In this document: positions 1 through 33,312 of the stretch, piece after piece
Layout of the letters: the number at the start of each line of letters is the position of its first letter
Numbering within the stretch: position 1 is the first letter of the stretch
Source: Bacteroidota bacterium
Lineage (GTDB): Bacteria > Bacteroidota > Bacteroidia > B-17B0 > Aurantibacillaceae
Length of the DNA: 33,312 nucleotides
NCBI GenBank assembly: GCA_030681615.1
Contig: JAUXSA010000165.1
Location: forward strand, 1-33,312
Direction of reading: 5' to 3'
Program-made: the position numbers and the translations under genes
Notes under the pieces: model-generated
Seen by the model: only the letters and a program-made list of their open reading frames with translations
Told to the model about the DNA's origin: nothing
Database searches by the model: none

Positions 1-449
1 AAACATTCTATTTTGTGGTAACTGTAGTCTTTAAAGAACTGGATCTTTACCTGTTTTAGTAAGATCTTTTGATAAGCTCCCAGCTCGCCATGCTTAAGGG
101 TTTGAAAATATTCTTCATCTTTTATTGAATAAGAGAACAAAACATTGTATGAAGAAGAATTAAATAAATAGATCTTATAATCATTAATTAATGTTGGCAA
201 TTCATGATCGGGCTCAATAATTAAATAAACAGCATCGTTCACATGAGCTTCCGGATTTAATTCAATATTATCGGCATCTTTATCAATGATCAGTTCGGTG
301 TGGATAGGAACTAATTGAGAAGCTAAGTATGGAATCTCGAAACCATCCTGCATTTCAACAAACACCGAGAGTTTATCTTTTATACGCGAAACAACTCCTT
401 CACCGGTTTCATTCAAAAATCTAACCTTATCGCCAATTCTGAGTTTCAT
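1..449 (-). CDS. DUF2027 / Smr-type protein, N-terminal part (runs off the window)
   Basis: The visible 149 residues begin MKLRIGDKVRFLNETGEG and continue without a stop to the window edge, so the C-terminal part is missing. The N-terminal stretch (about 1-60) resembles the small beta-barrel that opens Bacteroidota DUF2027 proteins. It is followed by a beta-rich region at about 60-149. In that family a C-terminal Smr (MutS2-related) nuclease-like domain usually follows, but it cannot be seen here. The ATG at 447-449 shares one base with the stop codon of the upstream ComEC-like gene (TAATG), which suggests translational coupling. The family role is not firmly known. The Smr domain suggests nucleic-acid binding or cleavage, which is inference only. 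Family assignment rests on recognising the N-terminus. Confidence 0.75.
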   Translation of the reverse strand, partial: MKLRIGDKVRFLNETGEGVVSRIKDKLSVFVEMQDGFEIPYLASQLVPIHTELIIDKDADNIELNPEAHVNDAVYLIIEPDHELPTLINDYKIYLFNSSSYNVLFSYSIKDEEYFQTLKHGELGAYQKILLKQVKIQFFKDYSYHKIEC

Positions 450-2485
450 TATAAATTAAGGATATAGGCTCCCCGTTGTTTTGTCTTAATTAATTCTACA
501 TCAAATTTACGACATAATTCCTCTGTTTTTTTAATAGAAAAATTATTATTTGAACCATCCATTACTATTGTTTTAAGACCACTAAAGGCTTCTAAGTTCT
601 TAGCGCTTAGCCTGTAATTATTGGCCAGTACCAATAAACTGATCTTTGCTAAAGGTATATCGGGCCAGTGGTTTGGTTTATTTAGAATTAAGATCTGTTT
701 ATCGTCCTTTTTTACATAATTAAATTCATTCACGTTGAGTTTTGTATTATTGAATGAAATAATGTGCGGTTTAACATGGAACATAAAGTTGGAAGAATCT
801 AATGCGTTAAGGGTTGTACTCTGTTTATTCTTTACGGCTAAAGTGTGGTGTTTATTTATTTGATAAACAGCTAAAAGATCTTCTGTTTTTGAATTGAACG
901 ATAAAAATAAAGCAGAAAGTTGCCACCAGATAAGTAAGACAAGGCAAGCAACTGATAAGCGATACGAACGGTTTTGAATAGAAAGTGTTACTACAATAAT
1001 AAAAAAAGATAAGAAGATGGTATCGAAAAAACTAAAATCAATACTATCGATAAAACCATATTCAGCAGAATTAAAAAAAGTAATAAATGCAATGAGTCCT
1101 TTAACCAGGTAATTGATCAATACCGCAACAAAGCCCATTTTAAATACAATTAAAGCTGACAGTAATAAAATAACAAAGCTGGCGGGCACAACCAAAATGT
1201 TACAAATAAAGAACCAAAGCGGGAACTGTTTAAAGAAAAATAAGGTCAAAGGTAATGTAGCTATTGTAGCAGCAAAAGAGACAGTGGTGGCCTGCCAGAA
1301 TTTTTTCAGGAGATAATTTTCGGGTTGCCAGTTGGCTTCTAACTTCGGTTGAAAATATAAGAGACCAAACACCGCGAAGTAGCTTAATAAAAAACCAACA
1401 TCAGTTATAAAAAAAGGATCGTAACACAATAAAATAAAAGCAGAGACCAGCAATATATTTACCTGGTTACGGTGATCGCTTCGGAAGAAGATCTTTCCAA
1501 AACCGAGTAAATTGAACATGATGACCGCTCTTAATACCGGTGCTGAAAAGCCAGTAATAAGAGCAAATGCCCATAATAAAACAGTTATAAAAATAAATTT
1601 AAGAAGCTTGTATCTTCTTTTTTTATCAATAAGATCAAATAAAAAACTTAATACAAGGTAGATCAAACCGGTGTGCAAACCCGAAACAGACAATACATGC
1701 AGCGTACCCGAATGCGAGAAGGATTCTACCACCTGTTTATCAATTTCGTCATCATAGCCGGTTAACAAGGCCGCACAGATGCCATAAGCATCGGCGCTGA
1801 GTTTACTATTCTTTAGTTGTTGAAGGATGTGATCTTTAATTAAGAGCCCGTAATACCAAATGGGATTTAACTGAACAGGTACATTTAAAACTTCATAAGC
1901 ATCTTTATCAATAAAAGCCGTGTGATAAATATGTTTGTTGTATAAATAGTTTTGATAATTGAATTCATAGGGATTTTGCGGTGCACTAACTGCAAGTAAT
2001 TTTGTTTTTATAATAAAGGTTGAGCCTGCTTTTAATTTTTGATCTGACGTAGACCGTTTAAAATAACCAAAGATCGTTCCCTCTGTCTTTTTATAACCAG
2101 TTTTGGTTTTAACCTCGTTTACCCGTAATCGGCATTTAATGAATTTTTCTTTTTGTGTTGGAAGTTCGTTTATGGTGACCACCAGGCAGGCTGAGGAATC
2201 GGACTGGATATAATTACCATAATATTTTTTTTGTTCAATAACGTTTGTGTGATGAACTAAATTGAAAGCCAATAAAAAAAAGAAAATATCTATACAAATT
2301 AAAAACCCGCGTTTTAAATATGTTGATTGATTTTTAAAAAATCGTAATGTGACTGCAGCAGCTATAAGAAAAACAAAATATAAAAGGTTTACCGGTTTAG
2401 GATAAAATTGAAGACTGAAAAGAATACCTATAACAAAAGGTATAAGTATCCTGAAAAAAGGAATATTTGTAAAGACCCTTATCAC
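449..2485 (-). CDS. comEC: ComEC/Rec2-family DNA-uptake channel protein
   Basis: This 678-residue polytopic membrane protein matches the ComEC/Rec2 family, which forms the inner-membrane channel for single-stranded DNA during natural transformation. Two or three N-terminal hydrophobic segments (about 10-75) are followed by a soluble DUF4131-like region (about 90-200). The Competence core comes next, with the family hallmark HVLSVSGLHTG at residues 263-273 and many transmembrane segments to about residue 540. The C-terminal 130 residues look like a degenerate soluble domain: I see no HxHxDH motif, so a working metallo-beta-lactamase domain is not evident. The start codon is GTG; no in-frame ATG lies upstream. 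It overlaps the DUF2027 gene by one base. Whether the organism is transformable cannot be judged from this gene alone. Confidence 0.9.
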   Translation of the reverse strand: MIRVFTNIPFFRILIPFVIGILFSLQFYPKPVNLLYFVFLIAAAVTLRFFKNQSTYLKRGFLICIDIFFFLLAFNLVHHTNVIEQKKYYGNYIQSDSSACLVVTINELPTQKEKFIKCRLRVNEVKTKTGYKKTEGTIFGYFKRSTSDQKLKAGSTFIIKTKLLAVSAPQNPYEFNYQNYLYNKHIYHTAFIDKDAYEVLNVPVQLNPIWYYGLLIKDHILQQLKNSKLSADAYGICAALLTGYDDEIDKQVVESFSHSGTLHVLSVSGLHTGLIYLVLSFLFDLIDKKRRYKLLKFIFITVLLWAFALITGFSAPVLRAVIMFNLLGFGKIFFRSDHRNQVNILLVSAFILLCYDPFFITDVGFLLSYFAVFGLLYFQPKLEANWQPENYLLKKFWQATTVSFAATIATLPLTLFFFKQFPLWFFICNILVVPASFVILLLSALIVFKMGFVAVLINYLVKGLIAFITFFNSAEYGFIDSIDFSFFDTIFLSFFIIVVTLSIQNRSYRLSVACLVLLIWWQLSALFLSFNSKTEDLLAVYQINKHHTLAVKNKQSTTLNALDSSNFMFHVKPHIISFNNTKLNVNEFNYVKKDDKQILILNKPNHWPDIPLAKISLLVLANNYRLSAKNLEAFSGLKTIVMDGSNNNFSIKKTEELCRKFDVELIKTKQRGAYILNL

Positions 2486-2504
2486 AATGTAAAACTAAAA
2501 AAAA

Positions 2505-2533
2505 ATCCCGTCCGGCGTAAGCCTGAACGGGAT
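2505..2533 (-). terminator. Rho-independent terminator behind the first M43 protease gene
   Basis: Read on the minus strand, a GC-rich stem closed by ATCCCGT/ACGGGAT, with an inner GCC/GGC helix offset by one bulged base and a short loop, is followed directly by a run of nine T. It lies about 20 bases beyond the stop of the M43 protease gene and ends just before the GTG of the ComEC-like gene. It should therefore separate the two transcription units. Confidence 0.85.
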
Positions 2534-2553
2534 CTGTTATAAAAAAGATAGGA

Positions 2554-4746
2554 TTAGTTTATTACTAATTTTTTAGACATTTTAGCGCCATTTACACTCA
2601 GGTTTACAAAGTAAATTCCTTTAGATAATGTGCTGCCTTTATTAATTGAGATAACTTGCTCACCAGCACCGTAATTGTAGCTTGTAGCAGGAATAACATT
2701 TTTTCCTAATACATCAACTACGTTCATATTAACGGTTGAAGCATCGTTTAAATTAAATTTAACGGTCACTTCTCCATTAGATGGATTAGGGAATACATTT
2801 AGTTTGTAGCTTTTGGTTAATTCATTTATACCGTTAACACCGGCACCTTTAAAACTAATAGCATCTAAAAATATTCTGTTACCCAAACCATTCATTGGAT
2901 CTTCTGTAAACACAAAGCGGAAAGTTGCGCTTGCTGAATTTGTAAAATTAAACCAATAAGGATATTGTGATACGTCAACTTCTTTCCATTGTGATAAGAT
3001 TGGGATAAACGGAGATGAAGTCGTTCCACCAGAACCTGCTGCCATTGTTGCTGCAGATAGATTTACAACATCTATCCATGATCCGCCACAATCAAGAGAA
3101 CCTTGTAATACTAATTTATCGTTGTGTGTAGAATTTTGTCGTGCATAAGCGTAAGAAAACTTTAAAGTATCATTTGGATTATTTACTATATCCATTACCG
3201 GCATTACAAGAATATCCTGTTGACCAAAACTACTTTGTGTACCATCAATAAAAAAAGAACCGCTGCCGTCTTTTGCTGCGATACTTGTTTGTTCCCAGGT
3301 TACACCATTTGTATTAATAATACTCCAATTAGGCGGGGTAACATTTGGTACCTCAAAACTCTCCATATAATTAGAAGTAATTACGGCTGTGCCATTTAAA
3401 ACATTTATAACTTTTACAATAGTATTACTACCCTGCGCATTAGTTGCAGTTAAAGAAACAGTTGTAAGCCCTTGTACCGGAAATGAAATGGACGTAACAG
3501 AGGTGTTAGGACTTGCTATAACAGCACTATTATCGGCTGCCCATGCATAAGATGTTATAGTGCCATTGTATGAAAAATCTTTAAATGTTAACGCACCACC
3601 AGAACATACACTATAGGTAACTGTTGAATTTAAGTAAGGTAGGAAATTTGCAATGGGTGCACATGGTGTCGTTCCATTAACATCTGTGAAAGCCAGATTT
3701 GTTGGCGACCATAAATTACTTCTGCTACCCGGGGCAGATTGCAGGCAAGTTCTCATGCGCTGTGTTTGACCATTTGTGAAATTTTTAGGGCACGAAGAAT
3801 AATCCATAATGTTCTCTACATTTTGATAATAATTAGCAGAGTTGGTTGGATTTGGGGATGTACAAGTAAAAGCTGTATTTGTTGAACTTGCAGGACAAGT
3901 ACTAAAATTACCTTTTGTATCAGGCGTATCAGAAACACCATCTCCACCAGCTGTTGAACCACAAACTACACCGGGATTATTTGTATTTCCGAAAGTATGT
4001 GAAAGATTTAACCAATGACCAATTTCGTGTGACAACGAGCGTGCATTTAACCCGGTTAAAAAAGAATAGTTATAAATGATCGCATCCTGAATTGCACCTG
4101 GTCCAAAAGTTCCTGGCAAAAAAGTGTATCCTATAACCGTTCCATTTTGATTTGGGGCTGCTACAATATCTTTTACAATAATGATATTTAAATATTTAGT
4201 AGCGTCCCAGGTTATTCCACTAAACAATGCAGGATTAGCTCCTGATGAAGGTGGATTACGATCCCAATTCGTTCTTGCATCATAACGGTGAACAATTCCA
4301 TTAGTACAGTTACCGCTAGGATCTTTTTTTGCCAAAACAAATTTAATATCCGAGTTTATATATAATGCCTGAAATGGAGCAAAAATAGTTGAAACATCAG
4401 AGCCGGCAGCAGCAAAATCGCTATTAACAGAGGCAAGAGCAGCGTTAACCGCAGCATCACTTATATTTTCTGAACCACCTAAATGCAAAATATGAAACAC
4501 AACCGGAATTGTATACTCTACCGCCGCACTTTTATTTGCAGAAAGGTTAGACATATTTTGATCATATTGTTTTTGAAAACTCGCCTGTGCTGCCTGATAG
4601 CTTTTTAATGCCTCCGGATTTGCTTTAAAATGTTCTTCCATTGCAGCAAAAGTATTGCAAGGCAGAATTTTACCGTTTTGTGAGAAGCCTGTTATCGCAG
4701 ATAGAAATGCGATACCAAACACTATTTTAGAAAATTGTTTTTTCAT
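2554..4746 (-). CDS. Secreted M43-family zinc metalloprotease with T9SS sorting domain
   Basis: The 730-residue product starts with a signal peptide (MKKQFSKIVFGIAFLSAITGFSQ). The peptidase domain carries the zinc motif HEIGHWLNLSH at 240-250; H240, H244 and H250 are the expected ligands and E241 the catalytic base. VENIMDY further on supplies the Met-turn. This is the pappalysin/cytophagalysin (M43) pattern, with Asn where many metzincins have Gly. A PKD-like segment (about 385-450) and a cleaved-adhesin/MAM-like beta domain (about 460-640) follow. The C-terminus is a type A T9SS sorting domain with VFPNPSNGEV and ends KKLVIN. It is probably exported by the T9SS and cleaved or anchored at the cell surface. 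The gene begins 18 bases after the SPFH gene and is followed by a terminator. A paralogue lies at 25595-27625. Confidence 0.92.
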   Translation of the reverse strand: MKKQFSKIVFGIAFLSAITGFSQNGKILPCNTFAAMEEHFKANPEALKSYQAAQASFQKQYDQNMSNLSANKSAAVEYTIPVVFHILHLGGSENISDAAVNAALASVNSDFAAAGSDVSTIFAPFQALYINSDIKFVLAKKDPSGNCTNGIVHRYDARTNWDRNPPSSGANPALFSGITWDATKYLNIIIVKDIVAAPNQNGTVIGYTFLPGTFGPGAIQDAIIYNYSFLTGLNARSLSHEIGHWLNLSHTFGNTNNPGVVCGSTAGGDGVSDTPDTKGNFSTCPASSTNTAFTCTSPNPTNSANYYQNVENIMDYSSCPKNFTNGQTQRMRTCLQSAPGSRSNLWSPTNLAFTDVNGTTPCAPIANFLPYLNSTVTYSVCSGGALTFKDFSYNGTITSYAWAADNSAVIASPNTSVTSISFPVQGLTTVSLTATNAQGSNTIVKVINVLNGTAVITSNYMESFEVPNVTPPNWSIINTNGVTWEQTSIAAKDGSGSFFIDGTQSSFGQQDILVMPVMDIVNNPNDTLKFSYAYARQNSTHNDKLVLQGSLDCGGSWIDVVNLSAATMAAGSGGTTSSPFIPILSQWKEVDVSQYPYWFNFTNSASATFRFVFTEDPMNGLGNRIFLDAISFKGAGVNGINELTKSYKLNVFPNPSNGEVTVKFNLNDASTVNMNVVDVLGKNVIPATSYNYGAGEQVISINKGSTLSKGIYFVNLSVNGAKMSKKLVIN

Positions 4747-4764
4747 TTTATTTATTTTATGTGT

Positions 4765-5703
4765 TTATTTTTTTGGATTAGAATTTTGATTTACCTGGTT
4801 CAAAGCCATCATGTCTTTCATGGTCTTTTGCATACCTTCTACACTTCCGTCAAGGAAAATAACATTTCCTTTCCCCTCCTGTGCAAAGTTCTTAACTGCT
4901 TCGGTCCACATGCTAAATAAGATCAAAGAAGAATCAAGATTTGCATCCTGCATTTCACGTGCAGCACCAGCCATACCTTTTGCAACTTCCTGACGAAATA
5001 AAGCAATACCTTCACCTTTTAACTGCGAAGCATCTTTTTCGGCCTGGGCAGAGATCTTAATAAAATTACCTTCAGCCTCTGCTGCTTTTGTACGCGTAAT
5101 TAATAATGCTTGTCCTTCGTTCTCTGCTGCAGATTTTAAGTTATTGCTTGCCACAACTTTTGCCATAGAACGCATAACTTCCTCATCGAATGTTATATCG
5201 TTCAATTGAAGATCAATTAAATGATAACCCCATTGTTCAAGCGTTTGATCTAACTGTTCTTTTACAGCTTCAACTATATCTCTTCTTAAAATTAAAACCT
5301 CCGATTGTTTTTTTGTTGCAACGAATGCACGAACTGATCCTTCAACTGAACGAACAAGGGCTTGCATAAAGTTACGCTCATCAACAAATTTAAAAGCAAC
5401 GTTCTTAATAGTTTCTTCATCGCTGTTTATTACTGAATACAACAACATAGCGGTAAAGTTTACATTTGCCTGATCTATTGTAACAGCCTGAAAACCAAGC
5501 TCAGAACTCCTGTTTTGTACAGAGATCTTTTTAAATACTTTTTCAATAAAAGGTATTTTTAGATTTAAACCCGGACGTAAGATACGGCTGAATTTTCCAA
5601 AAATAGTAGTAATAGCAATGGTTCCCTGTTGTACAGTAACAAAGGATAAAAGAATTGTTAATAAAACAAGAACCAGAATAATAATTAAGCCAATTGGACC
5701 CAT
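4765..5703 (-). CDS. SPFH/Band 7 (stomatin-prohibitin-like) membrane protein
   Basis: This 312-residue protein has one N-terminal membrane segment (about 3-25), then a Band 7/SPFH domain (about 25-190) opened by the typical VQQGTIAITTIFGKFSRIL, and an Ala/Glu-rich helical region (about 190-260) typical of the oligomerising coiled coil of stomatins. Such proteins form large membrane-associated rings or patches and often affect membrane organisation or protease access. No NfeD partner gene is adjacent, whereas bacterial stomatins are often paired with one. The next gene on the same strand is the M43 protease, 18 bases away, so the two may share a transcript. A specific function cannot be read from the sequence. 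Confidence 0.88.
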   Translation of the reverse strand: MGPIGLIIILVLVLLTILLSFVTVQQGTIAITTIFGKFSRILRPGLNLKIPFIEKVFKKISVQNRSSELGFQAVTIDQANVNFTAMLLYSVINSDEETIKNVAFKFVDERNFMQALVRSVEGSVRAFVATKKQSEVLILRRDIVEAVKEQLDQTLEQWGYHLIDLQLNDITFDEEVMRSMAKVVASNNLKSAAENEGQALLITRTKAAEAEGNFIKISAQAEKDASQLKGEGIALFRQEVAKGMAGAAREMQDANLDSSLILFSMWTEAVKNFAQEGKGNVIFLDGSVEGMQKTMKDMMALNQVNQNSNPKK

Positions 5704-5710
5704 AAAGATT

Positions 5711-5728
5711 TATATTTGTATAAATGTA
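5711..5728. promoter_or_regulatory. Back-to-back -7 boxes in the SPFH/TPR divergent region
   Basis: On the plus strand TATATTTG (5711-5718) matches the Bacteroidota -7 consensus TAnnTTTG exactly and would serve the TPR gene. On the minus strand TACATTTA (5728-5721) matches at all but the last base and would serve the SPFH gene. The two boxes lie three bases apart. I found no convincing -33 TTG element at the usual spacing for either, so this rests on the -7 boxes alone. Confidence 0.4.
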
Positions 5729-5764
5729 TGAAATTTTTTCGCTGTTTCAAAATCGTTTTTAGAG

Positions 5765-6835
5765 GTGGTAAAATACACATATAAGTGGCTGTTTTTCATG
5801 CTAATCTGGCTTTGCTCTACTACCGTAAAGTGCCAGGAAGTGGCTGTGGATTCTGTTCCTGAATACCAAAAACTATATAACAAGGCTGTAAAATTAATAG
5901 ACTCTGCCAAGTACAATGAGGCTACTCCCATTTTAAAAACTGTACTAAAAGAAAAGAAGGATTTTTGGCAAGCCTATAATAAATTGGCTTTCATTAAAAT
6001 TCAGCAAAAAAATTACAAGGGTGCCGAAAAAGATCTTGAAAAAGCAGAAGCTATTCAACCTATAAATTTTGAGACCTCTAAATTAAAAGGTATTAATTTT
6101 TATTTAAACAATAAGTTCAACGACAGTAAAGGCGCTATTGATACAGCCGTTGAAATTGCCAAAGATGAAAAGATAGATGATTGGGAAATTTTTTATTACC
6201 GGGCTCTTTTAATGTACAAAGGTAAAAGCTATAAAACTGCTTTAGGAGCATTAGAATCTGTTACTGAACTTGAACCAAAATGTATTAAGGCCATCGTTCT
6301 TAAAGGCGAGATACGCTTTGCTATGAAGGAATATAATTATGCTATTAAAGAATTAAACGATGCCATTAAAAAAATGCCTGCTGAAAAACCCGATTACGCT
6401 GCTTACAAACTCCGGGCAAAATCTAAATTTGAAGTAAAGGATTTTAAAGGGGCCGTAACCGACTGGAACGTTTATATAGATGGAATTCCTGGAGAGGAAG
6501 AGTCTTTGGTAGCCCGTGCCGCAGCTAAAATTAATGTGAAAGATAATACCGGTGCTATTGCCGATCTTGATGAGGCTATTAAACTAAATGGCAAAAATCC
6601 TGTGAGCTATTGTTACAGAGCCGTTGCAAAATCAGAGAACAAAGCGTTTCAGGAAGCCCTAAAAGATTATGAGATAGCCTTAAAACTTAAATTTGATTAC
6701 GCTGATGCGTTTTATAACCGCGCAGCAACCAAAATGGCCATTAAAGATAAATACGGCGCCTGCGAAGATCTTAATAAAGCTGATGGCCTGGGCAACGAAA
6801 ATGCCGCGCGTATTATTGAACAATTTTGTAAATAA
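5765..6835 (+). CDS. Exported tetratricopeptide-repeat protein
   Basis: This 356-residue protein opens with a likely signal peptide ending near VKCQ (residues 1-24). The rest is helical repeats of the TPR type. Recurring Y-x-x-A and A-x-x-D/L patterns (for example YNEATPIL, YKGAEKDLEKA, YNYAIKELNDA, FQEALKDYEIALKL) suggest seven to eight units. TPR arrays bind partner proteins; the partner is unknown. GTG at 5765 is chosen because a TGA lies in frame just upstream, no earlier ATG exists, and this start gives a proper signal-peptide n-region with lysines. An ATG twelve codons in (5798) would leave a signal peptide without a charged n-region. It is transcribed away from the SPFH gene. Confidence 0.85.
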   Translation: MVKYTYKWLFFMLIWLCSTTVKCQEVAVDSVPEYQKLYNKAVKLIDSAKYNEATPILKTVLKEKKDFWQAYNKLAFIKIQQKNYKGAEKDLEKAEAIQPINFETSKLKGINFYLNNKFNDSKGAIDTAVEIAKDEKIDDWEIFYYRALLMYKGKSYKTALGALESVTELEPKCIKAIVLKGEIRFAMKEYNYAIKELNDAIKKMPAEKPDYAAYKLRAKSKFEVKDFKGAVTDWNVYIDGIPGEEESLVARAAAKINVKDNTGAIADLDEAIKLNGKNPVSYCYRAVAKSENKAFQEALKDYEIALKLKFDYADAFYNRAATKMAIKDKYGACEDLNKADGLGNENAARIIEQFCK

Positions 6836-6847
6836 CCGTAAAACAAT

Positions 6848-7000
6848 AACCACATAGACACATAGGTTATTATATTAAAACAGCAAAAACTTAAAATTTT
6901 AGAAGTGAACATAGTTGCTTCGTCATAGACGAAGCAAGAACTCTATGATTTCTTAATTTGTTTGATCTTTTTAAAAGAAATTCTATGTGCCTATGTGGTA
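6848..7000. repeat. Long palindromic intergenic repeat with internal perfect hairpin
   Basis: The outer arms are ACCACATAGACACATAG (6849-6865) and its reverse complement at 6983-6999, with one mismatch in 17. In the centre TTGCTTCGTC (6915-6924) pairs perfectly with GACGAAGCAA (6928-6937) around an ATA loop. CATAG (6910-6914) and CTATG (6943-6947) add a further outer pair. The whole of about 153 bases is nearly self-complementary at both ends. It lies between convergent genes (TPR and apaG) and has no open reading frame. Similar ACCACATAGRCACATAG-type intergenic sequences are familiar to me from other Bacteroidota genomes, but I cannot verify that here. It could act as a bidirectional terminator. 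Confidence 0.8.
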
Positions 7001-7008
7001 AAAAAGGC

Positions 7009-7395
7009 TCAGTTTAGTTTTGAAGGAACAACCAATTCAAATCTTGGTATCTGAACATTAAATTCAGTTTCGTCAATTAAGCGGGTCATTGTATAAAAGC
7101 CTTCCATATAACCTAACTCACTTATTAAATTGCAACCACTGTTGTATTCAAATTTTTGGCCGGGTTCTATTATTGGCGTCTCGCCAATTACACCTTCGCC
7201 GTCAACCACACGTTTTTCACCAACGCTATCAAAAATATCCCAGTGGCGTTTTAATAATTGTACAGAAAAATCGCTTTTATTTTCAATAGTAATAAAGTAA
7301 ATAAAAAAATAATGGTTCTCTCTTGGCACACTTTGATCTGCCAGGTATCTCACATCTACAGAGATCTCGATATTATGTGTTGTGGTTTTTACCAT
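7009..7395 (-). CDS. apaG: ApaG-family protein
   Basis: The 128-residue product is the usual length for ApaG. It shows the family core GEGVIGETPIIEPGQKFEY (66-84), then SGC (86-88) and GYMEGFY (95-101). ApaG folds as a fibronectin-III-like beta sandwich. In enteric bacteria it is linked to Co2+/Mg2+ efflux phenotypes and has been shown to bind or hydrolyse pyrophosphate-type nucleotides, but its physiological role in Bacteroidota is not established. It lies 64 bases downstream of bshA on the same strand and probably shares its transcript. Its 3' end abuts the long repeat at 6848-7000. Confidence 0.93.
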   Translation of the reverse strand: MVKTTTHNIEISVDVRYLADQSVPRENHYFFIYFITIENKSDFSVQLLKRHWDIFDSVGEKRVVDGEGVIGETPIIEPGQKFEYNSGCNLISELGYMEGFYTMTRLIDETEFNVQIPRFELVVPSKLN

Positions 7396-7459
7396 TTGAT
7401 GTTACAATATTAAACCGTTTTTTTAATAAAAGTTGTGGACTTCTAATAATTTAACAATT

Positions 7460-8599
7460 TTAAGCAGGTACAGCCTGATTGGAAACCAATTGCTGGTAAA
7501 GCTTTTCGTAATGTGGTAATATATTTACGATATCGAATTTTTTTGCCTGCGCAAAAGCATTTTCTTTAAACTGGTTAAATAATTTTTTATCGCTCAATAA
7601 TTTTATGGCGTTGGCCGACATTTCTTCTACATCGCCAACATCGCTTAAATAACCTGTTTTACCGTTTATATTAACTTCCGGTAAACCACCACTATTTGTA
7701 CTAATTACAGGCACTTTCATAGCCATGGCTTCAAGTGCAGATAAACCAAAACTTTCTGTCTCTGAAGGTAAAATAAAAAGGTCAGCAACACTTAATATTT
7801 CTTTAGGATCGGCAATTTTACCAAGATTAATAACATCATGGCTAATATTCAACTGCCTGCATAATTGATCAATAGCGGCCTTTTCAGGACCGTCACCTAC
7901 TAAAATTAGTTTTGCGGGCATTTCTTTTTTTACACGATCAAATATCTGTACTACATCTTCTATTCTTTTTACTTTTCTGAAGTTACTGATGTGTACGAGT
8001 ATCTTTTCACCATTTGGGGCGTATTTGGTTTTAACGCAATGTTCGTGCGGTGTTTCGTATTCTTTAATATTTATAAAATTAGGAATAACAGTTATCTTAT
8101 TATCTATCTTAAATGTTTTTAAAGTGTCTTTTTTTAAACTTTCAGAAACAGATGTTAACGCATTACTATGATTCAAAGAAAAACGAATAACCGGCTCAAA
8201 AGCAGGATCACGTCCTACTAAAGTTATATCTGTACCATGTAAAGTAGTAACATAAGGTAAATTTATTTTTTTTGATTTTAAGATCTGTTGTGCCATATAA
8301 GCTACAGAAGCGTGCGGAATAGCATAATGCACATGCAGCACATCTAACTGTTCGTACATAGCCACATCTACAATTTTGCTGGCTAAAACACTTTCGTATG
8401 GTTGGTATTCAAATAAAGGATAATCGTTTACATTAAATTCGTGATAAAATAAATTCTCGTCAAACAGGTTTAAACGAAAAGGCTGGCTGTACGACATAAA
8501 ATGCACCTTGTGGCCTTTTTTGGCTAAGGCTTTACCTAATTCTGTTGCTACCACCCCGCTTCCACCGTAAGTTGGAAAACAAACCATTCCTATATTCAT
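7460..8599 (-). CDS. bshA: N-acetyl-alpha-D-glucosaminyl L-malate synthase BshA
   Basis: This 379-residue GT4 glycosyltransferase has the BshA N-terminus (MNIGMVCFPTYGGSGVVATELG) with the glycine-rich nucleotide-sugar loop. VLHVHYAIPHA lies at about 92-102, and a GT4 E-x7-E site in SETESFGLSALEAM sits near 280. The enzyme joins GlcNAc from UDP-GlcNAc to L-malate, the first step of bacillithiol synthesis, the low-molecular-weight thiol of many Firmicutes and Bacteroidota. The bshB and bshC partners are not in the window, which is normal. ApaG follows on the same strand. A -7-like box TAAATTTA lies 24-31 bases upstream of the ATG on the coding strand. Confidence 0.95.
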   Translation of the reverse strand: MNIGMVCFPTYGGSGVVATELGKALAKKGHKVHFMSYSQPFRLNLFDENLFYHEFNVNDYPLFEYQPYESVLASKIVDVAMYEQLDVLHVHYAIPHASVAYMAQQILKSKKINLPYVTTLHGTDITLVGRDPAFEPVIRFSLNHSNALTSVSESLKKDTLKTFKIDNKITVIPNFINIKEYETPHEHCVKTKYAPNGEKILVHISNFRKVKRIEDVVQIFDRVKKEMPAKLILVGDGPEKAAIDQLCRQLNISHDVINLGKIADPKEILSVADLFILPSETESFGLSALEAMAMKVPVISTNSGGLPEVNINGKTGYLSDVGDVEEMSANAIKLLSDKKLFNQFKENAFAQAKKFDIVNILPHYEKLYQQLVSNQAVPA

Positions 8600-8622
8600 A
8601 AAGAGATCAATTGATTATGCTC

Positions 8623-8630
8623 TAAATTTA
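8623..8630 (-). promoter_or_regulatory. Candidate -7 box for bshA
   Basis: On the minus strand TAAATTTA fits TAnnTTTG except for the last base and sits 24 bases upstream of the bshA ATG. No clear -33 TTTG was found upstream, so the call is tentative. Confidence 0.35.
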
Positions 8631-8673
8631 CGAATTATTAGGCTGGAATAATGTTAAGAACTCTGAAATGAAT

Positions 8674-8756
8674 AAGCCACAGATTTCACTGATTTTCGCA
8701 GATTATTTTTTTGATTTAATTAAATTTATCTGTGTTATCTTCGAAATCTGTGGCTT
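8674..8756. repeat. Inverted repeat between bshA and queE
   Basis: AAGCCACAGATTTC (8674-8687) is matched by its exact reverse complement at 8743-8756, a perfect 14-base pair of arms. Inside, CAGATTA (8699-8705) and TTATCTG near 8726-8732 form a second, imperfect pair. The left half also repeats the unit C-A/T-G-ATTT in tandem. A T run follows the right arm. Unlike a terminator it lies upstream of two divergent genes, so neither gene runs into it. The pattern (GCCACAGATT... AATCTGTGGC) resembles dispersed intergenic repeats seen in several bacterial phyla; copy number here is unknown. Confidence 0.78.
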
Positions 8757-8790
8757 TTTGTTCACTTTGTGAATTTCATAGTTATCTTTA
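8757..8790 (+). promoter_or_regulatory. Candidate Bacteroidota promoter for queE
   Basis: TTTG at 8757-8760 and TATCTTTA at 8783-8790 are separated by 22 bases, close to the TTTG / TAnnTTTG arrangement of Bacteroidota promoters. Transcription from it would begin at about 8796, which argues against the GTG at 8769 as the queE start. The -33 element forms the outer edge of the inverted repeat at 8674-8756. Confidence 0.45.
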
Positions 8791-9449
8791 CAGCCTTGAA
8801 TTACAAATTACATAGCCTTAAACCTAACGAAGAAGCGCTTTTAAACGAAGGCAAATTATTGCCTTTAATGGAAGAATTCTACACCATTCAGGGCGAAGGT
8901 TTTAATACCGGCAAAGCCGCGTACTTTATCCGTATTGGCGGTTGCGATGTGGGCTGCCATTGGTGCGATGTAAAAGAAAGCTGGGACGCCAACATCCATC
9001 CTTTAACCCCAATCGAAAAAATTATCGCCAACGTTCAGGAATGGAAGGCGCCAAGTGTGGTTGTTACCGGCGGCGAACCTTTGATCTATAATTTAGATGC
9101 TTTAACTGAGCAACTCAAAAATAAAAATATTGAAACGTTTATTGAAACATCCGGCGCTTATAAATTAAGTGGCAATTGGGATTGGATCTGTTTAAGTCCG
9201 AAAAAAACAATGGCGCCCTTGCAAGAAGTTTATGAAAAAGCCAACGAATTAAAAATAATTATTTTCAATCAACACGACTTTAAATGGGCCGAAGAACAAG
9301 CAGCAAAAGTTGGTAAAAACTGTTACTTATACTTGCAACCCGAATGGAGCAAACACCAGGAACTGATCCCGCAAATTATTGAGTACGTAAAAACAAATCC
9401 AAAATGGATGATAAGTTTACAGACGCATAAGTATATGAATATTCCTTAG
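8769..9449 (+). CDS. queE: 7-carboxy-7-deazaguanine synthase QueE
   Basis: This radical-SAM enzyme converts 6-carboxy-tetrahydropterin to 7-carboxy-7-deazaguanine in the queuosine/preQ0 pathway. The open frame gives 226 residues. FYTIQGEGFNTG is the family's substrate-binding opening, the iron-sulfur motif is CDVGCHWC (C59, C63, C66), and VVTGGEPL follows. The C-terminal LQTHKYMNIP is the expected end. The start is uncertain. GTG at 8769 is the longest option, but it lies inside the probable promoter. TTG at 8796 (217 residues, beginning at LNYKLHSLKP) fits the promoter and the family length better, and no ATG occurs until 8868. Other que genes are not nearby. Confidence 0.93.
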   Translation: MNFIVIFTALNYKLHSLKPNEEALLNEGKLLPLMEEFYTIQGEGFNTGKAAYFIRIGGCDVGCHWCDVKESWDANIHPLTPIEKIIANVQEWKAPSVVVTGGEPLIYNLDALTEQLKNKNIETFIETSGAYKLSGNWDWICLSPKKTMAPLQEVYEKANELKIIIFNQHDFKWAEEQAAKVGKNCYLYLQPEWSKHQELIPQIIEYVKTNPKWMISLQTHKYMNIP

Positions 9450-9525
9450 AAAAAATGTAAAATGTAATATGGAAGATGTAAAAAGTGGAAAAACAATTGA
9501 TCCATTTTCCATCTTACCCTTTACA
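9450..9525. repeat. Imperfect inverted repeat between convergent queE and response-regulator genes
   Basis: A purine-rich stretch with repeated ATGTAAAATGTAA and GGAAGATG units (9455-9489) faces a pyrimidine-rich stretch TCCATTTTCCATC (9501-9513) and CCTTTACATT. They pair only with gaps. It could work as a weak bidirectional terminator for the two convergent genes. No coding potential is seen. Confidence 0.45.
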
Positions 9526-10164
9526 TTATTTTATAAACCCTTTATCCAGTGCAAACTTTACAAGGCCTATAACGCCTTTAATTCCGGTTTTTCTAAAGAT
9601 ATTTTTACGATGGGTCTCAACCGTACGTTCGCTTATAAAAAGTGCTTCTGCAATTTGCGCGTTGGTCATTTCTTTGGCAATACAATCTATAATATCTACT
9701 TCGCGCTCGGTTAAATGTATGGTGTTTATTTTTTCGTCGTTAACAGGGTTAGATTCTATTACCTGCTCTACTTCTTCACTAAAAAATTCATGACCCTGCA
9801 TTACTAAATTAATAGCCTTTACTAACTCTTCGCGGCCTGTGTTCTTTAAAATATAACCACTCACACCTGCCTGCAACATATCTTTAATATAACTGCGCTC
9901 GCCAAACATACTTAAAGCAATAAATTTTGTATTGCTCACCCGGGGTTTTAATTTGCGCACCAAATCAATACCACTTAGTTCCGGCATGTTAATGTCCGTC
10001 AATACAATATCTGGCTTTAGTAATTGAATTTGTTCAAAAGCTAATAAAGGCAAAGTACATTCGCCAACTATCTCAAAATCCTTTTCGCTCGAGATAATTG
10101 CTTTTAAGCCATCAATAAGCATTTGATGGTCGTCTACTAAATATATTTTTACCTTGCCTGTCAT
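9526..10164 (-). CDS. NarL/LuxR-type response regulator
   Basis: The 212 residues comprise a receiver domain (about 4-120) and a LuxR-type helix-turn-helix (about 145-208). The receiver has the acidic pair D11-D12, the phospho-acceptor D57 in VLTDINMPE, a conserved Ser near LSMFG and Lys in YILKNTG. The output domain shows LTEREVDIIDCIAKEMTNAQIAEAL followed by SERTVETHRKNI. It should bind DNA as a phosphorylated dimer. No histidine kinase is adjacent. The ATG lies 16 bases after the stop of the amidase gene on the same strand, so the two are probably co-transcribed. That makes cell-wall turnover or division a possible context, but the target genes are unknown. Confidence 0.93.
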   Translation of the reverse strand: MTGKVKIYLVDDHQMLIDGLKAIISSEKDFEIVGECTLPLLAFEQIQLLKPDIVLTDINMPELSGIDLVRKLKPRVSNTKFIALSMFGERSYIKDMLQAGVSGYILKNTGREELVKAINLVMQGHEFFSEEVEQVIESNPVNDEKINTIHLTEREVDIIDCIAKEMTNAQIAEALFISERTVETHRKNIFRKTGIKGVIGLVKFALDKGFIK

Positions 10165-10180
10165 TGATGACCCTAATATA

Positions 10181-11473
10181 CTAGTTTTTTAAAAACTTCA
10201 AAACTGCCTCAGAATAACTTTTTGCCACATTCAATACACGTTCGTTGGTTTTAATGCCTTTATAATTGCTTTCTTTCTTCATCAATGCTTCGCATTCCTT
10301 TTCACAATCCTGGTACAAACTCTCTCCGTAAACTAAAGGCGAATTTATTAAACGACATAGATTTAAATTACGTGAGAAAACCCCCGGACTTTTAGTAAGC
10401 AAACAATTATCTTTTAAATAAGTAGCGTCAAATTGTGTTGCAACCGGAATGTTTAAGTTCTTGCTAAAATTAGCTACAGTTAATGAGGCCAGTTTTTCTG
10501 ATTGATTTAATTCATCAGTCAATAATAAGCGCAAAAAATGTGTCATGTTCTCAGGCTTATCTAAATTATCACTTGTAAAAGCCCCGCCAATAAAGGCCAT
10601 GGTAAAATTGCGTTTGGTGGTTTGTTTCCATGGCTCGTTCTTTTCATCTACATTGTAATGAATGATCAAACTGGCGTGTGGTTCAAATTCATTCATTAAT
10701 CTTGCACGATTATTCAGATCAAAATCCCTAAAAAATTCCCAGAAAAGATCCCTGTCACTCATATTAGAAAGCTTTGTGTACTTAGCCTTTGGCAAAACTT
10801 TATGAGAAAATAAACTATCAAGGGTTCTTGTTTTATGTTTAAAGATCCATTGTGGGTAAGTAAGGTTAAACGAGTTAAAATTATTCTGTGAACGTGTAAT
10901 TAAAACCTTTGCCCCCTGCTCTTCAAGCATTTTTTGTACTAGTTGTGCTGTGTTAAAAGTGAGCTCGCTTTCAAACAATTTAATAGTGTCTAAAGGATGA
11001 TTTATAGAATCTTTTACAAAATAAAGGAACTTTTGTTCTATTTGAGCATCGGTCATGTTAGTGCCCGTATGTCCGGGATCAATAGCAATGCGGTAACCGC
11101 TAAGTGGGAGATTTTTATCCTGCTTAGCAATTATTCTTTTATCCACTATCTTTTTAGAGATACTATCTCTTTGTGTAACTGAAAATCTTTTTAATCCTTT
11201 AAATTTTATAAATTTTTCCTGCTTGGCAAATGGATTATTGATCAAATATTTTGCCACTACATCTATTTCATTCTCATTAAAAGCAAAGATCTTTTTGCCT
11301 TTTGCATCTAAAATAAAAATTACTTCTTTCTGAAATTCGATACGGTGGTTTAATGAACCTTTAAAATTAAGGTAATTATCAAACCGGTATTTGCAACGCT
11401 GTACGGGAGTTTGCGCTAAAAAAGTAAAAGACGCAAGGCACAAGATGCTGGACAGAACATATTTATTGATCAT
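10181..11473 (-). CDS. Secreted N-acetylmuramoyl-L-alanine amidase (Amidase_3)
   Basis: The 430-residue product has a signal peptide (about 1-21, ending FLAQ) and an N-terminal region of about 100 residues that I do not recognise. A zinc amidase domain starts near residue 125. Probable zinc ligands are H135 in IDPGHTG, E168 in ESELTFN and H272 in LIIHYNVDEKN. The second catalytic Glu is probably that in SPLVYGESLYQ near the C-terminus. Such enzymes cut the bond between MurNAc and the peptide stem during daughter-cell separation. Compared with AmiC-type domains there is an apparent insertion of about 45 residues (about 198-250) between the ITRSQ strand and NNRARLMN, which may regulate access or hold a partner. 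A response regulator follows after 16 bases. Confidence 0.88.
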   Translation of the reverse strand: MINKYVLSSILCLASFTFLAQTPVQRCKYRFDNYLNFKGSLNHRIEFQKEVIFILDAKGKKIFAFNENEIDVVAKYLINNPFAKQEKFIKFKGLKRFSVTQRDSISKKIVDKRIIAKQDKNLPLSGYRIAIDPGHTGTNMTDAQIEQKFLYFVKDSINHPLDTIKLFESELTFNTAQLVQKMLEEQGAKVLITRSQNNFNSFNLTYPQWIFKHKTRTLDSLFSHKVLPKAKYTKLSNMSDRDLFWEFFRDFDLNNRARLMNEFEPHASLIIHYNVDEKNEPWKQTTKRNFTMAFIGGAFTSDNLDKPENMTHFLRLLLTDELNQSEKLASLTVANFSKNLNIPVATQFDATYLKDNCLLTKSPGVFSRNLNLCRLINSPLVYGESLYQDCEKECEALMKKESNYKGIKTNERVLNVAKSYSEAVLKFLKN

Positions 11474-11592
11474 ATTTTTTATTATTAGTACTTAATCATA
11501 AATCAATAACATTATTCCGCGCATCATGTTTATAAAATTAAAATTATTCGCTCAACTTTTTTTTGTACTTTCAAATTGTTATCAAAACCATC

Positions 11593-12003
11593 ATGTTAAC
11601 TGAAGAACAGGTAAATACCATCCTAACAAAAGAGATAAGCTTTAAGACTTCCCGCTCAGGCGGCAAAGGAGGCCAAAACGTTAATAAGGTGGAGACCAAA
11701 GTAGAATTGGAGTTTAACGTACAAACTTCCACTGCTTTAAAACCCGAACAAAAAAAGACGATCTTTAAAAAGTACCCCGATTTTATTGAGGGGACTTTAA
11801 TAAAACTGATTGGCAATACAGACCGGTCTCAGTTGGGGAATAAAGAAATTGCTTCAAAAAAACTCATCATTCTTCTTAATAAACTTTTAAAACCGGTTAA
11901 AAAACGACTGGCTACAAAGCCAAGTAAAGGGTCTATCCGAAGGAAAATTGAAAGCAAAAAACATAAAAGTGAACAAAAACAATTAAGGAAAAGAATAATC
12001 TAA
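11593..12003 (+). CDS. arfB: ArfB/YaeJ-like peptidyl-tRNA hydrolase (release-factor homologue)
   Basis: This 136-residue protein has the release-factor GGQ motif at 26-28 within TSRSGGKGGQNVNKVET, followed by a compact domain and a strongly basic, Lys/Arg-rich tail (about 95-136). That is the layout of ArfB (YaeJ), which rescues ribosomes stalled without a stop codon: the tail enters the empty mRNA channel and GGQ hydrolyses the peptidyl-tRNA. The ATG at 11593 is preferred over a TTG ten codons earlier because MLTEEQ is the family-like start. The MBOAT gene begins one base after its stop, so they may share a transcript although their functions are unrelated. Confidence 0.92.
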   Translation: MLTEEQVNTILTKEISFKTSRSGGKGGQNVNKVETKVELEFNVQTSTALKPEQKKTIFKKYPDFIEGTLIKLIGNTDRSQLGNKEIASKKLIILLNKLLKPVKKRLATKPSKGSIRRKIESKKHKSEQKQLRKRII

Positions 12004-12004
12004 T

Positions 12005-13411
12005 TTGTTATTTAACTCCATCATATTTACAGTTTTTTTACCGATAGTTTTTATTCTTTATTGGATAACGCCGCCAAAATACCGCAATTACTTTTTATTA
12101 CTGGCATCATATTATTTCTATTACAGTTATAATCCCTGGTTCTTATTATTATTAATTGGCACTTCAGCCGTAGATTACTTTCTCGCCAGAAAGATCTCTT
12201 TAACAGAGAACAAAAAAAGAAAAAAAATGTTTTTGGTATTAAGTCTGGCCAGTAACCTGGGTGTTTTATTTATTTTTAAATACTTTGTTTTCTTTTACAA
12301 CTCTTCAGTTGAAGTCTTCAATATTAATTCTAAGCTCTTAAATAACTTTATAATTCCCGCAGGTTTATCGTTTTACACATTTCAGTCGTTAAGCTACACT
12401 ATTGATATTTACAGGGGAAAATACAAAGCAGATGATAGGTTCTCTGATTTTTTATTATTCGTTTCTTTTTTCCCACACATGGTAGCCGGCCCAATTGTGC
12501 GTTACAATGATCTCATGCCACAGTTTAAGATCATTACGTATTTTAAGAATATAAACTGGCAGTCTTTTGCCACATTGGTTATTTGGGGTTATTTTAAAAA
12601 ACTCGTAATAGCCGATAATTTAAATTTAATTGTTACCCCCGTTTTTAATGATGTTATGGCGTTTTCTGGTTTTGAATTATTATTGGCAGGTTTTTTATTT
12701 GTGATACAGGTTTACTGCGATTTTAGTGGCTATAGCGATATTGCCACAGGTGTAGCCAAATTGTTCAATATTAATTTAACATTGAATTGGCGAAGACCTT
12801 TGTTCTCAAAGTCACTACACGAATTCTGGAAACGCAACCACATTAGTATTACCACCTGGTTCAGAGATTATTTATATATAGGTTTGGGTGGCAGTCGCGT
12901 TGGTTATAACCGCTGGCTGCTAAATATGTTTTTGGTATTTGTTATAAGCGGTTTTTGGCATGGCGCTAATTTTACCTTTGTTATTTGGGGTACTTTACAC
13001 GGACTTTTCTATATTTTAGAGATCCTGCTCATGAAAAAATTTCCAGATATTAAAATACCGGCAGTCTTAGGAAGGTTGTATTTACTGGGCTTTCATACCT
13101 TAACACTCATTGCCTTTCGGGCTAATGATGTTACCGATCTAAGTTATATCTATAAACATATTTTTTCGTTTAGTAACTGGAATTATTCTTTAAGCACATT
13201 ACTAAATTACCAGGACAGGTTTTATTTCTTCGTCATTTTCATAGCTATCCTTGTTTTGTTCTTTAAAGAATTGAATGAAGAATATGCTATCATTAACAAA
13301 TACAAAAACGTTTATTCATTTTTAAAACCTTTGGTATACATAGGTTTTGTTGTACTTATTTTTATTTTAGGGAATTTTTCAGCTAACACATTTATCTATT
13401 TTCAATTTTGA
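12005..13411 (+). CDS. MBOAT-family O-acyltransferase (AlgI/DltB-like)
   Basis: This 468-residue polytopic membrane protein starts with the MLFNSIIFTVFLPIVFILYW segment typical of AlgI-like proteins. That segment supports the TTG at 12005 as the real start, since no upstream ATG is available. The two hallmark histidines are visible: H279 in FWKRNHISITTWFRDYLYI and H319 in SGFWHGANFTFVIWG, the latter being the catalytic His by family analogy. MBOAT proteins pass acyl (often acetyl) groups across the inner membrane to an extracytoplasmic partner that modifies a polysaccharide. The next gene, overlapping by four bases, encodes an SGNH-like protein fitting that partner role. The polysaccharide substrate is unknown. 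Confidence 0.93.
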   Translation: MLFNSIIFTVFLPIVFILYWITPPKYRNYFLLLASYYFYYSYNPWFLLLLIGTSAVDYFLARKISLTENKKRKKMFLVLSLASNLGVLFIFKYFVFFYNSSVEVFNINSKLLNNFIIPAGLSFYTFQSLSYTIDIYRGKYKADDRFSDFLLFVSFFPHMVAGPIVRYNDLMPQFKIITYFKNINWQSFATLVIWGYFKKLVIADNLNLIVTPVFNDVMAFSGFELLLAGFLFVIQVYCDFSGYSDIATGVAKLFNINLTLNWRRPLFSKSLHEFWKRNHISITTWFRDYLYIGLGGSRVGYNRWLLNMFLVFVISGFWHGANFTFVIWGTLHGLFYILEILLMKKFPDIKIPAVLGRLYLLGFHTLTLIAFRANDVTDLSYIYKHIFSFSNWNYSLSTLLNYQDRFYFFVIFIAILVLFFKELNEEYAIINKYKNVYSFLKPLVYIGFVVLIFILGNFSANTFIYFQF

Positions 13412-14352
13412 TAAAAAAAGTGATTACATATTTTTTGATCACCACTGCCCTTTTGTATGGCTTAAGACAACTGCATTACAAAGGTTTGCTTAAACAAACC
13501 GCCGGATATTACGACAAATACAATACAGCTTTTTTTAAAAATAATAATTTTAATACACTGTTTTTAGGTTCTTCTCGTGCCGAGATGCATTACGATACAA
13601 AATTGTTTGATAGCTTAACCGGTTTAAATTCTTTTAATTTAAGCCTTGCAGGTGCCAATCCACAAATAGCATTTGCAGCGCTTAAAACCTATTTGCACAA
13701 AAGCAAAGCTCCAAAATATTTGATCTATGAAGTAGATTATCATTACTTAAAATACAAAAGCAGCGAAATAAAAGAATTCAATAATTATTTTCCTTATTTA
13801 TCAGAACCTGAATTACGTGGGCAACTCAGTAAGGTTGATGCCCGCATGGATCATTTTTATTATAACCCGTATTACTCATTTCCATATACAGGTTTTAAAA
13901 ATTTAAGTACCAGTATGCATGGTTGGTTAAATATCCCAAACCGAACAGACTCTTTTTATTACAAAGGTTATTTAAATGAGTCATTAAGGCCAAGTCTAGT
14001 ATTTAACCGCGTTACGCCTTGTTATACATTTTTTAATGTAAATGATCGGGCATATCTGGATTCTATCATCACCATTTGTAAGCAAAATAAAACAAAAATT
14101 ACACTTGTGAGTTCGCCAATTTTTGCCGGTGGCAAGGTTGATCTAAAAAATAAGGATCAAATAATTGCACAACTTCACAATATTGCCAAAATAAATAATA
14201 TTTCTTTTTACGACCTATCATCTCTCTCCTTTTGCAATAACAGAAAATTGTTCATCGACCATTACCATTTGAACTATTTGGGAGCCACCAAATTCACCAC
14301 TTGTTTTTGTTCATTATTCAACAATAAAATAGCTACTATTTCGTTAAAATAA
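13408..14352 (+). CDS. SGNH/GDSL-like envelope protein, likely partner of the MBOAT acyltransferase
   Basis: This 314-residue protein has one N-terminal membrane anchor or uncleaved signal (about 4-20). LFLGSSRAEMHYD follows at 51-63, where G54-S55-S56 matches block I of SGNH esterases with S56 as likely nucleophile. A NLSLAGANPQ segment looks like block II, and FIDHYHLN near 282-289 offers D284 and H287 as the other triad members. That pattern resembles the extracytoplasmic acyl-transfer partners of MBOAT proteins (AlgJ/AlgX-like). The start codon is TTG, overlapping the MBOAT stop in TTGA, so translation is probably coupled. Residue roles are inferred from motif position, not from a structure comparison. 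Confidence 0.82.
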   Translation: MIKKVITYFLITTALLYGLRQLHYKGLLKQTAGYYDKYNTAFFKNNNFNTLFLGSSRAEMHYDTKLFDSLTGLNSFNLSLAGANPQIAFAALKTYLHKSKAPKYLIYEVDYHYLKYKSSEIKEFNNYFPYLSEPELRGQLSKVDARMDHFYYNPYYSFPYTGFKNLSTSMHGWLNIPNRTDSFYYKGYLNESLRPSLVFNRVTPCYTFFNVNDRAYLDSIITICKQNKTKITLVSSPIFAGGKVDLKNKDQIIAQLHNIAKINNISFYDLSSLSFCNNRKLFIDHYHLNYLGATKFTTCFCSLFNNKIATISLK

Positions 14353-14393
14353 AGTAGAATTTCATTTTTTTAGCTTAATTTTAGTAATTGGAT

Positions 14394-15476
14394 ATGCAAA
14401 AGTCTTTTATTCTCTTTTTGGTAGTGTTTTCGCTGGCTGCAAAAGCCCAATTTCGTAAATACAGTAACGAATTCTTAAATATTGGTGTAGGAGCACGCGC
14501 TTTGGGTATGGGCAATGCCAATATTACCAGCGTTGAAGGTGTTAATTCAGGTTACTGGAACCCTGCGGGATTATTAAAGCAAAAAAGCGATATTGAAGTG
14601 AGTTTAATGCATGCCGAGTATTTTGCCGGTATTGCCAAATACGATTACATAGGTGTTTCAAAAAGAATTGACAGTAACAGCGTTGCCGGCATTTCTATTT
14701 TACGTTTTGGTGTGGATAATATCCCAAATACGCTTGACCTTGTTGATGCTAATGGCAATGTAGATTACAACAGGATAACCACTTTTAACGCGGTAGATTT
14801 TGCAGCTTTATTAAGTTACGCCCGCAATATTCCTCAATTAAAAGGTGTTGAAGTTGGCGGAAATTTTAAGATCATTCGCCGTAAGCTTGGCCAGTTTGGT
14901 GGTGCCTGGGGTTTTGGATTGGATGCCGGTGCAAAATATAATTACAAGAACTGGAAATTTGCTGCAATGGCAAGAGATGTTACAGGAACCTTTAATGCCT
15001 GGAGTTATAATTTAAGTGAAAAGGACATTGCTACTTTTCAACAAACAGGTAACGAGATCCCTTCTTCCTCTATCGAAGTAACTGCTCCAAAATTAATATT
15101 AGGCACTGCGCGTAGCTTTTTATTCTGGAAAGACAGAATCTCTGTATTAGGAGAATTAAATTTAATAAACACGTTTGACGGAAAAAGAAATACAGTGGTA
15201 AAAACAGATCTTTGGAGTATGGAACCTGCTTTTGGTACTGAAGTTGGTTACAAAGGCTTTGTTTATTTGAGAGGCGGCATTGGCAACATTCAAAAACAAT
15301 TAAGCGATGATGCCACAAAATACATTACTACTTTTCAACCCAACTTTGGCGTAGGTGTTAAGTACAAGATCTTTACTTTAGATTATGCGTTGACTGATAT
15401 TGGCGACAGGTCTATTGCTTTATATTCAAATATTTTTTCATTAAAAATAGATATCAATAAAAAAATGAACAAGTGA
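14394..15476 (+). CDS. porV2: PorV/PorQ-family outer-membrane protein, putative PorV2
   Basis: The 360-residue product has a signal peptide (MQKSFILFLVVFSLAAKAQ). A beta-barrel of the FadL-like PorV type opens with NIGVGARALGMGNANITSVEGVNSGYWNPAGL, the family signature. In the T9SS, PorV carries cargo from the translocon to the PorU sortase. The gene directly downstream encodes a C25 PorU-like protein and overlaps by four bases, which supports a PorV2/PorU2 pair rather than a general porin. ATG at 14394 is preferred over a TTG two codons earlier. The spacing to the SGNH gene is 41 bases. The PorV2 name is by recognition; PorQ-like is the main alternative. Confidence 0.85.
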   Translation: MQKSFILFLVVFSLAAKAQFRKYSNEFLNIGVGARALGMGNANITSVEGVNSGYWNPAGLLKQKSDIEVSLMHAEYFAGIAKYDYIGVSKRIDSNSVAGISILRFGVDNIPNTLDLVDANGNVDYNRITTFNAVDFAALLSYARNIPQLKGVEVGGNFKIIRRKLGQFGGAWGFGLDAGAKYNYKNWKFAAMARDVTGTFNAWSYNLSEKDIATFQQTGNEIPSSSIEVTAPKLILGTARSFLFWKDRISVLGELNLINTFDGKRNTVVKTDLWSMEPAFGTEVGYKGFVYLRGGIGNIQKQLSDDATKYITTFQPNFGVGVKYKIFTLDYALTDIGDRSIALYSNIFSLKIDINKKMNK

Positions 15477-18400
15477 GAAAACTACTCGCAATAAGCATAT
15501 TTTGTTTTGTTGCATTTACCATTAAAGCCCAGAGTTATGGTAATGAGTGGATAAACTTTTCTCAGCAGTATTTTAAATTCCCAATTTCTAAAGAAGGTAT
15601 TTACAGAATTGATTCTACTACCCTTTCTACCCGCTTTAATTTAAGTACTTTAAATCCAAAAAATCTTCAGCTATTTATTAAAGGAAAAGAAAAACATCTT
15701 TTTATTAATGGTGAAAGTGATAACCAAATAAATAGTGGCGATTATGTTGAGTTCTACGCCAGCCCGTATATGGGCGATGTAGATTCACTCATTTATACCG
15801 GCATTAATTATCTTCCCAATCCTTACGCACCCCTTTTTAACGATACACTTTATGGTTTTATTACTGTAAATAACTTAACTAACAATAAGCGTTATACTCT
15901 TGAAAGCGATACAACTGCCGCCCTTTACCCTACAGGTAATTATTTTTATTCCGAAAAAATATTAACCGGTAACTCAGTTTACAATTCTGTGGCAGAATAT
16001 AACTCTGGTGCAAACAACCCTTGTTATACACAGGCTGAAGGGAAAGGACTTGCTTTTGCAAAAGGGAGTTCAGTTACCACAACGTTCTCAAATTTAAATA
16101 CCTATACGGTTGGCGGCTTGCCTGTTTTTGTTTCTATAAATTTTTCAGGACTCAGCATTGATCTTACATTTAACAAAGACCACCAGGTAAGAACATTTTA
16201 CACCGATCAAAATAACAGCAGCATACAATTAGCCGATACCGTTTTTACCGGCTTTTTACCGGTGAGACGAACCTATACTTTAAATTCGCAAAACACAAAT
16301 AACACAACCAATATTTCCTTGCAATCAGTTGCTGTGCCATCATTGGCATCCATAAGCAACAATACCATGTTGCATTACATCAACTTTTTTCATCCACAGC
16401 TACCTGATCTTGATAACAAATCGTTTTACAAATTATTTATTGATAATCATCCCTCTTTTCCTAAGACATTTTTTAATTTCTCGAATTTTAACCTGGCAGC
16501 TTCTTCAAGTGTGTTATTGTATGATATTACTAATAATAAAAAAATAACTACAAAACTAACGCCTGCACCACAGGTAAGGGCCGTAATACCAAATGGCACC
16601 GGTCGTAAACTGTGTATCCTGGCCGCAGAGTCGCAAACCATTGCCGTTCCGGCTTTAATACCGGTAAACCAAACAGGTACATTTACTAATTATAAAAATT
16701 CACCTTCAGGTAATCCGTTTGTTATTATTTATCATAAAAATTTGCAGTCAGGTGCAATGTCGTATAAAAATTACCGCCAAACAATTGCAGGTGGTTCATA
16801 CAATGTTATTTCGGCTGATGTTAGCGAACTGTACGAACAATTTTGTTATGGCATCAATAAACACCCTTTAGCTATAAAGAATTTTTGTAAATTTTTAAAA
16901 GATAGTTTAACATCTGTACCAAAATATGTTTTTCTAATAGGAAAAGGTGTAGGTTGCGATGCCCTTACTACAGGCACACAATCAGTTAACCTGATACCCA
17001 CAATGGGCATACCAAGTTGCGATAACCTTTTAACTTCTGTTTTAACGCCAACCAACACAAATATATTTGCTCCTGAAATTCCAATTGGCCGGATCGCCGC
17101 TCTATCAAATACAGATGTAAATATTTACCTGGCCAAGGTACAGCAACATGAAAGCACTACGCCAGCCGATTGGAAAAAACGTGTATTGCATTTTGTTGGT
17201 GGCGACGAAACCAATCTTGCCAACCTACTTTCATCTTACATGGCCAGCTATGAGCAAATAATTAAAGACACACTTTTTGGCGGTGAAGTATTTACTTTCA
17301 AAAAAAATACTACCGCCCCTATTCAAACTGCAATAAGCGATAGTATAAAAGGAATAATAAGTAATGGCGCGGCACTGATAAATTTTTTCGGGCATGGTTC
17401 CGAACAAGGATTTGACCAGGCTATTGATGACCCTGAAGTTTATAATAATACCGGTAAATATCCATTTGTAATTGCGAATTCATGTTACTCAGGTAATATC
17501 CATATTCCGGGCAGGCAATCGGTAAGTGAGAAATTTGTTTTTTCTAATCAAAAAGGTAGTATTGGTTTTTTAGCGGCAACGTCTTTGGGCTTTGTGCATG
17601 CTTTAAATACTTATGATAATTGGTTCTACCAGGCGCTATCAAAAACGCATTACAACCAGGGTATTGGAGATATTATAAAATCCGCCGCTATAAACAATGC
17701 ATTCTCTTTTGATAAAATAACACAATTTACAAGTTCAGATATGACACTTCACGGTGATCCATCTTTAAAGATAAGTGTTGGTGCCCTACCCGATTATCAA
17801 ATAAAAAACAGTGATGTTGTTTTTAATACAAAAAAATATACCGATTCGTTAGGCCTTGTAATTAAAATGAAAAATTTAGGTAAAGCGGTAAGTGACTCTA
17901 TTTTTGTTAAGGTAGAACGTTTTTTCCCTAATGGCGATTCAAGCACTATCTTTAAAAGAAAACTGGCGCCATTTTTTAAAGACAGTTTAGTGTTTTTTAC
18001 GCAGATAGATTTTAACCGCGGCATTGGTTTAAATAAATTTAAAGTAAAACTGGATGAGTTTAACGAGATCGGTGAAAGCATAGAAACCAACAATAGTACA
18101 TTAGGAACAGTTGACATTTTTATTCCCGGGGGTGATGTGGTGCCCGTGTATCCTTACAAATATGCAATTGTACCCAAAACAAGTACCATTACCTTAAAAG
18201 CTTCTACAACTGATCCTTTTGCCCCAACTGCTACATACCGTTTTCAATTAGATACCTGCGATAAATTTTTGAGTCCTATACAATCTACTTTAATGACCAG
18301 CAGCGGTGGTGTTTTAGAATGGAATGTAAATTTACCTTTTGCTGATAGTACGGTTTATTTTTGGCGTGTAAGCCGGGATAGTACTTTGCCCACAACCCCT

Positions 18401-20491
18401 TTTATATGGCGCGAAAGTTCTTTCCAGACCATTGGTACAAAACGTGGTTGGGCTCAGGCACATTTTCATCAGTTTAAAAATGACAACTACCAGTTTGTGA
18501 ATTATAAAAAATCCATCAGACAATTTGTATTTGAGAATACTAAACAAAGTATTGCCTGCCGTAACGGTATACAACCTGCCATTTTTCCAACTAACATTAA
18601 TTTCTTTTTTAATAATCTAACACTCTCAAGTTGGGGTTGCGCACCGGATGGCTGGAATTTTGCAGTCTTTGATTCTATCAGTGGCCAACCCGATGATGTA
18701 ATAAGTGTTAACTGGCCAGCGGCCGGACCGGGAACCTATAGCAATTGTGTTTGTGTGTCTAACCAGGTGTTACGTGTTTATTCTTTTGGCGCTGCCAATT
18801 ATTGTGGTTTTGGTAATTGGAAAACAAGCATGGAAAATTTCCTGAATACAATTCCAACTAATAATTATGTGTTAGCATATACCATGGGTGCTCAAAACCC
18901 AACCTATGCAGAAATTACAACCTATAATAATTCACTTTATAATGCCTTTGAAAGTATTGGTGCTGTAACCATACGCACAACGGCAGACACTGTGCCGTAT
19001 ATCTTATTCGGTAAAAAAGGAATGATTGCCGGGCAGGGACATGAAGTAAAAGGGACGAACAAACAATCAATTATTACGTTGAATGATAGTATTAAAACAA
19101 GATGGAGTAATGGTTATGTTACCTCTGAGATCATCGGGCCTTCTTATAAATGGAACAGCTTACACTGGCGTGTAAAAAGTATTGATGCGTTGGCAGGCGA
19201 CACAACTGTTTTAAAATTAGTGGGTATAAGAAATAATGGGCAAATAGATACATTACACACTTTTATACAGGACAGTACTGATATTTTAGCGCTATACAAT
19301 TATGCTGATGCAGCCGTACATCCATATTTAAAGCTGGTTGCTTTTATGAAGGATAATATAAACACTACATCACCACAATTAAAAAAATGGCAGGTAATTT
19401 ATGATGAAGCCCCTGAATGCGCTATCAATCCATTAAAGGGCTTTCAAAGTATAAATGATACCTTGCAGGAAGGTGATGAAGTAACTTTTAAATTCCCGAT
19501 AGAGAATATTGGCGTTAAGAATTTTACCGATAGTTTGGTGGTTACTTATTGGATAGAAGATAACAACCGTAACCAAACCCCGCTGCCACAAAAAATGAAA
19601 TCGAAACCCTTTGTGCCGGGACAGATCTTTATTGATACCGTGAAAATAAACTCATACCAATACGTTGGCAACAATGCATTGTGGATCTATGTAAATCCTC
19701 TTACCAATTCTAAATACCAAAAAGAACAAACACAATTTAATAATTTAGGCAGGTATGCCTTTAAAGTTTCTAAAGATATTACCAATCCATTGCTGGATGT
19801 GACATTTGACGGTATACGCATTTTAAACGGAGATATTGTTTCCGCAAAGCCTTCTATTTTAGTGACCCTAAAAGATGAAAATAGATTTTTAGCATTAAAC
19901 GATACAGGTTCTTTTGCAGTGTTTGTGCAGGCGCCCAACCAAAGTTTGCAACAGCGTATTTATTTTGCGCAGGACTTACAGTTTACACCGGCCAGCTTAC
20001 CTAAGAACAGTTGCAGTATAACTTATAACCCAACATTTGCGGTGGACGGAAAATATATGCTCATCGTTCAGGCAAAAGACAGGAGCCGTAACAACTCAGG
20101 TTCGCAGGACTACAAGATCCAGTTCGAGATAAATAATAAACCAACGGTTACCAACGTGTTAAACTACCCTAACCCTTTTAGCACAAGCACAAAATTTGTA
20201 TTTACACTAACGGGTAGTGAGGTGCCGGAAGTATTCACTATACAAATTATGACCATTACCGGTAAAATTGTTAGAGAGATACAACGATCAGAATTAGGAA
20301 ATGTACACATAGGACGGAACATTACTGATTACGCCTGGGACGGAAAAGACGAATATGGAGATAAGTTGGGCAACGGTGTTTATTTGTACAAAATAGTTAC
20401 CAAACTTAATGGCAACGATATTGAAAAATCAGGTAATGCTGCCGATAAATATTTTGTGAAAGATTTTGGCAAGATGGTTTTAATGCGATAA
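15473..20491 (+). CDS. porU2: C25 gingipain-family protein, putative T9SS sortase PorU2
   Basis: This is the largest gene in the window (1672 residues). A signal peptide (about 1-20, ending IKAQ) precedes a beta-rich N-terminal region. The C25 cysteine-peptidase domain spans about 415-780, with the catalytic dyad H641 in NFFGHGSEQG and C671 in IANSCYSGN. CARDB/Ig-like beta domains follow (about 790-1540). The C-terminus carries a FlgD-like/type A sorting domain (NYPNPFSTSTKF near 1565, then YAWDGKDEYGDKLGNGVYLYKI). PorU cleaves sorting domains from T9SS cargo and joins cargo to A-LPS. This long form with a PorV-like partner fits the family labelled PorU2. The start is GTG, overlapping the PorV2 stop as GTGA. 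A plain gingipain-like protease remains possible but is less likely given the neighbour. Confidence 0.85.
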   Translation: MRKLLAISIFCFVAFTIKAQSYGNEWINFSQQYFKFPISKEGIYRIDSTTLSTRFNLSTLNPKNLQLFIKGKEKHLFINGESDNQINSGDYVEFYASPYMGDVDSLIYTGINYLPNPYAPLFNDTLYGFITVNNLTNNKRYTLESDTTAALYPTGNYFYSEKILTGNSVYNSVAEYNSGANNPCYTQAEGKGLAFAKGSSVTTTFSNLNTYTVGGLPVFVSINFSGLSIDLTFNKDHQVRTFYTDQNNSSIQLADTVFTGFLPVRRTYTLNSQNTNNTTNISLQSVAVPSLASISNNTMLHYINFFHPQLPDLDNKSFYKLFIDNHPSFPKTFFNFSNFNLAASSSVLLYDITNNKKITTKLTPAPQVRAVIPNGTGRKLCILAAESQTIAVPALIPVNQTGTFTNYKNSPSGNPFVIIYHKNLQSGAMSYKNYRQTIAGGSYNVISADVSELYEQFCYGINKHPLAIKNFCKFLKDSLTSVPKYVFLIGKGVGCDALTTGTQSVNLIPTMGIPSCDNLLTSVLTPTNTNIFAPEIPIGRIAALSNTDVNIYLAKVQQHESTTPADWKKRVLHFVGGDETNLANLLSSYMASYEQIIKDTLFGGEVFTFKKNTTAPIQTAISDSIKGIISNGAALINFFGHGSEQGFDQAIDDPEVYNNTGKYPFVIANSCYSGNIHIPGRQSVSEKFVFSNQKGSIGFLAATSLGFVHALNTYDNWFYQALSKTHYNQGIGDIIKSAAINNAFSFDKITQFTSSDMTLHGDPSLKISVGALPDYQIKNSDVVFNTKKYTDSLGLVIKMKNLGKAVSDSIFVKVERFFPNGDSSTIFKRKLAPFFKDSLVFFTQIDFNRGIGLNKFKVKLDEFNEIGESIETNNSTLGTVDIFIPGGDVVPVYPYKYAIVPKTSTITLKASTTDPFAPTATYRFQLDTCDKFLSPIQSTLMTSSGGVLEWNVNLPFADSTVYFWRVSRDSTLPTTPFIWRESSFQTIGTKRGWAQAHFHQFKNDNYQFVNYKKSIRQFVFENTKQSIACRNGIQPAIFPTNINFFFNNLTLSSWGCAPDGWNFAVFDSISGQPDDVISVNWPAAGPGTYSNCVCVSNQVLRVYSFGAANYCGFGNWKTSMENFLNTIPTNNYVLAYTMGAQNPTYAEITTYNNSLYNAFESIGAVTIRTTADTVPYILFGKKGMIAGQGHEVKGTNKQSIITLNDSIKTRWSNGYVTSEIIGPSYKWNSLHWRVKSIDALAGDTTVLKLVGIRNNGQIDTLHTFIQDSTDILALYNYADAAVHPYLKLVAFMKDNINTTSPQLKKWQVIYDEAPECAINPLKGFQSINDTLQEGDEVTFKFPIENIGVKNFTDSLVVTYWIEDNNRNQTPLPQKMKSKPFVPGQIFIDTVKINSYQYVGNNALWIYVNPLTNSKYQKEQTQFNNLGRYAFKVSKDITNPLLDVTFDGIRILNGDIVSAKPSILVTLKDENRFLALNDTGSFAVFVQAPNQSLQQRIYFAQDLQFTPASLPKNSCSITYNPTFAVDGKYMLIVQAKDRSRNNSGSQDYKIQFEINNKPTVTNVLNYPNPFSTSTKFVFTLTGSEVPEVFTIQIMTITGKIVREIQRSELGNVHIGRNITDYAWDGKDEYGDKLGNGVYLYKIVTKLNGNDIEKSGNAADKYFVKDFGKMVLMR

Positions 20492-20525
20492 GCATTTTAG
20501 GCCAAAGGTTAGAATAATGTGACAA

Positions 20526-20613
20526 TGTCACTTCGAGTAATTCCAACGACAGGAGGAATGTATCGAGAAGCGTTCTCGATACGCTCCACTCCGTTTCGCT
20601 ACTCGAACTGACA
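20526..20613. repeat. Compound inverted repeat downstream of porU2
   Basis: The outer arms TGTCACTTCGAGTA (20526-20539) and TACTCGAACTGACA (20600-20613) pair with one mismatch. The centre holds a perfect hairpin, TATCGAGAA (20561-20569) with TTCTCGATA (20573-20581), around a GCG loop. GGAG/CTCC lies just outside it. At 20519-20531 a small GTGAC/GTCAC hairpin overlaps the left end. The element is much richer in G and C than the flanks and has no open frame. I recognise TTCTCGATACGCTCC-type sequences as common between genes in Bacteroidota, but could not count copies. It probably also terminates the porU2 transcript. Confidence 0.8.
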
Positions 20614-20627
20614 AAATTTAAAAAATT

Positions 20628-21179
20628 ATGATAGACAACGAAGTAATATTAAACAAGGCAACTTTTAATCCAAAAGTTAAGACCTACATTTTTTTAATAG
20701 TGTTATTTTATTTATTCATTTCTTTTATTGGTTGGCTTATTTTACCATTTTGGTTATGTGGCTTAGGTCAATGGATCAGCAATAAATTCTTTCATACTTT
20801 GGAGTGTCAGTTAACCACAAAAAATCTAAGGTTCTCAAAAGGAATTATTTTTCATATTGAAAAAACAATTCCATTGGAAAACATACAGGACCTTTCTTTT
20901 TACGGGGGTCCTATCCTCCGATCTTTTGGTTTAACGCTTATACGTATTGAAACTGCCGGCGGTGGTGGTGCCCATGCAAATAATGTAATGAGTATGTTGG
21001 GAATAAACGATGCCGAAAAATTTAAACTGGAAATATTAAATCAACGTGAAAAAGTAATGAAAGAAAAATACCAGTTCACTTCCGTTACCAGCGATTCAAA
21101 AGGTTCAACGATGAACGATGAATTGCTTCGTGATATTAAAAATGTATTGGTAGAAATCAGAGAAGGCTTAAAAAAATAG
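20628..21179 (+). CDS. PH-domain (bPH2/DUF304-type) membrane protein
   Basis: The 183-residue product has two closely spaced hydrophobic segments (about 18-53), then a small beta domain with ECQLTTKNLRFSKGIIF and KTIPLENIQDLSFYGGPILRSFGL (about 60-110). That is the pattern of bacterial PH-like (DUF304, YdbS/YdbT) proteins. The C-terminal 60 residues are charged and helical (ending LVEIREGLKK) and may mediate self-association. The function of this family is not established. The gene stands alone between a compound repeat (20526-20613) and a single-arm repeat fragment (21183-21203), so it has its own context rather than an operon. Confidence 0.78.
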   Translation: MIDNEVILNKATFNPKVKTYIFLIVLFYLFISFIGWLILPFWLCGLGQWISNKFFHTLECQLTTKNLRFSKGIIFHIEKTIPLENIQDLSFYGGPILRSFGLTLIRIETAGGGGAHANNVMSMLGINDAEKFKLEILNQREKVMKEKYQFTSVTSDSKGSTMNDELLRDIKNVLVEIREGLKK

Positions 21180-21182
21180 CCC

Positions 21183-21203
21183 ATCGACAAGCTCAGGGTG
21201 ACA
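21183..21203. repeat. Single-arm fragment of a dispersed-type repeat
   Basis: Immediately after the PH-domain gene lies ATCGACAAGCTCAGGGTGAC followed by A. This looks like one arm of a palindromic intergenic repeat known from many genomes (reverse complement begins TGTCACCCTGAGC). No matching second arm is present nearby, so it is either a remnant or a half-element. It lies between convergent genes. Confidence 0.5.
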
Positions 21204-21242
21204 AATATTTTAAAACAAGAAACTTGAAACCAGAAATAATTA

Positions 21243-22466
21243 CTACCTCTTCCTATCCTTTTGATTAAAACGTCCTTTTGGTTTGCTGCCAAATTTTGCC
21301 GGCTTTTTAACTACAGCATGCGGGTCATAAACCGGACCAACACCTAAACCTTCAGGTAAAGGCATTTTGGTTACATCATAACCCATTAAGGCTTCTATGC
21401 GGCCAAATTTTTGTTGATCGTATTGATTGATAAATGTAATTGCAACACCCGCTTTAGAAGCTCTGGCCGTGCGGCCAATACGGTGAATATAATCTTCAGG
21501 ATCGCCGGGCGCATCATAATTTACAACTAAAGAAATTCCATCCACATCAATACCACGCGATAAAATATCTGTTCCAATTAAGATCCTCAATTTCTTTGCT
21601 TTAAAGTCACGCATGATCTCTTCCCTTTCTGGTTGCTCAAGATCCGAGTGAAATGCTTTGATCGATCCGTCAATACTTCTTAAGGTCTTTTCAAGCAATT
21701 TTACATTTTCTTTGGTTGAAGAAAATATAATTACCGATTGGTAATCATCATTCTTTAGAATACTTTTTATTAAAGCCTCTTTTTGATTATCAAATACTAA
21801 ATATGCTTGCTGAACGATACCAGCTGCGGGTTTACTGATGGCAATATTTATTTGCTCAGGATCGTTAGAGATCTCTTTTGCCAATAAACGCATTTTAGGC
21901 GGCATGGTTGCCGAAAACAAAATGGTCTGTCTCTTTTTAGGTAAATAACTTATTATGGCTTTAATGTCGTCAAAAAAGCCCATATCAAGCATTCTATCGG
22001 CTTCATCTAAAACCAAATGTTGTAAATGCTCAAAATTAATATCACCAGCCTGCAATAAAGAAATTAAACGACCAGGGGTTGCAACTACAATATCCACACC
22101 TTCTTTTAAAGCATGTTTTTGTTTTTCCCAGGTCATACCATCACTCCCGCCGTATATTGACATAGAGCCAACCGAACAAAAATAACCCATACCATCAATT
22201 TGCTGATCTATCTGAACAACTAATTCGCGTGTGGGGGCAATAATAAGGGTATTTAAATGCCTTGTAGGGGCGTGTAAAATATGGTTTATGATAGGTAAAA
22301 GATAAGCAGCCGTTTTACCTGTGCCGGTTTGCGCGCAGGCAATAAGATCTTTATTATCTGTAATAACCGGGATTGCTTGTTGTTGGATGGGTGTGGGTGT
22401 TTTGTAGCCCATGCTGTAAAGCCCTTCAAGTAAAGAACTTTCAAAATTAAAATCGTCGAATGTCAA
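21243..22466 (-). CDS. DEAD-box ATP-dependent RNA helicase (RhlE-like)
   Basis: The 407 residues contain the full motif series. They are a Q motif (F-x-GYKTPTPIQQQAIP, 18-33), motif I AQTGTGKT (45-52), Ia PTREL (78-82), TPGRL (130-134), II DEAD (154-157), III SAT (185-187), and in the second RecA domain RGIDV and HRIGRTAR (about 330). A short basic tail rich in Lys, Arg and Gly ends the protein. Such enzymes unwind short RNA duplexes in ribosome assembly and RNA decay. The start is TTG at 22466 (MTFDDFNF, the family-typical opening); no in-frame ATG is nearby. A plausible -7-like box TATCTTAG lies 25 bases upstream on the coding strand. Confidence 0.95.
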   Translation of the reverse strand: MTFDDFNFESSLLEGLYSMGYKTPTPIQQQAIPVITDNKDLIACAQTGTGKTAAYLLPIINHILHAPTRHLNTLIIAPTRELVVQIDQQIDGMGYFCSVGSMSIYGGSDGMTWEKQKHALKEGVDIVVATPGRLISLLQAGDINFEHLQHLVLDEADRMLDMGFFDDIKAIISYLPKKRQTILFSATMPPKMRLLAKEISNDPEQINIAISKPAAGIVQQAYLVFDNQKEALIKSILKNDDYQSVIIFSSTKENVKLLEKTLRSIDGSIKAFHSDLEQPEREEIMRDFKAKKLRILIGTDILSRGIDVDGISLVVNYDAPGDPEDYIHRIGRTARASKAGVAITFINQYDQQKFGRIEALMGYDVTKMPLPEGLGVGPVYDPHAVVKKPAKFGSKPKGRFNQKDRKR

Positions 22467-22641
22467 TGTGTATTTTTATTAAATATTGCGCTAAGATACG
22501 CTTTTGAAGGCACATACAGACATTAAATTTAGCAAACGCAGGCTTTATTCGGTCAAACCGCTGATCTTATTTACTTCTTATAGAAAAATTGTTTTATTAT
22601 ATTTATATTCAATTTAACTTTCATTTTATCTATTTACGTGT

Positions 22642-24243
22642 ATGAGGACAAAATTCGCTATCATTTCAATTGTTGTATGCTTAATAATTGGCACCTTAGG
22701 TTATTTCTTTAACTGGGTCTTGTGGAGCTTCGTGTTAATTGGTCCAATAATTTTGTTGGGCATAAAAGACCTTACACAAACCAAACATTCTTTAAAATAC
22801 AATTTCCCGGTTATAGGCCGTATGCGATGGTGGGCCGAATGGATGCGCCCAAAGGTATATCAATATTTTATTGAATCGGATACAGACGGTGCGCCCTTTA
22901 ACCGACTGAGCAGAAATGTAATTTATCAACGTTCAAAAAAAGTAAATGATACAACACCTTTTGGAACACAGTTAGATGTTTACCAATCAGGTTACGAATG
23001 GTTAAATCATTCTATTAGTCCTTTACATCATGATAAAGTTAGTCACGATCCGCGCGTATTAGTGGGTGGCCCCGATTGCAAGCAACCCTACTCTGCCAGT
23101 ATCTTTAATATTTCGGCTATGAGTTATGGTTCGTTAAGTAAAAATGCAATTATGGCTTTAAACGGTGGTGCTAAACTTGGAAAATTTGCACACAATACCG
23201 GTGAAGGAGGATTAAGTCCATACCACTTAGAACCCGGAGGAGATGTGATCTGGCAAATTGGTACCGGTTATTTTAGCTGCAGAAATTCTGACGGCACCTT
23301 CAATTACAAAGCATTTGAAGAAAGAGCACATCAGCCAAGTGTAAAAATGATAGAGATAAAACTATCACAGGGTGCTAAACCAGGCCATGGTGGTATTTTA
23401 CCTGCTGCAAAGGTAACTGATGAGATAGCGAAGATCCGTTTAGTGGAAAAAGGAAAAGATGTTCTTTCTCCACCCTATCACACTGCCTTTAAAACACCGG
23501 TTGAATTATTATATTTTATAAAACAATTACGCGACCTGAGTGGTGGAAAACCTGTTGGCTTTAAATTATGCATCGGCCAAAAAAGCCAATTTATTGCCAT
23601 TTGTAAAGCCATGATAAAAACACAAATTATGCCCGACTTTATAACTGTAGATGGTGGCGAAGGCGGAACGGGTGCAGCACCATTGGAGTTTAGTAATTCT
23701 GTTGGTATGCCTTTAAGAGATGCATTGGCTTTTGTTTACGATGCCTTACATGGATTTGGTTTAAAAAAGAATATAAAAATAATTGCTTCAGGAAAAGTGC
23801 ATACAGGGTTTGATCTTGTGAAAAATATTTCACTTGGTGCTGATATGTGCAATGGTGCACGCGCCATGATGCTGGCCGTTGGGTGCATACAAGCTTTAGA
23901 GTGTAACACAAATACCTGCCCAACCGGTGTAGCTACTCAAAATCCGAAATTATACAAAGGCTTAGATGTAAATGATAAAAAAGTACGGGTGGCTAATTAC
24001 CAGCGCGAAACAATTAAAGCAGCAGTTGAATTAATGTCGGCAGCTGGAATTGATCATCCGGATAAATTACACCGCTCGCATATTTATCGCAGGGTAAGTG
24101 CTAACCAGATACAAACTTATGCAGAAATGTATCCGTATCTCTTAAAAGGTTCATTGCTTGAAGCACCATATCCAAGCGGTTGGGAACTGCAGGTAATGCA
24201 TAGTAACGAAGAGACCTTTGATAACGCTATTAAGTATGCCTAA
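22642..24243 (+). CDS. Membrane-anchored FMN-binding glutamate-synthase-like protein
   Basis: This 533-residue protein has two N-terminal hydrophobic segments (about 5-45), then a glutamate-synthase (GltS/GltB central) FMN barrel (about 90-500). GGEGGTGAAP is the flavin-phosphate loop region. C415, C421 and C426 show the C-x5-C-x4-C spacing that binds the 3Fe-4S cluster in true GltS, within CNTNTCPTGVATQ. The glutaminase domain and C-terminal GXGXG region of bacterial GltB are absent, and no small subunit gltD is adjacent. These orphan proteins are widespread and their substrate is unknown, so glutamate synthase activity should not be assumed. It is transcribed divergently from the helicase gene. 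Confidence 0.9.
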   Translation: MRTKFAIISIVVCLIIGTLGYFFNWVLWSFVLIGPIILLGIKDLTQTKHSLKYNFPVIGRMRWWAEWMRPKVYQYFIESDTDGAPFNRLSRNVIYQRSKKVNDTTPFGTQLDVYQSGYEWLNHSISPLHHDKVSHDPRVLVGGPDCKQPYSASIFNISAMSYGSLSKNAIMALNGGAKLGKFAHNTGEGGLSPYHLEPGGDVIWQIGTGYFSCRNSDGTFNYKAFEERAHQPSVKMIEIKLSQGAKPGHGGILPAAKVTDEIAKIRLVEKGKDVLSPPYHTAFKTPVELLYFIKQLRDLSGGKPVGFKLCIGQKSQFIAICKAMIKTQIMPDFITVDGGEGGTGAAPLEFSNSVGMPLRDALAFVYDALHGFGLKKNIKIIASGKVHTGFDLVKNISLGADMCNGARAMMLAVGCIQALECNTNTCPTGVATQNPKLYKGLDVNDKKVRVANYQRETIKAAVELMSAAGIDHPDKLHRSHIYRRVSANQIQTYAEMYPYLLKGSLLEAPYPSGWELQVMHSNEETFDNAIKYA

Positions 24244-24246
24244 ATA

Positions 24247-24279
24247 AAAAAGCACAGACCAATAAGATCTGTGCTTTTA
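24247..24279. terminator. Bidirectional hairpin terminator between convergent genes
   Basis: AAAAGCACAGA (24248-24258 with one further A) pairs with TCTGTGCTTTT (24268-24278) around a nine-base loop. The pairing extends eight G/C-containing pairs with flanking A-T pairs. On the minus strand it is followed by TTTTTTATTTA, on the plus strand by a shorter T run. It lies four bases after the stop of the GltS-like gene and 11 bases from the end of the T9SS cargo gene. Confidence 0.85.
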
Positions 24280-24289
24280 CTTAAAATTT

Positions 24290-24970
24290 TTATTTTGCAA
24301 TGACCAATTTTTTCGTTGAGATCACTTTTCCATTTTCTGAAAGAGATAAATAATAAAGACCTCCAGGCAGATCGCTTACATCTACGTTCTTTTTACCAGT
24401 TTCAATTATAAAAGATCTAACTTTTTGTCCTAATGCATTAATTACTGATGCATGTAAAACTGCGGAGTTGTCATTAATAATTGTCAAATTATTTTTTGCA
24501 GGATTAGGAAAGAATGAGGTCAGGTTTGATAGATTACTTTTTTCGCTGATCGTAGTTGGAGCACAAAGTGGTGAAGCCGGAAAAGATACAACAGAACAGG
24601 TAGTTGGATTAATAGGAACAGTACCTGTTGTAACCATAGTTGCACCGGGTTCGGCGTAAACCATTTTATTGAAAGGAGGGTAACCATAATTTGTAAAACT
24701 TGAAGTAGCTTTCATAGCAATAAGAAGAGTTGAACCATTTTTTACTATTAGTTTCGCACCAGGCTCAAGATAATATCTTATCACACTTGAGTTTTGCAAA
24801 GTATCATACAACATACCTGTACTGCAGATCAATACTACTCCATTTGATCCGGGTGTAAGAACTGTAGTGTTTGTTATTGTAATGTTAGCCGTTTGTGTAT
24901 TTGCGCATTGGGCTCTAGTAAAAAATGTTGCTAATACCAAAGAAATAGATAAGAGTAATTTTGTTTTCAT
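24290..24970 (-). CDS. Small secreted protein with T9SS type A sorting domain
   Basis: From the ATG at 24970 the product is 226 residues. An upstream ATG at 24997 would place nine residues ahead of the signal peptide and is less likely. The signal peptide is MKTKLLLSISLVLATFFTRAQ. A middle region (about 25-140) resembles a small beta-helix or lectin-like unit, with strands around YLEPGAKLIVKNGSTLLI. The last 75 residues are a T9SS type A sorting domain (SFFPNPAKNNLTI ... GLYYLSL ... KKLVIAK). I do not recognise the middle domain. It is probably an exported surface or secreted protein with no visible catalytic motif. Downstream it shares the bidirectional terminator. Confidence 0.82.
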   Translation of the reverse strand: MKTKLLLSISLVLATFFTRAQCANTQTANITITNTTVLTPGSNGVVLICSTGMLYDTLQNSSVIRYYLEPGAKLIVKNGSTLLIAMKATSSFTNYGYPPFNKMVYAEPGATMVTTGTVPINPTTCSVVSFPASPLCAPTTISEKSNLSNLTSFFPNPAKNNLTIINDNSAVLHASVINALGQKVRSFIIETGKKNVDVSDLPGGLYYLSLSENGKVISTKKLVIAK

Positions 24971-25080
24971 AATAATGGGATATTTTTTTACAAACATAAA
25001 CTAAGTATGTTGTAACAGGAATTTTTACAATAACCCAAAAGTATTATTTACTCAGCTAAAATGGTTTTAGTAGAAAAATG

Positions 25081-25593
25081 TTATTTCTTTCGTACAAACG
25101 GAAACTGTTCTGCTCTTTCTTTACCTTCTATTTTGCCAGAAATTTCTGCAACCATAGAATCGTTAGTGATCTTATTGTAAGTGATCTTAGTTGGAAAATC
25201 GTGTGTTGGATTCTCAAAAACAATTTTATTGCCGATAGAACTTGTTAAGGTAAATTTTACAGGCTGTGCGTTGTTCTGTTCTTTTACAGTTGGTATATAG
25301 TATGTTGCTTTTCCATTTTGTTCAAGACTAACTGTTTCGTATGAAACTGTATCTTTTCCAACAATCGCAAAACTAATTCCTGCTAAAGTAGAATCGTTTT
25401 TCTTTTCCCAAACTTCGGTAGAACTAACCTCGGGTGATTTATTTTGCCATGTACCAACGAGCCAGTTTACTTTTTCAATTTCGGGATAGGCGCCGATCGC
25501 ATTTACTGTAACAGTTTCTGAAGTTGGTGCCGAACAATTAAAAAATGTAATTACACTAACAAGAATAACAAAATAATTATAGAATTTTCTCAT
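25081..25593 (-). CDS. DUF6265-like probable lipoprotein
   Basis: The 170-residue product begins MRKFYNYFVILVSVITFFNC, a hydrophobic leader ending in Cys20 that suggests a lipoprotein, although FFN before Cys is an unusual lipobox. The body matches the DUF6265 pattern: WLVGTWQNKS near the start, then ENPTHDFPTKITYN (about 127-140), and EISGKIEGKE near the end. The fold resembles a small lipocalin-like barrel; the function is unknown. The ATG lies one base after the stop of the second M43 protease gene, so they are almost certainly co-transcribed. A possible functional link with the protease is inference only. Confidence 0.78.
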   Translation of the reverse strand: MRKFYNYFVILVSVITFFNCSAPTSETVTVNAIGAYPEIEKVNWLVGTWQNKSPEVSSTEVWEKKNDSTLAGISFAIVGKDTVSYETVSLEQNGKATYYIPTVKEQNNAQPVKFTLTSSIGNKIVFENPTHDFPTKITYNKITNDSMVAEISGKIEGKERAEQFPFVRKK

Positions 25594-25594
25594 A

Positions 25595-27625
25595 TTACTC
25601 TTTTATAATTTTAACCATTTTGTTCCCTTCTGATGAACTTAATTTTACAAAATAAATACCTGCCGGGAAGTGCTGAATGTTGAATGATAAATCCTGACCG
25701 AGGTTTTCATCTATTAAAACCTGCCCAAGCGAGTTTAAAAATTGAACCTTTACGTTTTTATCATGGGTCGTTCCTAATTTAAAATTCAACATGCCTGTTG
25801 TAGGATTTGGAAATACTGTAACATTATTTAAAACAGAATTATTTTCTTTCACGCTCACAATCCCACTCACATTGATGTCATCAATAAAAATATTGTTACC
25901 CGGCCCTGAAGCAAAAGGTGTAAACTCAATTTTAAATGCCACCTGTGGGTTACCTACATAACTTCCTAAAGCCAAAGCCTCTGTAACCCATTCTGCAGGT
26001 TGTGGCGTTAGATAGGCTGAAGTAATTAATGTACCTGTAGTGCTTAACTGCGCGCCACTTTTAGCGTATAGTTGAGTCCAATTACTACCGCAATTAATAG
26101 AAACAAATACCTTTAAAGCATCATTATTACTTGTATTTTTTTGCGCATAAGCATATTTAAAAGATAATTGCGGTACGTTAATAATGTTTTGGAGGTTATA
26201 CATAGGACTATAAATACTAACTGCACCATTTGGGTTATCGAAAAAATTATTTACCCAGGCACAATTTGTGCCTGTAGCGGCAGTTACTGTATTAGTTTTA
26301 AAACCGCCTCCGTATTGTGGTATTGTAGCAATCCAGTTACTATCCGGAAAAACGGTTTCAAAGCCTTGTGTAATATTTAATGTTCCGCTATTTGGTCCGG
26401 CTAAAACAATCAATACTTGTTTAGTTACAGAGTCTTCGCCAAAAGCATTGCCTACTTTTAATTTTACAGAAGCAATGCCCGAAGCAGTAAAAGATAATGT
26501 TCCATTTTGCGCAGTAGATGTATTTGCCGCCGAAGGGCTGCTCCACAACCAACTTGTGGCAGTGGCATTATAACTAAGATCGGTGAAGCTAAAATTATTA
26601 CCTACGCAGGTAACCGGATTTGAAATAAATTCTGCTTTTGGAGCGCAATTTGGGTTGGGATTGATTACACCGGTTGCTATTAAGTTGGCGTTGGTTGAAA
26701 GATTATCCCGTCCGGCAATACCGCTAATTATACAATTATGCATCCTGGTCTTTTGCCCTTGTGTGAACATTCTTGAGCAATAAGCATATTCCATATAATT
26801 TTGAACGTTCTCTACAACCCCCGATGTACAAACAGCCGAATTTAACTGGCAGCTTGAATGTCCTTTTGTAATAGGTGTATCGCTAACGCCATCATCTCCG
26901 CAAGCAACACCGGGGTTATTAGTGCTTCCCCAAACATGTTGCAAATTGAACCAATGGCCCACCTCATGCGTTAGAGTTCTGGATGAAAAAGAATTGGACG
27001 TTCCTATATTACCAACATAATTATGCAACATTACTATCGCATCAGAATTGGCGCTTGCTGTACCAGGTAAAAAAGTATAACCAGCCGCACCACTTTGCAT
27101 GGTCTTAACTACATAAATATTTAAATATTTCGTGCGATCCCATGTGTACAAATAAAACCCACCACTTGGCGACCAATTTGTATTTGGCGTATAATGACGT
27201 GTGATACCGTTAGTACAAACACCATTCTCATCTAAAGTAGCTAACCTAAACTCCATCTCGCAATTAGCCGCTATAGGTTTAAACTGGGCTATAATACTTG
27301 TAGTATCTGAATTTAATTTTTTAAAATCCCGGTTTAAAACCGTCATCGCACTATTAATTTGCGCATCACTAATATTTTCAGAGCCTCCTAAATGTAAAAT
27401 ATGAAAAACAACAGGAATGGTATAAGTAATTGCAGCAGTTCTTAACTGCGAGCTATTATTAGCTTGATTATTAGCTTCCTGGATTAACCTCTCAAATCTT
27501 TGTTTGGCGGTTGGGTCTTCTTTAAATAAATATTCGTTTGCTTCAAGAAAGCCGCATTTAAATCCTTCCTGGGCAGTTGCAATTCCAACAAATGACAAAA
27601 GGGTAAATAGTAAAATTTTTTTCAT
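25595..27625 (-). CDS. Secreted M43-family zinc metalloprotease with T9SS sorting domain (paralogue)
   Basis: The 676-residue product has a signal peptide (MKKILLFTLLSFVGIATAQ) and the zinc motif HEVGHWFNLQH at 220-230 (H220, E221, H224, H230), with VQNYMEY as Met-turn. A PKD-like domain (about 330-400), a cleaved-adhesin-like beta domain (about 415-590) and a type A sorting domain (VFPNPTTGMLNF ... GIYFVKL ... MVKIIKE) follow. It shares domain order and about 21 identical residues near the start of the mature part (68-88) with the protease at 2554-4746, so the two are paralogues. It should be exported by the T9SS. The 3' neighbour is the DUF6265 lipoprotein gene, one base away. Substrate is unknown. 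Confidence 0.92.
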   Translation of the reverse strand: MKKILLFTLLSFVGIATAQEGFKCGFLEANEYLFKEDPTAKQRFERLIQEANNQANNSSQLRTAAITYTIPVVFHILHLGGSENISDAQINSAMTVLNRDFKKLNSDTTSIIAQFKPIAANCEMEFRLATLDENGVCTNGITRHYTPNTNWSPSGGFYLYTWDRTKYLNIYVVKTMQSGAAGYTFLPGTASANSDAIVMLHNYVGNIGTSNSFSSRTLTHEVGHWFNLQHVWGSTNNPGVACGDDGVSDTPITKGHSSCQLNSAVCTSGVVENVQNYMEYAYCSRMFTQGQKTRMHNCIISGIAGRDNLSTNANLIATGVINPNPNCAPKAEFISNPVTCVGNNFSFTDLSYNATATSWLWSSPSAANTSTAQNGTLSFTASGIASVKLKVGNAFGEDSVTKQVLIVLAGPNSGTLNITQGFETVFPDSNWIATIPQYGGGFKTNTVTAATGTNCAWVNNFFDNPNGAVSIYSPMYNLQNIINVPQLSFKYAYAQKNTSNNDALKVFVSINCGSNWTQLYAKSGAQLSTTGTLITSAYLTPQPAEWVTEALALGSYVGNPQVAFKIEFTPFASGPGNNIFIDDINVSGIVSVKENNSVLNNVTVFPNPTTGMLNFKLGTTHDKNVKVQFLNSLGQVLIDENLGQDLSFNIQHFPAGIYFVKLSSSEGNKMVKIIKE

Positions 27626-27666
27626 GTATTTAATAAGTTATTTAAAGGTATCAATTTTAGTTTAAT

Positions 27667-27674
27667 TATCTTTA
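27667..27674 (+). promoter_or_regulatory. Candidate -7 box for purK
   Basis: TATCTTTA fits TAnnTTTG except for the last base and lies 19 bases before the purK ATG. The same octamer occurs upstream of queE. No clear -33 TTTG at the usual spacing was found. Confidence 0.35.
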
Positions 27675-27693
27675 CCAATCAAATAATTGATAC

Positions 27694-28833
27694 ATGAATA
27701 AAACCATTCAACAAATAAATATAGGCATATTAGGTGGTGGCCAACTGGGAAGAATGCTTATTCAAAATGCTATAAACCTTAATTTAACTATATCTGTACT
27801 TGATCCTGATAAAAATGCACCTTGCAGACATCTTGTAAAAAAATTCTCGCATGGCAATTTAAATGATTATGAGACGGTTTACGATTTTGGTAAAGACAAA
27901 GACCTGATCACTATTGAGATAGAGAATGTGAATGTGGAAGCGCTTAAAGACCTTGAAAAAGAAGGGAAAAAGGTATATCCACAACCACATATTATTGAAA
28001 TGATACAGGATAAGGGTTTGCAAAAGATGTTCTACCAGCGTAATAACATTCCAAGTCCTGACTTTTTTTTAGTGGAGAATAAAGCACAAATTTCAAAATA
28101 CGGCGATTATTTTCCGTTTTTTCAAAAGCTACGCAAAGGTGGCTACGATGGCAAAGGTGTTGTAAAACTAGTTAACCCGCACCATTTGGATAAATCTTTT
28201 GATGCCCCCTCTGTTTTAGAACGTTTGGTTGATTTTGATAAAGAACTTTCGGTAATTGTTGCCCGTAGTGCCAGCGGTGAGATAAAGTGTTTTCCGGTGG
28301 TGGAATGTGAGTTTAACCCGGAAGCTAATTTGGTGGAATTTTTGTTTAGTCCCGCCAATATTAAAAAAAGCGTTGAAAAAGACGCGCTTAAGCTAGCAAC
28401 GGATATAGCCGAAAAGCTTGGTATTATTGGTTTGCTGGCTGTTGAATTATTTTTGACCAAAGACGGCAAAGTTCTAGTGAATGAGATCGCTCCGCGCACC
28501 CATAACTCGGGTCACCATACTATTGAAGGAAATATTACCTCGCAATTTGAACAACAATGGCGTGCCATTTTAAACCTGCCTTTGGGTGATACCGCTATTA
28601 TTAAACCTGGTGTAATGATAAATTTATTGGGCGATTTTGGTTACTCAGGAACTGCTATTTACCAGGGATTAGAAGATGTTTTAAAGTTTAGCGGTGTTTA
28701 TGTGCATTTATACGGTAAAGCAACCACAAAACCTTACCGCAAAATGGGTCACGCTACAATTGTTGATGAAGATATTTTAAAAGCAAAGCAAAAAGCCAAA
28801 TTAGTAAAGAACACATTGAAAATTATAGCTTAA
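27694..28833 (+). CDS. purK: 5-(carboxyamino)imidazole ribonucleotide synthase PurK
   Basis: This 379-residue ATP-grasp enzyme makes N5-CAIR from AIR, bicarbonate and ATP in purine synthesis. The N-terminal nucleotide-like fold has GILGGGQLGRML (11-22). The ATP-grasp loop shows LRKGGYDGKGVV (about 145-156), and the metal-binding end is VNEIAPRTHNSGHHT (about 262-276). Length is normal. The gene is divergent from the M43 protease, with 68 bases between. PurE, its usual partner, is not adjacent. A small zinc-ribbon gene follows after two bases and is probably co-transcribed. Confidence 0.95.
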   Translation: MNKTIQQINIGILGGGQLGRMLIQNAINLNLTISVLDPDKNAPCRHLVKKFSHGNLNDYETVYDFGKDKDLITIEIENVNVEALKDLEKEGKKVYPQPHIIEMIQDKGLQKMFYQRNNIPSPDFFLVENKAQISKYGDYFPFFQKLRKGGYDGKGVVKLVNPHHLDKSFDAPSVLERLVDFDKELSVIVARSASGEIKCFPVVECEFNPEANLVEFLFSPANIKKSVEKDALKLATDIAEKLGIIGLLAVELFLTKDGKVLVNEIAPRTHNSGHHTIEGNITSQFEQQWRAILNLPLGDTAIIKPGVMINLLGDFGYSGTAIYQGLEDVLKFSGVYVHLYGKATTKPYRKMGHATIVDEDILKAKQKAKLVKNTLKIIA

Positions 28834-28835
28834 TT

Positions 28836-29195
28836 ATGGAAAAACGCACTTGTCCCGAATGCGGCGAAATTATTAAGGGCCGAATTGATAAGAAATTTTG
28901 CAGCGATATGTGTCGCAATGCCTTTAATAATAAGGTAAATAGCGATACAAATAATTATGTAAGGAATATAAATAATTCTTTACGCAAGAACCGCCGCATC
29001 CTTGAAGAGAGCCTACATGGTGATACCACTAAAATTGCCAAGCAAAAATTAATAGACAAAGGTTTTAATTTTAATTTCTACACTAACCAGATCACCACAA
29101 AAAATAACCACACGTATATTTATTGCTACGAATTTGGTTATTTACCGCTTGAACAAAACATGATTTTGATTGTTAAAAAGAAAGCAGAGAGTTAA
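28836..29195 (+). CDS. Small zinc-ribbon protein (DUF2116-like)
   Basis: The 119-residue product opens with CPEC (C6, C9) and then CSDMC (C22, C26), a four-cysteine zinc ribbon of the DUF2116 type. A basic, Asn/Arg-rich helical segment (about 27-65) and a small C-terminal domain (IYCYEFGYLPLEQNMILIV) follow. Nucleic-acid binding is possible from the zinc site and basic helix but is not shown. The ATG comes two bases after the purK stop, so translation probably depends on the purK transcript. Small proteins of this type are conserved in Bacteroidota with no assigned function. Confidence 0.75.
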   Translation: MEKRTCPECGEIIKGRIDKKFCSDMCRNAFNNKVNSDTNNYVRNINNSLRKNRRILEESLHGDTTKIAKQKLIDKGFNFNFYTNQITTKNNHTYIYCYEFGYLPLEQNMILIVKKKAES

Positions 29196-29215
29196 TGCTG
29201 CTTTAATTTTAATTA

Positions 29216-29623
29216 ATGAAACTTCTCTTAATCATTCTGCTAAACATAGTTTTTCTCTCTGCAGCTGCCCAAATAGGCATTAAAGATATTACCTGGATCT
29301 TAACCAAAATTGAAGATAAAAAAGAAAAAACAACCGTTACTTTAAGCCACGATCATTCTATTTTACGATTTAATGATAGTACTTATTCTGGTTACGGCTG
29401 CAATGCCTTTTCGGGAAAATATAAGATCAACGGAAATAAAATAATTTTTTTGGGAGGCATGGAAGTGAGCGATAATTTGTGCACACAGCCGGAAGACTTT
29501 AAAGCGGAAGCCTACGTTTTAAAAGACTTTACACAGTTAGAATATAAACAAACTGCCGAAAACCTTATTTTAACCAAAGGCGCTACAACAATTTTTACTT
29601 ATCGTAAAAAGAAAGAGAAGTGA
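29216..29623 (+). CDS. META-domain (HslJ-like) exported protein
   Basis: The 135-residue product has a signal peptide (MKLLLIILLNIVFLSAAAQ) and a META domain. WILTKI lies at about 27-32, and the family signature GCNAFSGKYKINGNKI at about 61-76 precedes a final beta hairpin. META-domain proteins such as HslJ are envelope proteins linked to heat or antibiotic stress in enterics; the molecular role is not known. The gene follows the zinc-ribbon gene by 20 bases on the same strand. It ends one base from the stop of the convergent nucleoid-associated protein gene, leaving no room for a separate terminator. Confidence 0.85.
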   Translation: MKLLLIILLNIVFLSAAAQIGIKDITWILTKIEDKKEKTTVTLSHDHSILRFNDSTYSGYGCNAFSGKYKINGNKIIFLGGMEVSDNLCTQPEDFKAEAYVLKDFTQLEYKQTAENLILTKGATTIFTYRKKKEK

Positions 29624-29624
29624 G

Positions 29625-30680
29625 TTACCCCTGCTCTTCGTTCACATAAAATAGTTTATAGTATTTTAAACCTTTCTCCTCATCATAACCGCGCTCTACA
29701 TAATCATGTCGTGCATGAATATAAATGTGGAAGTTCTTATCAAGCTTAACAACAGAGCGCATATACTTTTGGTTCTTTTTTACAGCAGTTTGCGAAACAT
29801 CAAATTCATCAATAGCTGTTAGATCCATTCTTTTATTAAAATCCTGGCGGTATTCTTTAAACGCACCTATTAACTTCGGCTCAACTAAAACATCTTTTTC
29901 AAAATCCTTTAGATCAAATCTGTCTTTTTCCTTAAAGTACGATGTGCTCCTGTTTAGCATCATCATTTGATCCTGCTTGTTTACATTATTCTCTTCTGTC
30001 AAAATTTCTTCACAGAAACCTCTGGATGTATCAATAAAATTTTTGGTATGGTAATAACCGTTAGGCTTAATAACTGCGTTTAAAAAGTCTTCTTGCCAAT
30101 ACAGGGCGCATTCTGCATTACGGTTATTAGTATCAATTATACTAAGTTTGTAACCTTTCATTTTATCAGACTCAAATACCAGGCAACCTTTATCAAGTTT
30201 ATTAATATTTATGCCATTATCGCAGTCGATGTCAAAATTGTCAACATGCTGATAAACTTTCAGGTAGGTTTCTTTATTCTCTGTCTTAAAAAATCCTAAA
30301 GCATTACATAATTCTCCATCCACAACTGCATCTTTAAAGAAACAGGTATAAAATTCGCCGCCTTTTATCTTTGGATGGATGCTTTGGTCGTATAAAAGTT
30401 TGGCAACCTTCTTACTTTGTTTTACAAAATCTTTTTGATCGGTAAAAAGATCCTCGCAAACATTGGCCACACTTGCCAAAGAAACATCTAAATTACCTTT
30501 GAACTGGTAGTAGATATCGGTTTTAAAAGGACTTAAAAAGTATCGCAAAATAGTGTCTTTTACAAAGTCATCTTTAAATTTAAATACCTTGTCGCTTAAG
30601 GTCAGCTCTTCGCCCAGCCCTTTATTTCCAACAAAATGCACACAAAAATGTGTTAGCTCTGCCCGTGAAAAATCTATCAT
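29625..30680 (-). CDS. Nucleoid-associated protein, YejK/NdpA family
   Basis: The 351-residue product matches the NdpA (YejK, pfam37K nucleoid-associated) family by its opening MIDFSRAELTHFCVHFVGNKG, the overall alternating acidic and basic soluble character, and its length (E. coli YejK is 335 residues). Such proteins bind nucleoid DNA and, for YejK, interact with topoisomerase IV and gyrase; whether this applies to Bacteroidota members is unknown. No signal peptide or membrane segment is present. The gene converges with the META-domain gene with one base between the stop codons, so the two 3' ends of the transcripts must overlap. It is divergent from the Prc-like protease gene. Confidence 0.85.
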   Translation of the reverse strand: MIDFSRAELTHFCVHFVGNKGLGEELTLSDKVFKFKDDFVKDTILRYFLSPFKTDIYYQFKGNLDVSLASVANVCEDLFTDQKDFVKQSKKVAKLLYDQSIHPKIKGGEFYTCFFKDAVVDGELCNALGFFKTENKETYLKVYQHVDNFDIDCDNGININKLDKGCLVFESDKMKGYKLSIIDTNNRNAECALYWQEDFLNAVIKPNGYYHTKNFIDTSRGFCEEILTEENNVNKQDQMMMLNRSTSYFKEKDRFDLKDFEKDVLVEPKLIGAFKEYRQDFNKRMDLTAIDEFDVSQTAVKKNQKYMRSVVKLDKNFHIYIHARHDYVERGYDEEKGLKYYKLFYVNEEQG

Positions 30681-30806
30681 AATTATCTTTATTACCCGCT
30701 AAATATAGCATTCCTGCGTAATTTACATTTAACAATATTTAAACAAGTTTTTAGCAAGTATGGCAAAATATGTGATTGTGTAATATGATATTACGTATTA
30801 AAAATT

Positions 30807-30814
30807 TAAATTTG
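30807..30814 (+). promoter_or_regulatory. Consensus -7 box just before the prc-like gene
   Basis: TAAATTTG matches TAnnTTTG exactly. It ends five bases before the ATG at 30820, so a transcript started at the usual distance would have almost no 5' leader. No -33 TTG is seen at 19-23 bases upstream; the nearest (30776-30778) is 28 bases away. Confidence 0.5.
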
Positions 30815-30819
30815 TACAT

Positions 30820-32913
30820 ATGCAAAAATTAATAAATAAAATAACCACTAAAACAGTTCTATTTGTTGGGGTTATTATTCTTTCCTCGTTTACGGTTGTT
30901 AAGTACGTATTTGACAAGAACGATGTTATTTTTGAGTTACTTTTCGGAAGCCTTAACCAAAACCATTATGCTCCTGTAAAATTAGACGATGCTTTTAGCG
31001 AGAAGGTATTTGAACTTTATATTAAGCGTTTAGACTATAACAAAAAATTCTTACTTCAAAGTGATATTGATGACCTGGCCAAGTCGCGCCGCGATATTGA
31101 CGATCAGCTATTGAACCAACGCCATGATTTTTATGCAAAGTCTGTTAGTATTTATAACAAACGTTTAAAAGAAAAAGAAAGCTGGAGCAAAGAGATCTTA
31201 TCAAAACCAATTGATTTTACTGTAGATGAAGAATATGAAACAGATTATGAAAAAACTGTTTATTCAAAATCAGAAGAGGATCTAAAGAACGAATGGCGCA
31301 AGATGATCAAGTACCAGGTAATACTGCGCCTGGATGAAATGCTGGAGAGACAGGATAAAGCAATTGAAAAGAAAGATACGGCCTATAAAGTAAAATCGTA
31401 TGATACTTTAGAAGTTGAAGCAAGACGAAAAACCTTAAAAGCAAATGAAGACTGGTTCAAACGTTTAAATAAAATTACACCACGCGAACGTTTCTCAACA
31501 TTTGCAAATGCTATTACCGGTGTTTACGATCCGCACACTGAATATTTCGCGCCAAAAGAAAAAAAGAAATTCGACCAGATAATGAGTGGCCAGTTTGAAG
31601 GTATTGGCGCACGTTTACAATCTAAAGACGGCGCACTGATGGTTGACGAAGTTATTGTTGGAAGTCCAAGCTACAAACAAGGCGAATTAAAAAAAGGCGA
31701 TCAAATAATTAAAGTTGGTGAAGGCACTAAAGAACCTGTTGATATTACCAACATGGATATTGATGAAGCCATTGAACATATTAAAGGCAAAAAAGGAACT
31801 GAGGTAAGATTAACAGTTAAAAAAACTGACAATACTATTAAAGTAATTCCAATTATAAGGGATGTTATTGAAATTGAAGAAACATTTGCAAAAAGTGCCG
31901 TACTTGAAAATAAGAACAAGATCGGTTATATTTATTTACCCTCATTCTATACAGATTTTACCCGTACCGGTGCGCGTGGTTGTTCTAATGACATGCGCAA
32001 GGAAATTGAAAAATTAAAAAAGCAAAATGTTAAAGGTATAATTGTTGACCTTCGTGATAATGGCGGTGGATCTTTACAGGAAGTTGTAATGATGGCCGGT
32101 TTGTTTTTCCCTAAAGGACCGGTAGTTCAAGTGCAAGGCAAGAACAATATGCGTAATGTTATGGAAGACAGAGCGCCTGATGTTGTTTGGGACGGTCCGT
32201 TAACCATTTTGGTAAACCATAATAGTGCCAGTGCCAGCGAAATTTTAGCTGCGGCCATACAAGATTACAAACGCGGCGTAATTATTGGAACACCAAGTTT
32301 TGGAAAAGGAACTGTACAATCGTTTGTTGACCTTGATAATTTTTTATTACCACAGTTTGATACTATTAAACCTGTAGGGCAGGTAAAGATCACGCAACAA
32401 AAATTCTATCGCATAAATGGTGGCGCTACACAATTAAAAGGTGTTATTCCGGATGTGTTATTACCAGACCCTTATGCTTTCATAGAACTGGGTGAAAAAG
32501 AAATGGATAATCCAATGCCATGGGATGAGATACCGAAAGCGGATTATACAGAGTTTAAAAACATAAATTACTCTTCTGTTATTAAGAACAGCCAGGCGCG
32601 CGTTAAAAAAAGTTCGCAGTTTAATTTGATCGAAGCACAAGCTAAAGAAGTAAAATCTAAAAAAGATGATACTAAATATAGTTTGAATCTTGAAAAATTC
32701 AGAGTAGAACAAAAACAATTACGTGAACAAAATAAAAAATATGAAGAACTGCGAAAAGAAATTAAAGGTTTCTCAGGTGAATTATTAAGTGATGATATTA
32801 CCAAATTTGGAAGCGATACAACCCGTTTGAACCGCGAGAACAAATGGGTTAAAAATATCTCAAAAGATATTTATATTTACGAAGCTACCAATGTAATTAA
32901 CGACATTAAATAA
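30820..32913 (+). CDS. prc: Carboxy-terminal processing protease (Prc/CtpA, S41)
   Basis: The 697-residue product has an N-terminal membrane segment (about 10-28), a long helical N-terminal domain (about 35-230), a PDZ domain (about 240-335) and the S41 core. NSASASEILAA (468-478) holds the serine, S471 by alignment with E. coli Prc S452. FGKGTVQSF supplies K496, with the same 25-residue spacing as in E. coli. The C-terminal helical DUF3340-like region (about 560-697) completes the Prc layout (E. coli Prc is 682 residues). It trims or degrades envelope proteins from their C-termini. A methyltransferase gene follows after 15 bases. Confidence 0.95.
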   Translation: MQKLINKITTKTVLFVGVIILSSFTVVKYVFDKNDVIFELLFGSLNQNHYAPVKLDDAFSEKVFELYIKRLDYNKKFLLQSDIDDLAKSRRDIDDQLLNQRHDFYAKSVSIYNKRLKEKESWSKEILSKPIDFTVDEEYETDYEKTVYSKSEEDLKNEWRKMIKYQVILRLDEMLERQDKAIEKKDTAYKVKSYDTLEVEARRKTLKANEDWFKRLNKITPRERFSTFANAITGVYDPHTEYFAPKEKKKFDQIMSGQFEGIGARLQSKDGALMVDEVIVGSPSYKQGELKKGDQIIKVGEGTKEPVDITNMDIDEAIEHIKGKKGTEVRLTVKKTDNTIKVIPIIRDVIEIEETFAKSAVLENKNKIGYIYLPSFYTDFTRTGARGCSNDMRKEIEKLKKQNVKGIIVDLRDNGGGSLQEVVMMAGLFFPKGPVVQVQGKNNMRNVMEDRAPDVVWDGPLTILVNHNSASASEILAAAIQDYKRGVIIGTPSFGKGTVQSFVDLDNFLLPQFDTIKPVGQVKITQQKFYRINGGATQLKGVIPDVLLPDPYAFIELGEKEMDNPMPWDEIPKADYTEFKNINYSSVIKNSQARVKKSSQFNLIEAQAKEVKSKKDDTKYSLNLEKFRVEQKQLREQNKKYEELRKEIKGFSGELLSDDITKFGSDTTRLNRENKWVKNISKDIYIYEATNVINDIK

Positions 32914-32928
32914 TACCTTTATTTTTTT

Positions 32929-33312
32929 ATGAGCGAAAAAGCATTTATACCAGGCAAAGGCGTAAGGCTTTTATCTTTTGAAGACCAACAACCCAATTGT
33001 GAATACGATGTAAATGTTCAGGCTTATGATCTTGCTACACTTGTAAAACAAGGTTACAAAAAAGTAGTAGATATTGGCTGTGGATACGGAAGAACAAAAA
33101 AGATCATTGAAGATGCAGGTGGAACATGGGAAGGCGTTGAACCTTTTGAAGGCGGCGCACACACAGTAGTTGCCGCAGCTGAAGACCTTCCTTTTAAAGA
33201 CGGAAGTTTTGATCTTGTAAATATGTCTTCTGTTTTAGAGCACATTCCCGATGTAGAAAGAGCGATAGCGGAAGTTAGCCGTATCTTAAGACCCGGTGGT
33301 TTATTTGTTGGT
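32929..33312 (+). CDS. Class I SAM-dependent methyltransferase, N-terminal part (runs off the window)
   Basis: The visible 128 codons show no stop. SAM-binding motif I is VVDIGCGYGR (46-55), followed by LPFKDGSFDLVNMSSVLEHIPD (87-108) and RILRPGGLFVG (118-128), the Methyltransf_11 pattern. The ATG at 32929 is preceded by an AT-rich spacer of 15 bases from the protease stop, so co-transcription is likely. The substrate cannot be told from this part; family members methylate small molecules, quinones, lipids or sugars. Confidence 0.88.
   Translation, partial: MSEKAFIPGKGVRLLSFEDQQPNCEYDVNVQAYDLATLVKQGYKKVVDIGCGYGRTKKIIEDAGGTWEGVEPFEGGAHTVVAAAEDLPFKDGSFDLVNMSSVLEHIPDVERAIAEVSRILRPGGLFVG

Follow-up and report, generated by a model that had tools for sequence, protein, structure and literature searches.

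A predicted glycan O-acylation cassette is linked to a putative second type IX sortase in a lineage of uncultured Bacteroidota

A gene pair that probably adds acyl groups to envelope sugars, encoding an MBOAT-family membrane O-acyltransferase and an SGNH-fold partner, lies directly upstream of a PorV2-PorU2 pair in a Bacteroidota bacterium of the order B-17B0 (Aurantibacillaceae), and our surveys show that this linkage is real, far from chance, and lineage-specific. The window analyzed here is a whole stretch of 33,312 nucleotides (GenBank assembly GCA_030681615.1, contig JAUXSA010000165.1, positions 1 to 33,312), read on the forward strand, on which all features below lie. The best overall explanation would be a single module in which PatA/PatB-type acylation modifies the anchor to which PorU2 sorts its cargo, a reading in which our confidence is evenly balanced.

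Results

The earlier note on this region described four genes as two overlapping pairs separated by 41 bases, and all four are present as open frames at those places. The MBOAT gene (positions 12005 to 13411; 468 amino acids, TTG start) shares 4 bases (TTGA) with the gene of the SGNH-fold partner (13408 to 14352), and the gene of PorV2, a PorV/PorQ-family protein (14394 to 15476), shares 4 bases (GTGA, 15473 to 15476) with that of PorU2, a putative type IX sortase (15473 to 20491; 1672 amino acids, GTG start). The 41-base spacer (14353 to 14393) holds with PorV2 starting at the ATG at 14394; its longest frame opens at a TTG at 14388, which gives a gap of 35 bases instead. Distances of 20 to 64 bases separate the SGNH stop from the first PorV2 ATG in 36 of 38 linked loci, and the spacing of the module is operon-like. 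A motif search found no TAnnTTTG promoter box in the 41-base spacer, which says little. Neighboring frames were taken from a simple longest-frame caller with no gene finder; ArfB, a neighbor that the earlier note does not mention, runs in the same direction and has its stop at 12003, 1 base ahead of the MBOAT start.

The MBOAT protein was recognized in a family scan (Pfam PF03062, 65.4 bits; cut-off, 27). Its relatives in the PDB are DltB proteins, and its score against the DltB model TIGR04091 is 111 bits (cut-off, 375). His319, which all 12 aligned sequences share, is the candidate catalytic histidine. The translation ends in FIYFQF (13391 to 13408, including Tyr465), a form of the FXYXXF acyl-shuttle motif described for MBOATs in the retrieved text of PMC12148441, and the same F-x-Y-x-x-F pattern closes all 40 MBOATs longer than 400 amino acids in the fetched loci (39 subfamily members and one paralogue) as well as 7 of 7 MBOAT paralogues of the same genome.

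No family exceeded its cut-off for the downstream protein in family scans (best, DUF1574 at 23.6 bits; cut-off, 29.1), and a PDB profile search with its alignment returned no sensible relative. Its predicted structure (mean pLDDT, 83) nevertheless shows an SGNH fold, matching Escherichia coli TesA with a Z-score of 17.6 and an rmsd of 2.5 over 167 residues; the first Foldseek match of the model was DltD (E value, 2e-5), but with a TM-score of only 0.46 and an rmsd of 10. Residues G54-S55-S56-R57 and H287 are invariant in 12 of 12 aligned sequences; position 284, the candidate catalytic aspartate, is an asparagine in G029. A single N-terminal helix (residues 2 to 28) is a probable membrane anchor, and the domain beyond it is probably periplasmic.

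The FXYXXF end of the MBOAT together with an SGNH-fold partner makes O-acylation of a periplasmic glycan well supported by homology, in line with the O-acylation role that the earlier note gave the pair. Some MBOATs acylate proteins, so the pair might instead modify the cargo proteins or their O-glycans rather than an anchor; the FXYXXF tail and SGNH partner are the layout of polymer-acylating systems, and we consider cargo acylation very unlikely.

PorV2 and PorU2 score well above the cut-offs of their own models (NF052325, 475 bits against 325; NF052324, 660 bits against 450) and below those of the canonical models: PorU2 reaches 206 bits on the PorU model NF033707 (cut-off, 420), and PorV2 reaches 43 bits for PorV (NF033710; cut-off, 250) and 76 bits for PorQ (NF033711; cut-off, 220). 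The same genome encodes two canonical PorU proteins (1240 and 1230 bits) on other contigs. Within the C25 domain of PorU2 (residues 416 to 766; PF01364, 204 bits), His641 (17393 to 17395) and Cys671 (17483 to 17485) are found in all 125 aligned sequences, including two canonical PorU, and from the family they would be the catalytic dyad. A Por_Secre_tail-like C-terminal domain (residues 1565 to 1648; 20165 to 20416) scores 20.3 bits on TIGR04183, just below the cut-off of 23, and resembles the C-terminal part of the solved PorU structure 6za2 (E value, 1.5e-7). The long extra C-terminal region of PorU2 gave no firm family match in Pfam, and structure prediction for residues 881 to 1560 was too poor to use (pLDDT, 50; pTM, 0.32). 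An ILEI match in PorU2 was weak (E value, 8.7e-5, under the cut-off) and was set aside as evidence.

By its resemblance to PorU, PorU2 would be a glycan-attaching sortase. The low score on the PorU model and the long region with neither a firm family match nor a usable model would also suit a surface protease or releasing peptidase, for which an acylated glycan is only a docking site or environment. That reading is improbable given the invariant C25 dyad, the PorU-like C-terminal domain, a PorV-like partner of its own, and relatives that sit repeatedly among glycan genes.

Across the order, the SGNH subfamily (E value below 1e-40) is present in 48 of 87 genomes, and in 37 of them, spread over five genera, it is placed immediately upstream of PorV2-PorU2; one further case (G487) is split over contig ends. 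A rough chance calculation took the 385 MBOAT matches found in the order's 79 genomes with PorU2, a 2.5-kb same-strand upstream slot, and a single genome size of 3.7 Mb, and ignored kinship; it gives about 0.13 genomes expected with an MBOAT in the slot, versus an SGNH gene there in 37 of 79. None of the eight order genomes that lack PorU2 carries the subfamily (P = 0.001, uncorrected for kinship; four of the eight are less than 90% complete). PorU2 is split over contigs in two genomes (G010 and G482), and no MBOAT was recognized beside the SGNH gene in G449 and G451 to G454, with a contig end nearby in G451 and G454. The two pairs stand apart in G015, G023, and G440, all of one genus, so adjacency is not required; in the combined surveys they are about 41 kb apart in G481 and on different contigs in G456, G604, and G756.

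A sample of 395 genomes from the class yielded 16 SGNH carriers outside the order, representing seven families. The SGNH gene is beside PorU2 in 14 of these 16 and on another contig in the other two; 13 of the 14 have it upstream of PorU2 within 3 kb, and in G736 the order is reversed, with MBOAT-SGNH downstream. All 64 carriers of the subfamily have PorU2 (in G522 the match is incomplete, lies at a contig end, and stays under the cut-off), and 52 of the 64, counting G487 as linked, have it beside the SGNH gene. The class search scored up to five candidates per genome, and PorU2 was sought in the 31 genomes of the class sample with an SGNH match. All genes behind the SGNH profile were linked to PorU2 (11 from the order and 1 from family f6), and the profile thus favors their relatives; the search was blind to gene position, and the profile contains no member of six of the seven outer families.

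The expectation in the earlier note that MBOAT/SGNH genes accompany PorU2 in relatives beyond chance therefore stands for the order and seven other families. It fails as a rule for all PorU2, which we reject: none of 40 loci with PorU2 or a PorU2-like gene, drawn from 40 other genera (15 to 20 kb each), contains an MBOAT gene or an SGNH gene of this kind, and 31 of the 79 PorU2 genomes in the order are without the SGNH subfamily, so PorU2 exists without the cassette. Likewise, in a phylum sample of 392 genomes (SGNH profile at E values of 1e-12 or below, up to five candidates scored per genome), no SGNH match fell on a PorU2 contig except in the window.

The same distribution bears on whether the pair might acylate a bulk surface polysaccharide, such as O-antigen or exopolysaccharide, and share the cluster through joint production of the cell surface. 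MBOAT-SGNH pairs acylate many envelope polymers according to the retrieved text of PMC12148441; the genome of the window has 11 MBOAT matches in 10 frames, and at six of the seven other MBOAT loci examined the next frame is 315 to 375 amino acids long (judged by length alone). The pair can also stand away from PorU2. Against this, the subfamily is confined to PorU2 genomes (64 of 64) and is beside PorU2 in most of them. Only weaker SGNH relatives (E values of 1e-40 to 1e-20) were found in 15 class-sample genomes outside the order; PorU2 is missing from one of these, and in the other 14, which have both genes, the two are never on one contig. Within the order, one genome (G469) does have a weaker relative (E value, 3e-19) on the PorU2 contig, 5.7 kb upstream and separated from PorV2 by five frames. 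We regard the bulk-polysaccharide alternative as a serious but somewhat doubtful one.

Chance neighbors held together by common descent could in principle produce a conserved cluster, and outer genes are indeed shared with the window in 22 of 23 linked g1/g200 loci. This sharing falls to only 2 of 14 other linked loci (counts that leave out common M43, small type IX, and BshA-like matches), so the module stays intact in other genera and families while its surroundings change. The reversed order in G736 and a PorU2 tree on which linkage changes state 12 times or more likewise argue against unlinked function, and the order and class linkage surveys leave this explanation hardly credible.

The subfamily MBOATs form one clade of 40 (support, 100/98) with 35 linked members and 5 unlinked ones nested among them; outside it fall the seven paralogues of the same genome and one other sequence. 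Two rows shorter than 400 amino acids were left out of this tree, and one SGNH row shorter than 250 amino acids and PorU2 frames of 1000 amino acids or fewer were dropped from the alignments and trees. Genus g203 as one clade is rejected by SGNH alone and by the joined alignment but not by MBOAT alone (P = 0.30), and PorU2 rejects (P = 0.001) the grouping that the SGNH tree shows, which was picked after that tree had been viewed. Replacement of the SGNH gene inside g203 is thus probable from these trees, and it is not proven for the MBOAT-SGNH pair. G029 groups with G431 in the MBOAT tree, and a transfer of the cassette into G029 was considered; since the order without G029 as one clade was not rejected (P = 0.36) and the branches are long, we make no such claim.

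Glycan genes other than the cassette also lie near some PorU2 and PorU2-like genes. Distant PorU2-like genes are often found among glycan-assembly genes: in the phylum, 12 of 17 loci are in co-directional runs with GT2, GT4, WecG, Wzx, or Wzy genes, and a true PorU2 in G034 is placed likewise. Putative membrane glycosyltransferases or FkbM/GT2 genes occur in the run at 13 of 71 PorU2 loci of the order, and outside the order, 36 of the 38 loci from the class lacked every tested kind of glycan gene in the run. The HMM seeds were drawn from the loci themselves; among genes at least seven places from PorU2, matches numbered 5 of 50 at linked loci of the order, 0 of 29 at its other loci, 2 of 55 in the class, and 4 of 23 in the phylum. 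The Pfam tally received no gene from 12 of 28 loci, which lacked a co-directional run upstream. Three membrane-protein families near PorU2 have weak GT22 or PMT_2 Pfam matches in one or two members each, which justifies only the name "putative glycosyltransferase," and PDB profile searches with two families adjoining PorU2 gave nothing. For the anchor reading, these neighborhoods suggest a link between PorU2 and glycans that is independent of the MBOAT.

Discussion

The conserved cluster is most likely to exist because the acylated glycan is the anchor or linker of PorU2, and we infer this as the best reading of the gene neighborhoods. In such a mechanism, the MBOAT would draw its acyl group from a donor in the cytoplasm, probably acyl-CoA, and His319 would load it onto Tyr465 of the C-terminal tail on the periplasmic side, from where Ser56 of the membrane-anchored SGNH protein would accept it and pass it to a hydroxyl on an envelope glycan. 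At the outer membrane, PorV2 and PorU2 would provide a second shuttle and sortase for type IX secretion, working in parallel with the canonical PorU/PorV of this genome; PorU2, by analogy with PorU, would remove the sorting domain of its cargo and join the cargo to the glycan. That glycan would be an LPS-type anchor or linker acylated in the periplasm before export, and acylation would mark or complete the dedicated PorU2 anchor.

Each half of this scheme resembles a known system. As in the PatA/PatB peptidoglycan O-acetyltransferase described in the retrieved text of PMC12148441, an MBOAT with a C-terminal FXYXXF-type motif is paired with an SGNH partner; unlike PatA/PatB, the SGNH protein here belongs to no named family and the pair is linked to a type IX sortase. 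The structural relatives also recall the DltB/DltD system of teichoic acid D-alanylation, although the MBOAT falls well below the DltB cut-off and carries the shuttle motif at its own end, whereas Dlt uses the separate DltX. PorU2 and PorV2 match the Porphyromonas gingivalis PorU/PorV arrangement of a C25 sortase with a PorV-family partner; they differ in scoring below the PorU and PorV cut-offs, in coexisting with canonical PorU copies, and in having an acyltransferase pair in their cluster. In P. gingivalis, cargo is joined to an A-LPS anchor via an LPS linker that carries a C4H4O3 substituent on a deoxyhexose, for which the retrieved text of PMC13086638 names no enzyme, and this substituent may serve as a precedent for an acylated anchor. 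The literature that we found describes anchor chemistry for just two species, both oral: P. gingivalis and Tannerella forsythia (retrieved text of PMC7468200 and PMC13086638).

Our literature search found no paper describing PorU2 or PorV2; a text match for "PorV2" in P. gingivalis proved to be PorV followed by a footnote number. "Type IX secretion" and "MBOAT" co-occurred in PMC10470040 alone, where, in the retrieved text, an MBOAT gene is just one entry of a methylation table.

More broadly, and tentatively, PorV2-PorU2 may constitute a second route for type IX sorting, with a glycan anchor of its own and with loci that carry lineage-specific, exchangeable genes for making that anchor: the acylation cassette here; membrane glycosyltransferases, an FkbM methyltransferase, or GT2 in other members of the order; and whole glycan operons next to PorU2-like genes in further lineages of Bacteroidota. 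A single bacterium would then direct its cargo to two surface anchors of differing chemistry, with the sortase and the chemistry of the anchor coevolving. In this uncultured Bacteroidota group, the sugar anchor of secreted proteins may itself be acylated. The clustering of a glycan O-acyltransferase with a sortase pair offers a direct experimental handle on the cargo linker, and it suggests a route by which anchor chemistry could change while the sortase is left untouched.

Linkage of the acylation pair to PorV2-PorU2 within the order

In a survey of the order of the window genome (87 genomes, 10 genera, one family), PorU2 was present in 79 genomes and the SGNH subfamily, defined by a profile match at E < 1e-40, in 48. 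The SGNH gene lay directly upstream of PorV2-PorU2 in 37 genomes, from genera g1, g195, g198, g200, and g203, against roughly 0.13 linked genomes expected by chance; it lay elsewhere in 11 carriers, in one of which (G487) a contig break cuts through the module. A further 31 genomes encoded PorU2 without the subfamily, and none of the 8 PorU2-less genomes carried it. The PorU2 tree requires no fewer than 12 changes of linkage state. Outer neighbors were shared with the window in 22 of 23 linked loci of g1 and g200 and in just 2 of 14 in the other genera, where the module order was still kept. Spacing was operon-like, with a 4-base MBOAT-SGNH overlap in 31 of 36 loci, 20 to 64 bases from SGNH to the PorV2 start in 36 of 38, and a 4-base PorV2-PorU2 overlap in 27 of 37.

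The 40 subfamily MBOATs formed a single clade relative to the paralogues of the window genome (support 100/98), with 35 linked members and 5 unlinked ones nested inside. The SGNH and PorU2 trees disagree in g203, which suggests that SGNH, perhaps together with MBOAT, was swapped beside a PorU2 that remained; the MBOAT tree taken alone does not call for replacement there. In the PorU2 locus of G440 (L161), where the acylation pair lies elsewhere, PorV2-PorU2 is preceded by a protein that has SprB repeats and a type B sorting domain, and an M1-like peptidase follows; frame sizes are close to these at L064 of G015, whose pair is likewise apart. L062 (G013) has two separate SGNH match pieces ahead of PorV2, reflecting either decay or assembly error, and G438, closest to G013 on the PorU2 tree, has no MBOAT-SGNH pair.

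Linkage beyond the order

The first module outside the order came from another family (G029, 1 of 15 loci of other families in that set). The class sample (395 genomes) held 16 outside carriers at E < 1e-40, belonging to families f6, f75, f76, f83, f84, f86, and f90, in which PorU2 and then MBOAT were searched for after the SGNH profile hits. SGNH was at most 3 kb upstream of PorU2 in 13 of them (1.1 to 1.6 kb in 12; in G570, 3.0 kb, with MBOAT 2.5 kb from SGNH); MBOAT-SGNH lay downstream of PorU2 in G736, and PorU2 and SGNH were on separate contigs in G604 and G756. Fifteen class genomes had a weaker best match (1e-40 to 1e-20), on a PorU2-free contig in 14 and in a genome without PorU2 in the other; of 10 weaker matches in the order (E > 1e-40), one shared a contig with PorU2 (G469, 5.7 kb upstream). 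The divide between linked and unlinked genes thus tracks the SGNH subfamily, with the caveat that the profile was itself built from linked genes.

A search of a public collection with this profile returned 14 loci, all titled as Bacteroidota metagenome assemblies, several being contigs already in our genome set. MBOAT-, SGNH-, and PorV2-sized frames were consecutive in all 14, followed by a full PorU2-length frame in 13; in L124 that frame reaches the contig end. In the phylum sample (392 genomes, at most five candidates scored per genome), no SGNH profile match fell near PorU2 apart from the window. The earlier note had proposed surveying PorU2 neighborhoods for MBOAT/SGNH genes; the association stands in the order and seven outside families and fails as a general rule, since 40 phylum-sample loci of PorU2 or PorU2-like genes, spanning 40 genera and covering 15 to 20 kb each, contained neither MBOAT nor this SGNH.

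The four genes and their genome

The layout described in that note held when the frames were checked in the sequence: MBOAT (12005-13411), SGNH (13408-14352), PorV2 (14394-15476), and PorU2 (15473-20491) lie on the plus strand. Family scans matched MBOAT to PF03062 (65 bits), PorV2 to NF052325 (475 bits), and PorU2 to NF052324 (660 bits), and gave no match above cut-off for the SGNH protein. Structure prediction for this protein (pLDDT 83) gave a helix at the N terminus (residues 2 to 28) and an SGNH domain; the model's first Foldseek match was DltD (E of 2e-5, but a TM-score of 0.46 and an rmsd of 10), its best Z was with TesA (17.6 over 167 residues), and PatB gave a Z of 14.1 to 14.6. The window MBOAT ends in FIYFQF, and the FXYXXF pattern ends all 40 MBOATs longer than 400 aa from the loci. 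According to PMC12148441, the tyrosine of an FXYXXF-type motif in PatA hands the acyl group on to the partner SGNH protein. The SGNH fold and this PatA-type tail make it very probable that the two proteins together act as a glycan O-acyltransferase. The tail also ends 7 of 7 MBOAT paralogues of the genome and by itself does not distinguish the window MBOAT from them.

PorU2 His641 and Cys671 are unchanged in 125 of 125 aligned sequences, and its C-terminal domain resembles that of the solved PorU. Residues 1095 to 1183 (18755-19021) weakly match an ILEI domain (E of 8.7e-5, under cut-off); ILEI-type domains have a sugar-binding role.

The genome encodes 11 MBOAT matches in 10 frames, a single PorU2, and four PorV-family genes. 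Canonical PorU occurs twice, on C92 and on C94, and neither contig has any MBOAT match. Both canonical copies are full, a PorV-family gene adjoins only that on C92, and contig C64 encodes a shorter C25-like protein. Some 7 kb ahead of the module and some 5 kb beyond it, the minus strand encodes two M43 metallopeptidases (2554-4746 and 25595-27625), whose type A sorting domains make them likely type IX cargo.

PorU2 among glycan genes

Of 17 loci with a distant PorU2-like gene, 12 had it in a co-directional run that includes glycan genes, compared with 13 of 71 in the order (putative membrane glycosyltransferase, FkbM, or GT2 genes; 4 of the 13 also have the MBOAT pair) and only 2 of 38 in the rest of the class (G029 and G034), as scored with glycan-gene profiles seeded from these same loci; the tie is thus recurrent yet far from universal. 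All seven distant proteins tested scored higher with NF052324 than with the canonical PorU model NF033707, each below the cut-off of 450 bits. In 74 upstream genes, drawn from 16 of the 28 loci examined, Pfam domains included GT2 (14), GT1 (13), WecG (8), UDP-galactopyranose mutase (5), and flippase (3), and at L247 an O-antigen ligase domain occurs in the gene preceding the PorU2-like gene. In other Bacteroidota lineages (L238, L241, L242, L244 to L248, and others), PorU2-like genes lie within or behind glycan-assembly runs with flippase, mutase, GT2, WecG, GT4, and O-antigen ligase genes. PorU2 genes occur as neighboring pairs at L217 (G130; PorU2-PorV2-PorU2) and L240 (G094) and in G205 and G290, and at L218 (G154) PorU2 is split into several frames, with TGA and TAG within the match.

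Proposed role of the module

By analogy with PatA/PatB, an acyl group would pass from a donor via MBOAT His319 and Tyr465 to SGNH Ser56 and on to a periplasmic glycan, while cargo with a sorting domain would, as with PorU, reach PorV2 and PorU2, be cleaved, and be transferred onto a glycan. That the pair acylates the same glycan that PorU2 uses is plausible because of a precedent in Porphyromonas gingivalis, where the anchor linker bears a C4H4O3 substituent (PMC13086638), by our own reckoning the formula of a succinyl substituent. The account of the linker in PMC13086638 does not name the enzyme responsible; the Wbp/Vim pathway makes the linking sugar (PMC7468200). The gene cluster seen in the earlier note is confirmed, and the four genes are conserved together with real breadth; that the acylated glycan would be the PorU2 anchor is a plausible hypothesis.
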